From NCBI RefSeq assembly GCF_900604285.1, contig NZ_UWNY01000001.1:744001-808000 (forward strand): a DNA stretch of 64,000 nucleotides, given 5' to 3'. Origin of the DNA: Varibaculum vaginae (GTDB lineage: Bacteria; Actinomycetota; Actinomycetes; Actinomycetales; Actinomycetaceae). Shown here piece after piece: positions 1 to 64,000 of this stretch; positions within the stretch are counted from its first letter, which is position 1, and each line of letters starts with the position of its first letter. Under the pieces are notes generated by a model that searched no databases, had not been told where the DNA came from, and saw only the letters and a list, made by a program, of their open reading frames with translations. The translations under genes and the position numbers were made by a program.

Positions 1-2
1 GT

Positions 3-338
3 TGGGGAATAATGCTGACAGGTTTGGGGCTAATAATTATGATAATTCCTGGGCCAGCCTCATTGGCAGTGTGCGGGATAATGACGGTTGGGCTTGGGTG
101 TTCCCCTATTTACCCGGCAATGATTCATTCCACCCCGCAGATTTTTGGGAGGGAGCGCTCGCGGGCAATTACTGGAGTACAAATGTCCTGTTTCTTTGTG
201 GGAGTCCTTATCATGCCGCCGTTGTTTGGTGTAGTGGCTGATCATTTATCAGTGGGGTTGCTGCCAGTATATTTGAGTATAGCTTTGGGGTTAATGGCGT
301 TTTTGCAGTATCGTCTGGGGCGAATTGCCAGTGTTTAA
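3..338 (+). CDS. MFS transporter, C-terminal fragment (5' end outside window)
   Basis: The open frame enters from the window edge and ends at TAA 336-338, so only about 111 C-terminal residues are seen. They are strongly hydrophobic and form three to four membrane segments ending in a short basic tail, with a Gly/Pro-rich pattern and a GVVADHLS loop typical of the last helices of major facilitator superfamily permeases. The substrate cannot be read from this part. It converges on a sugar kinase gene 85 bp away, which would fit a sugar permease, but that is only context. Confidence 0.7.
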   Translation, partial: WGIMLTGLGLIIMIIPGPASLAVCGIMTVGLGCSPIYPAMIHSTPQIFGRERSRAITGVQMSCFFVGVLIMPPLFGVVADHLSVGLLPVYLSIALGLMAFLQYRLGRIASV

Positions 339-423
339 AACGCTCTAGAAACCATATTCTGCTTCCCGAGGTTAGCACCCCGCAGCCCTGACTGATTGAT
401 GATAGCGCTTTAGAGGGATCGGT

Positions 424-1392
424 TTAGTGGAAGCTAGGATCGCGCTTGTAAACCTTGGCTACCTCTACCTGATTAGGGGCATAGGCTCCTACCTTGCTTA
501 CGGTGATTCCCGAGGTGACAGTTGCCCGGTATAGAGCGCCCTGGATGTCGCTAAGGCGGGCATTCTGTAACCGCTGCTTGGCCTCTGCAGAGCCTAGCAG
601 CCCCGCATCCAGAAGCCCGGAAATCAGTCCTGCCATGAAGGAATCTCCGGCTCCCACAGTATCTTTAACCTGGGTGTTTAGGGGGTCAACCGCCAGCATA
701 TCCCGGTCGTTGGCGCAGAGGGCGTAGGAAGCCCACGGTCCACGGGTTGCGACAACTAGGCCTGGGCCCATAGCTTTCCATTTGTGTAGCACCGACTCTA
801 GGGGAGTGTCCTTGCCATAAAGCCAAGCGATATCCTCATCGCTGGCTTTGACCACATCGGCTAGGCTGATGAGTTTCTCAATTTTCGGACGCACCTGTTC
901 GGGGGTGCCCATCAAGGAGGGACGCACATTGGGGTCATAACTGATAGTTCCCTGAATTGCCATGGCCTCCACCGCTTCAAGTACAGCAGACGCACCAGGT
1001 GTCAAAGTGGCAGCGAAACTACCGGTATGTAGGTGGCTGATGCTATCGATCTCCGGTAGGGGTGGGACTTGCCATTCCAAATCGAAAGTGTACGTTGCTT
1101 GTCCATGATTATCGATCTGGGCGTTAGCAATTGGGGTTTTCTGAGCGTTATTACTACCAGATATTACGTGAACTCCTGCGGAAACTAACTTTTCTTCTAG
1201 GGTCTTACCACGCTCGTCTTTGCCCCACCAGGAAGCCAGGGAGGTGGGGTGGCCTAAACTAGCTACTCCGCAAGCCACGTTAAAAACGCTGCCCCCAACT
1301 TTTTCTTCGATGTTTCCTGCCCGTTTAATAACGTCAATCAGGGCTTCTCCTAGGCAAAGTACGGGACGCTCAGTTGATTTCATATCGGTCAT
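424..1392 (-). CDS. PfkB-family carbohydrate kinase (fructokinase-like)
   Basis: A 322-residue ribokinase/PfkB-family sugar kinase, expected to phosphorylate a free sugar, probably fructose, with ATP in the cytosol. The N-terminus has the family pattern LCLGEALIDVI followed by a Gly-rich sugar-binding segment (GGSVFNVACGVASLG). The C-terminal ATP/catalytic motif DTVGAGDSFMAGL holds the expected catalytic Asp. Length is normal. The start at 1392 has a GGGGAG ribosome-binding site about nine bases upstream; a second ATG three codons in is possible. It stands alone on the minus strand, convergent with the MFS transporter fragment. Fructose is inferred from overall similarity to ScrK-type kinases; other hexoses or nucleosides cannot be excluded. 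Confidence 0.85.
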   Translation of the reverse strand: MTDMKSTERPVLCLGEALIDVIKRAGNIEEKVGGSVFNVACGVASLGHPTSLASWWGKDERGKTLEEKLVSAGVHVISGSNNAQKTPIANAQIDNHGQATYTFDLEWQVPPLPEIDSISHLHTGSFAATLTPGASAVLEAVEAMAIQGTISYDPNVRPSLMGTPEQVRPKIEKLISLADVVKASDEDIAWLYGKDTPLESVLHKWKAMGPGLVVATRGPWASYALCANDRDMLAVDPLNTQVKDTVGAGDSFMAGLISGLLDAGLLGSAEAKQRLQNARLSDIQGALYRATVTSGITVSKVGAYAPNQVEVAKVYKRDPSFH

Positions 1393-1537
1393 GACAATTA
1401 CTCCCCACCTAGTTTCTTTGGCGTCACTTCCAGGAAAATCCCTTTAGATTCCGGCATGACTTTGAGTGCCCACAGCAGCTGGCTACACAAACACAAAAAG
1501 AATGATGGTTGTGAGCAGCTAGCAACTATTCTAAGCA

Positions 1538-1576
1538 CGGTGATCCCGGTAACCTAACAAGTTACCGGGATCACCG
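1538..1576 (-). terminator. Strong hairpin, probable terminator of the lipoprotein gene
   Basis: A perfect 16-bp inverted repeat (arms 1538-1553 and 1561-1576, loop of seven) lies 45 bp past the stop of the minus-strand lipoprotein gene. No long T-run follows on either strand, so termination efficiency is uncertain. Confidence 0.65.
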
Positions 1577-1620
1577 TTAGCAATCATATGGACTAGGTAG
1601 CAGGGGTTTAGCTCGGATGG

Positions 1621-2232
1621 CTACTTTTGCAATTCGTCAGTGGTAACCATGAAGCCTTCTACGGGCAGCTGGCTGCGGACAATCAATAGATTGTTGGTGT
1701 CTGCAGGAAGGGTATATTCCCAAGTTGCCTCCGCCGGTTTATCTGTTCCGCAGGCCACTTTGGTTAGCTGTCCCTTTCGATCGAAACTGCTTTCATCGCT
1801 GTCCGGAGCAATCCACACTTCGATGGTGGTTGGTTTTACCGTCTGACAATAGAAACCAATTTTAAATTTATTCCCAGCTTTCCAATCGCCATTGTGGTTT
1901 AGATATAGGTTGTAACTCTTGATTTTATCTTTGCTAAAGTTCGCGAAAGTCGGGTCAATGTCAAATGTCTGAATTCCTTTTTTCGCGGCAAATTCTTTAC
2001 CTTTTTCCTTCCACTTTTTCGCTAAAGCTTCCGCATCATCCACCTTTACCTCTTGCTGTTTTTCCTCCGGCTTTAGCACATTCTCGGTGGTGGAAATCAG
2101 CCCGATTTTCTGTTCGGGGGCTTTACTTTCCGCGCTGGCTTTCTTTTCCTTTCCGCTTCCGCTACCGTCGCCACAAGCAGACAAGCCAATAGCTAGGGCT
2201 AATGCACCCATTAAGGCAAGTAGTTTTTTCAT
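1621..2232 (-). CDS. Putative lipoprotein of unknown function
   Basis: About 203 residues from the ATG at 2232, chosen because a purine-rich GGAGAGG ribosome-binding site sits just upstream; a longer reading from 2277 would put 15 odd residues before the signal peptide. The N-terminus is a clear lipoprotein signal (MKKLLALMG, hydrophobic core, lipobox LSAC, Cys at about residue 20), followed by a Lys/Glu/Ser-rich linker of about 55 residues and a compact C-terminal domain with two cysteines that could form a disulfide. I do not recognise the domain. It is probably anchored on the outer face of the membrane. It is monocistronic, between a sugar kinase and a metal transporter operon, with no obvious functional link to either. 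Confidence 0.75.
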   Translation of the reverse strand: MKKLLALMGALALAIGLSACGDGSGSGKEKKASAESKAPEQKIGLISTTENVLKPEEKQQEVKVDDAEALAKKWKEKGKEFAAKKGIQTFDIDPTFANFSKDKIKSYNLYLNHNGDWKAGNKFKIGFYCQTVKPTTIEVWIAPDSDESSFDRKGQLTKVACGTDKPAEATWEYTLPADTNNLLIVRSQLPVEGFMVTTDELQK

Positions 2233-2393
2233 GGTGGTCCCCTCTCCGTTGTTAGGCATGGAGCTCCCTCGCCCCACTTACCTCCACGCTAGAAAGGTAT
2301 TTAGCAGATGTAATCACCCAAAAGATTGAAAAGCCTGCACTTTTAAAGTAACAAGCAGGAATTTGCTTATGAATACCCAAAAGGGTGAAAACT

Positions 2394-2422
2394 CCGGGAA
2401 AGCGGAAATCGCTTTCACCGGG
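2394..2422 (-). terminator. Terminator hairpin of the metal ABC operon
   Basis: Arms of eleven to twelve bases with one bulge (CCGG-GAAAGCG against CGCTTTCACCGG) and a five-base loop, about 70 bp past the stop of the last permease gene, followed on the minus strand by a short TTTT. It fits a weak intrinsic terminator. Confidence 0.6.
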
Positions 2423-2488
2423 CTTCCTGGATCGGGTAGGTTCTCTACCTGAAGGGAAGATGTTACTAGGAAGCAGTCGGGAGCAAAG

Positions 2489-3352
2489 TTATGCGCGTTT
2501 CTTGATACGGGCGCGCGCCAGTCCGGTCAGCAACACCACAAGGAACAAGAATCCGTCGGTAAATGCCATCATTGCTGAGGTCGCAAGGTTGAAATACCAA
2601 GCGGTAAAAAATCCGATAATGGCGCTGATTATCGAGATGATCAAAGTAAAAGCAAATACTTTCGGGAGCGAATTAGATAGTAAAATCGCAGTTGCCGCGG
2701 GTGTTACTAATAGGGCGATCACTAAAATGGCGCCTGCGGTGGAAAAGGCCACCACGATAGTTAATGCCACTAGGATCATGAATAAAGTTTCCACCGTGCG
2801 GATGGGGAACCCGATAACTTGGGCTGATTCCCGATCGAAGGTAACTAACTGCATTACCTTATAGGTAAGCAGCAAAAACAGTGCGTTTGCTACAAAAATT
2901 ATCAGCAGCATCCACATTGCTCGCGGACCAAAATCATAATCACCGATTATTAGCCTTTCAGTATCTAAGGCCAGCAGGTTTAGGTCGCCGGTAAGTACTG
3001 TGTCTTCGCAAATATGTACATGTGCAAGCGCAGTCGACAGTAAGATAACTCCGCCCGAAAACAAGAGGGGGAAGATAACTCCTTGACTGGCGTCCTTAGG
3101 TAGTAAACCGGTGGATTGTAAATAGTTGGCTCCCAAAACCACTATCAGCCCAAAACCAGCAGCTAGAACCACCATTATTGGCGAATAAGTAGATCCAGAA
3201 AGTAGCGCCCCGAGTACGATTCCAGGCAGAACCGCGTGGCTCATCGCATCTACCAGCATGGATTGGCGTCGCAGTACCAAGAAGGTACCGGGTAGGGCGC
3301 AAGTTACGGAGGTCGTAATTGCCAGTAATAAGGCCGCAAATACAAAACTCAT
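2489..3352 (-). CDS. Metal ABC transporter permease (ABC-3 family)
   Basis: A 287-residue integral membrane protein with about eight or nine hydrophobic segments, matching the ABC-3 family of Mn2+/Zn2+/Fe2+ permeases (MntB/ZnuB/SitD type). The conserved loop with SMLVDAMSHAVLPGIVLG near residues 30-50 is the coupling region typical of this family. The start overlaps the upstream permease stop by four bases, so translation is coupled. It forms a heterodimeric channel with that permease, powered by the ATPase encoded before it. Metal specificity is not readable from the permease. Confidence 0.9.
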   Translation of the reverse strand: MSFVFAALLLAITTSVTCALPGTFLVLRRQSMLVDAMSHAVLPGIVLGALLSGSTYSPIMVVLAAGFGLIVVLGANYLQSTGLLPKDASQGVIFPLLFSGGVILLSTALAHVHICEDTVLTGDLNLLALDTERLIIGDYDFGPRAMWMLLIIFVANALFLLLTYKVMQLVTFDRESAQVIGFPIRTVETLFMILVALTIVVAFSTAGAILVIALLVTPAATAILLSNSLPKVFAFTLIISIISAIIGFFTAWYFNLATSAMMAFTDGFLFLVVLLTGLARARIKKRA

Positions 3353-4515
3353 TTCAGGTTATCCTCGGGGTCTAGCTGGTATTTGGGGTTGAGTGCTCCC
3401 ACAGGCTGTGGAACTTGGGGAAAGGCGGTGTCTCCCGTTTTCTCGTCCTCTGTCGAGGAATAAAACTGCAACCCAGTGTGCGTATTTTCAGCTATTACCG
3501 CCGGAGCTTTTGGCTGATCTTTCAGGGAAATAGCTTGGGTGGGGGAGTTGGAATCTGCCTGCTTTTGCTGCAAATTTCGGATATGACGGCGACGACGGTA
3601 ACGGTAGGCCAGTAAAGAGCGGTGCGGGGAAAAAACTAGAGAAATAGCTAAAACCAGGGACAAGATAACCACGATTACCGGTCCGGTCGGTACCTTCCCG
3701 ATGGATACTGCCAGGTAAGAGCCAAAACCGCCACTAAGCGCACCGATTGCTCCTGCCAGTAGGAATAAAACCGGTAGGTGATCAGTCCACTGCCGCGCGG
3801 CAGCTGCGGGGATAATCGCAAAAGCAACCATTAATACTACCCCTACAGATTTCACCCCGATCACGATACCTACGGTGGTACACAAGGTTACGATCGCGAT
3901 CAAAAGGTTACCGGAAAAACCGGCTGCCTGGGCGCCTATGGGGTCGAAAGCGAAGAGTGTGATTTCCTTCCAGAAAACCATGACGATCAACAGTGCGGTA
4001 AAACCAAGAATGGCGACAGTGAACACATCGATTTGGCGCATAGTAGCCGCATTCCCGAATAGGTATTGTGCAATCCCCGAACGGCCTGAGAAGTGAGAAA
4101 AGGACAATAGCCTTAAGGCAACCATGCCGCCGCCGTAATAGATGGCTAGAGAAATCGCCATTGCGGCCTCTACTCCTACTTTGGATTTCTCTGCAATCAG
4201 GTTGGTAGTGGCCACAGCCAGCAACCCGGAAACGGTGGCTCCGATAGTCAAAATCAGGATTGATTGCCCATCTGCGCCTAATAATGAGGCAATTACGAAC
4301 GCCCCAACGATTCCGGCAATGGAACTATGGCCGATAACGTCAGAAACCAGAGATTGTTTACGCACATAAAGTAGGGATCCCAGGGTTCCGGCGAAGAAAC
4401 CTACCAGGATTGCTCCGGCGGTCATTACTCGAAAACTGTAGGTTCCCCAAAAGTCGCTTAGAGAGATTAATTCCTGAGGGAGGAGGCTAGAGAAACTGGT
4501 GAGGGCGAGATTCAT
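3349..4515 (-). CDS. Metal ABC transporter permease with long cytoplasmic tail
   Basis: A 388-residue ABC-3 family permease. The first 300 or so residues carry the membrane segments and the coupling loop QSLVSDVIGHSSIAGIVGA. The last 90 residues are hydrophilic: a basic patch (YRYRRRRHIRNL) and then a Pro/Thr/Gln-rich stretch. That tail makes it longer than typical MntC/ZnuB permeases (about 280 residues) and its role is unknown. It overlaps both neighbours by four bases, so the ATPase and two permeases are one translational unit. Confidence 0.9.
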   Translation of the reverse strand: MNLALTSFSSLLPQELISLSDFWGTYSFRVMTAGAILVGFFAGTLGSLLYVRKQSLVSDVIGHSSIAGIVGAFVIASLLGADGQSILILTIGATVSGLLAVATTNLIAEKSKVGVEAAMAISLAIYYGGGMVALRLLSFSHFSGRSGIAQYLFGNAATMRQIDVFTVAILGFTALLIVMVFWKEITLFAFDPIGAQAAGFSGNLLIAIVTLCTTVGIVIGVKSVGVVLMVAFAIIPAAAARQWTDHLPVLFLLAGAIGALSGGFGSYLAVSIGKVPTGPVIVVILSLVLAISLVFSPHRSLLAYRYRRRRHIRNLQQKQADSNSPTQAISLKDQPKAPAVIAENTHTGLQFYSSTEDEKTGDTAFPQVPQPVGALNPKYQLDPEDNLK

Positions 4516-5300
4516 GCCAGTGCTCCATCGATTCCGTAGGCGTGAGAGATGTTTTTAGAGGTGAAGGCCTCATCTAGAGATCCGGAGGCTACCAGGTTTC
4601 CTTCACGAAGCAGTAATACTGAGGAACAAAAATCTCTTACAGTAGCCAAATCATGGTGTACTAGTAACACGGTTTTTCCTGAGTGAGCTAGGGAGCGTAG
4701 TACCTGTAGAATCGTCTTTTCTGACTTCATGTCAACCCCGGCGAAAGGCTCATCCATAACCAATAAATCGGCATTGGCCGCTAGGGCGCGTGCCACGAAG
4801 GTGCGTTGTTTTTGTCCCCCGGAAAGCTCAGATATTTGGCGGTTTGCTAAATCGAAGATATCTAGTTTCTCCATAGCGGCTTGCGCAGCTTGATGTTGTT
4901 TTTTCCCCGGGCGGCGTAGCCAGCCTAAGCGAGTGTAGGTTCCCATCAGAACCACGTCTTTTACCCGTGCTGGAAAATCCCAATCAATTGAGGCCGACTG
5001 GGGCATGTAGGCAATCCGTTTACGTACTCGGCTTAGGTTTTCCCCAAAAAATTCCGTTTCCCCGCTGACCCGGGGGATCAGTTCCAGCATCGCTTTAATC
5101 AAAGTTGATTTTCCAGCTCCATTAGGGCCAAGAATTGCCATGATTTCTCCGTTGGGCACGGTAAAACTTACCCCGGAGAGAGCGAGACGGTCACGATAAG
5201 CGGCGCTGATATTTTCCACCACACACGGGGGCGTAGGAGTGGGTGAATCTGCGTTCTGCTGGCGAGACGCTTCTAGGGAAGAAGTATTTTTGAAATTCAT
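4512..5300 (-). CDS. Metal ABC transporter ATP-binding protein
   Basis: A 262-residue ABC ATPase of the MntA/ZnuC type. Visible motifs are Walker A GPNGAGKSTL, Q-loop MPQSASIDWDFP, signature LSGGQKQR, Walker B LLVMDEPFAGVD and the switch His in LLVHHDLATV. The Q-loop followed by a WDFP motif is characteristic of metal-uptake ATPases. It lies between the binding-protein gene and the permeases, separated from the former by a 114-bp gap with a strong hairpin. It energises import of Mn2+ or Zn2+. Confidence 0.92.
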   Translation of the reverse strand: MNFKNTSSLEASRQQNADSPTPTPPCVVENISAAYRDRLALSGVSFTVPNGEIMAILGPNGAGKSTLIKAMLELIPRVSGETEFFGENLSRVRKRIAYMPQSASIDWDFPARVKDVVLMGTYTRLGWLRRPGKKQHQAAQAAMEKLDIFDLANRQISELSGGQKQRTFVARALAANADLLVMDEPFAGVDMKSEKTILQVLRSLAHSGKTVLLVHHDLATVRDFCSSVLLLREGNLVASGSLDEAFTSKNISHAYGIDGALA

Positions 5301-5346
5301 GGAGTTAATACCTTTAAAGAAAGTAGCTGAATGATGTCGAAAGAAA

Positions 5347-5395
5347 AGGATGGGCGCTAGGAAACTTGGAGACAGCGAATCCTAGCACCCATCCT
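5347..5395 (-). terminator. Intercistronic hairpin between binding protein and ATPase genes
   Basis: Two 16-base arms (5347-5362 and 5380-5395) pair with a single mismatch around a 17-base loop, about 20 bp past the binding-protein stop; the minus strand then reads TTTCTTTC. It looks like a partial terminator or mRNA-stabilising hairpin that would give more binding protein than permease and ATPase. Confidence 0.6.
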
Positions 5396-5414
5396 GGCAC
5401 TCATGTCGCGTTCT

Positions 5415-6353
5415 CTATGAGAGTGCTTTTACAATAGCTTCAACATTGTGCTGGAAAGCCCCTAGATAGGTGTTGGTAGGTGCTTTCTCGCCGAGGGTGT
5501 CTGCGTATAGCTCGGTGTCGGAGAGTTTAACTTCCCAACCTTTAGACTTCACCATTTCTTGTAGGTGCTTAACTACTTCCGGGCTCTTCAGGTTGTCATA
5601 GAAAATGACCGGAACTTTTTTGGTGGCAATAGTGTTTGCCAATTCTTCCAGCTGTACCGCAGAGATTTCCGATTCGGAGGAAACCATATCGGTTGCCATA
5701 ATATCTAGTCCGTAGGTACGTCCCAGGTAGTTGAAGGCGTCGTGGCCGGTTACCAGAGTGCGACGCTCGGCAGGAATTTTCTCAAATGCGGCCTTAGCTT
5801 TTTCATGCATGGCCTGAATCTTGGCGTTATATGCCTTTCCGTTCTTGAGGTATTTGTCGGCGTTGGCTTTATCCAGTTTCGCAATTTTTTCAGCGGTTGC
5901 GGTTACCGCGTACTGCCAACCAATCGGGTCATTCCATACGTGAGGGTCGTGACCTTGAATCTTTCCGTCTTCTTCCCAATCCAGTAACATCTTCTTCGGA
6001 ATGGCCTCCGCTGCCGGCAAGGATTTATCGCCCAGACCATCGAACTGTCCCATCATTTTGTGTTCCATGTCGTGACTGGTCCAAACTACCAGGTCAGCTT
6101 TTTGGATTTTTTCTGTGTCCTTGGTGGTGAGTTCTTGGGTATGGGGGTCACCTCCCGGAGCTACCAGGGTAGTAATCTCCGCTTCGGGGGCAATATTTTT
6201 TACCGCATCGGCAAGATAGCCGGTGGTGGCAACGATTTTTAGTTTTCCATTAGCTCCATCCGCATTGTCGGTGGCACCATTTTTGGCGCATCCTCCCAGG
6301 GAAGCTGCCAGCGCCAGCGCGCAGATACCGGAGACTACGGCTTTCAGTTTCAT
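5415..6353 (-). CDS. Metal-binding lipoprotein of the Mn/Zn ABC transporter
   Basis: A 312-residue cluster A-I substrate-binding protein (ZnuA/MntC/PsaA family), anchored by a lipoprotein signal (lipobox LGGC, Cys about residue 22). Candidate metal ligands are the His in GGDPHTQE, the His in DPHVWND, the acidic cluster SSESEISA and the Asp in FYDNLKSPE, with TGHDAFNYL as the conserved hinge segment. A His/His/Glu/Asp set favours manganese, and the absence of the His-rich loop of many zinc-binding ZnuA proteins agrees, but both remain possible. It is the first gene of the operon and has candidate operators just upstream. Confidence 0.9.
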   Translation of the reverse strand: MKLKAVVSGICALALAASLGGCAKNGATDNADGANGKLKIVATTGYLADAVKNIAPEAEITTLVAPGGDPHTQELTTKDTEKIQKADLVVWTSHDMEHKMMGQFDGLGDKSLPAAEAIPKKMLLDWEEDGKIQGHDPHVWNDPIGWQYAVTATAEKIAKLDKANADKYLKNGKAYNAKIQAMHEKAKAAFEKIPAERRTLVTGHDAFNYLGRTYGLDIMATDMVSSESEISAVQLEELANTIATKKVPVIFYDNLKSPEVVKHLQEMVKSKGWEVKLSDTELYADTLGEKAPTNTYLGAFQHNVEAIVKALS

Positions 6354-6374
6354 TTATCCTCGTCTTTCATATTA

Positions 6375-6389
6375 TTCGGTTACCCGAAA
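6375..6389 (-). promoter_or_regulatory. Inverted repeat upstream of the metal ABC operon, shared with mntH
   Basis: TTCGG-nnnn-CCGAA lies between the likely promoter and the start codon of the binding-protein gene. Read on the minus strand it matches 12 of 15 bases of the repeat upstream of the NRAMP gene (57153-57167). Candidate binding site for a metal-responsive repressor; inferred. Confidence 0.5.
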
Positions 6390-6396
6390 TATTGGT

Positions 6397-6415
6397 TTAG
6401 GTTAGGTGAACCTGA
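6397..6415 (-). promoter_or_regulatory. DtxR-like operator upstream of the metal ABC operon
   Basis: TTAGGTTAGGTGAACCTGA agrees with the classical 19-bp actinobacterial DtxR/IdeR box at 15 of 19 positions. It overlaps a TATTAT-like -10 on the minus strand just before it (about 6415-6421), where binding would block the promoter. The match is by eye against the remembered consensus. Confidence 0.5.
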
Positions 6416-6604
6416 TAATAAAGATAGTTATCAGTTAGAAAAAAGAAAACTGACGTTTGTCCTATAGGGGGAGTTTGCGGTGTTAACCTGCGTGAACGGC
6501 TTTAGCTATGAGGTTTTTCATAAACTAGTGGCTATCGGTGATTCTTGGTAGTCAGATGAAAGATTGGGGAACGTAAACTTAGGGGACCCTGGCTAAATAA
6601 TTAA

Positions 6605-6642
6605 TTTTACCGGACTTTCCCGTGTGAGAAAGCCCGGCAAAA
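6605..6642 (-). terminator. Hairpin after the FtsX-like operon
   Basis: CCGG-A-CTTTC pairs with GAAAG-C-CCGG, flanked by TTTT and AAAA, about 90 bp beyond the stop of the FtsX-like permease gene. It could terminate on either strand. The rest of the 380-bp gap 6354-6733 holds the metal operon promoter and operators and nothing else I can name. Confidence 0.55.
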
Positions 6643-6733
6643 TCTTTGCTGAGAGATTAGCTTTTTATGAAGCCTCTAAGGTAGATCCCTAGATAGGTAT
6701 CTACGCGAATGCTACGAAGCACCTAGCTGACTG

Positions 6734-8191
6734 CTAATCATTTGCGCGTTGCTGCAGCAGCCGCAAACGCCGATGCAGGGGGTGAGTCGCGAAAATTGAG
6801 GCGGCTGTAAATGCTAAACCAGCTAGCAGTAAAAGGCTCATTTGGGTTACGGAATTCTCTGGGGTTTGTCCGGTATGTTCCTTTAGCATTTGTACCATCG
6901 GCATGGCAGCTATTAGCCCCAATAACCCTCCTCCCAGTACGGAGACTGCAAGTGGCCCCAGGGTTTCCAGCCACATTGAACGCAGCTCAAAGCCGCGCGG
7001 GGCACCCATTTTTGCGAGAGCTCGGGACTGCTGGGCGTTTTCAATCACGGTTGCCGCTTGGGTGATCAGCATAGCGCAGGCGCAAAGCGTGAAACTGACC
7101 GCCAGGGTAATCATGGTGCCAGTGTGGAAATCCCAGCGAGTCGAAGAGATAAAATTATTGGAAAGATTATCGGAATCTTCGCTATTAACAAGCACTGGTG
7201 ACATGGCCACGAAACCCGCGATAAAAGCTAAGAATCCCATGCCGCTGACACGTCGCCAGGTAGTTTTGGGGTCAGCCGCTATCCGCCGTGAAGCCAATAC
7301 CATTGCGGGAGTAGGTACCTTTGCTAATAAGCGGGCATTCAGCTGCAATAGATAGGGACCGAGTAAGTTAAATCCCAAAATAACTACCAGGATTATGCCG
7401 GATAACGCCACGAGAATCCAGGTTTTCGATAGCCCCAAGGTTAGTTGACTGACTATGAAAGCGGTGACAAAAATAGCTATCGCAGCTACCAAGCGCCACA
7501 CACGCAGTGCCGGTTGGCTCGCCCTGCGAGTTACTCCCAAAGGGGAAACTCTCACCTGTTGCATTCCCCACCAGGAAGAAATCTGTCCCAGGAAAATCAT
7601 TACTGCCAGTACTGTTAATAGTAGCCACCAGGGTAGTAACATCTCTTTAGCCGCTATGAATTTGGCTTCGATTTTAAGAGAAGTCCAGGTGGGAAGGGTC
7701 GCTAAATAAAGAGTGGTACCGATCAGGGAACCGATAACCGCTTGGAGGAGAGCGTCTAGCATAGTAATCTTGGTTACTTCTAGAGAGGACAGCCCCAACA
7801 GGCGTAAAGCTGCCAAACGCTTTTCGCGTCCTCGTGCCCCCAATACTGCTGCCTTAGTGGCTAGTGAGCATAGAGATGGGATGATCAAGGTGCAGGCCAA
7901 AATGGCTAACAGGAAATAGAACTTTAGAATGATTTCGAAACTTGCATCTACTTTAAGTAGTTGGGCAGCAATTCCCGTAGGATGCATCCAGCGATGGTAA
8001 AACATATAGGTGCCGCCGGCAATCGTTAAAGCTAACCCGGCGCACACCGTGTAGGCCAGGATAGATGCTAAATAAAGCAGAGACTCACCCTGGCGAGAGC
8101 GGAAACGGGCTTTAGTTAGATGCCAGGTTAACCAGTTTAGGTTCTGGGTGCGCGCGGAGACAGCCGGGCTGGCTATGTTAGTGCTCGACAT
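6734..8191 (-). CDS. FtsX-like ABC transporter permease
   Basis: A 485-residue membrane protein with about eight hydrophobic segments in two blocks, residues 35-260 and 310-480, and a modest extracytoplasmic loop. The layout and the segment LGARGREKRLAALRLLGLSSLEVTKI, a coupling region typical of FtsX/MacB-family permeases, place it in that family. Its start overlaps the stop of the ATPase gene by one base. Such pairs export lipids or peptides or relay bacitracin-type antibiotic signals; no sensor kinase or regulator is next to this pair, so the substrate is open. Confidence 0.82.
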   Translation of the reverse strand: MSSTNIASPAVSARTQNLNWLTWHLTKARFRSRQGESLLYLASILAYTVCAGLALTIAGGTYMFYHRWMHPTGIAAQLLKVDASFEIILKFYFLLAILACTLIIPSLCSLATKAAVLGARGREKRLAALRLLGLSSLEVTKITMLDALLQAVIGSLIGTTLYLATLPTWTSLKIEAKFIAAKEMLLPWWLLLTVLAVMIFLGQISSWWGMQQVRVSPLGVTRRASQPALRVWRLVAAIAIFVTAFIVSQLTLGLSKTWILVALSGIILVVILGFNLLGPYLLQLNARLLAKVPTPAMVLASRRIAADPKTTWRRVSGMGFLAFIAGFVAMSPVLVNSEDSDNLSNNFISSTRWDFHTGTMITLAVSFTLCACAMLITQAATVIENAQQSRALAKMGAPRGFELRSMWLETLGPLAVSVLGGGLLGLIAAMPMVQMLKEHTGQTPENSVTQMSLLLLAGLAFTAASIFATHPLHRRLRLLQQRAND

Positions 8192-8901
8192 TATGCCCTC
8201 CTTGAATGCGGCGCTAAAGCACGATCAGAATGGATTTGGCCATCCCGAATCTCAATCAGGCGTGAACACCATTGCGCTACGTTGATATCGTGGGTTACCA
8301 GCACTAATGCTGCTCCGCAGTGTTGTACTTCCCGGGTTAAAGTTTCCATCATTTCGTATCCGGTAGCTTGATCGAGGGCACCAGAAGGTTCATCCGCAAA
8401 AACCACTTTCGGGTTGCCAATCAGAGCGCGGGCAATGGCTACCCGTTGCGCCTGACCTCCAGACATATCGCCGGGGCGGCGCTTTTTAAGCTCTGAAAGT
8501 CCCAACTGGGCGAGTAGGTGATCTGCGCGTTTTAAAGCTTTAGGCAAGAGGGTGCCGGTCAGAATAAGGGGGAGCGCCACGTTTTCACGGGCAGGCAGCT
8601 CGGGAATGAGTTGCCCATCTTGGAACACAAACCCGAATTGGCTAAGCCGCAACCGGGAGCGCTTCACGTCTTTTTGTGCCGCGATATCCTCGCCCCGGAA
8701 TAAGACCTTTCCAGATTCCGGAACCAGAACGCCGGATAAACAATGCAGCAGGGTGGATTTTCCTGACCCCGATGGCCCCATGATTGCCACCGACTCGCCC
8801 TCGTGAATTTGGAGAGAAACCCCGGAGAGGGCGTGGACGTTTCCAAAACTTTTCATGATGTTATCGGTGCTGAGCACCTCTTTTTCTTCGTATTGGTTCA
8901 T
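8191..8901 (-). CDS. ABC transporter ATP-binding protein (LolD/MacB type)
   Basis: A 236-residue ATPase with Walker A GPSGSGKSTLL, Q-loop VFQDGQLIPEL, signature MSGGQAQRVAIARAL, Walker B VVFADEPSGALD and switch His in LVTHDINVA. The ADEPSGALD version of Walker B is usual for ATPases that partner FtsX-like permeases. It is the first gene of a two-gene operon and diverges from the ABC-F gene across a 339-bp control region. Confidence 0.9.
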   Translation of the reverse strand: MNQYEEKEVLSTDNIMKSFGNVHALSGVSLQIHEGESVAIMGPSGSGKSTLLHCLSGVLVPESGKVLFRGEDIAAQKDVKRSRLRLSQFGFVFQDGQLIPELPARENVALPLILTGTLLPKALKRADHLLAQLGLSELKKRRPGDMSGGQAQRVAIARALIGNPKVVFADEPSGALDQATGYEMMETLTREVQHCGAALVLVTHDINVAQWCSRLIEIRDGQIHSDRALAPHSRRA

Positions 8902-8976
8902 ACCCTCTATTTCAGTTCACCTGCCAGGTACAAGGAACAGTGCTGAAACTGATTTTTGGGTATTGCTAAAAACCAC

Positions 8977-9028
8977 CCAAGGGGAGAGCTGTCTCTACCC
9001 AAAGGGGGAGAGTGCGCCCTCCCCTTGG
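8977..9028. repeat. 10-bp inverted repeat in a divergent promoter region
   Basis: CCAAGGGGAG (8977-8986) and CTCCCCTTGG (9019-9028) are perfectly complementary across 32 bases, upstream of the minus-strand ABC ATPase gene. It could be the 5' leader of that gene or a repressor site. No partner regulator is encoded nearby. Confidence 0.45.
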
Positions 9029-9141
9029 CGCAACTTTCGGGTCAGGAATCATGATTTACCGTGATTGCCTGGAAACGGGCACCTATAGCTATTCGGCAAA
9101 AGGTTAGCTAAAATCAAGGTAGGTAACGCGCCAGCTGCCCG

Positions 9142-9240
9142 TTATATTATCCAGGCGAGGAGCTAATTTCCGATGACTTTGTAATCTCTACTCAGCTCAG
9201 CTGAGACGCTGCCCTTAATCGTTGCGTCCTGGAGATTATT
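9142..9240 (+). promoter_or_regulatory. Leader with possible three-codon uORF (MTL) and RBS-sequestering helix before the ABC-F gene
   Basis: A TATATTAT -10-like element at 9143-9150 is followed by a ribosome-binding site GAGGAG (9157-9162) and the mini-ORF ATG ACT TTG TAA at 9173-9184. Directly after, TAATCTC (9182-9188) can pair with GAGATTA (9232-9238), which contains the ABC-F ribosome-binding site GGAG; a small hairpin CTCAGC-TCA-GCTGAG (9191-9205) lies between. This is the layout of translational attenuators that respond to ribosome-targeting antibiotics. The pairing is seen in sequence; the regulation is inferred. Confidence 0.5.
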
Positions 9241-10866
9241 ATGTTTGTCATCATTCTCGAAAATATTTCTTTTTCATACTCCTCTAAACCGTTGCTTGAA
9301 AACATCAGTTTGCAGGTAGGGGAGCGCGAGCGTGCCTGTTTAGTTGGACCTAATGGTTGCGGGAAAACCACCCTGCTTCGCATTGCTTCCCAGGATCTTT
9401 TGCCAGAACAAGGCAAGGTCAAAATCGAGGGAGTAAATTCTGAGTTCTTTCAGGTACCGGCGATTGAACACTTTCGTGGAAGCGCCGGAGATTACCTCGA
9501 CTGCGCTTTGCGTCCTCTAGGAAATATCGCTACCCAGTTTCAGGACGCGACCACCAAAATGAGCCAAGGTATTGGTACTGCCCAGGAGGGGCAGCGCTAT
9601 GACCAGCTACTTGCCTTAATGAGCTGTTTTGATATTTGGTCGCTCGAGACACGGCTCACTGGAGTTCTGGCGAGGCTGGGCTTGAGGGCGCTCACAGGAT
9701 CAGGACGTGACCGCAGTTTAAGCAGTATGTCCCCGGGGGAGCGGGGGAGGCTGCAACTGGCGGTCACGCTAATCGTGAAGCCCGAGGTGTTGATTTTGGA
9801 TGAACCCACCAATCATTTAGACGCTCGTGCAATCGATTTTCTAGCAGAAACCGTTAATAAGTGGAGAGGCGCGGTTTTGATTTCGAGTCACGACCGGGCG
9901 TTCATCGAGGACACCGCCACGGTTATTTACGATATGGACGTAAGGGTATGGAATGAACTCGCTAAAGCTACTGGTAGTAGTCAGGTTACTGGTCTCTATC
10001 GCTGCGCGGGCGCCTACTCGAAATATTTAGCTGAAAAAACGAGTGCCCGCCGTAAGCTCCGGGGCTTACATACAGCTCAGCAGGCCGAGAAACGGTTACT
10101 GAGAAAACATCGCCAGGAAGCTAGCAAGATAGCTCGCGGGGGCGTGCGCCTGGCGAGCGCTGAGGGTAAAGCCAAGAAGTTTTTTGCAGATCGCGCTGCT
10201 GCCACCGCGCAGCGCCGAATGCGAAATGACGATATGCGAGGCGAGCGTCTTAGCAACCAGGAAGTACGTAGACCCTGTAGCTATGACCTGGCTTTTGAGC
10301 TCAATCAACCAGCTGTAAGCACCGGAATCGCGGTGGCTGCCCGTCATGCCGCAGTTGCCGGCCGTCTGGCGCCGGTCAGTTTTGATCTTTCCTACGGAGA
10401 GCATCTGCTGGTCACCGGTGCCAATGGCTCTGGAAAATCTACCTTACTGAATTGGATCTATCGCGGGCAGCCACCCGAGGGTGCGCAAAGTAGCGGCACA
10501 ATCACCGGCGAGCGGAGGGTCGGGCTGGTGCCTCAGCAGCTTCCTCAGGAAAACGATCCCGGGTTTACTAGCCCCGTTTGGAAAAATGGTATCGGTGAGG
10601 CCGGGAAAGGCATCCTCCATCCTTCCCTGTGGACCAAGCCTATCCCGGAGCTGTCAGCCGGTAACCAGCGTCGAGCCCAAATTGCGTTAGCGCTGGCTGC
10701 CTCGCCCTCCTTGCTCATAATTGATGAGCCTACCAACTACCTAGACTTGGAGGCGATGCAAGCGCTGGAAGAAGCATTGCATGGTTGGGAGGGGACGCTA
10801 ATCGTAGCAAGCCATGACAGGTGGCTGATCAGCCGCTGGCAAGGTAGACAAATCAATATCCGTTAG
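9241..10866 (+). CDS. ABC-F family ATPase, likely ribosome protection (antibiotic resistance type)
   Basis: A 541-residue soluble protein with two ABC domains in one chain and no membrane segment, which defines ABC-F. Domain 1 has Walker A GPNGCGKTT (from residue 36), signature MSPGERGRLQLA and Walker B LILDEPTNHLD; domain 2 has GANGSGKST, LSAGNQRRAQIA and LIIDEPTNYLD. The linker between them is long, basic and probably helical, as in proteins that reach into the ribosomal exit site. The closest types I recall are actinobacterial macrolide/lincosamide/streptogramin-type ABC-F factors. The MTL leader upstream supports drug-inducible expression. A housekeeping EttA-like role is less likely because the tooth-and-linker region differs. 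Confidence 0.85.
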   Translation: MFVIILENISFSYSSKPLLENISLQVGERERACLVGPNGCGKTTLLRIASQDLLPEQGKVKIEGVNSEFFQVPAIEHFRGSAGDYLDCALRPLGNIATQFQDATTKMSQGIGTAQEGQRYDQLLALMSCFDIWSLETRLTGVLARLGLRALTGSGRDRSLSSMSPGERGRLQLAVTLIVKPEVLILDEPTNHLDARAIDFLAETVNKWRGAVLISSHDRAFIEDTATVIYDMDVRVWNELAKATGSSQVTGLYRCAGAYSKYLAEKTSARRKLRGLHTAQQAEKRLLRKHRQEASKIARGGVRLASAEGKAKKFFADRAAATAQRRMRNDDMRGERLSNQEVRRPCSYDLAFELNQPAVSTGIAVAARHAAVAGRLAPVSFDLSYGEHLLVTGANGSGKSTLLNWIYRGQPPEGAQSSGTITGERRVGLVPQQLPQENDPGFTSPVWKNGIGEAGKGILHPSLWTKPIPELSAGNQRRAQIALALAASPSLLIIDEPTNYLDLEAMQALEEALHGWEGTLIVASHDRWLISRWQGRQINIR

Positions 10867-10881
10867 TGCTTGCTATAGTTT

Positions 10882-10947
10882 TTATCTTTCATAGATATCG
10901 CGGCGGTGTCCCGAATCAGTTTTCTATGCCATAGCGAGCCATAATTT
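10882..10947 (-). pseudogene. Remnant of a RelE-type toxin and antitoxin end
   Basis: This stretch matches two separate parts of the intact module at 13655-14180. The last 11 or so toxin codons and the bases after its stop (10870-10915 against 13648-13688) are joined directly to the toxin start/antitoxin end (10922-10947 against 13910-13937). The middle of the toxin, about 220 bp, is missing. It is a deleted copy, not a gene. Confidence 0.75.
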
Positions 10948-11070
10948 TCTGGCCTTTGCCGGCATGTGCAATTCTTGGCGGTGATTCCGTAAGGGAAGCA
11001 AAGGAAAGCTCTTGAATTTGTACTGACAGGTATTTTAAAATGTATGTGCAAACGTTAAGAGGAGGGGCTG

Positions 11071-11343
11071 ATGGGAGCTAGCACTTTAACTGTCAGAATT
11101 GATAGCGGGTTAAAAGAAGAAACAGCAAAAGTGGTGGAGAGCTACGGTCTTGATTTATCGTCGGTGATCCGAGCATTTTTCACTGAAATAGTGAACACTG
11201 AGTCCATCCCGCTATCCTTTGATTACCGGCGACCTAATGCCGAGAGTCTGGACGCTATTCGTGAAACCGAGCAGATGATTGCGCGTGGTGAAGGTAAAAC
11301 CTATGCAAGTGGTCGGGATGTTATCGAAGCAGCGTTAGCATGA
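11071..11343 (+). CDS. DinJ/RelB-family antitoxin
   Basis: A 90-residue protein with the DinJ/RelB ribbon-helix-helix N-terminus (LTVRIDSGLKEETAKVVESYGLDLSSVIRAFF), followed by a hydrophilic C-terminal half that would wrap the toxin. A GAGGAGG ribosome-binding site lies six to eight bases before the ATG. The stop overlaps the toxin start as ATGA, giving translational coupling. Such antitoxins usually repress their own promoter together with the toxin. Confidence 0.88.
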   Translation: MGASTLTVRIDSGLKEETAKVVESYGLDLSSVIRAFFTEIVNTESIPLSFDYRRPNAESLDAIRETEQMIARGEGKTYASGRDVIEAALA

Positions 11344-11684
11344 ATGGGAGGCTTACAGCCAAGTTCACTTCTGCTTTTAGTAGGGATCTAAAGAAAAAAG
11401 CTGCTAAAAGACAGGGGAATCTCGATGAACTGGAGGCTGTCATTGATCTGATTTTAGAAAACTCGCGTGAATCGCGCGGTATTCTGAAGCAACGCCACAG
11501 AATGCATAAGCTCTCTGGCCAATGGGCTGGGAGCAATGAGTGCCACGTGGCTAATGCGGGTGATTGGTTGGTGATTTGGAGAACCTCCAGACAGGTTGCC
11601 TATTTTCAACGAACCGGAAGTCACAATGAACTTTTCGTAGGTAAAGACGAGATAGTGGGTACTGCACAAAGCAGCGGACGTTAA
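11340..11684 (+). CDS. YafQ-family mRNA interferase toxin
   Basis: A 114-residue RelE-superfamily toxin of the YafQ branch, expected to cut mRNA on the ribosome. The YafQ active-site pattern is intact: His in RHRMHKLSGQW, His in NECHVA, the Asp-Trp in GDWLVIW, and Arg, His and Phe in RTGSHNELF. The tail after that motif is about 18 residues longer than usual. It partners the overlapping DinJ-type antitoxin. Confidence 0.88.
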   Translation: MNGRLTAKFTSAFSRDLKKKAAKRQGNLDELEAVIDLILENSRESRGILKQRHRMHKLSGQWAGSNECHVANAGDWLVIWRTSRQVAYFQRTGSHNELFVGKDEIVGTAQSSGR

Positions 11685-11746
11685 TGCTCATAAGCTGTCT
11701 AAACTCGGGCGAGATTTTGATGGTTCCGCCGCAGGAGAAGTTTTTT

Positions 11747-11810
11747 AATTTGTGCTGACGATTATTTATGTTCTGCGTACAAAAACCATTAGAGGCGGGA
11801 AGGGGCTAAC
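11747..11810 (+). repeat. Diverged copy of a toxin-antitoxin promoter region
   Basis: The stretch beginning AATTTGTGCTGACG resembles the control region in front of the dinJ-like gene (from about 11019) over roughly 60 bases, including a GAGGCGGG where the ribosome-binding site would be. No antitoxin follows, so it looks like the leftover leader of a lost module. The alignment is by eye and imperfect. Confidence 0.4.
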
Positions 11811-11815
11811 TTTAT

Positions 11816-12859
11816 CTATAAACCAGTTAGATCCGAATGCTTCCCATCTGTATTAATATCTAGATGATTCTCGAGAGCAAACTGGTAGATATCTCTGGTT
11901 AGTGGTCGTGAATGCCAGCGGAAAAACATTCCCGAAGTGTTTTGACGCATGGCTTGCAACGCAAAAGTTCTAGCACCTTGTAATATTTTCGGGTATTCTT
12001 CGCAGATTCTTTTTAAGTCACCGCTGGTAAACACTACTTGGTCAGCTGACGTTGAGTTGTAGTCCACTTGGTTAACGAAAAACCCTTGGGTATAACGCTT
12101 CCAAGGTGTCAATAGGGAGAGCAGCCTGCTATGTGAAAACGTTCCGTCGGCAGTATTGAGACAGGAAAGTCCCGAGACCTCCCTTCTCGGGAAGAAAAGA
12201 AGTTCAAGAGTCCCGGTGTTTAGTGTTGCCCAACGACCTCCTGCAGTATTCGGACAATCCGAAATCGTCCAATATCGTCCTTCTAGGTTGATAGCTTCGG
12301 GAACCAGATTTGTTAACGCAAAAACCAAATCGGAGAGAATGGGATCTCGGTATTCATCGGGAACCTGTTTTAGAAACTTCGACGATTCATTTCCCAAAGA
12401 AGGTAATTTTTCTTTGATGCCGCGCAAATCGTATGGACCATCCCCAAGTACCCAAGAATGTTGTTCCTCCACCGGTATCGCTTTATCCAGTTTTGACGGT
12501 TGATTGTGACCTAAGTTCAGAGTGCGGTTCCGCAGGGGCTTACCAGATTCCCGAAATCTACGAATTTCGCTATTTTCTATCTTCGTCAAATTTAAGTTTT
12601 CGGGTACGGACATGAACCATAACTTCTCTATGTCATCCCAGGCTTCATGATGATTGGTATGACCATGCCGGTGCTGGGCAAAACGCGTCACTACATTCTG
12701 TGCTTGACCGACATAAAACTCACCGTTGAAAAACTGGAGGACGTAGATACCTCGGCGTTGTTTTGGAATCAACGCGGAAATTGACTCCAATTGGGAGACA
12801 TTAAAACGCAGATACTTGAGGTTTGCTTTAGCGGGATTTGTGCTATTAGAAGAGGTCAT
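11816..12859 (-). CDS. GIY-YIG nuclease-domain protein
   Basis: About 347 residues from the ATG at 12859; the longer reading from 12910 would run deeper into the toxin gene. Residues 35-115 form a GIY-YIG domain: GIY at 37-39, YVG at 49-51, Arg59 in the TRFAQHR helix, and a Glu in KIENSEIRRFRESGKPLRN at the place of the metal-binding Glu. The catalytic set therefore looks complete. The C-terminal 200 residues include a Trp/Gly-rich segment (GRYWTISDCPNTAGGRWATLN) I cannot assign. The gene starts inside the last codons of the upstream YafQ-type toxin, 14 bases before its stop, so the two are probably cotranscribed. It is probably a DNA-cutting enzyme of a defence or mobile function; its target is unknown. 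Confidence 0.75.
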   Translation of the reverse strand: MTSSNSTNPAKANLKYLRFNVSQLESISALIPKQRRGIYVLQFFNGEFYVGQAQNVVTRFAQHRHGHTNHHEAWDDIEKLWFMSVPENLNLTKIENSEIRRFRESGKPLRNRTLNLGHNQPSKLDKAIPVEEQHSWVLGDGPYDLRGIKEKLPSLGNESSKFLKQVPDEYRDPILSDLVFALTNLVPEAINLEGRYWTISDCPNTAGGRWATLNTGTLELLFFPRREVSGLSCLNTADGTFSHSRLLSLLTPWKRYTQGFFVNQVDYNSTSADQVVFTSGDLKRICEEYPKILQGARTFALQAMRQNTSGMFFRWHSRPLTRDIYQFALENHLDINTDGKHSDLTGL

Positions 12860-13130
12860 CGTGAGATCCGGTTCGGGTGAGTACCAGAAGCAGCTCGCTT
12901 CGCTCGACACGGTAGATCAGTAGCCAATCTCCCTCGAGGTGAATTTCGCGATATCCCTTCCACTGTCCCTGCAGTGCGTGGTCCCGATAACGGATCCGTA
13001 ACTCGCCGCGATCCTGAGCCATTAGGGCTGCAACTGCACGTGCCAACTTCGACGGATCATAATGCTTTTTGAACAGTGCTTTCGCGTCGCGTTTGAACTG
13101 GGAGGTGCGAAAGACTCTAGTTAGCTTCAT
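12846..13130 (-). CDS. YafQ-family mRNA interferase toxin
   Basis: A 94-residue RelE-superfamily toxin with the YafQ pattern: YRDHALQGQWKG, REIHLEGDWLLIY and the terminal RTGSHDDLF. All expected catalytic positions (His/Asp, His, Asp-Trp, Arg, His, Phe) appear present. The start overlaps the antitoxin stop by 14 bases, and the 3' end overlaps the GIY-YIG gene, giving a compact three-gene unit. Confidence 0.88.
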   Translation of the reverse strand: MKLTRVFRTSQFKRDAKALFKKHYDPSKLARAVAALMAQDRGELRIRYRDHALQGQWKGYREIHLEGDWLLIYRVERSELLLVLTRTGSHDDLF

Positions 13131-13371
13131 TAAGATCTGCCATTAACTCAGCGACACTATCAAAGGAAGCTCCGGTGCGGGATTCGGCTTCAGCACGAGC
13201 GAGTAGGTTGGCTGAATTTTCCCGGCGCGGTGTGAACGGAATGCCGTTGCTGGCAATTGACTGCCTCAAAAACATGTTGATTGCAGTGCTCATATCTAAC
13301 CCCAGGTCGCGGAAGAGCTCCGCTGCCTGAGTCTTGGTCTGGTCATCAGTTCGGAACGATATGTTAGCCAC
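13117..13371 (-). CDS. RelB/DinJ-family antitoxin
   Basis: An 84-residue antitoxin with a ribbon-helix-helix start (ISFRTDDQTKTQAAELFRDLGLDMSTAINMFL) and the typical GIPF turn after it. The acidic C-terminal tail should cover the YafQ-type toxin encoded next with a 14-base overlap. It is preceded by 280 bp with no gene I can see (13372-13654). Confidence 0.87.
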   Translation of the reverse strand: MANISFRTDDQTKTQAAELFRDLGLDMSTAINMFLRQSIASNGIPFTPRRENSANLLARAEAESRTGASFDSVAELMADLNEAN

Positions 13372-13654
13372 CAGAAATACCTCTTTTTACGCAATTGCCA
13401 CTACTATGTGCCTACAATAGCATTAATTTTGCGTGATATTAAGAGCTTTAAAAATTTCTTTACTGCCTGAATCTTCCTGGTCGAGGGCGAATAACGGGGA
13501 TGACTTGCTGTTGGAATGGCATTCAAATAGAGCTGCTAGTCGTGACTGTGGTCCCTTCTCTTCTTTCTGGTTAAGTGGGCGTGGGGTGATGTAGAGGTGG
13601 CGGAATCATAACTAAGTGGGCTCGGAACCTTGGAAATGTAGATTGCTGCAATTT

Positions 13655-13921
13655 TTATCTTTCATAGATATCGTGGCGGTGTCCTAAATTGATCGCTAGG
13701 ATCAGCATCTGTGAGTCCATGATGTCGCAGATAACCCGGTAGTCTCCCACGCGATAACGCCAGTAGCCGATTAGTTCGCCTTTCAGGGCTCTACCTTTTG
13801 AGCGGGGATTATCTAGCTGGCTAACAATATGGAGTTCTTTTAGGATTCGCTTCGCGGAGGTGGCGTCAATCTTGCTAAGAGCCTTTTCTGCGCGCCAGGT
13901 GAAATCAATTTTCCATACCAT
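13655..13921 (-). CDS. RelE/ParE-family toxin
   Basis: An 88-residue toxin of the classical RelE type (MVWKIDFTWRAEKALSKID, ALKGELIGYWRYRVGDYRVICDI, ending LGHRHDIYER). The Arg-rich core GYWRYRVGDYR and the C-terminal HRHDIY fit ribosome-dependent mRNA cleavage. It overlaps the antitoxin stop by 17 bases. A deleted copy of this module lies at 10882-10947. Confidence 0.88.
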   Translation of the reverse strand: MVWKIDFTWRAEKALSKIDATSAKRILKELHIVSQLDNPRSKGRALKGELIGYWRYRVGDYRVICDIMDSQMLILAINLGHRHDIYER

Positions 13922-14180
13922 AGCGAGCCATCATTTCTTCTAGGTTAACGGTATCGAGCTGTCCTGCGCGGTAGGCTGCCGAATCTCGGTGTAAAGCGCG
14001 CGCGTAATCTGACACTGGCGCCGCTACTTCGAAGGGGATACGTCGTTCAGTCCCAACTTTTTTGGCAAAAATCGTAAAGGCGGCGGTAAGGGTCAACCCC
14101 ATAGCTTTGCATGCATCTTCCATCGACTCTTTGACATCAGTATCGAGTTTAAAATTAACATTTGATGTTGTTGATTTCAT
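13905..14180 (-). CDS. RelB/DinJ-type antitoxin
   Basis: About 91 residues from the ATG at 14180, chosen because a perfect AGGAGG ribosome-binding site lies seven bases before it; the longer frame to 14243 adds 21 unlikely residues. The N-terminus VNFKLDTDVKESMEDACKAMGLTLTAAFTIF is a ribbon-helix-helix domain, followed by the usual IPFEV turn. It pairs with the overlapping RelE-type toxin. Confidence 0.87.
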   Translation of the reverse strand: MKSTTSNVNFKLDTDVKESMEDACKAMGLTLTAAFTIFAKKVGTERRIPFEVAAPVSDYARALHRDSAAYRAGQLDTVNLEEMMARYGMEN

Positions 14181-14396
14181 TACATAGCCTCCTTTTTTAT
14201 AGTTGTTATCAGTGTATTTCATTATTTTATATTTGTAATCCATTATTTTGCTGGCTACTCCAGGATCCGGGATGCGACTACGGGCTGTCTAATTTTGGGC
14301 GTGATTCCCTAAAGAGAGCAAGAGAAATCGAGTTGCGGAGTTTTTCGATATTCTGACTGAGAGATTTTTAGTTTTTGTGAGACGGGAGCAGAAAAT

Positions 14397-14606
14397 ATGC
14401 GGTGGTACGAGAATCCTGATCTGTACTGGGTTATTGGTTGCTGTTTAGCGGGGTGTAGTGGAGTTTTCGCGGTACTACTGTTTTTTGGTGCAGTCAGCGT
14501 TATTACTGGTGTAGCTAATATTCTTTCTACTTTGGCTCTCGCTATTACCTGTTATGTTTTGTGCTACCGCTTCAAATGTTCTGCATCTGACTCAGATGAA
14601 AACTAA
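14397..14606 (+). CDS. Small membrane protein, unknown
   Basis: A 69-residue reading frame with two probable membrane helices (about residues 10-32 and 36-57), several cysteines and a hydrophilic acidic tail. A GGGAG ribosome-binding-like sequence is about eleven bases upstream. I recognise no family. It sits between the toxin-antitoxin array and a toxin remnant, so it may be accessory DNA; it could also be a chance frame. Confidence 0.45.
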   Translation: MRWYENPDLYWVIGCCLAGCSGVFAVLLFFGAVSVITGVANILSTLALAITCYVLCYRFKCSASDSDEN

Positions 14607-14611
14607 GTAAA

Positions 14612-14670
14612 TTGTGCTATTAGAAGAGGCCATCGTGTGATCCGGTTCGGGTGAGTACCAGAAGCAGCTC
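14612..14670 (-). pseudogene. Remnant of YafQ toxin 3' end
   Basis: About 59 bases nearly identical to 12838-12897, which is the end of the intact YafQ-type toxin plus the first codons of the GIY-YIG gene. The match stops abruptly at GAAGCAGCTC, where a REP-like repeat begins. It is a short duplicated fragment. Confidence 0.75.
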
Positions 14671-14760
14671 ACTTCGAGCGGCTATTCGGTAGCTGCGCTC
14701 CCTGCGACCTTTCTTCGCTCGGATCGGAAATATGAAGGCGAGCTTTCGTGTTAGCTATCC
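14668..14760. repeat. REP-like palindromic element, copy A
   Basis: It begins CTCACTTCGAGCGG, continues through TTCTTCGCTCGGATC and ends in a GAAGGCGAGCTTTC region. The same order of blocks occurs at 16939-17027. CGAGCG and CGCTCG form the outer stem. It abuts the toxin remnant at 14670. Confidence 0.55.
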
Positions 14761-14816
14761 GAAATATAGTGTTAGCCCAATTTTCTGCATCTATGTATTT
14801 TTGCAGATAAATAAAG

Positions 14817-14822
14817 TATAAT
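14817..14822 (+). promoter_or_regulatory. -10 box of the surface protein gene
   Basis: A perfect TATAAT 64 bases before the chosen TTG start. The matching -35 is weak (TGTATT at a spacing of 17). An AT-rich stretch precedes it. Confidence 0.5.
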
Positions 14823-14885
14823 CACCGGTGGGTTGGATTTTCTATATGTATGGAATCCGGATTTAATCTAGAGAGAGGAAGAATT

Positions 14886-16751
14886 TTGATTCTTAATAGA
14901 CACCGGAATAGATTGTTTCTTGCCGGTAGCCTGAGTTTACTATTAACTTTGAGCGCTACCCCTGCTTCAGCAGCCGAAGGCGCGCAGCCGACCGCAGTTA
15001 ATACTGTAGAAAGCGGCGCAGATCCGGCAGCTAACAATCTGCACAAAACCGAAAATTATGTTAATTCAGATCTCTCGGTTCTGCCGGATAATGTTAACTG
15101 GGATGGTAGCCGTAAAGGAGTACCCGATACTAATACTTTTGATGAAGCTGTTAAACTGCCCAACACGGCTACTCCATACAGCATTGTAGATATGCAGAAG
15201 GTTCCAGGAGTGGATGAGCCTCTGATTACGAACGCTAAAGAGTTTGGCTGGGATCTAAACATGGGTGCCATCAGCATTTCCAAGGAAGGGAAAGCCTTTA
15301 CCAACGGCACTGGGGAATCGGGAATTATTAATCCGGAAAATAAGAAAAATATATTTTGGTTCGGAAAATACCGTAAAAATGCAGAACCGGAAAATAAGAA
15401 AGACGAGGACACGGCATCGATTGCTGAGCGTGCATGGGATCCCTGGGTTAAGGCTAACCCAGGCTATTTTGAAGGAGCTAAAAAATCCATTGCCACCGGT
15501 GAGTACTGCAAGCTAAGCAAACAGCCATTTAAAACTCAGACGATGTGGGACACATGCGATAGTTCCGCAGTTGACAAGAACACCAAACAGGTCTTTAAAG
15601 ATAACAGTACCGCGGGAATCGGCATACATGAGACGTTGGCGCGTGCAGATTTGAAGAATGGTACGCACCTTATATTTTCTTTTGATCGTATAGTTTATCC
15701 TCGATTTAATTCCGGGGTTAAACAGGCAGTCGATGTTACTCCTGGTAGTGAAATAGTTATTACCCCCTCCTGGGTATCCAATGGAAACGAGGGTGGCACC
15801 GACCAGCTACGGCTGCGAATTTATGACGCTACCGGAAAGCAAATTTCTGATTACCCAGACTGGGCTACAGATCGCCCGGTAATGCTTTACGACGGCACCA
15901 CTAATAGACCAGAGGTTGGAACCCAAGGTTTTGTTTGGAAGGTCCCGAAAGGGGTAACCCGAATTTTCACCACTTTCCGGCAAGCAGATGAAACAAAAGA
16001 TCATACTGGTCTTGCAAAGAAGAGCGCGGTTGCGCTCACCGGTTTTACTGGTGCAACTGTCACCACCGGATCGCATCTCACTATGTCTAGTGCAGCTAGC
16101 AATGATGCCTCGAAGCAGACCGTAAATAAACCGTTTGATTTCTCCTTAGAGATTTTAAATGACGGATTTGCTGCAACCGCTAATGGAGAGTTTTCTGCAA
16201 CCCTACCCAAAGGTGTTACCGCGCAGGCAGTTTCCGTACTAATGGGAGACAAAGAAGTAAGGGGAACGATTACGGATGGGAAAATAACTGTTCCCCTAGA
16301 GAAAATCGAAGTGGGACAAAAAGCAGTTATCAAACTGCGTGGCCTAGTGCTTCCCGATACGAAAAAGTGGAACCTGGAAAATCCGCAACTGGCATACAAC
16401 ACCTTCGCATTGAACGGGGGATATACCGATGCAGCCGATTTCCAAGATCCCTTCCATATCGTGCATCCATACATGATTTCTTTGAGTGCAAATGAAGCTG
16501 CTAGTGTTACCCCACCAACGGAGTCCGGCTCTGCTGGCAAGACAAATTCTGGTTCTGCGACTGCGGGACAAACGAATGTCGATCCTTCCGGTCATAAAGC
16601 TCAGGTTAAGGAATCTTCGGTTAAAGAAACTCCGGGTAAGGAAACCTTACCGATAACTGGGGTACTGTCAACAGAAATTGTGGCACTCGCTGGATTATTT
16701 ACCCTAGCTGGGGTGGTGTTACTCATCGTTCGCCGTAGATACGAAAAATAA
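14886..16751 (+). CDS. LPXTG-anchored cell wall surface protein
   Basis: About 621 residues from a TTG at 14886, preferred because GAGAGAGGA lies seven bases upstream and a regular signal peptide follows (NRHRNRLFLAGSLSLLLTLS, cleavage near PASA-AEG). An ATG at 14850 would add 12 residues. The C-terminus is a full sortase signal: LPITG, a hydrophobic stretch and the RRRYEK tail, so the protein is expected to be covalently linked to peptidoglycan. The mature part has no repeats I can see; near residues 400-500 there is a DUF11-like beta-sandwich segment (FSLEILNDGFAATANGEFSATLPKGV). A Ser/Thr/Lys-rich stalk precedes LPITG. No sortase is adjacent. It may be an adhesin; ligand unknown. Confidence 0.85.
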   Translation: MILNRHRNRLFLAGSLSLLLTLSATPASAAEGAQPTAVNTVESGADPAANNLHKTENYVNSDLSVLPDNVNWDGSRKGVPDTNTFDEAVKLPNTATPYSIVDMQKVPGVDEPLITNAKEFGWDLNMGAISISKEGKAFTNGTGESGIINPENKKNIFWFGKYRKNAEPENKKDEDTASIAERAWDPWVKANPGYFEGAKKSIATGEYCKLSKQPFKTQTMWDTCDSSAVDKNTKQVFKDNSTAGIGIHETLARADLKNGTHLIFSFDRIVYPRFNSGVKQAVDVTPGSEIVITPSWVSNGNEGGTDQLRLRIYDATGKQISDYPDWATDRPVMLYDGTTNRPEVGTQGFVWKVPKGVTRIFTTFRQADETKDHTGLAKKSAVALTGFTGATVTTGSHLTMSSAASNDASKQTVNKPFDFSLEILNDGFAATANGEFSATLPKGVTAQAVSVLMGDKEVRGTITDGKITVPLEKIEVGQKAVIKLRGLVLPDTKKWNLENPQLAYNTFALNGGYTDAADFQDPFHIVHPYMISLSANEAASVTPPTESGSAGKTNSGSATAGQTNVDPSGHKAQVKESSVKETPGKETLPITGVLSTEIVALAGLFTLAGVVLLIVRRRYEK

Positions 16752-16768
16752 CAGTTAAATAATTTAAG

Positions 16769-16802
16769 GTGAGGGCTCTGGGTAATAATCCAGAGCCCTC
16801 AC
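16769..16802 (+). terminator. Terminator of the surface protein gene
   Basis: A perfect 13-bp stem (16769-16781 with 16790-16802) and eight-base loop, 17 bases past the stop. The following TTATA is a poor T-tract. Confidence 0.75.
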
Positions 16803-16865
16803 TTATACCCGCAAGGTAGAGTTAAGTTAATTTGAGGCTAATGCCCCTTGGGGGATTAATCAGGT

Positions 16866-17027
16866 AACTGCACCTGCGGTGCCGACCCTTCCTCACTCGT
16901 CGAATAAGCAAAAAGAGCAAGCCCTTTTGCTTGCTCTCCTCACTTCGAGCGGGTAGTTGCACCTGCGGTGCCTACCCTTCTTCGCTCGGATCAGAAACGT
17001 GAAAGCAAGCTTTCACATTCACGATCC
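16866..17027. repeat. REP-like palindromic elements, copies C (partial) and B
   Basis: The block TGCACCTGCGGTGCC plus TACCCTTC or GACCCTTC occurs twice, at about 16868 and 16947. Copy B folds as nested stems (CGAGC/GCTCG, GGGTAG/CTACCC, GCACC/GGTGC) followed by GTGAAAGC-AA-GCTTTCAC. Between the two lies a separate hairpin, AGAGCAAGC with GCTTGCTCT (16914-16922 and 16929-16937). Copy A is at 14668. They fill the gap between the surface protein gene and tRNA-Gly. Confidence 0.6.
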
Positions 17028-17035
17028 TCACTCAG

Positions 17036-17106
17036 AGCGGGTGACGAGAATCGAACTCGCCTCTACAGCTTGGGAAGCTGTCGTTCTACCGATGAACTAC
17101 ACCCGC
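17036..17106 (-). tRNA. tRNA-Gly (anticodon CCC)
   Basis: On the minus strand a full cloverleaf is readable: acceptor GCGGGTG paired with CACCCGC, D-arm with TTCATCGGTAGAA, anticodon loop TTCCCAA giving CCC, and T-arm GCGAG-TTCGATT-CTCGT. Length is 71 and the discriminator is U; CCA is not encoded. It borders the repeat-rich accessory stretch. Confidence 0.93.
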
Positions 17107-17279
17107 ATGGGCATCTAGCCGCCCTTAAAGTATAACCAGTAATATGCCCGCGGCTCAAAATAAATACTAAAAGGTAAGGTAGAGCTGCCTGTCTCTGTGG
17201 TGCTCTACGGGTACTAATCCCGTAGGCTAAAAGTAGAAAAGCGTATAAAAATCCCTTGAATACTCAGGAGGGCGGATTA

Positions 17280-17693
17280 TTGACTTTCGTGGTGGCGCTC
17301 GCGGCGATCTGCGACAGAAAACTACTATGCGCGCAGCGATCCTACCCCGAAAAATTACGGGGTAAGTGGGAGCTACCGGGCGGAAAAGTACGTGAGGGAG
17401 AGGAACCGGCGGCAGCATTGGTGCGCGAAATAAAAGAGGAGCTTGATTGGGATATTTCTCCCTTGCAGCTAGATGAAATCTTGCCCGGCCCGCTCCCATC
17501 GGGGAACTGGCCGCTATTTGAAGACGCGCAGATGCGGGTGATGCTTTGTCGTCCCCCGAAACTACCAATGCTACAAGCGGGGGATTCGCATCTTTGCTTG
17601 CAGTGGAATCCAACAGAAAAAGTAACGCAGTTAGACTGGCTAAAACCTGACCTACCTATTGCCGAAGCTTTAATTCGTGTCCTGAAAAAATAA
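17280..17693 (+). CDS. Nudix hydrolase, MutT-like
   Basis: About 137 residues from a TTG at 17280, which has AGGAGG eight bases upstream; the TTG at 17256 lies before that site and is less likely. The Nudix box is present as GGKVREGEEPAAALVREIKEELDWDI, with the metal-binding REIKEEL intact and only the late Gly replaced. GKWELPGGK matches MutT/CTP-pyrophosphohydrolase-type sanitisers of oxidised nucleotides. Transcribed alone; a seven-bp hairpin (17205-17225) lies just upstream. Confidence 0.85.
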   Translation: MTFVVALAAICDRKLLCAQRSYPEKLRGKWELPGGKVREGEEPAAALVREIKEELDWDISPLQLDEILPGPLPSGNWPLFEDAQMRVMLCRPPKLPMLQAGDSHLCLQWNPTEKVTQLDWLKPDLPIAEALIRVLKK

Positions 17694-17759
17694 CCAGCCT
17701 AGCTGCGTCCTCAAAATAGATAGCAAGTAACCGGAACCGAAAATCCTAGTTAACGTAGC

Positions 17760-19007
17760 TTAGCTATCTTTTAGCCCCATGGCCTCAAATAATAAATAGA
17801 TTGGGTGAACAGCCGGCTTACCGCCACCCTTCTCCAACTGCCAACGGCAAGTTTCGGTGTCTGAAACCACCAGATCAGAGTTAGTGCTCTTAATCTTGTC
17901 GAAAGCGGTCTTGCCCACTGCCTGCGCAATATCGTATTTTTCCCGCTTTAAACCGTAGGTGCCAGCAATCCCGCAGCACGTAGCCCCTGATTCGTGAACT
18001 TTTAGACCCGGAATTTTATCCAAAAGCTGTTTACCGGGGGTGCCGATCCCGGTGGATTTGAGCTGACAAGGCGCGTGATAAGTAACCGTGAGGTTCAGCG
18101 GCTCCAGATTAGCCAAATCCAGTTCGCCTCGGTCATACAGATCCAGCAAGAACTCGGAAATATCCCAAATACGTCGCGATACTTGCGCGAGCTCCTCGTC
18201 CTGGACTCCCAGGATCTCGCGTGCCTCATGCTTGACCATACCCACGCAAGAACCGGAAGATCCAATGATTGTCAGGTCATCTCCGGGGAGGTTCAGATCG
18301 TGTGCCAGCTTGCGAATCAACTTCTTCGCTCCGTCATAGAGGCCGTTAGACTGCTGCGCTAATCCACAGCAACCATGGGGAGGTACCAGTACCTCATAGC
18401 CGAGGTGCTCGAGGATCTGCACTGAACGAATGGAGGTAGTAGTTTCAAAGAATTCGCCCGCGCAACCGTGGAAAAACACTACTTTGCCCTTGGTGGGAGC
18501 AGGAGCCGAGCGGGTGTGCTTCTTAAACCATTTTTCAAAACTGAACCCATCAGCTACCGGCATCGGCGCTTCATGGTGAATCCCAAAAGTTTTCTCCACG
18601 ACCTGGCGGATCAGCTTTTGCCGAAGCGCCCAGTTGGCTAACGGCGCCACCGGGGTCATCGCCTTGCCCATAAACATAGTGTTAGAGATGAGCACATCCC
18701 GTAGCGGACGTCCATTCTGCTGTTTCATTGCCGCTCGCGCCACGTTATTGAGTTCTGCTACCTTTACTCCCTGTGGACAGACCAAAGTACAGGTGCCGCA
18801 GCTGGAGCAGTAATCAATAGTGTGGTCAACCGAAAGTCCCTTACGGAACCGCTCGGCTTGCGGACCCACATATTTTGGTCCGGGAAATAGGGGAGTAACC
18901 GCTGCTACCGGGCATTGGGTTTCACAAATCGTGCATTTGACACATGCATCTAAGCTGGCGCGCATCAGCGGATTAAACTCGGGTTTATTGCGTAAATCTT
19001 TACTCAT
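17760..19007 (-). CDS. glpC: Anaerobic glycerol-3-phosphate dehydrogenase subunit C
   Basis: A 415-residue iron-sulfur and membrane-linking subunit. Two 4Fe-4S motifs stand at the N-terminus, CVKCTICETQC (Cys 22, 25, 28, 32) and CSSCGTCTLVC. Two CCG-type heme/iron-sulfur domains follow (HGCAGEFFE, HGCCGLAQQ, HAPCQLKS, ATCCGIAGTYG). It passes electrons from the GlpAB dimer to menaquinone. It is the last gene of glpABC and overlaps glpB by eight bases. Confidence 0.95.
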   Translation of the reverse strand: MSKDLRNKPEFNPLMRASLDACVKCTICETQCPVAAVTPLFPGPKYVGPQAERFRKGLSVDHTIDYCSSCGTCTLVCPQGVKVAELNNVARAAMKQQNGRPLRDVLISNTMFMGKAMTPVAPLANWALRQKLIRQVVEKTFGIHHEAPMPVADGFSFEKWFKKHTRSAPAPTKGKVVFFHGCAGEFFETTTSIRSVQILEHLGYEVLVPPHGCCGLAQQSNGLYDGAKKLIRKLAHDLNLPGDDLTIIGSSGSCVGMVKHEAREILGVQDEELAQVSRRIWDISEFLLDLYDRGELDLANLEPLNLTVTYHAPCQLKSTGIGTPGKQLLDKIPGLKVHESGATCCGIAGTYGLKREKYDIAQAVGKTAFDKIKSTNSDLVVSDTETCRWQLEKGGGKPAVHPIYLLFEAMGLKDS

Positions 19008-20247
19008 TGCTTTCCCCTAAAATTGTTTCGCAAGCGCGCAAAGCGGAGGCAATCGCAATCCCATCACCAGACTTTTCTCTCCAGCGGGTGGCTCCCGCCA
19101 GCAATCCGCCCGCCGCGTAAAGATTCTGATAAAGCGGAGCCCCGGTATCAGCTAGCACTCGCATTTGGGAATCTACCTGCACTCCCACTTCAAAAAGCGG
19201 TTGGTTGGGTCCCCAATAGTCCTCGTGTACCAACGGGCCATCCGGTATCAGCAGCGGCAAATCAAAGGCTCTTTCAGTAACGTTCCAGTAAGAATCCACG
19301 CGTAAGCTACCGGACTCAAAACCCCCACCAGCGTAGATAAAGTGGTTAGCTTTGATGGTGGTGTCAGAACCTGCTGAGTTGATTGTAATCGATTCCACGC
19401 GTTGATCCCGAGCGCTAAGTCCAGTCACTTCCGAGCCGATAATGTAGCGTGCCCCGAGGTCGCGAACAGTTTGGGTTAGGGTCTCATTGATGCGCATTCC
19501 CGGAATAGAAGGAGGTAGTAGGGGGATTTCAAAAACCTCATGCACGAGACGGCGGGCGATATCCTTCCAGACGCGGTGATCTTTCAGTCCCAGTACTGCC
19601 GGGAAACCAACCACTTCCCCCTCTTTCAAATGAGGTTTAACCAGGTCACAGAATCTCGCTCGAAAATCTTCGATATCGAGGGCGCGCGCGAAATTTAACC
19701 CGGAAGTATCGGCTTCACCGTGACGTACGGGGATATCTATCCAGATGTACCGGGCGGAAACTTTACCTCCACCTGGGATCTCTGCCTTTTCCAGATTTTC
19801 GGCCACGATTTGCGGATAGAAGTCCTTTAACTGCCGCAGTCCTACGATCAGGTATTTCTTTCCGTCCGCGGGTGTTCCTGCCAGCATGGAAGGCTGGGGC
19901 AGACAGGTGGGACGCCAAGCGCCCAGGCTGGTAGGTAAGAATACATTTTTATCCGGAGAGCCTACCAGTAAATCTGCTCCCAACTGCTCCTTTAACCAGT
20001 TTGCAGAATTAGCTACTGCTTTAGAACCTAATTTTCCATAAGGGTGAGAAGCTGATAGTTTATCGATTTCCCCTAGAGGATTATTTACTCGGTTCGGATT
20101 GTATCCGTAAAGGTCAATAGTGCCTTGCCCTAGCTGAATACCTCCAATACCTTTGGTAATTAAATCAACTTCCCGCCCGGCCTGCAGCAGATAAACTGCC
20201 GCGCTAAGTCCGGAAAGACCGGCACCGATAACTACTACGTCTCTCAC
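19000..20247 (-). CDS. glpB: Anaerobic glycerol-3-phosphate dehydrogenase subunit B
   Basis: A 415-residue flavoprotein with the N-terminal dinucleotide-binding motif VVIGAGLSGLSAAVYLLQAGREV and a C-terminal AGGLLAGATRW loop typical of GlpB. It works with GlpA in the cytosolic catalytic dimer. It overlaps both glpA (four bases) and glpC (eight bases). Confidence 0.94.
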   Translation of the reverse strand: MRDVVVIGAGLSGLSAAVYLLQAGREVDLITKGIGGIQLGQGTIDLYGYNPNRVNNPLGEIDKLSASHPYGKLGSKAVANSANWLKEQLGADLLVGSPDKNVFLPTSLGAWRPTCLPQPSMLAGTPADGKKYLIVGLRQLKDFYPQIVAENLEKAEIPGGGKVSARYIWIDIPVRHGEADTSGLNFARALDIEDFRARFCDLVKPHLKEGEVVGFPAVLGLKDHRVWKDIARRLVHEVFEIPLLPPSIPGMRINETLTQTVRDLGARYIIGSEVTGLSARDQRVESITINSAGSDTTIKANHFIYAGGGFESGSLRVDSYWNVTERAFDLPLLIPDGPLVHEDYWGPNQPLFEVGVQVDSQMRVLADTGAPLYQNLYAAGGLLAGATRWREKSGDGIAIASALRACETILGESNE

Positions 20248-21890
20248 GCGAGTACCTTCTTCACGGATTCTCGCTCCTGTCTATCGCGCTCTTGCTCCAC
20301 CGGATTGAGCGCTACCTCGCTTAATTCAGTTTTTCCCGGTACATGTTCCAGGTCGAAAATGCCCTGCATAATCCAGTTGTCAAGGGCGACTTCGCGGGCG
20401 GACTCTCCAAAAAGAATCGGTTTAATCCCAATCCAACGATTCTTCATAAATAGAGAAATCATATTGGTTGCTCGCTCGACCGAAGCGGCACCCTGCTCAT
20501 TTATAATCCCGGCACAGCGCATAGAGCAAAACCCTCCCTGGCATGGCCCCATTCCAATTCGTAACTGACGTCGTAGGTCATCGAGGGAAGCATTGGGGAA
20601 TTCCTGAATTTTTTCTTCCAGCATCCGTCGAGAGACCAACTCACATTCGCAAATAATCTGATCTTTGTTCCATTGTTTTTCGCGCGCCTGCAGGCGGTCA
20701 GTTAGGCGGTGTTGGCGGGCGTCCTCTTGTCCGGGAACAGCTTCCTGGGAGGTACGGCAAGGGCGTTGGTCATTCATCATTTCACACATGACGTTGACCG
20801 CACGTTCAGCCATGAGCCGGCAGGTGGTTAATTTTCCTCCTGCCACCGTGAGCATACCTTTTACTCCGTCGCGTTTTTGGTGATCCATAATCGACATTCC
20901 CCGCGACATATGGCGCGAATCGGTAGCCGCCACTCGCTTATCTTTGACCAGGGGGCGGGCTCCTACCCATACGTGCAAGGGGCGGGAGTGGCGAAAACCA
21001 GGTATCAGGGCTTCCCCGGCATCTAGCATTTGTTGTACTTCTTGATCCTTTATCTGCAAAAAGTCAGCGCTGGGTGCTACCTGGTCGGTGGTGCCGATGA
21101 TGGCAACCTGATGGGCAGGAACAATTAAATCTCCATCCGAAGGGTAAACGCAGCGGTTGATTACGTGATGGCATATACGGTGATTCATAGCGATCATAAT
21201 GCCCGCGCCGGGAACCACATCCACATCATGGCACCCTGCTAGTGCAGCAATTTCGCCTGCCCAAGGTCCCGCGCAGTTAATAACGAACTGGCAGTCAATG
21301 TGGACTTTTTCCCCGCCATTTTTGTGATCCTCACAGATGACCGCACTAACTGTTCCATCGTTAATCTCGATAGCGGTAACCCAGTGATAGGGAAGGATTT
21401 TTGCGCCATACTCTTTAGCTGATTCAACAAAACCCCAGACCATTTTCCAGCCATCAACAGTGCCATCTTGCACCGCGAAAGCTCGCTTGAGTTTCGGATC
21501 TAGGCGAGGTTCACGCTTTAAAGCCTCGACAGGAGAAATCTCGTAGGCGGGTACTTTGGTCTTATTAGTGCATTCCAGAAAAATCTCGGCGTGTTCTTCG
21601 CTGTCTTGAGAGGTAGTAACAAAAAGGCCGCCGGTGTCCTCAATCGCATGGGGGACAACTTTCCGTAAAATAGCGTTTTCTTCCGCGCATTCGGTTGCGG
21701 ATTCAGGATCTGATTTTACGTAGCGTCCCCCAGAATGGAGTAAACCATGAAACCTAGCGGTGGTACCCTGGGCTAAATCCACTCGATCTACCAGCGCGGC
21801 TCGAAACCCGCGCATAGCAACATCGCGTGCAACGGCACTACCAGTGGAACCGCCACCAATCACCACCACATCGACTTCTAGTTTTTTCAC
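20244..21890 (-). CDS. glpA: Anaerobic glycerol-3-phosphate dehydrogenase subunit A
   Basis: A 548-residue catalytic subunit that oxidises sn-glycerol 3-phosphate to dihydroxyacetone phosphate. It has an N-terminal FAD motif VVVIGGGSTGSAVARDVAMRG, the GlpA/GlpD core, and a C-terminal BFD-like domain with cysteines in CECELVS and GPCQGGFCSMRC for a 2Fe-2S centre. First gene of glpABC; the 247 bp upstream shared with dcd must hold divergent promoters, but I see no clear operator. No glpK or glpF is in the window. Confidence 0.95.
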   Translation of the reverse strand: MKKLEVDVVVIGGGSTGSAVARDVAMRGFRAALVDRVDLAQGTTARFHGLLHSGGRYVKSDPESATECAEENAILRKVVPHAIEDTGGLFVTTSQDSEEHAEIFLECTNKTKVPAYEISPVEALKREPRLDPKLKRAFAVQDGTVDGWKMVWGFVESAKEYGAKILPYHWVTAIEINDGTVSAVICEDHKNGGEKVHIDCQFVINCAGPWAGEIAALAGCHDVDVVPGAGIMIAMNHRICHHVINRCVYPSDGDLIVPAHQVAIIGTTDQVAPSADFLQIKDQEVQQMLDAGEALIPGFRHSRPLHVWVGARPLVKDKRVAATDSRHMSRGMSIMDHQKRDGVKGMLTVAGGKLTTCRLMAERAVNVMCEMMNDQRPCRTSQEAVPGQEDARQHRLTDRLQAREKQWNKDQIICECELVSRRMLEEKIQEFPNASLDDLRRQLRIGMGPCQGGFCSMRCAGIINEQGAASVERATNMISLFMKNRWIGIKPILFGESAREVALDNWIMQGIFDLEHVPGKTELSEVALNPVEQERDRQERESVKKVLA

Positions 21891-22137
21891 CCTTTGCCTC
21901 CAGAATCGAACGCGGCCTCGCTGCTGCGCGCTCAGCGCTCACCACACACTCACTCGCTGTAGCTGTTTTCAGCGTATATCGCACTCTTGTTTTTCACCCC
22001 AGATAGTGACCTCTTTGCACATATTCACACGCGAATTTTTGCTAATACACGTCTTTTCATAAGCAAAAAGAAAACTTGCTGCGATTAACTACCCGGGAGC
22101 ATTAAAGGGGAGGTGCCCGCTGCGCTAGACTGAAGTC

Positions 22138-22731
22138 ATGCTTTTATCTGACCGTGATATTGCCAAGTTGTGTGCTTCTGGGGAAGTGGAGATTTCCCCC
22201 TATGACCCGCAGATGATACAGCCTGCCTCCATTGATGTGCGTTTGGATCGCTATTTTCGGCTCTTCGACAACCATAAATATTCGGTAATCGATCCCGCTT
22301 TGCCTCAAGATGACCTTACCCATCTGATAGATGTGGGGGAGAACTCTCCCTTTGTGCTGCACCCCGGAGAGTTCGTGCTGGGATCCACCCTGGAACGGGT
22401 GTGTTTAGCTGACAATATTGCTGCTCGCCTGGAAGGAAAATCATCGCTGGGTCGCCTGGGGTTGCTTACCCACTCTACCGCTGGTTTTATTGATCCCGGT
22501 TTCAACGGGCATGTCACTTTGGAATTATCGAACACGGCCACGATGCCGATCCTGCTCTACCCGGGTATGAAAATTGGGCAGCTCTGTTTCTTTCAATTAT
22601 CTTCTCCGGCGGAAAAGCCTTATGGTTCCCAGGAACGGGGATCTCGTTACCAGGGACAACGGGGGCCGACTGCCTCTCGCTCCTATCTGGGGTTTAGTTG
22701 TACTGAAGTGCCGGAAATGGAAGAAGCGTAG
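22138..22731 (+). CDS. dcd: dCTP deaminase (dUMP-forming type)
   Basis: A 197-residue trimeric nucleotide enzyme making dUTP or directly dUMP from dCTP. The core motif [33 protein letters not shown] contains the catalytic Glu and the nucleotide-binding Ser/Arg; [13 protein letters not shown] follows. The actinobacterial [10 protein letters not shown] form matches the bifunctional mycobacterial enzyme that also hydrolyses the phosphates. Its TAG stop overlaps the GTG start of the next gene. Confidence 0.94.
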
Positions 22732-23882
22732 TGAGTGACACTCCGCTTACTGATACCTCTACTTTTGCGCGGATAGAAACCGGGAAAATACCTGCAGTAC
22801 GTATTACTGAACAGGGATTGCAAACCCAAAAGCAGGCGGCCGCCATTAATCCGGGGGCATCCTATATGGGCAGCCAAGGGTTGCTGAAAGTTGGTGACTT
22901 CTCCGCAGTGGGCTGTAAACAATTGGTGGTTTTCCCTGCGGAAGTCACTCCGGAAGAAGTAGAGGCGCTGGCGGTCTCTCTTTGGGAGGATGCAGGCTGG
23001 GTAGCTCCTGGCAGGTTACGTCTTAGCGGCTCTGCCGCATTGAATGGCCCTTTTTCTCTCGACCAGAAAATTCGTGAATCCTTGCAGCTGCCCGCGCAAT
23101 CCCAGTTGGCTTTTTATTTGGAATGTCCGCGACAACGGGGAGGGGAGCTAGCAAAAGATTTGCGAGGAATCGACTCGCTTACCGATGCCTTTGCTGCCAG
23201 TGAGCCCATCGGCCTGGAAGATGAAATTCTGCGTGGTCTGTTGGCTATTTGCCGTCGTTTAGGGGGAAGTCTGCGGGTAGGGCCAGGTAATCGCGCCGTA
23301 GATTCCCCGGCACAGATACTTTCACCAGATCCGGACTCGGCGGTTAATCTAACTGTTTATTCGCCCTATTGGATAGAAAAAACGTCTCTAAAGAAACTAC
23401 TAGAACCGGTAATGGGGGAGTTGCATACCAACCCAGGATCTCCGGAACGTCCCCGTCGTTCTCAGCGGCGTTTTGCCCAAGAGGCCGAAGCTTTGGTGAC
23501 TGCTCAACTGGGGGCCGAAAAACTTGCATGGATAGCGGCAGAGGCGGCAGCTTTTGATAAAGAGGTGGGAAACCAGATAAAACACAGCAATGCGTTTGCT
23601 CTTTACGGCTCCCGGGGGGCGGGGGCAGACTTTTTTGTGGGAGTCGAAACCAGTGTGCAGGTACCACTCTCTTTGCGTTTTCATCCTAATCATGGACAAC
23701 CTTTCGCAATTTATCAGTTGCAATGGCTAGGGGAATCACCGGGAAATAGACGACTTAGTCGCGTAGAGCGGGTGGCGCGGATGAAGGTAATCAACATGTT
23801 TGAGGACGCGGCGCGCCTCTTGGCTCAAGTAGCTGCGGGAACCGTGATTGACGAAGATTCCTTCCTGGTAACTTGGAATTAG
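22731..23882 (+). CDS. Unknown protein translationally coupled to dcd
   Basis: A 383-residue soluble protein starting at GTG 22731, whose first base is the last base of the dcd stop. There is no signal peptide or membrane helix. The N-terminal half has a hydrophobic-polar alternation (SQLAFYLECPRQRGGELAKDL) and the C-terminal third is helical with many Arg/Glu. I do not recognise a family or catalytic motif. The coupling with dcd may be functional (nucleotide metabolism) or only positional. A hairpin follows at 23893. Confidence 0.7.
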   Translation: MSDTPLTDTSTFARIETGKIPAVRITEQGLQTQKQAAAINPGASYMGSQGLLKVGDFSAVGCKQLVVFPAEVTPEEVEALAVSLWEDAGWVAPGRLRLSGSAALNGPFSLDQKIRESLQLPAQSQLAFYLECPRQRGGELAKDLRGIDSLTDAFAASEPIGLEDEILRGLLAICRRLGGSLRVGPGNRAVDSPAQILSPDPDSAVNLTVYSPYWIEKTSLKKLLEPVMGELHTNPGSPERPRRSQRRFAQEAEALVTAQLGAEKLAWIAAEAAAFDKEVGNQIKHSNAFALYGSRGAGADFFVGVETSVQVPLSLRFHPNHGQPFAIYQLQWLGESPGNRRLSRVERVARMKVINMFEDAARLLAQVAAGTVIDEDSFLVTWN

Positions 23883-23892
23883 TTTTTCTACT

Positions 23893-23938
23893 AGCGATAG
23901 TTACGGTGGAAAGCGAGGTAAAGCTGCCGTAATCGCTA
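23893..23938 (+). terminator. Hairpin after the dcd operon
   Basis: TAGCGAT (23893-23899) pairs with ATCGCTA (23932-23938), and TTACGG with CCGTAA inside, with a small bulge. It lies ten bases after the stop. No T-run follows. Confidence 0.45.
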
Positions 23939-24035
23939 ATAACCAACCAATCGTCACCTAGCGAAAAAGAAAAACAGATAATTTTTCTTGGCGGCGACTA
24001 CAATTTAGCGATAACCGCAAAGCGCAAGGATTTAT

Positions 24036-25826
24036 ATGATTTCAAATAGCCAGGCCAGCTCTCCTGGAGGGCATACAGAGGTCATGCAAGTGTTATCGGG
24101 ATTACTGATGGTGCTGTTTGTGGCGGTAATGTCGGTAACTATTATTGGTACCGCGCTGCCCACGATGATGGCCGCACTCAGCGGTACCGAATCCCAATAC
24201 ACCTGGATTGTTACCGCTATGATGCTCTCTGCCACGGTAGCCACTCCAGTTTCAGGCAAGCTCGCCGACATGTATGACTCCAAGAAACTACTAATCGGAG
24301 CCATTGGGCTTTTTACCTTGGGATCTTTACTATCCGGAGCGGTAAATGCCGCTTGGCAGCTAATTTTTACCCGCATCTTGCAGGGATTAGGCATGGGTTC
24401 AATCATGTCTCTTTCTCAGGTGGTAATTGCTCTGGTGATTCCGCCACGTGAGCGCGGACGATATAACGGTTATATCGGGGCAATCATGGCGATCTCCAAT
24501 ATTTCGGGGCCGCTAGTTGGTGGATTCATAGTTGCTACCCCCTGGCTGGGATGGCGTTGGTGCTTGTGGATTTCCATCCCCTTCTCTCTAGCGGCTATGG
24601 CGGTTCTCTGGCGTTTTTTGCGGGTTCCGACGCCGCAAATCACTAAACCGAGAATTGATTTTTTGGGTACTGCCCTGATTACTGTCTCAGTTTCCGGTGT
24701 TCTCATTTGGCTGTCGCTGGTAGGTAAAACCTTTACTTTTTTATCCTGGCAAACCGCGGTGATACTCAGTTTATCTGCGTTATTGCTGGTGTTCTTCGTG
24801 CTATGGGAACTGTATTTCCCAGAACCTATCATCCCTATGTGGATGTTTACCCAGCGCACCACGCTGCTCTCGATTTTAGGGTCAATCTCGGTGGGAACTG
24901 CGCTAAATGCTCCGCCTCTGTTTTTCACCCAGTTTTTTCAAATCGCTAAAGATATGAATCCTGCCTTAGCGGGGATGGCATTGCTGCCAGGTATGATCGG
25001 AACGTTTATTGCCTCCACTTTTATTGGCATAATGGTTTCGCGAATAGGACGCTGGAAACGCTTCGTGGTTGGCGGTTTCGTGGTGATGTGTCTGGGGATC
25101 TTCTTTATTACCTTGATTGATAAAAATAGCCCTTACTGGTTTTGTGCCTTGGGCATGTTTTTGCTGGGAGCGGGACAAGGCGCCAGTATGCAAAACCTGG
25201 TGCTAGCGGTGCAAAACGGGGTGAAACTACGTGATATGGGTGCTGCTACCTCTACGGTTACATTTTGTCGTTCCATGGGAGGCGCAGTTGGTATTCAAAT
25301 CTGCGGTTTCGTGTTCACCTGGGAAATCGCTCGCCAGGTGAGGGTCGGGATGGCAAAGTTAGGGGACAAAGGCGCTGTCTTGTCGGAAAAATCTACCCTG
25401 GAGCTGGATAAACTAACCCTCCCTCAACAGCAAGTGGTTCGCGATGCCTATGCGGGTGCCTTAGGGGATATTTTTGTGCCACTGCTGGTACTTTCGGTAA
25501 TCGGATTGGTTTGCGTATGCCTAATGAGAGGTAGCGAGCTGATTTCGGAATACGCAGAGCGTGAAAGTCAAGGCCATCAGGCAACCGAACGGGAACGCGA
25601 ATTGGTGCGTCGTGCCCTCGAAAAAGATCAGATAAGTCAGGATCTTTCTTACCTTGCGCAAAAGCGAGTTGCAGGGCTAGAGCCCGGCGGGGAGTTGCCC
25701 GCGAAGCGCACTCGGGTCGGTGAGAAGGATACACCTGATTTAACGGATGCTACCCACCACTGTCCACCAGAGAATCCTGATGAAGGTGAGCAGGATTTGG
25801 GGACAGAAAATCAAGACCTAGGGTAG
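24036..25826 (+). CDS. MFS drug exporter, DHA2 (14-TM) family
   Basis: A 596-residue permease with about 14 membrane segments over the first 490 residues. Motif A (GKLADMYDSKKL) after helix 2 and motif C-like ISGPLVGG in helix 5 place it among proton-driven DHA2 multidrug exporters (EmrB/QacA type). The last 100 residues are a charged cytoplasmic tail rich in Glu, Arg and Asp, longer than usual. Start at ATG 24036 with AAGGA upstream. No TetR-type regulator is adjacent; substrates unknown. Confidence 0.9.
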   Translation: MISNSQASSPGGHTEVMQVLSGLLMVLFVAVMSVTIIGTALPTMMAALSGTESQYTWIVTAMMLSATVATPVSGKLADMYDSKKLLIGAIGLFTLGSLLSGAVNAAWQLIFTRILQGLGMGSIMSLSQVVIALVIPPRERGRYNGYIGAIMAISNISGPLVGGFIVATPWLGWRWCLWISIPFSLAAMAVLWRFLRVPTPQITKPRIDFLGTALITVSVSGVLIWLSLVGKTFTFLSWQTAVILSLSALLLVFFVLWELYFPEPIIPMWMFTQRTTLLSILGSISVGTALNAPPLFFTQFFQIAKDMNPALAGMALLPGMIGTFIASTFIGIMVSRIGRWKRFVVGGFVVMCLGIFFITLIDKNSPYWFCALGMFLLGAGQGASMQNLVLAVQNGVKLRDMGAATSTVTFCRSMGGAVGIQICGFVFTWEIARQVRVGMAKLGDKGAVLSEKSTLELDKLTLPQQQVVRDAYAGALGDIFVPLLVLSVIGLVCVCLMRGSELISEYAERESQGHQATERERELVRRALEKDQISQDLSYLAQKRVAGLEPGGELPAKRTRVGEKDTPDLTDATHHCPPENPDEGEQDLGTENQDLG

Positions 25827-25860
25827 GTTATAGATAACAGAAAAGGTGGAAAGGTAGACC

Positions 25861-26130
25861 ATGGATATTGGTTGGAAAGTTGCAAGTGCTGCCAGCGTGG
25901 CGGGTGCCGGACTCTTAGCTAACCTGGTTATTAACACCGGCTGGAAGCTGGTGACTGGGCATAATCCTCCTCAAGATGGGGAAGAGGCAGCACAATCCTC
26001 GCTACTGGAAGTAGTACTTTTCGCCGCTATCTCAGGGGTTGCAGTTACCCTGATTCAGCGGGCAACTATGCGGCGTACCAACAGCTGGTATGGAGGACGT
26101 AATAAGGACGTCCTTGAGCTAGGTAACTAA
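25861..26130 (+). CDS. DUF4235-like small membrane protein
   Basis: An 89-residue protein with two hydrophobic segments (about 8-30 and 48-66) separated by a polar loop (TGHNPPQDGEEAA). The pattern WKLVTGHNPP, then an acidic stretch and a second helix, resembles the actinobacterial DUF4235 family. Function unknown. It follows the MFS exporter after 34 bp and may be cotranscribed; AAGGTGG lies upstream of the ATG. Confidence 0.72.
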   Translation: MDIGWKVASAASVAGAGLLANLVINTGWKLVTGHNPPQDGEEAAQSSLLEVVLFAAISGVAVTLIQRATMRRTNSWYGGRNKDVLELGN

Positions 26131-26215
26131 ATATTCTTAGATACGAGCGCGCTAGCGTTCACATAGCTTTTTGATGAGTGCAGAAATACCGGTGATAAGC
26201 TCAAGATGACCGTAA

Positions 26216-26298
26216 CGACAGGGGAGCCGAATAGGCTGAGAGTGTCCAAATGGACAGACCCTCGCACCTGAACCAGGTAATGCTGGCGCAGGAAGTCG
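26216..26298 (+). ncRNA. TPP riboswitch (THI box)
   Basis: All hallmarks are present in order: GGGGAGCC (26221), GGCTGAGAG, ACCCTCGCACCTGAACCAGG (the conserved J/P4-P5 core), TAATGCTGGCGCAGGAAG, closed by P1 CGAC (26216-26219) with GTCG (26295-26298). It lies in the leader of the thiamine ABC operon and should lower its expression when thiamine pyrophosphate is plentiful. Confidence 0.95.
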
Positions 26299-26321
26299 AG
26301 TCTCTTACTTGCGCCTGCAAG

Positions 26322-26343
26322 TCCCCTCCTAATAAATGGAGGG
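26322..26343 (+). promoter_or_regulatory. Ribosome-binding-site sequestering helix of the riboswitch
   Basis: CCCTCC (26324-26329) can pair with GGAGGG (26338-26343), the ribosome-binding site of the thiamine-binding protein gene. The overlapping TCCCCT (26322-26327) can instead pair with AGGGGA (26220-26225) in the aptamer. The two pairings exclude each other, as expected for translational control. Confidence 0.65.
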
Positions 26344-26347
26344 AAAA

Positions 26348-27403
26348 ATGCGCAAACTAGCGCGATTTACTGCAACCCTAGCAATTGGGGCGTTAGCTCT
26401 AGGACTGAGTGGTTGTGGGAACGATAAAAATGCTGCTCCTACCAAAGGTGGTAGCAACACAGTAACTATTGTTACCAATGGTAGTTGGACGTTAGGCAAA
26501 GAAACTATAGCTAAAGCTAAAGCTGCCACTGGACAGGAAATTAAGCTGGTAAATGGGGAGGAATCGGGTACCCTCGATTCCAAACTAATCTTGCGTAAAG
26601 ATTCTCCGTTAGGTGATATGGCAGTGGGTCTTACCGCCAATAACGTTGTTAAAGTAGCCAAAGCAGGAGTTATTGCGCCCTCGAAAGTTAAGGTTCCTTC
26701 CACGGCGGAAAAATATCTGATTAAGCAAGCGGATGGGGCGCTGCCTTTAGACCGCTCCGATGTGTGCGCTAACTACGATGTTGCTTACTTCAAAGAGAAC
26801 AATCTGACAGTGCCAGAAAAATATGATGACCTGCTGAAACCAGAATACAAAGGTTTGATGGTAATCGAGAATCCCGCCAAATCTGATACTGGATTAGGGA
26901 TGCTTTTGGCTACCTTACAACAAAAAGGCAACGATGGCTTCGTCAAGTATTGGAAAGACTTGATGGCTAATGGTGCTAAAGCTGTAAATACCTGGGATGA
27001 AGCTTATAACCAGGAATTCACCCAGGGGGAAGGGAAAGGAAAGTTCCCGATCGTAATGTCATATTCATCTTCCCCTTATTGGTCGGTTTCCGAGGATGGA
27101 AGTTCGGCTCCAACTGCAAATATCGCAGGAACTTGTTATCCGGCGGTCGAATATGGAGCGGTATTGCAGGGAGCAAAGAATGCCGCTGGCGCTGAAAAAG
27201 TTTTGAACTGGCTCTACAGTGAAGAAGGCCAGACCGCGATCATGAATGAAAACATCACCTATCCTATTGATGAGCAGGTGAAACTAGACCCGAAATTGGA
27301 GAAGTTCGCTCCCCGCCCTGAAAATGACAAGCAACTAGATCCGGTGCAGATAGAACAAAACCGCGGCGAGTGGATTCGTCAGGTACAAGCGGTATTAGGC
27401 TAG
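26348..27403 (+). CDS. thiB: Thiamine ABC transporter substrate-binding lipoprotein
   Basis: About 351 residues from the ATG at 26348, which has GGAGGG five bases upstream; an ATG at 26336 lies before that site. It carries a lipoprotein signal (RFTATLAIGALALGLSGC). The family pattern of ThiB/TbpA is visible (VTIVTNGSW near the start, GMLLATLQQKG, YSSSPYW). It captures thiamine or a phosphate ester outside the membrane. It leads the thiBPQ operon behind the TPP riboswitch. Confidence 0.9.
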   Translation: MRKLARFTATLAIGALALGLSGCGNDKNAAPTKGGSNTVTIVTNGSWTLGKETIAKAKAATGQEIKLVNGEESGTLDSKLILRKDSPLGDMAVGLTANNVVKVAKAGVIAPSKVKVPSTAEKYLIKQADGALPLDRSDVCANYDVAYFKENNLTVPEKYDDLLKPEYKGLMVIENPAKSDTGLGMLLATLQQKGNDGFVKYWKDLMANGAKAVNTWDEAYNQEFTQGEGKGKFPIVMSYSSSPYWSVSEDGSSAPTANIAGTCYPAVEYGAVLQGAKNAAGAEKVLNWLYSEEGQTAIMNENITYPIDEQVKLDPKLEKFAPRPENDKQLDPVQIEQNRGEWIRQVQAVLG

Positions 27404-27407
27404 CAGT

Positions 27408-29081
27408 TTGGCAATCTGCATTCGCCGGCGATTTCTGCCGCCAGGACGAGTGATGTTGATCCTGGCGGCAGGAATTTCCGCCGTTTTCCTGGGCTTCTGT
27501 TTTTTCTATCCCGTCCTGGCACTTGCCTGGTTGGGAGTAGGGCAAGCTGGGGAAGTTGGTTATTTTTCTACTTTTTCGCGAGTTCTGTCCGATTCCTTCA
27601 CCTGGCAGGCAATCCGTGACACACTCATCCTGGCAGTGGGTGGGACTTTCTTTTCTATCCTGGTAGGACTGCCTCTCGCCTGGGTTCTTTATTGCTTGAA
27701 GTTTCGATTTAGAACCGCCCTGCGCACAGCGATAACCATTCCCTTTGTACTTCCTACCATCGGGGTGGCTACGGCGTTCAAGGCGCTCCTTGCGGAGGGT
27801 GGTTGGCTGGCGTCTATGGGATTGGACGGTACTTTGGGGGCCGTTATTTTAGCGATGGTCTTCTATAACGTTTCCCTGGTGGTGCGTACCGTAGGGCCAG
27901 TCTGGACGCGCATTGATTACCGCTCTTACCAGGCGGCACGTACCTTGGGGGCTGCGCCTACCAGGGCATTTTTTACCGTTACGTTGCCGCAGCTGCTGGG
28001 GGCAATAGCCTCAGCAGCTTCTCTAGTTTTTCTCTACTGTTCCTCCTCCTATTCTTTGGTGATGATTCTAGGTGGAATCGGGGTAGCAACTTTAGAGAGT
28101 CAGATATACCAAACTACCTCGGTTGATTTAGATTTAGCTGCGGCAGCAGTACTGGCGCTTTTGCAGGTAGTAGTAGTTGCGGTGGCTTTAGCCGGTTCAC
28201 AACATTTTCAGAATAAGGCTCGCGGTGGGGTAAAACTTAAGGTTGTTGAGAGTTCCCGGACGGCTCGTGGGAAGCAACGTTTCGCAGTCTGGGGCGCGGC
28301 CGCAGTGATTGTGATCCTGATAGCGCTACCGATGGCACAGGTAGTGGCGCGCTCATTTCGGCGGCGCGGACAGTGGACGCTGCAAAACTATATTGATCTA
28401 ACCCGTTCTGATGCCTCTATCTTGGTGGATCAGCCGGTAATAAACTCCCTGGGGGTGTCACTGCGTACCGCACTGATTGGCGCGGTGGTCTCCACCCTGT
28501 TGGGAGCCTTGGTAGCGGCAGTAACTTCCCGCCAGTATCGCAACCCGCGCCTGGCACGCGCTGCAGAAATTTTTGACTCTATAAATATGCTGCCCTTAGG
28601 GGTTTCCAGCGTGGTCATCGGTTTGGGATTCCTAATCACCCTCGCTGCTCCCCCCTGGAACCTGGCAGAAAGTCCCTTCCTGCTGCCAATCGCGCAAGCC
28701 CTCGGAGCTTCCCCGCTGGTAATCCGGTTAATGCGTCCGATGCTGCAAACTATTAACCCCAAGCAAAGAGAAGTCGCCGCCACTTTAGGGGCGTGCCCGT
28801 CGCGGATTTTCTTAACTATCGACGGCCCCTATATTTGGGGAGCTGTGGTAGTAGCTTTCGGCTTCGCTTTCGCGGTTTGTTTCGGTGAGTTCGGGGCGGC
28901 ATCCTTCCTAGTGATGCCAGATTCCTTAACTTTGCCGGTGATGATTTATAAACTCTCCGGCAGTGCTGGACCTGCCGAAAATGGGATGGCGATGGCAGCG
29001 GCCGTGATTCTCTGCTTAACCTGTTCGGCGGTGATGAGCGCAGTAGAAGCTCTGCGAAAAAGAAAAGTTGGTGAATACTGA
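27408..29081 (+). CDS. thiP: Thiamine ABC transporter permease
   Basis: A 557-residue fused permease with two copies of the binding-protein-dependent transport domain, about 12 membrane segments. Each half has an EAA-like coupling loop (SYQAARTLGAAPTRAFFTVTLPQ and KQREVAATLGACPSRIFLTIDGP). The TTG at 27408 puts basic residues before the first helix; an ATG at 27453 with AGGA upstream is an alternative. It ends one base into the ATPase start (overlap TGATG). Confidence 0.9.
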   Translation: MAICIRRRFLPPGRVMLILAAGISAVFLGFCFFYPVLALAWLGVGQAGEVGYFSTFSRVLSDSFTWQAIRDTLILAVGGTFFSILVGLPLAWVLYCLKFRFRTALRTAITIPFVLPTIGVATAFKALLAEGGWLASMGLDGTLGAVILAMVFYNVSLVVRTVGPVWTRIDYRSYQAARTLGAAPTRAFFTVTLPQLLGAIASAASLVFLYCSSSYSLVMILGGIGVATLESQIYQTTSVDLDLAAAAVLALLQVVVVAVALAGSQHFQNKARGGVKLKVVESSRTARGKQRFAVWGAAAVIVILIALPMAQVVARSFRRRGQWTLQNYIDLTRSDASILVDQPVINSLGVSLRTALIGAVVSTLLGALVAAVTSRQYRNPRLARAAEIFDSINMLPLGVSSVVIGLGFLITLAAPPWNLAESPFLLPIAQALGASPLVIRLMRPMLQTINPKQREVAATLGACPSRIFLTIDGPYIWGAVVVAFGFAFAVCFGEFGAASFLVMPDSLTLPVMIYKLSGSAGPAENGMAMAAAVILCLTCSAVMSAVEALRKRKVGEY

Positions 29082-30091
29082 TGGACGGCTTAACTATTTC
29101 CCAGGCACGGGTGCAATACGGACAGGTGGAGGCAGTTAAAGATCTCAGTATCGAGGTCCCGTGGGGTACGGTTACTGCACTGTTGGGGCCGTCAGGATGC
29201 GGAAAGTCATCGTTACTACGTGCGATTGCGGGATTAGAACCATTAGCGGCAGGTAGTATTTCTTGGCGCGGACGCAATATGGAACCGGTACCGGTTCATC
29301 AGCGTAACTTCGGAATGATGTTCCAAGATGGGCAACTTTTCCCTAGCCGTAATGTGAGCGGCAATATCGCCTATGGAATCGCGCATCTTTCCAAAGATCA
29401 AAGGCAACAAAAAGTTAATGACCTACTGGATAGTGTGGGTTTAAGTGGCTATCAAAATCGCAGTATTGATACTCTCTCGGGTGGGCAAGCCCAACGAGTG
29501 GCGCTAGCGCGCTGTCTGGCTCCTCATCCGGAACTGCTGCTGCTGGATGAGCCCCTCTCTGCTCTGGATCGAGCATTGCGCGAGGAGCTGCTGATTACCT
29601 TGCGGCAGATTATTCGAGATCTAGAATTAACGGTTGTCTATGTAACCCATGATCAAGATGAAGCATTTTCCTTGGCAGACCAGATTGTGATTATGGATAA
29701 AGGAAAAATCTTGGCGGTAAATAGTGCCGAGGAAATCTGGACTCATCCCGGTTCCAAAGCAGCTGCCTCTTTCCTGGGATATCGCCCTTTCCTCAGTGCT
29801 GGCGCAGCCGCGCAGTTCGGCATGCAGATTCCGACGGATTCGCAGTTGGCAGTAGCACCGGGAGGATTAAAAATGTGTCCGCTGGGGCAGGGGATTGCGG
29901 CTACTGCTCGGGATTTACGGGTTCGGCGTGGAAAATATTTGGCGGCAGTCTCATGGCGGCAGGGAAATGAAGTGTACGTTGGGCAAGCAGAAGCTGGATT
30001 GGGGATGCACCTGTCAAAGAAGCGGACTTCGCAAGCAGTGGGTCTGCAGATTCAGCGTTCTGAAACCTGTGTGGTACCAGTTCTTTCCTAG
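29081..30091 (+). CDS. thiQ: Thiamine ABC transporter ATP-binding protein
   Basis: A 336-residue ATPase with Walker A GPSGCGKSSLL, Q-loop MFQDGQLFP, signature LSGGQAQRVALARCL, Walker B LLLLDEPLSALD and switch His in YVTHDQDEA. The last 90 residues form a small beta-rich domain of the TOBE type. It completes the thiamine uptake operon and converges, with a four-base overlap, on the beta-propeller gene. Confidence 0.9.
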   Translation: MDGLTISQARVQYGQVEAVKDLSIEVPWGTVTALLGPSGCGKSSLLRAIAGLEPLAAGSISWRGRNMEPVPVHQRNFGMMFQDGQLFPSRNVSGNIAYGIAHLSKDQRQQKVNDLLDSVGLSGYQNRSIDTLSGGQAQRVALARCLAPHPELLLLDEPLSALDRALREELLITLRQIIRDLELTVVYVTHDQDEAFSLADQIVIMDKGKILAVNSAEEIWTHPGSKAAASFLGYRPFLSAGAAAQFGMQIPTDSQLAVAPGGLKMCPLGQGIAATARDLRVRRGKYLAAVSWRQGNEVYVGQAEAGLGMHLSKKRTSQAVGLQIQRSETCVVPVLS

Positions 30092-31803
30092 CTGCTTCGC
30101 TTATTAGTTCCCTGTGCCGTACGCTCTGTTTTGCCGGTGCACAGACCAGAAATTTTGGGGTCGGCAATCGCGCTGGTTACCGTAATTGCGCTGGTAACTG
30201 TGGGGTCACTCAGACATTTACTCATATAGTCTTTAGCTGGTTTTCCACGCTCAACTTCTCCGGTATCGATAACCCGGATTATCTTTTCGGCACCTTTTAG
30301 TTTGCAGGAAACCCGGTCAAATTGAACTTGATAGGAGCTACCAGAACCGCTGACTTCGCTGACACGAATACAGGAATCAACCAGGAAATTAAGTCCGGGT
30401 ACTGCTTTCTTTACCGGGTTAGCCATTCCTTTGGCTACTCCTTGGTTCTCCGTGTTTTGCTGCCCCCAGGCCTTAAAAGCCTGCGGTGAAAAAGTCTGTA
30501 GCTGTTTATTATCCTGGATGGGTGGGAAATCGGTGCCAGGGGATTCATCAAGGGACCACAGGGTAATCCCGTCAGCACTGGATATTGCCTTTAGCTCGCC
30601 CTCTTTAGTAGTGTAAAGCAAAATGTCTTGATGTAAACGTAAAGTATCCAGGTTTTCGTTGAATTCCCAAAGGCGCTTCCCATCCTGTCGGGAATAACAT
30701 CCAAGTTTTCCGCCGCTAGCTATATAAAAGAATCGCTTAGTTGGTAGAATCCGGGTTCCATGCCCCAATTTAAACTCGGGTTCGGTAAAAACTGTGCGCA
30801 AAGATCTAGAGGTTGCCCAATCCATTTGAAAGAGCTTTCCCCCTTTTTGCACCATATTTAAAAGATGCCCAGTGTTATCAGTCGGAACTGTAGTACCTTC
30901 TGGCAGGGGAGCAATATGAGCACGTTGTGGTTGGATATAAAAAGAGCGTACGCAGCCGTTATCGGTGCTTAAGGCCCAAGCAGTGTCATCGGAATTGCGG
31001 ACAAGACGTCCGGGACTGGCAGCTTGGATTTGATTAGTTTGGGGATTAATCAGATAGTTAATCCCCTTATGCCCGATTACCCAGAGGGCATCGGAAAAAA
31101 GTTCAAAACTTTCTGGAGCTTGTGCGGTAGGTAGCCCCTTAAGAGAACAGGCAGCTAAATCAGGCTGGAACTGAGAATCGGAAGCCTTTTGGGAAACCAG
31201 TCCTTCCGCTAGTTGTTCGCCGGTCTGCGATATTTTTAGTAAGGAAAGATCCTCCCCTACCAGTACAATCTGTGAGTTAGTGGTGCCGATGTTGATGTAG
31301 GGATCCTTAGATTCCCATATCCAACTGGCAGTACCCATTTTTAGGTCCACAAGCGCAACCCCAGATCCATTGCCGGAGCGATAAAGGCACGGTAGTAAGC
31401 GATTGTTTTCAGTAGTATCTCCCATACTCTGCTGAGAACAGGCAACTAGGGGGGCGCCTAGATCAACTGACCAGGCGGAGGTGCCGTCTTTAGCCAATTG
31501 CATAATAACTGCACTGCCAGAGCTAGTGACGCCGGCGGCAACGCGGTAATGGCCATAAATCACCGGCTTTATCAAATTCTGGTTGCCGAGTAGAGGGATA
31601 AACGAATTAACGTGGTAGCTGCTAGCTTGGAAATTGGCTTGTAAAACTGGTTTGTTTTTGAAATAACCACTGGCCTGCGCTTGGCGGGAACTGTAGCGGA
31701 ACCACAGGAAAGTCCCTCCGCCGATTATGGCCAGCAAAGCCAGGGTGAGGATTACAATTACCAGCCGGAAGAGTCGGCGTTTTATCCCCGTCGCGCGAGT
31801 CAC
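30088..31803 (-). CDS. Membrane-anchored PQQ-like beta-propeller protein
   Basis: About 571 residues from the GTG at 31803, preceded by a purine-rich AGGAAGGGGAAG; an upstream start at 31881 would add 26 residues. An N-terminal helix (about residues 8-35) anchors a large extracytoplasmic domain with repeats such as GTSAWSVDLGAPL, TASWIWESKDPY, DGKRLWEFNENLD and ADGITLWSLDES, the Trp-bearing blade pattern of PQQ-like propellers. Enzyme residues for PQQ are not evident, so a scaffold or sensor role is more likely. The C-terminus has four Cys that may form disulfides. Confidence 0.75.
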   Translation of the reverse strand: MTRATGIKRRLFRLVIVILTLALLAIIGGGTFLWFRYSSRQAQASGYFKNKPVLQANFQASSYHVNSFIPLLGNQNLIKPVIYGHYRVAAGVTSSGSAVIMQLAKDGTSAWSVDLGAPLVACSQQSMGDTTENNRLLPCLYRSGNGSGVALVDLKMGTASWIWESKDPYINIGTTNSQIVLVGEDLSLLKISQTGEQLAEGLVSQKASDSQFQPDLAACSLKGLPTAQAPESFELFSDALWVIGHKGINYLINPQTNQIQAASPGRLVRNSDDTAWALSTDNGCVRSFYIQPQRAHIAPLPEGTTVPTDNTGHLLNMVQKGGKLFQMDWATSRSLRTVFTEPEFKLGHGTRILPTKRFFYIASGGKLGCYSRQDGKRLWEFNENLDTLRLHQDILLYTTKEGELKAISSADGITLWSLDESPGTDFPPIQDNKQLQTFSPQAFKAWGQQNTENQGVAKGMANPVKKAVPGLNFLVDSCIRVSEVSGSGSSYQVQFDRVSCKLKGAEKIIRVIDTGEVERGKPAKDYMSKCLSDPTVTSAITVTSAIADPKISGLCTGKTERTAQGTNKRSS

Positions 31804-32003
31804 CCTCTTCCCCTTCCTGTTACACAACAACCTAATCAAGTCTAACCCTAGAAGTGGTTTCCCAGTGAGGGGCACGACCAAACTTTATTAAAGCGCCCCA
31901 ACGGAAGGCTATAGCCTCGAAAATAGTTCAGAGTTCGTCTAAATGTGGTTAGAATAAAACCATACGTTTAGACCTTAAGCAAGAGGTAAAACTGAGGCAA
32001 AAT

Positions 32004-32825
32004 ATGCATGAGGATCCAGGTAAACAGGCTAATCCCCGGGTTGCGGTGATTATCCCTGCCAAGGACGAGGCCGAACGAATCGGCATGACGGTTCGGGCGG
32101 TAAAAGCCCTACCTTTTGTAGATCTGGAACTGATAGTGGTAGTCGATGATGGTTCGTCTGATGACACCCAAGATATTGCCCGCCAAGCGGGAGCGGTGAC
32201 GGTACGTCACACGGTTAATCGTGGGAAGGCCTCCTCGATGGAAACCGGAGCAAAAGTGGTGGCTATGCGGGCAGTCAAAGGAGAAACCCCACCACTGCTA
32301 TTGTTTTTAGATGCGGATCTGGGGGAATCGGCTGCCGAGGCTGCTCCACTGATAGAGCCGGTAATTAAAGGGGAAGCCGACTTTACCATCGCGGTTTTAC
32401 CGCGACCAGTGGGAGCGGGAGGACATGGGTTTGTACTTGGGCTTTCGCGATGGGCGATTAGGCGCACCACTGGTTGGAATCCGCAAGCTCCACTATCGGG
32501 ACAACGTTGCCTAACAACCGCTGCTTTTCAAGCTGCTCTGCCTTTAGCTACTGGCTGGGGAGTGGAAACCGATATGACTATCAGCCTGCTAAGTGCGGGA
32601 TTCGCGGTTAAAGAGGTGCCAGTTGATTTCAAACACCGCGTCAGCAGGCATGATTTAGCCTCCCAAATGCATCGTCTGCACCAGTTTATTGACGTTGTGA
32701 AAGCAGTATTCAGATTGAGAGCACGTCGGGTTCATATAAAGAAACACAAGTTTTTAAAGGTGGCTTTAAAACAAAAACCGGGGGAAGTTTACCGAGTTCC
32801 CTTGGATAAAGACTCCGAAATCTGA
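32004..32825 (+). CDS. Glycosyltransferase family 2
   Basis: A 273-residue GT-A fold enzyme. It shows VAVIIPAKDEAERIG at the N-terminus, VVVDDGSSDDT for nucleotide-sugar binding, the DXD-like FLDADLGES, and an ETDMTISLL segment near the acceptor side. The pattern resembles glucosyl-phosphoglycerate synthase or dolichyl-phosphate-type transferases. It has no membrane helix of its own. Its 3' end overlaps the convergent giant membrane protein by 37 bp; both may serve the cell envelope. Confidence 0.85.
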   Translation: MHEDPGKQANPRVAVIIPAKDEAERIGMTVRAVKALPFVDLELIVVVDDGSSDDTQDIARQAGAVTVRHTVNRGKASSMETGAKVVAMRAVKGETPPLLLFLDADLGESAAEAAPLIEPVIKGEADFTIAVLPRPVGAGGHGFVLGLSRWAIRRTTGWNPQAPLSGQRCLTTAAFQAALPLATGWGVETDMTISLLSAGFAVKEVPVDFKHRVSRHDLASQMHRLHQFIDVVKAVFRLRARRVHIKKHKFLKVALKQKPGEVYRVPLDKDSEI

Positions 32826-35800
32826 GCGAATACTGCCGAACAATAGGCTAGAGCGGTTAGTAATAACCCAATGGCGGGCAGTTGGGTTCCGGAGTCATTT
32901 AGCAGATAGGCGAAAAACTGATTTACTGCAATAGCAACTAAGCCTAACCGTAGGCCGCTTTCCCTAGTGGTCAGAGGGAGTTCACCCAAACGGGGACGTA
33001 AATAGCTGCCTGAACTGCTGATAATAAGTACCAGTTTTTGTGCTTGGGACTTAACTCGCTGTCGCCAAGATATTGGAGAGTTCTGCTTGCTTTCTTGGTT
33101 GGTGGACTCTTCTAGGGGTAACGATAAATCCCAAGATCCCACTAAGTTATAGGGGTAGATTTGTTTTTCCAAGGCGGGGCGAAGGACTAGGGCAAAAACC
33201 AGTAGGCAGCATAGTAGAGACCAGACATAGGTGGTGAAACCCCAGCTCCCCAGATTGGCTAACAGTTTCCGGGTGAGAATCTCTAACAAATCTCCATTCA
33301 GAATAGATTGCACAAAGTTGCCTAGGTGAGTACGTTGCGCCGCTGGTCGTAACCAGTCAGCGAGGGCGATTCCTCCGGAAGCAGTCCCCGCTACCATTAG
33401 GGCGATAAGTAGTCGTTTTATATTTACTCGTTTCCCATTAATCAGGAGTAACAAAACCAGGAAACCGGGTAGGAAAGAGATGGGGCCGCCGAAATCGGCA
33501 CCAAAACTTGGCATTCCGTCTATGGCCATAAATGCAAAAGCTAGTACCGAAATCAACAGATTCGATAGCCAAATTTGCCAGTGAGCTAGCGTATGTTTAC
33601 CGGAAACCAAGTGGTTAGCGAGAGGAGTTAGGCAAGCACAAAGCAGCAGCGTCCAGATCGCGCATACGGAATAATAGACATTTCCGAAGCCAAAGAAACG
33701 GGCACCCAATAGTGAAAATGACCCGAAGGGTGAATCCATAGAAATATGGGATCCCCAAGCTACGTCCAGACAAATTACAAAAACGCTGAATAATCCAACA
33801 ACTAGCGCTGGACCGATGGGGCGGCGCCGCCAGGGGCCAGTGCATGCAGCCAAGGATAACAATCCGGCCGCCAATAAGCTGAGATGGGTAAATGTTCGGG
33901 AAGGGGAGTCAGCCTCCCACCAAGGAAACATCGCGGCCATCAGGCAGGTAGCGGGTAGTGCTGCTATCGTCAGGCAGACAAAACGCCCAAGGTAGGCCAC
34001 TTTTGAAAGCAGATAAGACCGCTGCTGGGAAAAGCAGATACGAGGTATTCTTTGCAGCAGTAACCCCAAGACCAATAGCGCATCAGCAGCAAAAAGTACA
34101 TAGGAACTGGGGGGAATTCCCAGACGAGAATAACTGGCATCCGCTCTTTCTCCGTAACCAGCCAGACGCTCGATGCGTTCTCCGAGGGATTTACCGGCTT
34201 GGGCACTGACCTTCAGCGGTGCCCCCGAGGTGCTTAGCTTGTAATTAGAAGCACCTAGCCAATTCAATACGGTTGCGCTCAAATCTGCATTTTGGACAAT
34301 CCCCACCTGGTGTGTAGAGGAAGAATAGGCAATCCCGGCCGGCACGCCCTCTCCGTAAATTAGGCCTGCCTGCAGTTTTTGTTTAGCTGAATCGGGGCTA
34401 GTGGAAACCACCAAGGCACGGGTACCTTCGGGGAGTGCCGTAAGTGTGTCTTGTAATGCTTTTAGCTGCGCATCTTGCTGGTCCACAGATATTCGTGCCG
34501 GCTGCATTCCTCGCAGCGCCTCAAAGGTGGAAACATTGGGAAATAGTTGGACGTTGGCACGTCGTGTTTTTGCTACATACTCTTGGTTTTTGCCCTGATC
34601 TGGTATCAATAGGGTCGATAGGGAAGATATGTGCAGGTTACCTGACTGGAATTTATTATCGGAATCCCCAAAAATACCAGGTGAGGATGCCGGAGTGGGA
34701 TTTTCTTGGGGATTCATTTCTGATTGCCGCAGTTCATTGCGATCTGGGGAAGTGACAGAGCTTGCCTTCTGATCTGGAACTATTGCCCTCGCTTGTAGGG
34801 AGTTTCCTGACAGAGAACCGCCGTGTTCTAAAAGCCAAATCGGATCCCAAACTTCGCTTTGCTGGGGAGTGTCAGTTCCCGAAGAGGGATTCAGGAAAGA
34901 GAATATCTCCCCTCGTTGTGCCAGCACTTCTTGATTTTGACGGTTAGGATTGCGGTTTAAGGGGGTGGACTGCACATCAATGAGAGTAAGAGCATGGGTA
35001 GAAACCATTTTTTGTACGGCTCGAGAATAACCTTTTTGGGTGGGGGTAATATCTTTTACTTCCCCGCGGACTATCCCTTCTTTGTCCGCTAAAGCCAGCC
35101 CCGCACTGTTACCAATAGCCCCCACGCTCACCTGGTTTTCACTTAGTTGTGCCGCGAACATTCCTAACCGAGCTGAGAGGGAACTCTTCTTAGCGGCGCG
35201 CTGATAGTACTTCCATAGTTTTACTCGTTGGTTATGGCCTAAAGATTCGGGAACGATACACAAGTTCCTGCCCGCCAGAGAAAACTTGCTGGGGCTCTTA
35301 CCAGCTGAGAGCGCTAACCAGGCATCCTGGGGGCAGGCCATCCCTTTAAGTGGGTAAGGAGCCAGGGAAAAAAGGGCACCAGAGTTAAGAGTGACGAAGC
35401 TTTCTCGGTTTTTCGGGGATGCCGCTAATAGATCCATCCAGGTCAATCCGGAGGTAAAAATAACGGCAACTGGAGTTTTAGTGGAAGTGGGCAGGGACTT
35501 TATTTTACTGGGTGCCGCATCCGGGCTTACCCCGATAACTCCCACACTAGCTACGCCAAACATAGCGATTACTACGGTTACCGAAGCTAGAGATATTAGA
35601 CGTAAACGGGTCTTGCTGACGATCTGCTGGGGGAGAAGAACTGTGGGACGAGACAGAAAAATAAGAGCTACTATTAGGGGAATTAAGAACAATAGCGCTG
35701 TTAGTAGTGCTTGCAAGGTGGTGCAGCAGTAAATCAATGCTGACAATGCAGCCAAGTAAAGAATCAGGGAAGCCGCTTGGCTGCGACGATTTTGTAAGAA

Positions 35801-37423
35801 AACGCGTCGCAGTGGGGTTATCAGCGTTAGCAAACAGGCTATTGCTGTTCCCCAGCAGCTAAGGAGTAGTCCGAGTGCTTCGGCAGATAACTTTATCAGC
35901 CAAGGGCCGTGCAATATCGAATATCCAAAAGGGGTACCTATCAGGGTATATTCCGGGTTTTGGCTTGCCCACCAAAGCATTCCTCCGGTAAGGATAGAGA
36001 CGCCCAGTCCGGCTGTTTGAGCCACGGCAGAACCTTTTAGGTTGAAAGTTTCCCGCGTGGCCACGATAAACAGGAATAACAAGGCAGTTAAACCCAGGGA
36101 GGTCAAAGAAATTATGGCGATTGCGGACAGAAAAGCGGATGTTAGCGTCAACTTGGCGAGGTAAAACAGACAGTAAGAAGCAGGAACCAGCAAAGCGGTA
36201 AAGAATCCCGTGAAGCTGAGCGCATTATTTACCTTGACATGGTGTTTTCGACTTTCTCTTTGGGTGAAAACAAATCCCAATACGGTTACTAGTAGGCCAA
36301 GGCTCCAGAAGAGGTAAAACCAGCAGTTAGCATCCCCGGCGGAAACGGAGCGGTAAAACTGTTGGTCTAGATAGTTCAAGCGCTGTTTTAAATTTAGTTT
36401 TGCCTGATGGGATGAGGTTCCTGAAAGGTTGATTAGAGTCTGTTCCTTGCCAGGGATATTGCTGGCTTTGAAAGCCTTCCCGGTATTCTGGGCGCGGGAT
36501 GGTAGTTGCAATTGGTAAAGAATCTGAGCGTTAACATCTTCCAGAGTCACTAGCCCGGGAATGTTGGTGGTGGGAGAAGAAACTAGTCCGGTGGCGTCGA
36601 TCGGAGAATAAGTGAGCAGGTGCGGGGCAGCGTTTTGTGAAGACGAAAGGCCTAGAGAAACAGATATCAAAGCTGTTTCCGGACTCAGGCTCGCAAGGGC
36701 ACCCTCAAGCATGGTTAGAGCGGTAGCGGGTTTTTTAATGCCGGTCAGATCCACTACTGTCAACGAAGAATGTTTTATAGCGGATTTAACTTGGGATTGA
36801 AGTTGTAGCGGGGTAGTGGGAAGAGGGCGATAATTTTCTACTTTTCCCTGTTTGTCGGCTAACAGTAATCCCGCTTGCGGGCCGATAGCCTGAGATTTTA
36901 GTCCAAAGGCTTTTAAAATCCCCCGTAACTGTCCCCGGGAAGTCGGGTCTGCCTGTTCCCTGGGGGTATCTGACTGGATAAACCCGGGAATAGACTTTAT
37001 TTTATCGCCGGCTATTTTTGTCTGAGGGCAAGGGGTAAGCCTAGGGGGAGCGGTTCCATTTTGAATGGTTAGAACCGCCTGGCTCACGCAGGGGGAATCG
37101 GCGCCGGCAACTGTTCCCACTAGCCCCGCAGTAGCGTAGCTTTTTAGATTCGCGTTTTTGGCAAACTCTGCCGAAATGTTCTGCCAAGAAATTCTGGAGG
37201 TTAATACCACCAAGAGGGGAGCACGTTTACGAGGAGGGGTGTAGGTCTCTAAATCGGGGTAAAATACCTGCTGTTCAGGGGTTAGGGTTCTGGGGGCGGG
37301 TTCGGGTTCCCAAGTAGTAGCTTCAGCAGATTCCAAAGGTGAAGTAAGTAAAATAAACAAAAAGCTAACTAGAAGGATAAAGCCCGCGCGGAGGAAGTGC
37401 CTAACCGTTCTTGCCATAGCCAT
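32789..37423 (-). CDS. 1544-residue membrane protein with two duplicated AlkP-like ectodomains
   Basis: A very large membrane protein in two similar halves. After a signal/anchor helix (residues 8-30), ectodomain 1 (about 65-365) is followed by a membrane block (365-640), ectodomain 2 (about 650-1100), a second membrane block (1104-1420), a basic cytoplasmic loop and two last helices. Both ectodomains begin alike (LLVVLTSRISWQNIS and VAVIFTSGLTWMDLL) and share a Cys-Pro segment (TPCPQ; ACPQDAWLALSAGK) and an AGLLLADKQG/AGLALADKEG block. The CP-DGWL-SAG pattern is what I recall from actinobacterial hypothetical proteins with an alkaline-phosphatase-like fold. No catalytic set can be confirmed. 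Start context is weak. Confidence 0.8.
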   Translation of the reverse strand: MAMARTVRHFLRAGFILLVSFLFILLTSPLESAEATTWEPEPAPRTLTPEQQVFYPDLETYTPPRKRAPLLVVLTSRISWQNISAEFAKNANLKSYATAGLVGTVAGADSPCVSQAVLTIQNGTAPPRLTPCPQTKIAGDKIKSIPGFIQSDTPREQADPTSRGQLRGILKAFGLKSQAIGPQAGLLLADKQGKVENYRPLPTTPLQLQSQVKSAIKHSSLTVVDLTGIKKPATALTMLEGALASLSPETALISVSLGLSSSQNAAPHLLTYSPIDATGLVSSPTTNIPGLVTLEDVNAQILYQLQLPSRAQNTGKAFKASNIPGKEQTLINLSGTSSHQAKLNLKQRLNYLDQQFYRSVSAGDANCWFYLFWSLGLLVTVLGFVFTQRESRKHHVKVNNALSFTGFFTALLVPASYCLFYLAKLTLTSAFLSAIAIISLTSLGLTALLFLFIVATRETFNLKGSAVAQTAGLGVSILTGGMLWWASQNPEYTLIGTPFGYSILHGPWLIKLSAEALGLLLSCWGTAIACLLTLITPLRRVFLQNRRSQAASLILYLAALSALIYCCTTLQALLTALLFLIPLIVALIFLSRPTVLLPQQIVSKTRLRLISLASVTVVIAMFGVASVGVIGVSPDAAPSKIKSLPTSTKTPVAVIFTSGLTWMDLLAASPKNRESFVTLNSGALFSLAPYPLKGMACPQDAWLALSAGKSPSKFSLAGRNLCIVPESLGHNQRVKLWKYYQRAAKKSSLSARLGMFAAQLSENQVSVGAIGNSAGLALADKEGIVRGEVKDITPTQKGYSRAVQKMVSTHALTLIDVQSTPLNRNPNRQNQEVLAQRGEIFSFLNPSSGTDTPQQSEVWDPIWLLEHGGSLSGNSLQARAIVPDQKASSVTSPDRNELRQSEMNPQENPTPASSPGIFGDSDNKFQSGNLHISSLSTLLIPDQGKNQEYVAKTRRANVQLFPNVSTFEALRGMQPARISVDQQDAQLKALQDTLTALPEGTRALVVSTSPDSAKQKLQAGLIYGEGVPAGIAYSSSTHQVGIVQNADLSATVLNWLGASNYKLSTSGAPLKVSAQAGKSLGERIERLAGYGERADASYSRLGIPPSSYVLFAADALLVLGLLLQRIPRICFSQQRSYLLSKVAYLGRFVCLTIAALPATCLMAAMFPWWEADSPSRTFTHLSLLAAGLLSLAACTGPWRRRPIGPALVVGLFSVFVICLDVAWGSHISMDSPFGSFSLLGARFFGFGNVYYSVCAIWTLLLCACLTPLANHLVSGKHTLAHWQIWLSNLLISVLAFAFMAIDGMPSFGADFGGPISFLPGFLVLLLLINGKRVNIKRLLIALMVAGTASGGIALADWLRPAAQRTHLGNFVQSILNGDLLEILTRKLLANLGSWGFTTYVWSLLCCLLVFALVLRPALEKQIYPYNLVGSWDLSLPLEESTNQESKQNSPISWRQRVKSQAQKLVLIISSSGSYLRPRLGELPLTTRESGLRLGLVAIAVNQFFAYLLNDSGTQLPAIGLLLTALAYCSAVFAQISESLSKGTR

Positions 37424-37496
37424 ATTCTACGGTCTAGATGGGGGAAAGCGTATCTTTCCTAGTATTGTGAAGACAGTTGAACAAAAGGACAAGGAA

Positions 37497-38429
37497 ATGA
37501 ATACTGCAGTTAAAAGCTATGCATTCTTAGGGCCGGTGGGTACCTTCTGTCACCAGGCGCTCCTCCAAGTAGCAGCGGCTGATGCAGAAATAATTCCTTG
37601 TGCGGGCGAACGCTTGGCTATGGATATGGTGCGGGAGGGGAAAACGGAGCGGGCAGTGGTGCCTATCGAAAACTCCATTGAAGGGGGAGTTAGCGCTACC
37701 CTAGATTCTCTGGGTTGGGATAAACGTCTGCAGATTGTAGCGGAAATGATAGTTCCAGTCGGGTTTACTCTGGCAGTACGCGAAGGCACGACACTTTCCG
37801 ATGTTACCCGGATTGGCACTCACTCTCATGCATGGGCGCAATGCCGAAACTGGGTAGCAGATCACTTGCCGAGAGCTATTCATGTGGCCACTACCTCTAC
37901 CGCAGAATCCGCCCGGATGTTGGCGGGAGGTGATGCCGGTTTTCAAGCAGTCCTGGCCTCGGAGGCTGCGGTTTCTACCTATGGGTTAACCACCCTTTTC
38001 AAGGATGTAGCCGACAATCCGGGAGCAGTTACTCGCTTTGTGGAAGTGGCAAACCCCGGTCAGGTTCCCGAACCATGTGGAGCCGATAAAACCACCGTTC
38101 AAGTGCGTTTACCTAATGACTATCGCTCTGGGGCATTACTAGAAATGTTGCAACAGTTCTCTGCAAGGGGAATTAACCTCAGTCGCATTGAATCGCGTCC
38201 GTTAGCTGGTCAACCTGGACGTTATGTTTTCAGCATTGACCTGGATGGGCATATTAAGGAAGAACGAGTGCAATCTGCTTTACGCGGACTTTATCGCATT
38301 AGCGAAGACTTACGTTTCTTGGGTTCCTATGCTCGTGCTGATCGGGCGCAAAATGACCATTCTCCTCGTACCGGGGATGATGATTTTCAGCTGGCGAGAG
38401 GCTGGGTGGATTCTATTTTGCATAAATAG
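37497..38429 (+). CDS. pheA: Prephenate dehydratase
   Basis: About 310 residues from the ATG at 37497, with AAAAGGA at good spacing; the GTG at 37467 lies upstream of that site. The catalytic domain starts YAFLGPVGTFCHQAL and contains VVPIENSIEGGVSATLD and the TRF motif (NPGAVTRFVEV). A C-terminal ACT domain (GALLEMLQQFSARGINLSRIESRP) binds phenylalanine for feedback control. It converts prephenate to phenylpyruvate. Monofunctional, without a chorismate mutase domain. Confidence 0.93.
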   Translation: MNTAVKSYAFLGPVGTFCHQALLQVAAADAEIIPCAGERLAMDMVREGKTERAVVPIENSIEGGVSATLDSLGWDKRLQIVAEMIVPVGFTLAVREGTTLSDVTRIGTHSHAWAQCRNWVADHLPRAIHVATTSTAESARMLAGGDAGFQAVLASEAAVSTYGLTTLFKDVADNPGAVTRFVEVANPGQVPEPCGADKTTVQVRLPNDYRSGALLEMLQQFSARGINLSRIESRPLAGQPGRYVFSIDLDGHIKEERVQSALRGLYRISEDLRFLGSYARADRAQNDHSPRTGDDDFQLARGWVDSILHK

Positions 38430-38450
38430 GGTAAAGATCGCTGTTAAATG

Positions 38451-39536
38451 CTAGGGGACGCGTACCACGACTGCGCCGCTATCTAATGAGGCAGAAATCT
38501 CGCGGTAACTACCCACGGTATCGCCATCACCCTGAATCATCCGTGCTTCGCCGTGTCCCTTAGCGCTCGCGGTACGGGTACAAATTACATCATTTTTGAA
38601 AACCAACCCCGCCGTAAGTTTCTTGACCCCCAAGGTGTCGCTAAAGACTCCACTGATTACCTCTAGCAATCCAATCAAACCGCCTCGCACGCTCAACATT
38701 AGTACTTCTAGCCAGCCATCATGAGGGTTGGCCTCTGGGAGAAGCGGAATTCCCCCTATCAACTCGCCGCAGGAAGCAAATAGTAAAGTATTGACTTTGC
38801 GGGTGCGGGGATGCGACTGCCCTCCAAAAGATACATCCATAGTTATCGGAGGTTTATTGGAGGCTGCAATCCCAGACAGCACGTAGGCACCCCAACCGAT
38901 GGATTCCTTCAGCTTGTCAGATACTCGGTTCATTACCTCTGCGTCATAACCAATCCCAGCCATTACCAGGAACGGAAACTTTTCCCCGGTCTCCGTTGTA
39001 AGCAGCCCTAAATCCACCCCAGTGTTTTTACCGGTAAAAGCAATTTCGCAGGCGCGGGGTAAAGAATCAATGGGAATATTGAGGTTGCGGGCTAAAAGAT
39101 TCCCGGTTCCCAGCGGCAAAATTCCCAAGGGAATCCGACTATCAGCCAAACTAGCCGCTATAATCCGCAGAGTTCCATCCCCACCTGCTGAAATAACCAG
39201 TCCTGCCTCTTGGCGGATTGCTTCTTGGGCTTGGTTTGCCCCCAAAGATTCCTGATCGGTTTGTAAGAATATCGGTTCCTCGTAACCGGCGGCCTGGGCG
39301 CGTTGAATAACCGTGTTCCGAAAATTATCTAGGTTTGCAATCTTCATGGGGTTATAGATGACTACCACTCGCCTAGAGGATTCGTTGCTACAGGTAGCTG
39401 CGGGAGCGGAAAAACCTTGTTTAATCGCAATCTTCATTGCTCGGGTGGCAATGCGGCGGGCATTAACCGCCCAAGATAAAGCGATAATTCCTAAAACTAG
39501 CGCCGTGATCACTAAAATCCAGAGCAAAGTGGTCAT
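38451..39536 (-). CDS. Diacylglycerol kinase family lipid kinase
   Basis: A 361-residue DagK/YegS-type kinase. An N-terminal membrane helix (about 4-28) is followed by the catalytic domain: VVVIYNPMK, the nucleotide loop SAGGDGTLRIIAASL, and LGILPLGTGNLLARNLNIP. It probably phosphorylates a membrane lipid such as diacylglycerol. It converges on pheA with 21 bp between and diverges from serS. Confidence 0.9.
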   Translation of the reverse strand: MTTLLWILVITALVLGIIALSWAVNARRIATRAMKIAIKQGFSAPAATCSNESSRRVVVIYNPMKIANLDNFRNTVIQRAQAAGYEEPIFLQTDQESLGANQAQEAIRQEAGLVISAGGDGTLRIIAASLADSRIPLGILPLGTGNLLARNLNIPIDSLPRACEIAFTGKNTGVDLGLLTTETGEKFPFLVMAGIGYDAEVMNRVSDKLKESIGWGAYVLSGIAASNKPPITMDVSFGGQSHPRTRKVNTLLFASCGELIGGIPLLPEANPHDGWLEVLMLSVRGGLIGLLEVISGVFSDTLGVKKLTAGLVFKNDVICTRTASAKGHGEARMIQGDGDTVGSYREISASLDSGAVVVRVP

Positions 39537-39697
39537 AGCTTTCAGTCTAAAACAAAACCGAGATTACCGGGGATAGGCAGCGAAGAGGCACTGAATGGAA
39601 TCGAAGATTACCTTTCGCCAGGATAGGTAAAGGTGCCAAAAATTGTTTCGGTCATGACAAGATGAGAAGCGGTCTCCGGTGGCGATATGATTAAAGC

Positions 39698-40981
39698 ATG
39701 ATTGATATTCGTCAGCTGCGTGAAGACCCGCAGCCAGCTAAAGATTCGCTCGTTGCGCGGGGAGAGGATCCCGCCCGGATTGATGAGGTACTTGCCGCCG
39801 ATGCACTTCGGTTAAAGAAGCAGCAGGACTTTGAGGCCATGCGCGCCGAACAAAAGGCGCTTTCTAAGAGCATTGGGAAGGCTGCTCCCCAGGAGCGCGC
39901 CGCGGTACTCGCCAAAGCAAAAGAGCTTGCAGGAAAAGTTAAGCAGGCAGAGGCCGTCGCGGGAGAAGCCTCGGAAAAAGCTCAGCAGCTGCTAGCGGCA
40001 TTACCCAATATTATTATTCCCGGGATTCCTTCCGGGGGCGAGGACGACTATGTGGTGCTTGCCCAGCACGGTCCGAAAATCCGTGATTTTGCTGCCGAGG
40101 GCATAAAAATTCGTGATCACTTGGAAATCGGGGAGATGCTGCAAGCAATTGATGTTAAACGGGGCGCTAAAGTCTCCGGCTCCCGCTTCTACTATCTGCG
40201 AGGAATAGGGGCTCGCCTGGAACTGGCCCTGCTCACCTGTGCCTGGGATTTGGCGGAGCAGCACGGTTTTATTCCCATGACTACTCCCACCATGGTCACT
40301 CCGGACACGATGCGCGGAACAGGATTCTTAACCGAACATTCCGAAGAAATCTACTATCTACCGGCCGATGATCTCTACCTGGTCGGTACCTCAGAGGTTG
40401 CTCTCGGTGGTTACCACGGCGGAGAAATCCTAGAGCTAGGAGAGGAACCGTTGCGCTATTCTGGCTGGTCAGCGTGTTATAGAAGGGAGGCGGGGTCGCA
40501 CGGTAAAGATGTGCGCGGCATTATTCGAGTGCACCAGTTCAATAAAGTCGAGATGTTCTCCTATTGCCTTCCCCAAGTATCGCAAGAGGAACACCAGCGG
40601 CTATTGGCTCTCGAAGAAGAAATGCTGACAAAGGTTGAGTTGCCCTATCGAGTAATCGATACCGCCGCGGGTGATTTGGGAACTTCTGCGGCGCGTAAGT
40701 TTGATTGTGAAGCTTGGCTGCCCAGCCAAGAACGCTATCTCGAACTAACCTCAACTTCCAACTGCACCACCTATCAGGCGCGTCGCTTGGGGATTCGCTA
40801 CCGCGATGAAAACGGAAAAACCCAGCCCGTGGCAACATTGAATGGTACTCTCGCCTGTACTCGTTGGTTGGTAGCTATGCTGGAAAACCATCAACAAGCG
40901 GATGGAAGTGTGTATGTTCCTCAGGCTTTGCGTCCTTATCTTGGGGGTAAAGAGGTATTAGAACCGGTACCGAACGCCTAA
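39698..40981 (+). CDS. serS: Seryl-tRNA synthetase
   Basis: A 427-residue class II synthetase. An N-terminal coiled-coil arm (residues 30-105) binds tRNA-Ser. The catalytic core follows with [36 protein letters not shown] (motif 2 region), [30 protein letters not shown] and motif 3 [19 protein letters not shown]. Full length, standard start. It charges tRNA-Ser such as the one at 43336. Confidence 0.97.
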
Positions 40982-41062
40982 ATCTGAGCGCAAAGCGTGA
41001 AAGGATTGGGTTAGGGCGCCCTCGGGCAGTAAAAGTACTCACCGACAGGACGGAGAATATCA

Positions 41063-41923
41063 ATGGCTGATTACCTGCAGTACCCTCAGGGAGATTATGT
41101 GCCCCAGGTGGTGGAGCGTGCCCTCGCTATGTCGCGTAGTTACGGGGAAGATATCGCCACGGCGGCAGTGGTACCCGAAAATAATCGGGCTCGGGTACGT
41201 TTTGTGGTCGCTCAAGATGGTGTTATCTGCGGGATACCGGTCGCTCGCGAGGTACTAGCACAGATACTAGGGGACTATGACCTGCATATGCGGGTAGCTG
41301 ATGGCACTAAGGTAACTGCAGGTACTCCGGTTTTAGAGCTAAGTGGTAACACTCGCGGACTTCTGGAAGCCGGGGATCTTTGCTGTTGGTTCTTATCGCA
41401 CCTTTCCGGAATTGCCTCCAAGACTGCTCAGTGGGCGGAGGTACTTTCGCAAACTAAACTGGTCGTACGTGATACGCTCTCGGTCACCCCCGGTTTGGGA
41501 GAACTGGAGAAATATGCAGTGCGTGTGGGCGGGGGGATGACTTCCCGCTTGGGAATTGGATCATTCCCACTGATAAGGGCGACTCATCTGCGGTTAGGGA
41601 GCGGTCTTGGGGATGTGATGAACCATGTTCGTGCTGCAGCTGCTGGTAGCCCCATTCAGGTAGAGATCGACCGGGTACAAGATCTTGATCCTCTGCTAAA
41701 AATGCGGGTAGAGTTGCTAACCTTGCGAGGGTTTAGCCCCGAACAGGCAACGCTGGCCGCTGATCATCGCGACACTCTAAATCCGGGAACCTTGTTGGAA
41801 GTTGCGGGAGATCTAAATATTGAAGAGGCAGGCGCCTATGGTGAGTGCGGAGTTGACTACTTGGCACTAAATTCTTTGACCGATACCGTAACTCCCTTAT
41901 CCGTGAGATTTGAATTTGTTTAA
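41063..41923 (+). CDS. NadC-like protein lacking most catalytic residues
   Basis: A 286-residue protein with the full-length fold signature of quinolinate phosphoribosyltransferase: an N-terminal region, LSGIASKTAQW, TPGLGELEKYAVRVGGG and a C-terminal GVDYLALNSLT. Family residues are changed at most catalytic spots: the RKT motif reads RDT (136-138), the HR pair reads SR (161-162), KDNH reads RATH (172-175), and the LLDNM motif reads LLTLRG. It is therefore unlikely to make NAMN. A ribosome-binding site GGACGGAG precedes the ATG, and the sugar epimerase follows 30 bp later in the same direction. A true but very divergent NadC cannot be excluded. Confidence 0.75.
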   Translation: MADYLQYPQGDYVPQVVERALAMSRSYGEDIATAAVVPENNRARVRFVVAQDGVICGIPVAREVLAQILGDYDLHMRVADGTKVTAGTPVLELSGNTRGLLEAGDLCCWFLSHLSGIASKTAQWAEVLSQTKLVVRDTLSVTPGLGELEKYAVRVGGGMTSRLGIGSFPLIRATHLRLGSGLGDVMNHVRAAAAGSPIQVEIDRVQDLDPLLKMRVELLTLRGFSPEQATLAADHRDTLNPGTLLEVAGDLNIEEAGAYGECGVDYLALNSLTDTVTPLSVRFEFV

Positions 41924-41953
41924 CCCGCCATAGAAAAGAAAAGGAGCTGAATA

Positions 41954-43279
41954 ATGTTCTGGTTCAACTCAATAGAACATAATCGATGGCTATCTGCATG
42001 CTTGCAGGATCTGCTGGATTACGGGCGTAAATCGGAAGTAAAAACCGGGTTTGCCTGTCTGGATCGCGATGGTGAAATCGACTTGGAGCAGCCGATTCAG
42101 CTCTACTTGACCGCGCGGATGGTACATGTGTTCTCTTTGGGAGTGCTGCTGGGGGTACCCGGTTGTCGCCGATTGGTAGAACATGGGATTCGGTGCCTAA
42201 ATCAGTATTTCCGGGATCCGGTAAATGGAGGCTGGTTTGACGCGATTGAACATGAACTAGATGCGGATGGAAATGCGATTCCCTATCCTGGCCGTGACGA
42301 TAAACGTTCCTATTCGCACGCCTTCGTGTTATTAGGGGCGGCTTCTGCCACCGCCGCTGACCGTATAGGGGCTCATGAGTTAATGCAAGATGCTCTCCGT
42401 GATAGCGATTTGCACTGGTGGGATTCTCAATTCGGAATGGTGCGCGAAAGCTACAATCGTGATTATTCTAGGTGCGAAGATTACCGGGGAATCAATTCTA
42501 ATATGCATACCGCAGAGGCATATATGCTGGTAGCGCAAGTTACTAATGAAGGAGAATGGCTAGACCGCGCCATGCGGATTCTGGAGAGAGTCGCCGAAGT
42601 TTCCCGCGAATATAGCTGGCGACTTCCCGAGCATTTTGATGCAGATTGGAAACCTCTGCTTGGATACAACCGTGAAAATCCGCAAGAAGCCCATCGTGCC
42701 TACGGCAGCGATGTTGGGCATTCCTTCATGTTCTCGCGGTTAATCCTGGAAGCCCGGGCAATGCTCAAGCAATCAGGGAAAGAGGAGCCTGAATGGATGA
42801 TTCCGGCAGCAACTGGAATGTTTGAGCGGGCTCGCGAGGATGCGTGGCGACGGGATGGGGCTCCCGGGTTTGCCTTCACCGTAGATTGGGATGGGAAACC
42901 CGTGATTCGGGATCGACAAGCCTGGGTACAGTTTGAGGCAATCGGAGCCGCGGTGACGTTGCTACGCGTGGCGGTGGCAGAAGATGCTGAGGCGGAAGAG
43001 GTAGAACATTACGAACATTGCTATCGCGCCTGGATTGATTTTGCCTATGAACATTTCTTGGTACGTGGAGGGAGAATCGTGCATCGGCTTTCTCCAGAAA
43101 ATAAACCGCTAGATTTAGAAAACCAAAGACTGCGCGATAGCGTCTACCATGCTGTGCAGGCTATGCTGTTGCCTCGCTTGCCGCTAACTCCGGCTTTCTC
43201 AGTGGCGCTGGCGCATGGATTGCTAGATAAACCACTGCCCGAAGAGCCGGCTCATAAGAAGCGTTTCGGTGGATTTTAG
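41954..43279 (+). CDS. AGE-family sugar epimerase/isomerase
   Basis: A 441-residue (alpha/alpha)6-barrel protein of the N-acylglucosamine 2-epimerase superfamily, closest in pattern to YihS-type aldose-ketose isomerases and mannose isomerases. Barrel-lining features include LYLTARMVHVFSLG, GGWFDAIE, KRSYSHAFVLLGAAS with the catalytic-type His, NSNMHTAEAYMLV and DVGHSFMFSRLILEA with a second His. It interconverts a keto- and an aldo-sugar; which is unclear. A GGAGC ribosome-binding site precedes it, and it shares an operon with the NadC-like gene. Confidence 0.87.
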   Translation: MFWFNSIEHNRWLSACLQDLLDYGRKSEVKTGFACLDRDGEIDLEQPIQLYLTARMVHVFSLGVLLGVPGCRRLVEHGIRCLNQYFRDPVNGGWFDAIEHELDADGNAIPYPGRDDKRSYSHAFVLLGAASATAADRIGAHELMQDALRDSDLHWWDSQFGMVRESYNRDYSRCEDYRGINSNMHTAEAYMLVAQVTNEGEWLDRAMRILERVAEVSREYSWRLPEHFDADWKPLLGYNRENPQEAHRAYGSDVGHSFMFSRLILEARAMLKQSGKEEPEWMIPAATGMFERAREDAWRRDGAPGFAFTVDWDGKPVIRDRQAWVQFEAIGAAVTLLRVAVAEDAEAEEVEHYEHCYRAWIDFAYEHFLVRGGRIVHRLSPENKPLDLENQRLRDSVYHAVQAMLLPRLPLTPAFSVALAHGLLDKPLPEEPAHKKRFGGF

Positions 43280-43335
43280 CTCTGGCGGTCAGCAACTGTA
43301 ACATGGGGTTTGTCCTAACGCTTTAGCGTAAGCCA

Positions 43336-43425
43336 GGAGAGTTGTCCGAGTGGCCGAAGGAGACGGTCTTGAAAACCGTTATACCCGCAAGGGTATCAAG
43401 GGTTCGAATCCCTTACTCTCCGCCA
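43336..43425 (+). tRNA. tRNA-Ser (anticodon UGA)
   Basis: The acceptor GGAGAGT pairs with ACTCTCC. The anticodon loop CTTGAAAA gives UGA, and a long variable arm (TACCCGCAAGGGTA) marks it as class II serine tRNA. T-arm AAGGG-TTCGAAT-CCCTT. Discriminator G and an encoded CCA (43423-43425). Confidence 0.95.
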
Positions 43426-43769
43426 ATGCTGTGTTTACCTGCGCCTCGAAGAAAAATATCTGAAGCTTGAGGTAGTCAGCGAGGAAGCATTTTTCTTCAT
43501 TGCCTCCAGCTATATAGTCAGGAGGAACTGACAGCTAAATGCCATGACTGCGAACTTTTGGAATCTGATAGCAGCATTTTATTGCCGGAACAACTAATGG
43601 CAGGGATGGTTTATAACAAAACTATTGGAAAAATACCGAGTTGATTTCAAGAACAGCAGGTTCTTTTTCACTATCAAATTTTTCAAATAATTCGTGAACA
43701 CTAGCTCCCGAAAAATGTCTTAAGTGTCAGCGTATATTGGGGTGGAGTGATACCCAATAATGGATACTA
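43426..43769. other. Intergenic stretch without recognisable feature
   Basis: No frame with coding character, no RNA signature and no repeat shared with the rest of the window is seen. A weak inverted repeat TATTGGG/CCCAATA (43735-43741 and 43753-43759), eleven bases past the galK stop, might end the galK transcript. Confidence 0.5.
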
Positions 43770-45077
43770 TTATTCTACTTTTCCGGCAGGAGCCGAAGGC
43801 AACACCGATAGGAATCGGGGCTGGTTATAGCCAGCTTTGTTGAAGGCCTTCACTACGGCACGGGCAGTAGTTTCTACCCGGTCGCTGTCAACCAGGGTAA
43901 TTGCACAGCCGCCGAAGCCTCCTCCGGTCATCCGAGCCCCATAGGCACCGGCTTTACGAGCAGCCGCTACCGCTGTATCTAGCTCCTCGCAAGAAACTTC
44001 GTAGTCACGCCGTAAAGATTCATGGGAAGCATCCAACAGTTTACGCCACTGATCTGGGGCAGCTCCAGCCTCTAACAGTTCGCATAGTAGTTGACAACGA
44101 GCAATCTCGGTTAGTACGTGGCGCACCCGCGAAATTTGCTCTGCATTCTCTAATTTATCGAGTTGTTGACAAACCCAGGAAGGAGGATAGTTATCCGCAT
44201 TCAGGTCGGTGAGGTTATCGGCGGGTGAAATGGTCTCGGGCACCAGTTCTCCGAGCTCTGATACCCCAAGAATCCGGGCTGCCTCTTCACAGGCAGCCCG
44301 ACGTGCCCCATATTGTCCATCTGCCAGGTCGTGGGAAGTGCAGGTATCTATTACCAGTAAAGATAACCCTAAAGATGGTAGATCAAAGGGGTGCGAGCGG
44401 GTTTGCCAAGTGGCGCAATCCAACTCTAGGACGCAGTCCTTTTCGCAGAGCATTGATGCAGATTGATCCAATCCTCCGGTGGGGGCTCCCACGTAGCGAT
44501 TCTCGGCTAATTTACCGGCTGCGACTAGTAGTTTTCGTCCATCAAAACTTTCTGCCAATCCCAGGTCGGCTAGTTCGTCGATTCCGACGGCAATTGCACA
44601 TTCTAACGCGGCAGAGGAGGAAAGCCCGGCACTCAGGGGCACGCTAGAGGCTACCGCAACTTCCAGGCCGGGAACTCTCGCTTGCAGCTGGCGTGCATTT
44701 TCTTCCAGTCCGCTGTCCCGTAGTACCTGCACCAATCCCAGAATCACGCCGCCAACGAAAGCTCCAGGCCCTTTGGCGGGATAATGTTTTTCCAAATCAG
44801 ACAGTTTTAAGATGCTAAGTTCGGGGAAATCTTCGGAAATAATTTTTAGCTGATCATCTTCGCGAACTTTAAGAGCCACGTAAATGGCGTGAGGGAGGGC
44901 TAACGGGAGGGCTTTGCCACCGTTATAGTCAGTGTGTTCCCCGATTACGTTGACCCGACCGGGAGCACGCCAGACTCCCGAAGGTGCAGCGGAAAAAGTT
45001 TTTTCAAAAAGTTCTCGGGCGCGCCTTGCGCCCTCTTTAGGTTGGTAAGCGGGGATAAACTCCGGTTCCATGTTCAC
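43770..45077 (-). CDS. galK: Galactokinase
   Basis: A 435-residue GHMP kinase that phosphorylates alpha-D-galactose at C1. The galactokinase signature GRVNVIGEHTDYNGGKALPLAL is at residues 40-62. The ATP loop PLSAGLSSSAALECA and the C-terminal GAYGARMTGGGFGGCAI are intact. It is slightly longer than usual. galT and galE are not in the window, so it stands alone here. Confidence 0.95.
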   Translation of the reverse strand: MNMEPEFIPAYQPKEGARRARELFEKTFSAAPSGVWRAPGRVNVIGEHTDYNGGKALPLALPHAIYVALKVREDDQLKIISEDFPELSILKLSDLEKHYPAKGPGAFVGGVILGLVQVLRDSGLEENARQLQARVPGLEVAVASSVPLSAGLSSSAALECAIAVGIDELADLGLAESFDGRKLLVAAGKLAENRYVGAPTGGLDQSASMLCEKDCVLELDCATWQTRSHPFDLPSLGLSLLVIDTCTSHDLADGQYGARRAACEEAARILGVSELGELVPETISPADNLTDLNADNYPPSWVCQQLDKLENAEQISRVRHVLTEIARCQLLCELLEAGAAPDQWRKLLDASHESLRRDYEVSCEELDTAVAAARKAGAYGARMTGGGFGGCAITLVDSDRVETTARAVVKAFNKAGYNQPRFLSVLPSAPAGKVE

Positions 45078-45221
45078 GTTAGTACCTCATTGTTCTTACT
45101 GGTGAAACTATTCTACTTTTTGCCTAGCCTCTAGGTAGGCGAGTTGCAAAAGATTGCAGTTCCGCTACAAGCAATCGTGAAAACGACAAATAAAGGTCTT
45201 TCCTTGCGGCCTCAGTAACAG

Positions 45222-46148
45222 TTAAAACAGTAGGCGGGAAAGTCGTTGGCGGGCGAGTTTCACAGCCTCAGGATTGCGGGAAAGGCGAAACAGTTCCAGC
45301 AAGCGCTGTCGGTACTCGTCGCGTTCTTCGTCAGCGGATTTGGAAATTAAAGAAAGCAATAAATCAAAAGCTTGCGGTTCGTTACCCGCTTGGAAAAAGC
45401 GATCTGCTAGCACCAAGGGATTAGAGTCGTCTTGACCTTCCTCTGCATTCAACCGTTGCGCCATGGAAACTTTATCGACCAGCGCCTGATAGCGTGATGC
45501 CTCCTCAGGGGAATTGCGCAGGAGCTTTTGTGCCTGCTCCAGCGCCTCTTGCAGATTCCCTGCCTCTACCAGTGCTTCGACAGCTTTTTCTTCTTCGGTG
45601 CGTGGATCTGCCTGGCTGCCATCAGTTTCCCCAGCCATTTTTCCGTGTAACCCTGCTTGCCCCGCGATTTGTAGCACCTGGTCGATAAGCGATTTAATCT
45701 GGGCTTTGGGTTGAGCACCTTGGAAAAGAGGAGCAGGTCGCCCTCCGATTAGCGCCACTACGGTAGGAATGGATTGTGCCTGGAAAGCCTGCGCCAATTG
45801 AGGAGATTCATCCACATTGATTTTCACTAGCTGGAAGCGTCCCTGATATTCGCGAGCCAGCTCTTCCAATATCGGACCGAGCTGTTTGCAAGGGCCGCAC
45901 CAAGGCGCCCATAAATCAATAATCACCGGTACCTTAAGAGAAGTTTCTGCTACCTGGTCAAAAGTGTCGTCGGTGGCGTCGCATATGAATGATCCAGGAA
46001 CCAAATTCCCGCTCGTTGCATTCGTTGACATTGCCGCGGTGACAGCATCCTGGTTATTTGCAGGATTCGGCTGTTGTCCCGTTTGAGATGTCTCAGCCTT
46101 ATTATTAGCAAACTGAGAAAGATCTACTGCTCCATGCGTTTGTGCCAC
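45222..46148 (-). CDS. YbbN/CnoX-like thioredoxin with helical repeat domain
   Basis: A 308-residue protein. Residues 1-50 are polar and low-complexity, 50-160 a thioredoxin fold with an intact WAPWCGPCKQLGP active site and the cis-Pro QSIPTVV, and 190-308 TPR-like helices (ALVEAGNLQEALEQAQKLL, RFFQAGNEPQAFDLLLSLI). The CXXC active site suggests redox activity, unlike the SXXC E. coli CnoX. It has no signal peptide, so it is cytosolic, perhaps a holdase for oxidised clients. Last gene of a three-gene operon, 12 bp behind the lipoprotein gene. Confidence 0.85.
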   Translation of the reverse strand: MAQTHGAVDLSQFANNKAETSQTGQQPNPANNQDAVTAAMSTNATSGNLVPGSFICDATDDTFDQVAETSLKVPVIIDLWAPWCGPCKQLGPILEELAREYQGRFQLVKINVDESPQLAQAFQAQSIPTVVALIGGRPAPLFQGAQPKAQIKSLIDQVLQIAGQAGLHGKMAGETDGSQADPRTEEEKAVEALVEAGNLQEALEQAQKLLRNSPEEASRYQALVDKVSMAQRLNAEEGQDDSNPLVLADRFFQAGNEPQAFDLLLSLISKSADEERDEYRQRLLELFRLSRNPEAVKLARQRLSRLLF

Positions 46149-46160
46149 TTGAAACCTTCC

Positions 46161-47168
46161 TTACTTCGAGGCCGCTGTCAATACTTCGGAGGCTGCCACT
46201 ACCCGAATTTTTCCACCTTTAGTGTTCTTAGGAGGGATCTGCAGCAATACGCAGATAACTCGGTTCCAGGTAGCTTTCTCCTTTACCTTGCCGTCATCCA
46301 GCAGATTAACCACATCCCCACTGAGAGTAATGGGTTTATCTGAAGCTACCTCGGTGAGCTGAACTTCCTGGGTGTAGGTAGTGGCTACCAAGGCGCCTTT
46401 TTTAGCGGGCAAATCAATCGCCAAAGTATTCTTTTTCATCTCTAAAGGACTAATCGAAGTGGCAACTTTTCCGGCACTACCGATTCCCTCTTTAAGGGAT
46501 TTTAGTTCCTCACGTTTGCCTTCCATCAAAGGATCCACAAACACCTTGTCGGCATTTTTTGCCTTCTCATCGAATACGGTTGCTGCCCAGGTATTTATGG
46601 CTTTTTCCGGAGAAAGTAGCAGTTTGGAGGAGTCCTTTAGATCCAAAGTTTTGGATCCGCGAGCTACCACATCCGTTTCCGGAAGTGATGCTTTCGGCAA
46701 CAGCTGCATCCACTGCCACAACTGGTAGGGATCGGTGGCTTTACTTTGTCGGATTACTTCCACATATTTGGCGCCATTTTTGTCCGCGCCAGTAACATTT
46801 AGCAAGCTCCGTGGCCAGCTGTTTCCAGAAGTAACGGTAGATAATTCTGAGGACGCAGGCAAAGTAGTCGGGGAGGAATTGCTGTTTTTCTGGTGCATCT
46901 TATATTGGGCGCTGCGCATTTCTAGTGCTGGCCCGGCCACTCTCCCGCCAAGATCTTTGGGATCAAAACTCTTATCTGCGGCTTCTAAAGCTGCATTTAC
47001 CGCTTTCAATACCGGATCTACCTGCTCGGTTCGCAGTGCTGGATAAGATTCGGTTTTAGTGGGGGTGGGAATTTCTTTGCGTTGTGCAGTGGTGGTGCAC
47101 CCAGAGAGGCTAGCTAAAGCCAGAGTGCAGGTGGTCACGGTTGCCAGCAGGATTCGCGTGCTTTTCAT
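46161..47168 (-). CDS. Putative lipoprotein, unknown
   Basis: A 335-residue protein with a lipoprotein signal (TCTLALASLSGC, Cys about residue 24). The mature part starts with a conserved-looking repeat-free alpha/beta segment and ends in a beta-rich domain (LVATTYTQEVQLTEVASDKPITLSG). No family recognised. It overlaps the upstream membrane protein gene by four bases, which ties the two in one unit facing outwards. Confidence 0.78.
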   Translation of the reverse strand: MKSTRILLATVTTCTLALASLSGCTTTAQRKEIPTPTKTESYPALRTEQVDPVLKAVNAALEAADKSFDPKDLGGRVAGPALEMRSAQYKMHQKNSNSSPTTLPASSELSTVTSGNSWPRSLLNVTGADKNGAKYVEVIRQSKATDPYQLWQWMQLLPKASLPETDVVARGSKTLDLKDSSKLLLSPEKAINTWAATVFDEKAKNADKVFVDPLMEGKREELKSLKEGIGSAGKVATSISPLEMKKNTLAIDLPAKKGALVATTYTQEVQLTEVASDKPITLSGDVVNLLDDGKVKEKATWNRVICVLLQIPPKNTKGGKIRVVAASEVLTAASK

Positions 47169-48625
47169 TGTTGTCCTCCTTGGCTCTGGTCGAAAGTAGA
47201 TTCTCCTTCGAAGTCCTCGATATCAGGTCCCTCACCTAAACCATCCAGGTCAAAGTTGTCGTCTTCGAACCATTCATCGGAACTCTTTGCCACAGGGGCT
47301 GATGGCTGCGGCTGCGGTTCGGGCTGGTAGGAGTCAGCAGGATGGTAGGAGGCCTCCGGTTGATAGGACTGTGCTGGCTGCGGAGATAGCGCCGGTTGAT
47401 AAGAATCAGCCGGGTTGTACGATGCCTGTGGCTCATAGGAGTGAGTGGGGTGCGACGATTGGGCTGGATTATACGAAATTTGAGGTTCGTGGGACTGTGA
47501 GGGTTGGTACGAAGTAGCCGAATCCTGGGATGTTTCCAGCGGATAAGTACCTGCGGGGTTATAAGAGGTTTCGGGTTGATTGGACGCTACTGATTGCGCA
47601 GAGTCGTCCGGATCAAACGAAACTTCCGGATCAGCCTCGGGAAGCGGGGAGTGCGCCGCTGTTTGCGGGCTTTGTGCAGTTAATGGTAGTTCCGCCGCCG
47701 GCATTGTGGGGAATGAAAGTTCATTAGTAGCTGGAACTCCAGATGCCGACGAGTCTGCTGCTTCGGGATTGATTGCTTGTCCGTCTGCGTCAGTGCGGAT
47801 TACTGGTACCAGACCGGTGGGGAACTTGACTCCGTCTACCTCAATAGTCGCTTCTCCGCGTTCGCGAGCTTTCCGCAAAGCTGAGCGCGAGGGTGGGTGG
47901 GCAACTGCATCTAGCGAAGGTAACTCCACAGTTTGCGCTGTTTGTGCCCTAGCTGCTTGTTCAGCACGTTGTCTGCGTCGCTCTCGCACTTCGGCTTCCT
48001 CTTTTTCTGCCGCCTTTGTCAGACGGTTGATGACCAGTGCGACTAGTGCGCCTACCAGTACTAAGACAAGCCCGGCGATAAGTAGCGGCCAGAACCAAGG
48101 AGTGGAAACTGCTTGGGTCCAATGCAGGGTTAACTGTACGTTGCCTTCTTCGGACCAGGCAATTGCTGACCAGGCTCCTTCAGACCGATTCCAGGTTTCG
48201 CTGATTTGTCCCCCTTTTACCTCTTTATATTTCACCCACATGTCTTTGCCGGCTGCCTCGCCAGGCTGGCGAGCTTTGGCTTTACCTGAGTGAGGTTCGG
48301 TCAAGAGGGTGTTCTGATCTTTTTGTCCGGTAACCTCTACGTAATTCTGGTCAGCCGCCCAAGCGGTGACATCGGTTGCGCGCCCAATTGCCAGTGCTAC
48401 TTTGCCTTGACCCGAGACGGTGATTTTGGTGGGGGAGTCATAAAGCTCAAACATTCCCGGACGAGTAATGGCCATCGTCTGTTTATTAGCGGCAGAGGGT
48501 AAAGAGACTGATACCTGCGGAGATGGTTTCCAAATAGTGACAGTACCCACTCCGCATAGCGCTACTATGGAACCTACAATCACTAGCACTAGCGGAAGCC
48601 AATACCTGCGCAATAAATTGTTCAC
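47165..48625 (-). CDS. Membrane protein with Pro/Gln/Tyr-rich repetitive C-terminus
   Basis: A 486-residue protein. Helix 1 (about 10-32) and helix 2 (about 180-203) flank an extracytoplasmic domain of about 140 residues. After a basic helical stretch (EEAEVRERRRQRAEQAARAQ) comes a cytoplasmic region whose last 200 residues contain about ten imperfect SYxPxxS repeats (SYNPAQS, SYEPQAS, SYQPALS). Such tails are disordered and may bind partners or be phosphorylated. The extracellular part with the following lipoprotein could form an envelope complex. The first gene of the operon; divergent from the DivIVA-like gene 235 bp away. Confidence 0.75.
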   Translation of the reverse strand: MNNLLRRYWLPLVLVIVGSIVALCGVGTVTIWKPSPQVSVSLPSAANKQTMAITRPGMFELYDSPTKITVSGQGKVALAIGRATDVTAWAADQNYVEVTGQKDQNTLLTEPHSGKAKARQPGEAAGKDMWVKYKEVKGGQISETWNRSEGAWSAIAWSEEGNVQLTLHWTQAVSTPWFWPLLIAGLVLVLVGALVALVINRLTKAAEKEEAEVRERRRQRAEQAARAQTAQTVELPSLDAVAHPPSRSALRKARERGEATIEVDGVKFPTGLVPVIRTDADGQAINPEAADSSASGVPATNELSFPTMPAAELPLTAQSPQTAAHSPLPEADPEVSFDPDDSAQSVASNQPETSYNPAGTYPLETSQDSATSYQPSQSHEPQISYNPAQSSHPTHSYEPQASYNPADSYQPALSPQPAQSYQPEASYHPADSYQPEPQPQPSAPVAKSSDEWFEDDNFDLDGLGEGPDIEDFEGESTFDQSQGGQQ

Positions 48626-48860
48626 CAGTTTCCCCCAAGCTAAATTTGAGCAACTATATTTACACTGTACTTTCTTTGCCCCGTCTGTGGTTAAACCTTG
48701 TGGCGGGTGTGACTAGGGTCAATTTTAGATGAATGTTTGGTTTCAGGCTGCAAGAAGTGAAAGACTAGGCAATGATACGGGGTTTCGCGGTATTTATTTT
48801 ATGGAATAAAATGTTTCAGGTAACGCGTTATCTCAGCGGCTCATCTTTAGGGAGGACCAG

Positions 48861-50246
48861 GTGGAAGAACAAACTGATTTCCCGATCGTAATGCGCGGTT
48901 ACGATCGCGTTCAGGTTGATTTGCAGATTCAGACTTTGAACAACCAGATTACCGAGTTGCAGCAGAAGCTCGACACGGTCGACCAGCGCAATGTGGATTT
49001 GGGTGAACAGTTGGCAGATGCTCAAAAGCAGCTGCGTTCCTCCGATCGCAGTTCTTACACGGGAATCGGCGCCCGCATTGAACAGCTGCTGCGCAGTGCG
49101 GAAGAACAGTCCACTGCGGTGATTAACAAGGCCAACGCCGAGGCCGAGCAGCTGATGGAAAAGACCCGCAAGAACGCCCAGGATATGGCGGAGCGGGCAG
49201 AGGCGGAGGCCGCCTCTCTGATTTCAGAGGCACGTCGTGAGGCCGAGGAGCGTACCACTACCGCGGCCACTGAATCCGAAACGGTACTGACCAACGCGCA
49301 GCATCGCGCTGATGAACTGGTAGCAGCGGCAGAACGGGAGGCCTCCTCCCTGCGGGCTGAAACCAATACTCAAGTTTCTGACCTGAAAGCAACCGTTGAT
49401 CGGGAAACCGAACTGCAGCGCGCTCAGGCCGAGAAAGACTATGTTGAGATGCGAGTGAAGGCGGAGCAGGAGGCTTCCCAGCTACGCAATGATGCCACTG
49501 CCGAGGCGCAGGCACTGCGCGAGTCCTCGTTGGCAGAAGCGACTAAGACTCGGGAAGAAGCCAAGTCTCAGGCAGAAAAGACCCTCGCGGATGCCCACAG
49601 CCAGTCTGAAAGCATTTTGAAAGAGGCACGGGAAAGCGCGGATAGTATTCGTGCCGAGATTCAGCAGATGCGTCAAGAAGCCGAAACTGAAATCGCGGCG
49701 GCTCGTGCCGCGGCTCGTGAGGCTGATGCGCAGGCACATGAGCAATCCCGTTCCGAAACTTCCGCTATGGTGGCAGCGGCTAAGGCTCAGGTCGCCGATG
49801 CAGAGAAACACTTGGGTGAAACTTTGCAGCGGGCAGAGCGCTTGCTGACTGATACTGACGCGGTGGTTCGTCGCCGCCAGGAAGACGCGCGGCGGGCGGC
49901 AGAAGCTACCATTGCGGCTGCCGAGGGCGAAGCTGAGCAGGTGCGCGAAGCGGCACGTATCGAGGCTCAGGCTGAACGAGCTGCTGCACAACGCACGGTG
50001 GAACGGCTGGAGCGTCAACGTGAATCGATTGCCGCTTACCTTGAAGAGATGCGCGGCTTGCTAGGCACCGAGACCGCTACCGGCCTCGAGGGGCTAACTC
50101 CCATGCAACAGCTACCGGCAGCAGTAGTGCAGCCAGCTGCAGAAGCAGAGCCCGAGAAGCCGGCTCCGGTGGAACCTCCGGTGAATCCGGTTACTCCCGC
50201 TGAAGAATCAGCAGCAACCGATCTGTTCACCAGCGAAGAACAATAA
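48861..50246 (+). CDS. DivIVA-like coiled-coil protein
   Basis: A 461-residue, nearly all-helical protein starting at GTG 48861 with GGGAGGA upstream. Residues 4-40 form a DivIVA-type membrane-targeting motif (FPIVMRGYDRVQVDLQIQTLNNQI), followed by about 350 residues of Ala/Glu/Arg/Gln-rich coiled coil with hendecad-like repeats and a Pro/Glu-rich tail from about 415. It resembles the actinobacterial polarity scaffolds (Wag31, Scy, FilP) and probably marks poles or septum to direct wall growth. Followed by an excellent terminator. Confidence 0.85.
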   Translation: MEEQTDFPIVMRGYDRVQVDLQIQTLNNQITELQQKLDTVDQRNVDLGEQLADAQKQLRSSDRSSYTGIGARIEQLLRSAEEQSTAVINKANAEAEQLMEKTRKNAQDMAERAEAEAASLISEARREAEERTTTAATESETVLTNAQHRADELVAAAEREASSLRAETNTQVSDLKATVDRETELQRAQAEKDYVEMRVKAEQEASQLRNDATAEAQALRESSLAEATKTREEAKSQAEKTLADAHSQSESILKEARESADSIRAEIQQMRQEAETEIAAARAAAREADAQAHEQSRSETSAMVAAAKAQVADAEKHLGETLQRAERLLTDTDAVVRRRQEDARRAAEATIAAAEGEAEQVREAARIEAQAERAAAQRTVERLERQRESIAAYLEEMRGLLGTETATGLEGLTPMQQLPAAVVQPAAEAEPEKPAPVEPPVNPVTPAEESAATDLFTSEEQ

Positions 50247-50272
50247 GCTTAATAGGTTTGTTTATTAACTAG

Positions 50273-50311
50273 GTCTGGGTGCGCCTTTGGGGATTAAAGG
50301 CGCACCCAGAC
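50273..50311 (+). terminator. Intrinsic terminator of the DivIVA-like gene
   Basis: A perfect 16-bp stem (50273-50288 with 50296-50311), a seven-base loop and TTTTT directly after. Confidence 0.9.
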
Positions 50312-50411
50312 TTTTTAGTTGCTATGTCAGCTAGTACCCGGTGTGGATTTAAATGAATCACCGGCACGGGGCTAACAATGTTGCTGTGACTGCCGGTATA
50401 GCTACTACATT

Positions 50412-50444
50412 CGCGCGGTGGGAGCCTATTGGGGGGGCTCCGCG
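50412..50444 (-). terminator. Hairpin after the UPF0210 gene
   Basis: GGAGCC (50421-50426) pairs with GGCTCC (50436-50441), with a CGC/GCG base and a bulge, 22 bases past the UPF0210 stop. A possible terminator, with no clear T-run. Confidence 0.4.
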
Positions 50445-50465
50445 TATCTTAAATCTGCAGTAGCG

Positions 50466-51830
50466 TTAGTTCTTAAAGGAATGTACCGGAGCGGGGATGC
50501 GTCCGCCACGGGCGGCAAACTTTGCAGAAGAAAATGGGGATACTTCCATAATCGGCGCCCAGCCTAGCAGACCCCCAAAATTAGCTTTGTCGCCCACGCT
50601 TTTACCTGGCACTGGAATCACTCGCACCGCGGTGGTTTTCCCGTTGGAAACCCCGATCGCGGCCTCATCGGCGATCAAACCGGTGATAGTGGCGGCAGGG
50701 GTATCGCCGGGAATCGCAATCATATCTAAACCAACCGAGCAGATAGCGGTCATGGCTTCCAGTTTCGCCAGGCTCAAGGAGCCGCGCTGGACTGCCTGGA
50801 TCATATTCGCGTCCTCGGAGACCGGAATAAAGGAACCGGAAAGTCCCCCTACCAAAGAGCAAGCCATTAGGCCGCCCTTTTTAACCGCATCGTTTAACAG
50901 CGCTAAAGCAGCAGTAGTACCCGGAGCGCCAACTGCTTCAACTCCTAGCTCTTCTAAAATCGCGGCCACTGAATCTCCCACCGCCGGGGTAGGAGCCAGG
51001 GACAAATCTACAATCCCAAAATTTACGCCTAGGCGCTTAGCTACGGTTTGTCCCACCAGTTGTCCCATGCGGGTGATCTTGAAAGCTGATTTCTTAATGG
51101 CTTCTGCACATTCTTCAAAAGGACGACCGCGTACTCCGGCAAGCGCTCTCTCGATGACTCCCGGACCAGAAATCCCTACGGACACCACCGCATCCGGTTG
51201 GCTGACTCCGTGGAAGGCGCCAGCCATAAAGGGATTGTCGCCCACCGCGTTGGCGAATACCACCAGTTTTGCTGCCCCGAGTCCGTCTTTATCAGCGGTT
51301 TCCTGGGCGGCGGCCAGTACCTGCTGCCCCATTTTGGTGGTCGCGCTCATATTGATACCCGTGCGGGTGGAACCAATGTTCACTGAGGAACACACAATAT
51401 CGGTAGTGGCCAACGCTTCGGGAATCGAGTCGATTAGCGCTAAATCACTGTGAGTGGCGCCGGCCTGTACCAAAGCCGAGTATCCGCCTACGAAATCTAC
51501 ACCTACGGCTTTACCGGCGCGATCAAGTACCTGGGCAAAGGGGAGGGGATTCTCGGTGCGGCAAGCCGCTGCCACCAGTGAAATCGGGGTTACTGAGAGG
51601 CGTTTATTGATAATCGGCACCCCGAACTCCCCCGCGACTTCCTCGGCGCTGTCAACCAGACGGGAGGCGGCGCTTAAAATGCGTTCTTCAATTCGTGCAC
51701 ATGCCCGCTCGATATTGGTATCGGCGCAGTCCAACAGGGAAAGCCCCAAAGTTACGGTGCGTACGTCGAGGTTATCCTCGGCAATCATCTGTATGGTTTC
51801 TAGGATTTCCCCGGTGGTATCCAACCCCAT
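50466..51830 (-). CDS. UPF0210 (PFL/DUF711) family protein
   Basis: A 454-residue protein of the widely conserved UPF0210 family. It starts near the family beginning ([30 protein letters not shown]) and shows the glycine-rich core [41 protein letters not shown] and the C-terminal [13 protein letters not shown]. Members are structurally related to glycyl-radical-type barrels but the biochemical role is not established. Follows the ACT protein gene after 49 bp; this pair is conserved in many bacteria, so the two probably work together. Confidence 0.9.
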
Positions 51831-51879
51831 GATTCTCCCTTGTGATTACGGTACTTTGAGCAGTTCAGTGGTAAGCAGT

Positions 51880-52161
51880 TTAAAGCTTATGCATGGCGTT
51901 GAAGAGGGCTTCCGCCTGAACTTTAATAACCAGCCCTTCGGCTTTCTCTACTGTTGCCATTGCCGCCTGTACCTGCGCTAAGCCGATCTGTTCTTCATCG
52001 AATTCCAGCTGCATAATCATCGTGAAATATTCATCCATCAGTGTTTGGGACACATTGATAATATTCACCTGGTTTTGGGCGAGCGCCTGAGAAACCGCCG
52101 CGATAATTCCCGTATGGTCGATACCGGTGACCGTCATAATTGCTTTCACGTGCTTCAGCAT
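51880..52161 (-). CDS. UPF0237 ACT-domain protein
   Basis: A 93-residue protein made of a single ACT domain (AIMTVTGIDHTGIIAAVSQALAQNQVNIINVSQTLMDEYFTMIMQLEF). ACT domains bind small ligands, usually amino acids, and this family commonly precedes UPF0210. It probably senses the ligand for its partner. First gene of the operon. Confidence 0.92.
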   Translation of the reverse strand: MLKHVKAIMTVTGIDHTGIIAAVSQALAQNQVNIINVSQTLMDEYFTMIMQLEFDEEQIGLAQVQAAMATVEKAEGLVIKVQAEALFNAMHKL

Positions 52162-52237
52162 ACGTTCTTTTCGGGCTTTTTCGCGATTTCTCTATGCTGG
52201 TTTCTTCACTTCTGCACTCTTTGGTAATAATGGCTGA

Positions 52238-52858
52238 GTGACCTCCACATTGATCTTTTCGACCATTGTCCAAGCGGTGGTGTTATTTGTAGCCACCAAC
52301 ATTGACCACTTGGCGTTACTAACTTTGTGGTTTGTACACGGCCATAATCACCCCGGAACCACTGCGCGTATCTGTGCAGGTCAATATGTAGGCTTTGGGG
52401 TAATCCTGGCGGTGGCCATAGTGTTAAGCGCAGTTTCGGGATTGGTCATCCCGCAGGAATACCTACGTTTTCTGGGGATGATACCCCTGGTGCTGGGGGT
52501 AAAAGCTGCGAGAAACGAGATCCGGGAACGTTGGTATTCAGAAGAATCCGAGGAAGAGGACGAGGTAGCGGCACAACTACAGGGGAAAAAGGTTAGCGTG
52601 GGTGCTGTTTCCCTGGTGACTATGGCTAATGGGGGTGATGAAATCGCAGCCTATCTGCCGGTTTTTGCCCTCTCTAGCTGGTGGCAAATCATCCTGTTTT
52701 GCGTAGTGTTCTTGCTGCTTGCTGGCGTGCTGCTTGCTCTTGCCCGTTTCATAACTGGGCGTATGGGGCTCGCGGAGGTACTGGAACGGTTTGAAGCGAT
52801 TATTTTCCCCAGCGTGCTAATCCTGCTAGGAGTGCTAATCCTCGCCGATTTGCTCTAG
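52238..52858 (+). CDS. CadD-family cadmium resistance/permease-like protein
   Basis: A 206-residue membrane protein starting at GTG 52238, with five to six membrane segments. It shows the family beginning VLFVATNIDHLALLTLWF with an in-membrane Asp-His, GQYVGFGVILAVAIV and LGMIPLVLGVKA. An acidic loop (SEESEEEDEVAAQ) splits the halves. CadD proteins confer modest Cd2+ tolerance or bind cations; whether this one does is unknown. Divergent from the ACT gene. Confidence 0.85.
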   Translation: MTSTLIFSTIVQAVVLFVATNIDHLALLTLWFVHGHNHPGTTARICAGQYVGFGVILAVAIVLSAVSGLVIPQEYLRFLGMIPLVLGVKAARNEIRERWYSEESEEEDEVAAQLQGKKVSVGAVSLVTMANGGDEIAAYLPVFALSSWWQIILFCVVFLLLAGVLLALARFITGRMGLAEVLERFEAIIFPSVLILLGVLILADLL

Positions 52859-52919
52859 ATTGGTTGACTATCTAGAGGATACTAAAAGGGGTCACAACCA
52901 GGAAATATGTTATTACCAA

Positions 52920-53029
52920 TAGCGCGGGAGTAGATTTTTCCTCCTGCCCAAGAATTTGTAAAACGTAGCGACGTTTTCCAAATTCTTATGCCCACCGTGC
53001 CTGCTCGGATAAAATCTACTCCCGCGCTA
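52920..53029. repeat. Nested palindromic element, copy 1
   Basis: A 19-bp perfect outer stem (52920-52938 with 53011-53029) encloses an inner stem of 17 bases with one mismatch (52950-52966 with 52971-52987) around the loop AGCG. Between the stems are TTTTTCCTCCTGCCC on the left and GCCCACC, GCTCGGATA on the right. A second copy with the same layout lies at 61075-61180. It sits between the CadD-like gene and the ABC-2 exporter genes, which converge on it. Confidence 0.85.
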
Positions 53030-53046
53030 ACAGACATCGATTTCTT

Positions 53047-54195
53047 TTAGGCACGTCTCCGCAGGCGCGTGATTAGCATCGCAACTCCCCATAACACCAG
53101 TGTGAAGACTACCTGCACCCCGATATTTACCCAGAACTGCGAGGCGGCGGCACCGCTAAAGCTGGTCATTTCCGCTAGCGCATTGTTGTTGTCAATGTAG
53201 TAGAAGGTGGGGAGCGCTCTCCCGACGGCTACTACCGCATCGGGCATTAGTTCCCGGGGAATAAAAGCTCCACACAGGAAAGCACTGGCTAATGCCACCA
53301 CGTTAACGATGGCGCTGAGGGCTTCTTTGTTATTGGTAATTTTTGCCATTAAGAAACCTAAGGCTAGTACTGGCAGCCCAAATGCCATAATGTTAAGCGC
53401 ATACAGTCCCTGGCGTCCGGTATCAGCAATGCCGGGCAGCAGCAATCGCGCTAAGAGCACATTGAGTGCCACCAGGAACGCTACAATCAGCGCGCATCCG
53501 GCTATTAGGCTCAGGTCTATCCGGAAGGGATGGGCCGGGGAAACCAGGGTACGTTTACGCACGTTTACTACCGAAAAGGCGGCCAGCACCATAGTAATTA
53601 CATAAGTCGCGCCGGCCATGAGAGTGTAGCTGCCAAAGTTATATAGGGCGGTCACGTTGTGGAGGGTTTTTTGATCTAAATGTGAAGTGAGCGTGACTTT
53701 ACTATCCAGTTTCAGGCTAGAATCTACCGCTTTGACCAGCTCGTCCTCGTCCGTTAAATACTGCCCATATCCGGTAGCCAGTCGCAGGAAACGGCTTACT
53801 AATACCTCGGCAGAGGCGCTCTCGAAGCTGGCGCGAGATTTTACGTCTACCACCGGTTTTTCACCTTTGAGGATGGTGGTGGTGAAGTCGCGGGGCAGGT
53901 AAACGACGTAGGACAAAGTTTGGTAATAGAGGGCGTCGTCGATTTCGCGTTCGCTAGTGCCGGTGTCTGCTTTCTTGGTTTGTCTGGCCAAATAGGAGTT
54001 AAAAGACCGGGTGAGGACAGTGTCATTGCCGCGGTTGATAACTAAAACTGTAGGTTTGGAAGCGGTGAAATCGCCGGAGGCGCCAGGGGTGGTCTGGAAA
54101 GCAGTCAGTCCCATGACCACCATGATGGTGGTAAAGAGAATAACGAAAGCAATATTGCGCAGTAGTACCTGCAGGAAACCTTTAAAGACTGTCAT
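53047..54195 (-). CDS. ABC-2 type transporter permease
   Basis: A 382-residue membrane protein with an N-terminal helix (15-33), a large extracytoplasmic domain to about 200, and five or six helices after that. This is the layout of ABC-2 (YhgE/Pip-like or drug/lipid) exporter permeases. It overlaps the next permease by 14 bases. The two probably form the channel together with the ATPase encoded upstream. Confidence 0.85.
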   Translation of the reverse strand: MTVFKGFLQVLLRNIAFVILFTTIMVVMGLTAFQTTPGASGDFTASKPTVLVINRGNDTVLTRSFNSYLARQTKKADTGTSEREIDDALYYQTLSYVVYLPRDFTTTILKGEKPVVDVKSRASFESASAEVLVSRFLRLATGYGQYLTDEDELVKAVDSSLKLDSKVTLTSHLDQKTLHNVTALYNFGSYTLMAGATYVITMVLAAFSVVNVRKRTLVSPAHPFRIDLSLIAGCALIVAFLVALNVLLARLLLPGIADTGRQGLYALNIMAFGLPVLALGFLMAKITNNKEALSAIVNVVALASAFLCGAFIPRELMPDAVVAVGRALPTFYYIDNNNALAEMTSFSGAAASQFWVNIGVQVVFTLVLWGVAMLITRLRRRA

Positions 54196-55441
54196 AGCGC
54201 TGCTTCCTTAGGACGAGCAGGGAGACACCTAGGAGCACTGTCGAAATAATCAGCAGTATGGTGACGTCTTGCCAAAAACCATCGAACCCGGGGTGGTAGT
54301 AAAGGTTATAAAAACCGTCGGTGATCAGAGCAGTGGGATTTAGCTTATTGACCAGGGGTGCTTTTTGGTCTACCACGTAGCGCATAGCTCCCCCCATCAT
54401 CCCCGCTAGTACCGATCCCAACATAGTGACCGAAATCAAGACCCCAACTTTCATATTCTCCCCGCCGGGCACGAGCGCGGAAATCGCTACCCCGAAGGAC
54501 AATCCAACCAGGGCACCGAGGGAAGTCAACAGGAAGGTTAATGCCCAATTGGGGCCAAAATCGATATTGAATAGGAAGTAACATGCTGTTACCAGCAAAA
54601 TCAGCCCCAGTAATTGTAATAGGTAACTGGAAATCATCCCGGAAATAATCAGTTTGGCTTTGCTTATCGGTGCCACTGCAACTCGCCTGCCGATTACCCC
54701 TAGGGGAGGCTGGGCGTTGTTCATCACTGTCATAGAGAACAGGCCGCCATACAGAGCAGCCATAGCTAGTAGCGAGAAAAACTCTGCCATTAGCAAGTCC
54801 ATGGATTTGGGGCTGCGGTCACGCAAAGTAAAACCACTTGTAGCGAGTTTGTCTTGAACCGAGGCCGCAACCTGGGCGGGATCAAAGGCAGGAGGTGTGC
54901 CGGGCGGAATATTCTGAAAATCAGGCGGAGAGTGGTCGCGAACTTTTTCCGTAATCTCTCGCTGCGTCAGCTGGCTGATCATATCGGTGCGTTGGGTGAT
55001 CTCGTCAAGAATTACTTTCAAGATGGTTTGTTCCATCCCGTTGGAAGCCATCGTCAAATGTGCTTTCGCATCCAGGCTGCTACCTGCCTGCGAGGTTCCA
55101 GTAATCTCGACTACTCCCGAAACTTCCTCGTCCTCTAAAAGCTTTTTTCCTTCCTCTGCAGTCTTGACCATTCGCAGTTTCAACAGGGGTTGGTTTCCTG
55201 AGCTGACAGGGGAGGAGTCCTCCTTACTTAAATCATCGAAAGCGATTTTAAAGGTACTGTCCTGGTAGACCTGGGAGTTTACTACCGCTACCGGCACGGT
55301 GTCGAAGGCTTCTTTATTGACAACGTCGCCGAGCGCCCCTTTGAATAGCAATCCCAGCAGGATGGGGAAGGCGAGTGTCCAAAAAACCAAGGTGCGGTTG
55401 GACAGTAGTATTTTGAGGTTATATCCGATCAGGTGCCCCAT
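54182..55441 (-). CDS. ABC-2 type transporter permease
   Basis: A 419-residue membrane protein of the same layout as its neighbour: helix 1 near residue 20, an extracytoplasmic domain (residues 40-215) and six helices in the C-terminal half with the conserved GVIGRRVAVAPISKAKLIISG coupling segment. Second gene of the operon; two bp behind the ATPase. Confidence 0.87.
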   Translation of the reverse strand: MGHLIGYNLKILLSNRTLVFWTLAFPILLGLLFKGALGDVVNKEAFDTVPVAVVNSQVYQDSTFKIAFDDLSKEDSSPVSSGNQPLLKLRMVKTAEEGKKLLEDEEVSGVVEITGTSQAGSSLDAKAHLTMASNGMEQTILKVILDEITQRTDMISQLTQREITEKVRDHSPPDFQNIPPGTPPAFDPAQVAASVQDKLATSGFTLRDRSPKSMDLLMAEFFSLLAMAALYGGLFSMTVMNNAQPPLGVIGRRVAVAPISKAKLIISGMISSYLLQLLGLILLVTACYFLFNIDFGPNWALTFLLTSLGALVGLSFGVAISALVPGGENMKVGVLISVTMLGSVLAGMMGGAMRYVVDQKAPLVNKLNPTALITDGFYNLYYHPGFDGFWQDVTILLIISTVLLGVSLLVLRKQRYDSL

Positions 55442-55443
55442 AG

Positions 55444-56382
55444 CTAGTCTCGCAATTCCTTACCAGTTAGCTGCAAGAAAACGTCATTTAGGGTGGGACG
55501 CTCCGAGTAAATGGACTCATAAGATACCCTGGCCTCGCTCAATTGGGCAATGAGGGCAGACACGTGGTTTTGTCCATGCCGGTAAACTAGCTGGACTGAG
55601 CGATTTCTGCGGGTAATTGACTCAATTTGGGGATCGGATTCCAGCTTTTCTTTAAGTGCTGGCGGTAGCTCTACCCCTTGCAGGGTAACTTTTTCTTCGA
55701 TATCGGATAGCTGTTTCAGCTCGTTGATGGTGCCTTGGGCAATGATTTCCCCCTTGTCGAGGATGATGAGGCGATCGCAAATCTGCTCGACTTCTTCCAT
55801 ATAGTGGGTGGTGTAAACCACCGTGGCGCCGCGGTCACGCAAAGTGACGATACCATCCAAGATGTTATTGCGGCTTTGGGGATCTACCGCCACGGTTGGC
55901 TCATCTAAGAAAATCAGCTCTGGTTGATGGGCGATACCGCAAGCCAGATTTAAGCGACGTAACAGGCCTCCCGAGAGCTGCTTAGGGCGAAACTTTAAAT
56001 AGTCTTGCAGCCCCACCAACTGAACCGCCTCTGCAATCATCGCGGAGCGTTCGCGCTTGTCTGCCACATACAGGCCACAAAAATATTCCAGGTTTTGCGC
56101 CACAGTTAGCTCGTTAAAGACGGCTACATCTTGGAAAACCACTCCTAGGCGTCGTTTGATGTCGAAGGCATCGGGACGCATTTCTTTTCCAAAGATTTTC
56201 ACGCTTCCGCCGTTAAAACGAAGCAAGGAGAGGATGCAGTTAATAGCAGTGGATTTACCGGAGCCATTGGGGCCAAGCAGCCCCAAGATTTCGCCCTGAC
56301 GAACTTGGAAAGTTAGCTTATTCAGGGCACGTAACTGCTGGTAATCTTTGGTTAGACCCTCTACTTCGATGATGTTGGTCAA
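55444..56382 (-). CDS. ABC transporter ATP-binding protein (DrrA-like)
   Basis: A 312-residue ATPase with Walker A GPNGSGKSTA, Q-loop VFQDVAVFNELTV, signature LSGGLLRRLNLA, Walker B LIFLDEPTVAVD and His in VYTTHYMEE. The C-terminal 90 residues form the extra domain typical of DrrA/Nod-type exporters. With the two ABC-2 permeases it forms an exporter of unknown substrate, often for antibiotics, lipids or peptides. The leading gene of the operon. Confidence 0.9.
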   Translation of the reverse strand: MTNIIEVEGLTKDYQQLRALNKLTFQVRQGEILGLLGPNGSGKSTAINCILSLLRFNGGSVKIFGKEMRPDAFDIKRRLGVVFQDVAVFNELTVAQNLEYFCGLYVADKRERSAMIAEAVQLVGLQDYLKFRPKQLSGGLLRRLNLACGIAHQPELIFLDEPTVAVDPQSRNNILDGIVTLRDRGATVVYTTHYMEEVEQICDRLIILDKGEIIAQGTINELKQLSDIEEKVTLQGVELPPALKEKLESDPQIESITRRNRSVQLVYRHGQNHVSALIAQLSEARVSYESIYSERPTLNDVFLQLTGKELRD

Positions 56383-56599
56383 GGCGGTTCTCGCGTTCTT
56401 AGGGAGTTAGTTTTCAAGGTAATTTTAGCGAACCTAATCAGAGGATACTACCCAAGCTTGGGGCGTTAATCGAGAATTAACCGAAGGATATTGCAAATTT
56501 TGAACACCAGAAAGGTGGTCGGTAGAAAGGTTTTTGGTCCCCAAATTTTCGATTGGGCTAAACTAGCTGAGAAAACACCTACGGGAAGCTGGTGAGCTT

Positions 56600-57085
56600 A
56601 TGGGGAAGAAACATGTAAAAACAAATGCTATGCGCATCCTCGAGAATGCGGGAATCGATGCGCAAATGACTCAGGTTTCTTCTAAAGGGGAGTTTTTGGA
56701 TGCCCTTACGATTGCGCAGGAGCTGGGGGTAGATCCGAATCTAGTATTTAAAACTCTGGTCTTAGCGGGCGGACCAGGGGAACACTTCGTGGCGGTAGTG
56801 CCGGCTACGCACGAGTTGGATTTGAAAGCTGCGGCCAGGTGTTTTGGGGTGAAACAGGTCGCGATGTTGCCGCTTAAAAAGCTAACTCCGCTCACCGGTT
56901 ACTTAAAAGGGGCTTGTTCGCCTTTGGGGATGAAGAAAGATTTCCCAACGGTGATCGACGAATCAGCTTTTCAGCAAGAAAAAATCTATATATCCGCAGG
57001 TAAACGTGGTTATCAGATTTTAGTCGCGGCGGTAGATTTACAAAGAGTAATCAATGCGGAACGGGGAAGGATCTCGCGCCCCTAA
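56600..57085 (+). CDS. ybaK: YbaK/EbsC-family aminoacyl-tRNA deacylase
   Basis: A 161-residue editing-domain protein. The conserved Lys lies in VFKTLVLAG, followed by HFVAVVPATHELDLKAAA, the helix KQVAMLPLKKLTPLTGY and the loop KGACSPLGMKK. YbaK hydrolyses mischarged Cys-tRNA(Pro). Full length. Monocistronic, divergent from the ABC-2 operon. Confidence 0.9.
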   Translation: MGKKHVKTNAMRILENAGIDAQMTQVSSKGEFLDALTIAQELGVDPNLVFKTLVLAGGPGEHFVAVVPATHELDLKAAARCFGVKQVAMLPLKKLTPLTGYLKGACSPLGMKKDFPTVIDESAFQQEKIYISAGKRGYQILVAAVDLQRVINAERGRISRP

Positions 57086-57149
57086 ATCGTGGCATTCGAA
57101 CAAATAAATGTTTTCCTGCATGATTTTTTATCTCCTGAAAATCGAGGTA

Positions 57150-57171
57150 AAGTTTCGGGTGTACGAAACTT
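57150..57171 (+). promoter_or_regulatory. Inverted repeat upstream of mntH
   Basis: AAGTTTCG-GGTGTA-CGAAACTT, two perfect 8-base arms, 92 bases before the mntH start. The core TTTCGGGT is shared with the repeat at 6375-6389 before the metal ABC operon. A candidate operator of a manganese-responsive regulator. Confidence 0.6.
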
Positions 57172-57262
57172 ATCTAAGGGATGCCCGAAAAGTCGCTAAG
57201 GGAAATTGCTACTCCGATTAGATGAATTAGTTTCCCCAATTTGGAAAGGTGAAGCTGCATAG

Positions 57263-58528
57263 ATGGAAAAGGTGTCGACCCCAAATTCTCAGACCGCGCC
57301 CGATGCTAAAATAGCTGCCAAGAAGGGGCTGGTTCCGTTACTGGGGCCAGCCTTCGTGGCGGCCGTAGCCTATGTTGATCCGGGGAACGTAGCCGCCAAT
57401 ATCACCGCCGGAGCTCGCTACGGTTACCTGCTGGTGTGGGTATTAGTGCTGGCTAACCTGATGGCAGTGGTTATTCAATATCAAAGCGCAAAACTGGGGC
57501 TAGTTACCGGCAAATCCCTACCAGAGATCTTGGGGGACAGGCTACCCAAAACCAAACGCATCGCGTTTTGGATTCAAGCGGAAATCATTGCAGCCGCCAC
57601 CGACTTGGCAGAGATCGTGGGGGGCGCTATCGCCTTAAAGCTCCTATTTGGTTTGCCCCTTTTGGCGGGTGGTTTTATTGTTGGCTGTGTGTCTTTGGCG
57701 CTGCTGGTTTTCCAGAATGAACGCCGGCAAAAACAGTTTGAAACTATCGTGGTCGGTTTGCTGGTAATCATCACCGTGGGGTTCCTGTCGGGGCTGGTGA
57801 TTAGCCCGCCCGATCCTGCCGGGATGCTGGGGGGATTACTGCCACGGTTTGCAGGAACAGATACCGTATTGATTGCTGCCTCCATGCTGGGGGCAACGGT
57901 AATGCCTCACGCCATTTACCTGCATTCTTCCTTGGTGAATCATCGTTTTCCCCGGCGAGGTTCCCATGACATTCCCCATCTGTTACGCGCCTCCAAACAC
58001 GATGTAGCCTATGCGCTAATCGTCGCAGGAGCAGTCAATATTGCGTTGCTATTACTGGCGGCCTCGGCACTAGCGGGGAAAAGCGGAACTGACACAATCG
58101 AGGGTGCGCACGGTGCTATAGAAAATGCCCTGGGCAGTGGAATCGGAGTAATTTTTGCGATTGGCCTGCTAGCTTCCGGACTAGCCTCCACTTCGGTAGG
58201 CGCCTATGCGGGTTCAGAAATCATGGGCGGGTTGCTGCATATTCGGGTGCCACTATTTACCCGGCGTCTGGTTACCCTGATTCCCGCGTTGTTGATTCTT
58301 TGGCTATACCCCAACCCCACCTGGGCGTTGGTTATATCTCAAGTGGCGTTGTCTTTCGGTATTCCCCTGGCAGTAGTACCGCTCGCGGCCTATACACGCA
58401 AACGGGAACTAATGGGCAAGTACCAGGATACGACCAGTATGCGTTGGATTATGGGATTGATTTCAATCTTGATTATTGCCTTGAACCTGCTGCTAGTAGT
58501 GCTGACATTTATGGGAGTGGACGTATAG
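57263..58528 (+). CDS. mntH: NRAMP-family Mn2+ transporter
   Basis: A 421-residue proton-coupled metal importer with about 11 membrane segments. Helix 1 carries the metal-binding DPGN motif (YVDPGNVAANI), and helix 6 the MPHAIYLHSSLV motif; both sets of metal ligands (Asp, Asn, Ala, Met) are intact. Specific for Mn2+, possibly Fe2+. Together with the Mn/Zn ABC operon it gives the organism two manganese routes. ATG at 57263 with GGAAAGGTG upstream. Confidence 0.95.
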   Translation: MEKVSTPNSQTAPDAKIAAKKGLVPLLGPAFVAAVAYVDPGNVAANITAGARYGYLLVWVLVLANLMAVVIQYQSAKLGLVTGKSLPEILGDRLPKTKRIAFWIQAEIIAAATDLAEIVGGAIALKLLFGLPLLAGGFIVGCVSLALLVFQNERRQKQFETIVVGLLVIITVGFLSGLVISPPDPAGMLGGLLPRFAGTDTVLIAASMLGATVMPHAIYLHSSLVNHRFPRRGSHDIPHLLRASKHDVAYALIVAGAVNIALLLLAASALAGKSGTDTIEGAHGAIENALGSGIGVIFAIGLLASGLASTSVGAYAGSEIMGGLLHIRVPLFTRRLVTLIPALLILWLYPNPTWALVISQVALSFGIPLAVVPLAAYTRKRELMGKYQDTTSMRWIMGLISILIIALNLLLVVLTFMGVDV

Positions 58529-58617
58529 ATCTGCGTCAGAAAAGAGGGTAGCGGCGCGGAAAGCTAGCTGCCTCCTCGAAACTAGTTTTAAACTCCTGGA
58601 AACTTTAAATAGAAACC

Positions 58618-58664
58618 AAAGGTGGTGCCTTCGAGAAGAAATCTTCGTGGAAGGCACCACCTTT
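58618..58664. terminator. Bidirectional terminator between mntH and glgB
   Basis: A perfect 15-bp stem (58618-58632 with 58650-58664), extended by an inner GAAGA/TCTTC, flanked by AAA and TTT. It serves the converging mntH and glgB transcripts. Confidence 0.85.
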
Positions 58665-58692
58665 TAAGTTTGCCAAAAATGACCCTATTTGA

Positions 58693-60876
58693 TTAGTTTT
58701 CTTTAGGACGTAACCACAGGCACCCCAAAGGTGGCACCCGCAGCTCCACCGAATAGGGGCGACCATTCCATTCCATGGCTTCGGCGGTGACCTGCCCCAA
58801 GTTGGTTACTCCTGATCCGCCGTACTTAGCATCGTCGGTGTTAAGAATTTCTTCCCATTCCCCGCCTCCTGGCAGACCTACCCGGTATCCTTCATGGGGA
58901 TTTCCGGCAAAGTTACAGATACAAACCAGCTTGTGTTCTTCGCCGTGATCATCACGATACTTGCGTACATAAGAAATCACATTGTGCTCAGCATCGTTCG
59001 ACTCGATCCACTCAAACCCGGTATGTTCGTCATCCCAAAGCGCCGGCTCGGTGGTGTAGATATGGTTCAAATCCCGTACCAATGACTGTATGCCCTGGTT
59101 ACGTTCGTCATCTAGGAGGAACCAATCCAGGGAGCGATTAGCGTCCCATTCGGCTCCCTGTGCGAACTCGCCGCCCATAAACAGGAGTTGCTTGCCTGGA
59201 TGAGACCATTGATAAGCATAGAGAGAACGTACCCCCGCCAATTGCCGCCAGTAGTCACCAGGCTGCTTGGCCAGAATCGATCCCTTACCGTAAACAACCT
59301 CGTCATGAGATAGTGGCAGAATATAGTGTTCCGAGAACGCATACACCAGGGAGAATGTTAGTTCTCCATGGTGCCAAGAGCGATTGACCGGGTCTTCGCG
59401 CAGATAACGCAAAGTATCGTTCATCCAACCCATATTCCACTTCAGACCGAAGCCCAAGCCCCCGGTATCGGTAGGGGCAGTTACCCCTGGCCAAGCCGTA
59501 GACTCTTCCGCGATCATGCAGATGCCGGGGTGTAGCCGGTAGCAAGTGGCATTGGCTTCCTGTAAGAAAGAAATCGCCTCTAGGTTCTCGCGGCCGCCAT
59601 ATTGATTAGGATGCCACTGGCCTTCCTGGCGAGAATAATCCAGGTACAGCATGGAGGCGACTGCATCCACTCGCAAACCATCAATATGGAATTCATCTAA
59701 CCAGTACAGGGCGTTGGCTACCAGGAAATTGCGCACCTCATTGCGACCAAAGTTGAAAATCAAGGTGCCCCAATCAGGTTGTTCCCCGCGAGTGGGATCT
59801 GGATGCTCATAAAGTTTGGTGCCATCAAAATCGGCGAGCGCAAACTGATCTTTGGGGAAATGCCCGGGAACCCAGTCCAGAATCACCCCAATACCTGCCT
59901 GGTGTAGTTTGTCGACCAGGTAGCGGAAATCATCTGGAGTTCCATAACGGGAAGAGGGTGCGTAATATCCAGTTTGCTGGTATCCCCAGGAACCGTAGAA
60001 GGGGTGTTCAGAAACCGGCATCATTTCTACGTGGGTAAATCCCATATCTTTCACATAGGAGACCAGGTCTTCAGCCAGATCCCGGTAGTGGGTGTCATAA
60101 GACCAAGATCCGATATGCATCTCATAGACCGACATGGGGGAGTTGTGGGGATCAGTTTTTGCCCGCTTCTCCATCCATTCGCCATCTTCCCACTGATGAT
60201 GCTTATCGGTAACTACCGAGGCAGTCAGTGGGGGAATCTCGCAGGCACGAGCCATGGGGTCAGCCTTTTGCCGCCAGTTGCCATCGGGACCCAGGATTTC
60301 GAACTTATAGCGAGCCCCGATTTCCACATTGGGAATAAATAGCTCCCAAACCCCGGAGGATCCCAAAGACCGCATCGAGGATGCTTCGCCATCCCAGTAG
60401 TTAAAGTCACCAACAACCCGGACGGCCTGGGCATTCGGTGCCCAAACTGCAAAGGATGCTCCCTTCGTTTGTCCCATCTCAGTGTCGTAAGAGCGCAGGT
60501 GAGCCCCTAGAACCTCCCATAGTTTTTCGTGGCGTCCCTCGGAAATCAGGTAAAGATCGAACTCACCTACTGTGGGCAGATAACGGTAGCCGTCATCTAG
60601 CTCTGTGCTTTCCTCTCCATAGGTGGTGCGTACCCGGTAATCAGGGATATCGGTACCCTCTAGGACCGTCACCCAAATGCCGTCTTGCTCATGGGTTGCC
60701 GGGAAAGTGCCTTTGGGGGTAACAATCTCTACGGCATCTGCCAAGTGGGCTATGGTGCGGATCGTTACGGAATCTTCCCCTACGTGGGTGCCCAGCACCG
60801 AATGAGGGTCAAAATAGTGCCCATGGGCAACGTTAGCAAGGATATCTGGATCAACAGCTACAGGTTTTGCACTCAT
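58693..60876 (-). CDS. glgB: 1,4-alpha-glucan branching enzyme
   Basis: A 727-residue GH13 enzyme that makes the alpha-1,6 branches of glycogen. An N-terminal carbohydrate-binding domain (1-110) and an E-set domain ([26 protein letters not shown]) precede the catalytic barrel with the GH13 motifs [24 protein letters not shown] (nucleophile Asp) and IAEEST (acid/base Glu), and [14 protein letters not shown]. Full length. Its promoter must lie in the 561-bp gap after the aldehyde dehydrogenase gene. Other glycogen genes are not in the window. Confidence 0.96.
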
Positions 60877-60930
60877 GTTTATAGCGTGTCACGAATCGCC
60901 CAAAAATTCTTTGGAATGCCGTCCCGATTT

Positions 60931-61092
60931 CCAGAATTTTTCCACCCCCGAGTTCCAACAGTGTGCGTAGCTTGTAGGACTGCTACGCGTGCAGGGGCGA
61001 ATTTTGCCACCCGCCCCGAAATCCGGAATTTTTTCGCCCCCGGATTTCCAAGAGCGTGCGCGATTTAAAGCTACGCGTGGGGAATTAGTTTT
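60931..61092. repeat. Two degenerate tandem repeat units of about 80 bp
   Basis: Units at about 60931-61012 and 61022-61095 share the order TTCCAGAATTTTTCC or TCCGGAATTTTTTCG, then CCCCCG, TTCCAA, GTGCG, and GCTACGCGTG near the end. Identity is patchy. The second runs into the nested palindrome, so the two may share an origin. Confidence 0.45.
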
Positions 61093-61180
61093 TCCTCCTG
61101 CCCAAAATTTGGAAAACATAGCGGCGTTTTCCAAATTTTGCGCCCGCCTAGCCGACTCGGATAAAACTAATCCCCCGCGC
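61075..61180. repeat. Nested palindromic element, copy 2
   Basis: Outer arms 61075-61092 and 61163-61180 pair at 17 of 18 positions counting one G-U; inner arms 61103-61117 and 61126-61140 pair perfectly at 15 positions. The layout and the linker TTTTTCCTCCTGCCC equal those of copy 1, but the outer stem differs in bases (TTAGTTTT/AAAACTAA against TAGATTTT/AAAATCTA), so both sides changed together. Confidence 0.85.
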
Positions 61181-61437
61181 TCGGGTAAAGGGTCACCCCA
61201 CTAGGGGCGCGGCCGGTAAAAGATACGAGAGGGACAGACACGCCGTCACTATCTTTTTTAATCGGAAACATACTTATTAGCCTGCTGCCATAACTCCCTA
61301 TTCTCGCTGAAGCGAGAAAAGCGGGGTCCCCGGAGTGCTTTTACCGAGCCAGCCCCGGGATAGGGAAACAGATGAATCTATTCCTCGCGCGTGCCGTAAG
61401 GACTTTTCGTAAACCCGGTGGGATTTAGCCGGTGGGG

Positions 61438-62907
61438 TTACCAATCGAGGCTGAAGTATTGCACCTCTTGGAACTCCCGAATCCCTTCGCGGGCACCCTC
61501 GCGGCCAATTCCGGATTGCTTAACTCCGCCAAAGGGGGCGGCAGGATCAGATACCAGGCCACGGTTCACCCCGATCATCCCGGCCTCGATTTTTTCTCCT
61601 AGATGTAGCGCCCAGTTTAAATCTCCATAAATATAGGAGGCCAGCCCCATTTCAGTGCCGTTTACCATTTCTAGGAGTTCATCCTCGCAAGAATATTCCT
61701 TTAAGGGGGCAAGCGGACCGAAAATTTCGTTTTGCAGTAGGGGAGAGTCGGCGTGTGGTACCTCGATAACTGTGGGAGCTACGAAATAGCCGGCTAGATC
61801 GGCGGGTAGAGGTGCTTGAGCCAGGACTTTTGCTCCTTGGTTTAGGGCGGAGGCGAGTAATTCGTTTATTCCTCGCATCGCTTTTTCGTTAACTACTGGG
61901 CCGATTTCGGTTTGGGGATTCAGACCCGCCCCGACTTTCAAAGCCGATACCCGTTGGCACAGCTTTTGCGTAAATTCTTCTTTAATGTCTTTATGAAGGT
62001 AGATGCGGTTAGCGGCGGTGCAGGCTTGACCGCCGTTGCGGAACTTGGCAATCATTAGCCCCTCGATAGCGGCATTTACATCGGCGGTAGCGCCCACGAT
62101 GAAGGCGGCGTTTCCCCCTAGTTCCATGGCGGTGTTCACGACCCGGGGAGCGGCAAGACCCAGCAGGGTGCGTCCCACCGGGGTGGAACCGGTGAAGGAG
62201 ACTAGCCGTACCCGGGGGTCAGCTAACCAGGTATTGGAAATTTCGGCAGAGCGACGGGAGGGAACTAGATTTACCACTCCGTCTGGCACTCCTGCCTGTT
62301 TCAAGAGGCGCATTATGGACAGGGCAGTTAAAGGAGTTTCAGAGGCAGGTTTTAACACCACCGTGTTACCGGCGGCGAGGGCGGGGGCGATTTTTCTGGT
62401 TGCCATTGCGGCGGGGAAATTCCAGGGGGTAATCAGGGCACATACCCCGACCGGGCGGGCAGTGACCAGGGTGCGCGAGCCTCCTGCTGGCGGGGTAGTG
62501 AAGTCGCCATCAGAGCGGACTGCTTCTTCGGAGAACCATCGGAAGAATTCTGCCGCATAGGAGGCTTCGGCAAGAGAATCTTTGTATGCCTTTCCATTTT
62601 CCCAACTCATTAAACTAGCGAGTTCCGGGGCGGACGCGATCATCAGTTCCCAGGCACGGCGCAAGACCTCGGCACGTTCTCGGGGCGAGTTAGCCGCCCA
62701 CCCTGGTTGGGCACTGGCTGCAGCGTTGAGAGCAGCGCGAGCATCGGCCGCGGTACCGCAACTTACTTCGGTAATTTGATTGGCGGTGGCGGGATCTATT
62801 ACTGGGAAAGTTTCTCCATTGGCAGCTGATCTTGCCGAGTTGTTAATCCAAATGGCTTTCTCCGGCTTCAAGTCTGTTAGGTACTGCCTTAGTTCTGCGT
62901 TATCCAT
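61438..62907 (-). CDS. gabD: Aldehyde dehydrogenase, succinate-semialdehyde type
   Basis: A 489-residue NAD(P)-dependent aldehyde dehydrogenase. The substrate-free motif FTGSTPVGRTL, the Glu in MELGGNAAFIV, the catalytic Cys in FRNGGQACTAANRIYLHKDI, and PFGGVKQSGIGREGAREGIREF are all present. The last motif and the ITPWNFPAAM segment are typical of succinate-semialdehyde dehydrogenases, making succinate from succinate semialdehyde; other aldehydes remain possible. Monocistronic. The substrate link to the neighbouring glutamate dehydrogenase is plausible but inferred. Confidence 0.88.
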   Translation of the reverse strand: MDNAELRQYLTDLKPEKAIWINNSARSAANGETFPVIDPATANQITEVSCGTAADARAALNAAASAQPGWAANSPRERAEVLRRAWELMIASAPELASLMSWENGKAYKDSLAEASYAAEFFRWFSEEAVRSDGDFTTPPAGGSRTLVTARPVGVCALITPWNFPAAMATRKIAPALAAGNTVVLKPASETPLTALSIMRLLKQAGVPDGVVNLVPSRRSAEISNTWLADPRVRLVSFTGSTPVGRTLLGLAAPRVVNTAMELGGNAAFIVGATADVNAAIEGLMIAKFRNGGQACTAANRIYLHKDIKEEFTQKLCQRVSALKVGAGLNPQTEIGPVVNEKAMRGINELLASALNQGAKVLAQAPLPADLAGYFVAPTVIEVPHADSPLLQNEIFGPLAPLKEYSCEDELLEMVNGTEMGLASYIYGDLNWALHLGEKIEAGMIGVNRGLVSDPAAPFGGVKQSGIGREGAREGIREFQEVQYFSLDW

Positions 62908-62996
62908 GATTGCCTCTGGTTTCTGTTAGTTTTAAATACCGCTTTTTCTGCGCTTTTGCGCTCAGTTTATATTGTTACCGTCTGTAGAGGGGAAAA

Positions 62997-63035
62997 GTTT
63001 CTCCCCCGAGCGCTAAATCCGCTCGGGGGAGAAAC
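62997..63035 (-). terminator. Intrinsic terminator of the glutamate dehydrogenase gene
   Basis: A perfect 16-bp stem (62997-63012 with 63020-63035) with a seven-base loop; on the minus strand it is followed by TTTT. It lies 38 bases past the stop. Confidence 0.88.
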
Positions 63036-63073
63036 GTGTCACCTCAGGGCAGTTTTTCCTGCCTAGACGGCAA

Positions 63074-64000
63074 TCACGGGTAAAGACCGCGCCGTTTGTG
63101 TGCTTGTAAAACCCGCTCTACCGCCAAAACAGTGGCAGCTACCCGCAAGGTCACGCCCTTTTCTTCGGCGTAGGCCTCTACGTCTTTCCAAGCAGAGGTA
63201 ATCCGCTCTTCCTCTTCCTTTTGTACCCGCTCTAGTGGCCAGAAGAAGTTATCGCGTCCTTGTACCCATTCGTAGTAGGACACGATTACCCCACCGGAGT
63301 TAGCGAGAATATCGGGAACGATCATCACGCCCTTTTCGTTCAGGATTTTGTCGGCGGCGGAATCGGTTGGGCCATTCGCGCCCTCCACGATAATCTTGGC
63401 TTTTACATCGGGTGCATTATCTTTGGTGAGCACGCCTTCAATCGCCGCTGGTACGACTACATCTACGTCTAGGACTAGCAGCTCTTCGGCCTCCAAGGGC
63501 TCGGCGCCGGGAAAGCCTACTACTTTGCCCTTCTCGTCAACGTATTCGCCTAGCGCCTTGGTGTCGATGCCGTCAGCATTGTAAATGGCGCCGAAAATGT
63601 CCGAGATAGCGACTACTTTGCCTCCGCGGCGCTGTGCGATTTCCGCAGCTCCCCGTCCTACTTTGCCGAAACCTTGGATTGCCAGGGTAGCTTCTTCAAA
63701 CTTGAGATTTAGTTTTGTGAGGGCGGCCTGCACCATGAGAACTACCCCCAGGGAGGTGGCTTCCGCGCGTCCTAAGGATCCACCTAAAGAAACCGGTTTA
63801 CCGGTGCAAATCCCGGGTACTGTATAGCCTTGGAACTGCGAATAGGTATCCATAATCCAAGCCATGGTTTGTTCATTAGTTCCCACATCAGGGGCGGGTA
63901 CGTCCTTTTCTGGGCCGATAATGGGCAAAATTTCTGAAATGTAGCGGCGTGTTATCCGCTCTAGTTCGGCCTGCGAATACTTGCTGGGGTCGATGGTTAC
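63074..64000 (-). CDS. gdhA: Glutamate dehydrogenase, C-terminal part (5' end outside window)
   Basis: 309 codons are open to the window edge without a start, so the gene begins outside. Visible are the catalytic-domain end KDVPAPDVGTNEQTMAWIMDTYSQ, the substrate-binding TGKPVSLGGSLGRAEATSLGV, the nucleotide-binding GFGKVGRGAAEIAQRRGGKVVAISD, and EGANGPTDSAADKIL. The pattern is Glu/Leu/Phe/Val dehydrogenase, most like NAD-type GDH. It interconverts glutamate and 2-oxoglutarate plus ammonia. The terminator at 62997 follows. Confidence 0.92.
   Translation of the reverse strand, partial: VTIDPSKYSQAELERITRRYISEILPIIGPEKDVPAPDVGTNEQTMAWIMDTYSQFQGYTVPGICTGKPVSLGGSLGRAEATSLGVVLMVQAALTKLNLKFEEATLAIQGFGKVGRGAAEIAQRRGGKVVAISDIFGAIYNADGIDTKALGEYVDEKGKVVGFPGAEPLEAEELLVLDVDVVVPAAIEGVLTKDNAPDVKAKIIVEGANGPTDSAADKILNEKGVMIVPDILANSGGVIVSYYEWVQGRDNFFWPLERVQKEEEERITSAWKDVEAYAEEKGVTLRVAATVLAVERVLQAHKRRGLYP

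Follow-up and report, generated by a model that had tools for sequence, protein, structure and literature searches.

Can an upstream ORF (uORF) of just three codons, followed immediately by a complement of the downstream ribosome-binding site (RBS), operate as a switch for the expression of an ABC-F gene? This question is raised by a leader on the forward strand of the 64,000-nucleotide stretch of the Varibaculum vaginae genome analyzed here (hereafter the window, whose coordinates are used throughout). The elements listed in the original prediction are all present where it had placed them, namely a Shine-Dalgarno (SD) motif GAGGAG (9157–9162), the uORF ATG ACT TTG TAA coding for MTL (9173–9184), the heptamer TAATCTC (9182–9188), and its complement GAGATTA (9232–9238), ahead of the ABC-F start codon at 9241. 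The proposed RBS-masking pairing likewise held, but its extent had been underestimated at 7 bp: the helix, termed P1, comprises 10 pairs (9181–9190 with 9230–9239), begins at the third base of codon 3, takes in the whole stop codon, and with its 3' strand covers the ABC-F SD, GGAG (9231–9234). P1 encloses two hairpins, viz., P2 (CTCAG..CTGAG, 9191–9205) and P3 (9206–9227, pairing 9206–9209 with 9224–9227), and the leader thereby takes the form of a three-way junction. The segment 9182–9245 folds with −20.5 kcal/mol (z = −3.6), and none of 200 shuffles folds as well. As a genomic control we sampled 464 kb of the same genome with 263 SD-bearing ORFs of at least 200 aa for a three-codon ORF whose stop codon starts a helix, at least six Watson-Crick pairs long, that extends to the RBS: some three-codon ORF lies upstream in 21 of the 263, and only this gene displays the combination. 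Rfam searches of the leader, both strict and permissive, recovered nothing at gathering score, with just two chance-level matches on the opposite strand (E = 1.4 and 3.7). The observation is confirmed and not due to chance; taken with the comparative evidence below, the leader is very probably a real translation switch that would be opened by a stalled ribosome.

The product of the downstream gene (9241–10866; 541 aa) is, by its sequence, an ABC-F protein resembling those that protect the ribosome: it contains two ABC ATPase domains (PF00005, ABC_tran, twice) and no membrane-domain family in Pfam, and its PDB matches are ABC-F proteins, e.g., Uup, VmlR (ExpZ, 6ha8), and VgaL (Lmo0919). The best NCBIfam model is NF000355 (ribo_prot_ABC_F); the TlrC/CarA/OleB/SrmB model gives 244 bits against a cut-off of 800. 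Its assignment to the ribosome-protecting ARE ABC-F proteins is likely rather than certain because the curated NF000355 cut-off was missed (276 of 380 bits), a cut-off that is passed by 40 of 246 genomes of the class and is hence strict for this group. The ABC-F gene is immediately preceded by a divergent ABC transporter pair on the opposite strand (6734–8901), comprised of an ATPase and an FtsX-like permease.

The mini-ORF and the pairing, whose absence from relatives would have counted against the original prediction, are both retained there, with compensatory changes. Across six Varibaculum genomes, 4 of 68 leader positions vary versus 10 of 22 just upstream, and the sole change in the uORF is a synonymous one in the third base of codon 2 (ACT/ACA); the close relatives include Varibaculum cambriense (L093, L094), of which L093 coincides with the contig stretch of the congener genome G002. 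About 20 further relatives from other genera share this layout, which we term class A. An SD precedes the uORF in all 26 class A relatives, and its start codon and length are kept in all except L036, where the stop codon was lost (TGA to CGA; 1431–1442), P1 is otherwise mostly kept, and the ABC-F gene is intact. The conservation of MTL as such holds among the close relatives but not beyond them: codon 2 in class A may specify T, S, K, L, I, V, or N. In nearly all orthologues, the uORF is nonetheless three codons long. Because the length is fixed while the peptide varies, it seems that the position of the arrest, and not the peptide, is what is read.

In the class A alignment, P1 is paired in 94% of the cells. 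Changes on both sides of a pair occur in 24 cells, versus 6.8 in shuffles, and sliding the 3' strand by 1–3 columns reduces the pairing from 91% to 30–46%; this alignment was fitted to the covariance model, and a plain MAFFT alignment agrees with it. Most telling is the second base of the stop codon, which in distinct sequences forms 21 G-C and 9 A-U pairs with its partner and none that are broken, such that UGA stops face UCA (21) and UAA stops face UUA (9). The UAA version is found in three genera (Varibaculum, L032/L034, and L071), and the exchange therefore likely arose more than once. P2 is paired in 99% of cells with three pairs changed on both sides, whereas P3 is weaker (73%; one compensatory pair).

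A sister form of this leader, class B, is found in approximately 39 orthologues (within L045–L092) from other Actinomycetaceae genera, in which a three-codon ORF without an SD encodes MLA, MIA, MDS, MAA, MAS, MFT, MSI, MWN, and other peptides. In 36 of 39 class B loci, exactly 6 nt separate the end of a TANNNT box from the uORF start codon, even though the search for the ORF made no demand for such a box; conversely, when the box was sought first (within 140 nt of the gene), the ORF behind it was three codons long in 38 of 38 orthologues, whereas we estimate that a random ORF would stop at exactly that codon in about 4% of cases. Given this position of the −10 element, class B transcripts should start at the uORF, which thus looks leaderless. 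Here too the strand starting at the stop codon pairs with the cognate RBS: the mean duplex energy is −16.5 kcal/mol in cis versus −11.7 kcal/mol when the strands are swapped between species, and 0 of 5000 permutations are as low. Four leaders (L010, L076, L077, and L085) have almost no sequence in common with that of the window, but the complement in cis is near-perfect in each of them.

In the protein tree (disregarding the position of L211, a mistranslated entry with a very long branch), class A forms a single clade (SH-aLRT 99) adjoining class B lineages, and a single switch of the initiation mode would therefore be the simplest reading; depending on the root, the leaderless form likely came first. 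These comparisons suggest that the Actinomycetaceae ABC-F genes carry a minimal drug sensor in which nothing is fixed but a start codon, the presence of two codons of free choice, and a stop codon with which the anti-RBS helix begins, so that a ribosome halted anywhere in the first three codons would switch the gene on. The mRNA of the sister group would start with the AUG or GUG of the sensor ORF, with the sensing occurring at its 5' end, and the lineage of the window would have switched its initiation mode once while keeping the same logic; we lean toward this broader picture, with some reserve.

Beyond the family, the fixed three-codon form is not general in the wider class: among the 30 top loci there, one has a leaderless three-codon uORF before an ABC-F gene and a few have uORFs of 4–8 codons. 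Other-family ABC-F genes at five loci (L164, L165, L169, L172, and L179) possess leaderless-looking uORFs of 4–8 codons after a TANNNT box, with peptides including MGSL (in three), MRSYY.., and MGSYY... Leaderless-looking three-codon uORFs (MRM, MFL, MWI, MRR, and MIS) also occur at L012, L014, L015, L016, and L020, whose ABC-F proteins show 33–37% identity; these lie about 106–131 nt before the aligned start, leaving room for a terminator. The term "leaderless" is absent from two papers on actinobacterial ABC-F genes, PMC12421871 and PMC8546547.

A covariance model (R1) was searched in 213 Actinomycetaceae genomes and in 396 genomes drawn from across the phylum. The former yielded 31 strong matches (E about 1e-15 or lower), each located ahead of this ABC-F gene or of one of its truncated or decayed copies (the latter in G125, G031, G006, and the first copy in G227), and in the phylum-wide set the only match was the window's own leader. 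A further decayed copy with a weaker match (E = 4e-4) in G162 has also lost the uORF stop, and L140 has two leader copies about 1.1 kb apart (899–992 and 1990–2083), the first of which heads only an ABC-F remnant. As both gene and leader are present in Propionimicrobium lymphophilum (L097), which by its title belongs to another family, the two appear to move together. The plasmids searched contained no leader match, and their ABC-F relatives, from Streptomyces and Streptantibioticus, are only 30–34% identical.

Based on these observations, we propose that the leader is a ribosome-mediated translational attenuator, a reading to which we assign a probability of roughly 0.84. Transcription would start about 50 nt before the mini-ORF. 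In an unstressed cell, ribosomes would translate the three codons and leave fast, and P1 would re-form, sequestering the SD together with the nucleotides that follow it as far as the ABC-F start codon, with the result that little ABC-F protein is made. If an antibiotic arrests a ribosome on the start codon or on either of the two codons after it, the footprint of that ribosome, reaching approximately +16 from the A of the AUG (to 9188), would cover P1 on its 5' strand. P2 and P3 can then remain folded, while the RBS would be freed and the ABC-F protein translated, which might then rescue ribosomes. Counted from the A of the AUG, TAATCTC ends at nucleotide 16 (9173–9188), which is about as far downstream as a ribosome extends when the AUG occupies its P site. 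Folding calculations with +1 to +16 blocked predicted a more open RBS for 25 of 25 leaders of class A (mean 0.29 to 0.50) and for 23 of 26 of class B (mean 0.33 to 0.51), whereas a block extending only to the AUG had no effect (0.28 and 0.33, respectively). For the window's own leader, the predicted change is modest (0.32 to 0.38) because the freed RBS finds other partners in the model, and the predictions show little or no masking or opening in about five of the 26 class B leaders (L048–L051 and L073). The mechanism originally envisaged, in which a ribosome on the mini-ORF frees the ABC-F RBS, thus gains support from conservation, covariation, and constrained folding.

As to the nature of the stalling signal, the leader peptides of ErmC and MsrD are longer and show sequence-specific macrolide arrest. 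The peptide considered here, in contrast, is three residues long and variable, and what its leader would share with these systems is the activation of a downstream gene by ribosome stalling on a leader ORF (PMC10219788, PMC10314930). Since MTL is not conserved beyond close relatives, the comparison points to an arrest at the start or early codons, as with pleuromutilins, lincosamides, and streptogramin A, and not to the ErmC/Msr type. A constant length combined with unconstrained codons agrees with drugs that block early elongation largely irrespective of context; such drugs are stated for the leaders MIN, MR[I/M], and MK[L/Q] (PMC10201436), and toeprints place ribosomes stalled by them at the start codon of the three-codon Are5sc leader (PMC12421871). 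By analogy to these systems, we infer that ribosomes would be stalled by drugs on the uORF, most likely by a pleuromutilin, lincosamide, or streptogramin A, and that the ABC-F gene would function in resistance. An alternative that also accepts the helix as a brake and the mini-ORF as read is that the natural signal is not a drug, with amino-acid or initiation stress, or the ABC-F protein itself, setting the dwell time on the three codons. The lack of a conserved peptide lends this some plausibility, as the helix would open just as well whenever initiation or termination on the three codons is slow, but we regard it as unlikely: the same layout is drug-induced in other ABC-F genes (PMC10201436, PMC9226507, PMC12421871), and the tie of the leader to a single ABC-F gene fits drug sensing.

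Ribosome-mediated attenuation of ABC-F genes by ultrashort uORFs is a known kind of regulation, and the peptide is not "unusually short," as had been stated, because three codons are a usual length in such leaders, as in those of VmlR (MIN), CplR (MR[I/M]), and VmlR2 (MK[L/Q]) (PMC10201436), and of Are5sc (MLV) (PMC12421871). The resistance-leader logic of the original prediction is supported, whereas its ErmC/MsrA-like parallel gives way to VmlR, CplR, and Are5sc, which are closer. In Bacillus subtilis VmlR, initiation at the uORF is needed, the variants MDN, MDK, and MRK still support induction, and control is partly translational; this leader also has polymerase pausing, an intrinsic terminator, and four stem-loops (PMC9226507), in contrast to the single three-way junction of the Varibaculum leader with no terminator and with the stop codon inside the anti-RBS helix. 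The CplR leader of clostridia, which responds to retapamulin and lincomycin, similarly combines its uORF with a hairpin hiding the ABC-F SD, but that hairpin doubles as a terminator with a U tract (PMC10201436), unlike the Varibaculum leader. The leaders of Streptomyces coelicolor Are5sc and of TiaA likewise precede actinobacterial ABC-F genes: lincosamides, pleuromutilins, and streptogramin A, and not erythromycin, stall ribosomes at the uORF start codon, and TiaA control seems translational (PMC12421871); however, their 5'UTRs are longer, at 232 and 194 nt, and are predicted to adopt terminator and antiterminator forms, the uORF of TiaA has nine codons, and the accessible text describes neither a helix starting in the stop codon nor a leaderless uORF. 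The present leaders differ in having a three-way junction without a terminator and with a helix that begins in the stop codon, in their spread with a single gene through Actinomycetaceae, and in their leaderless sister form. Most of the studied ABC-F leaders do use a terminator (PMC10201436, PMC12421871), and the hairpins might by that precedent act on RNA polymerase, as in VmlR, CplR, VgaL, or LmrC, rather than, or more than, on the RBS. This appears highly improbable here: a terminator scan from 9173 to 9240 returned no terminator-like site, inspection of the sequence found no U-run 3' of any leader hairpin, and the conserved 3' strand is the RBS itself. As U-run and terminator are both missing, the control exerted by the attenuator should be translational only.

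The likely promoter supports a transcript that includes the mini-ORF. A probable −10 element, TAAAAT (9109–9114), is conserved in 6 of 6 Varibaculum genomes, although a simple sigma-70 scan did not call it; 25 of 26 class A loci have a TANNNT box matching in at least 4 of 6 positions at 40–61 nt from the downstream mini-ORF, and 14 of 26 have one matching in at least 5 of 6, versus 2.5 expected from shuffles. A conserved TAGCTA (9086–9091) provides a weak −35 region. A start downstream of 9184, which the original prediction had named as speaking against it, is therefore not what the sequence indicates, as far as it can tell. We accordingly give very little credence to a fortuitous complement or a stretch left untranscribed by a start below 9184, notwithstanding the weak −35 and a second AT-rich stretch (TATATT, about 9143) that could act as a −10, in the face of the covariation, the family-wide conservation, and the exact spacing of the −10 element in the sister group.

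The leader would represent a compact attenuator that works without a terminator, in a family of actinobacteria associated with humans, and predicts an inducible tolerance to lincosamides, pleuromutilins, or streptogramin A that a susceptibility test under non-induced conditions could miss. Its roughly 65 versions, with two initiation modes, variable peptides, and a fixed length, constitute a natural series for exploring which ribosome behavior on a three-codon ORF is required for switching a gene. Elsewhere in the window, three type II toxin-antitoxin-like pairs recognized with Pfam lie close together (11071–14243), viz., RelB/YafQ (11071–11684), YafQ/RelB (12846–13371), and ParE/RelB (13655–14243), with a GIY-YIG protein (11816–12910) amid them, and a TPP riboswitch occurs at 26210–26311 (Rfam RF00059, 66 bits).
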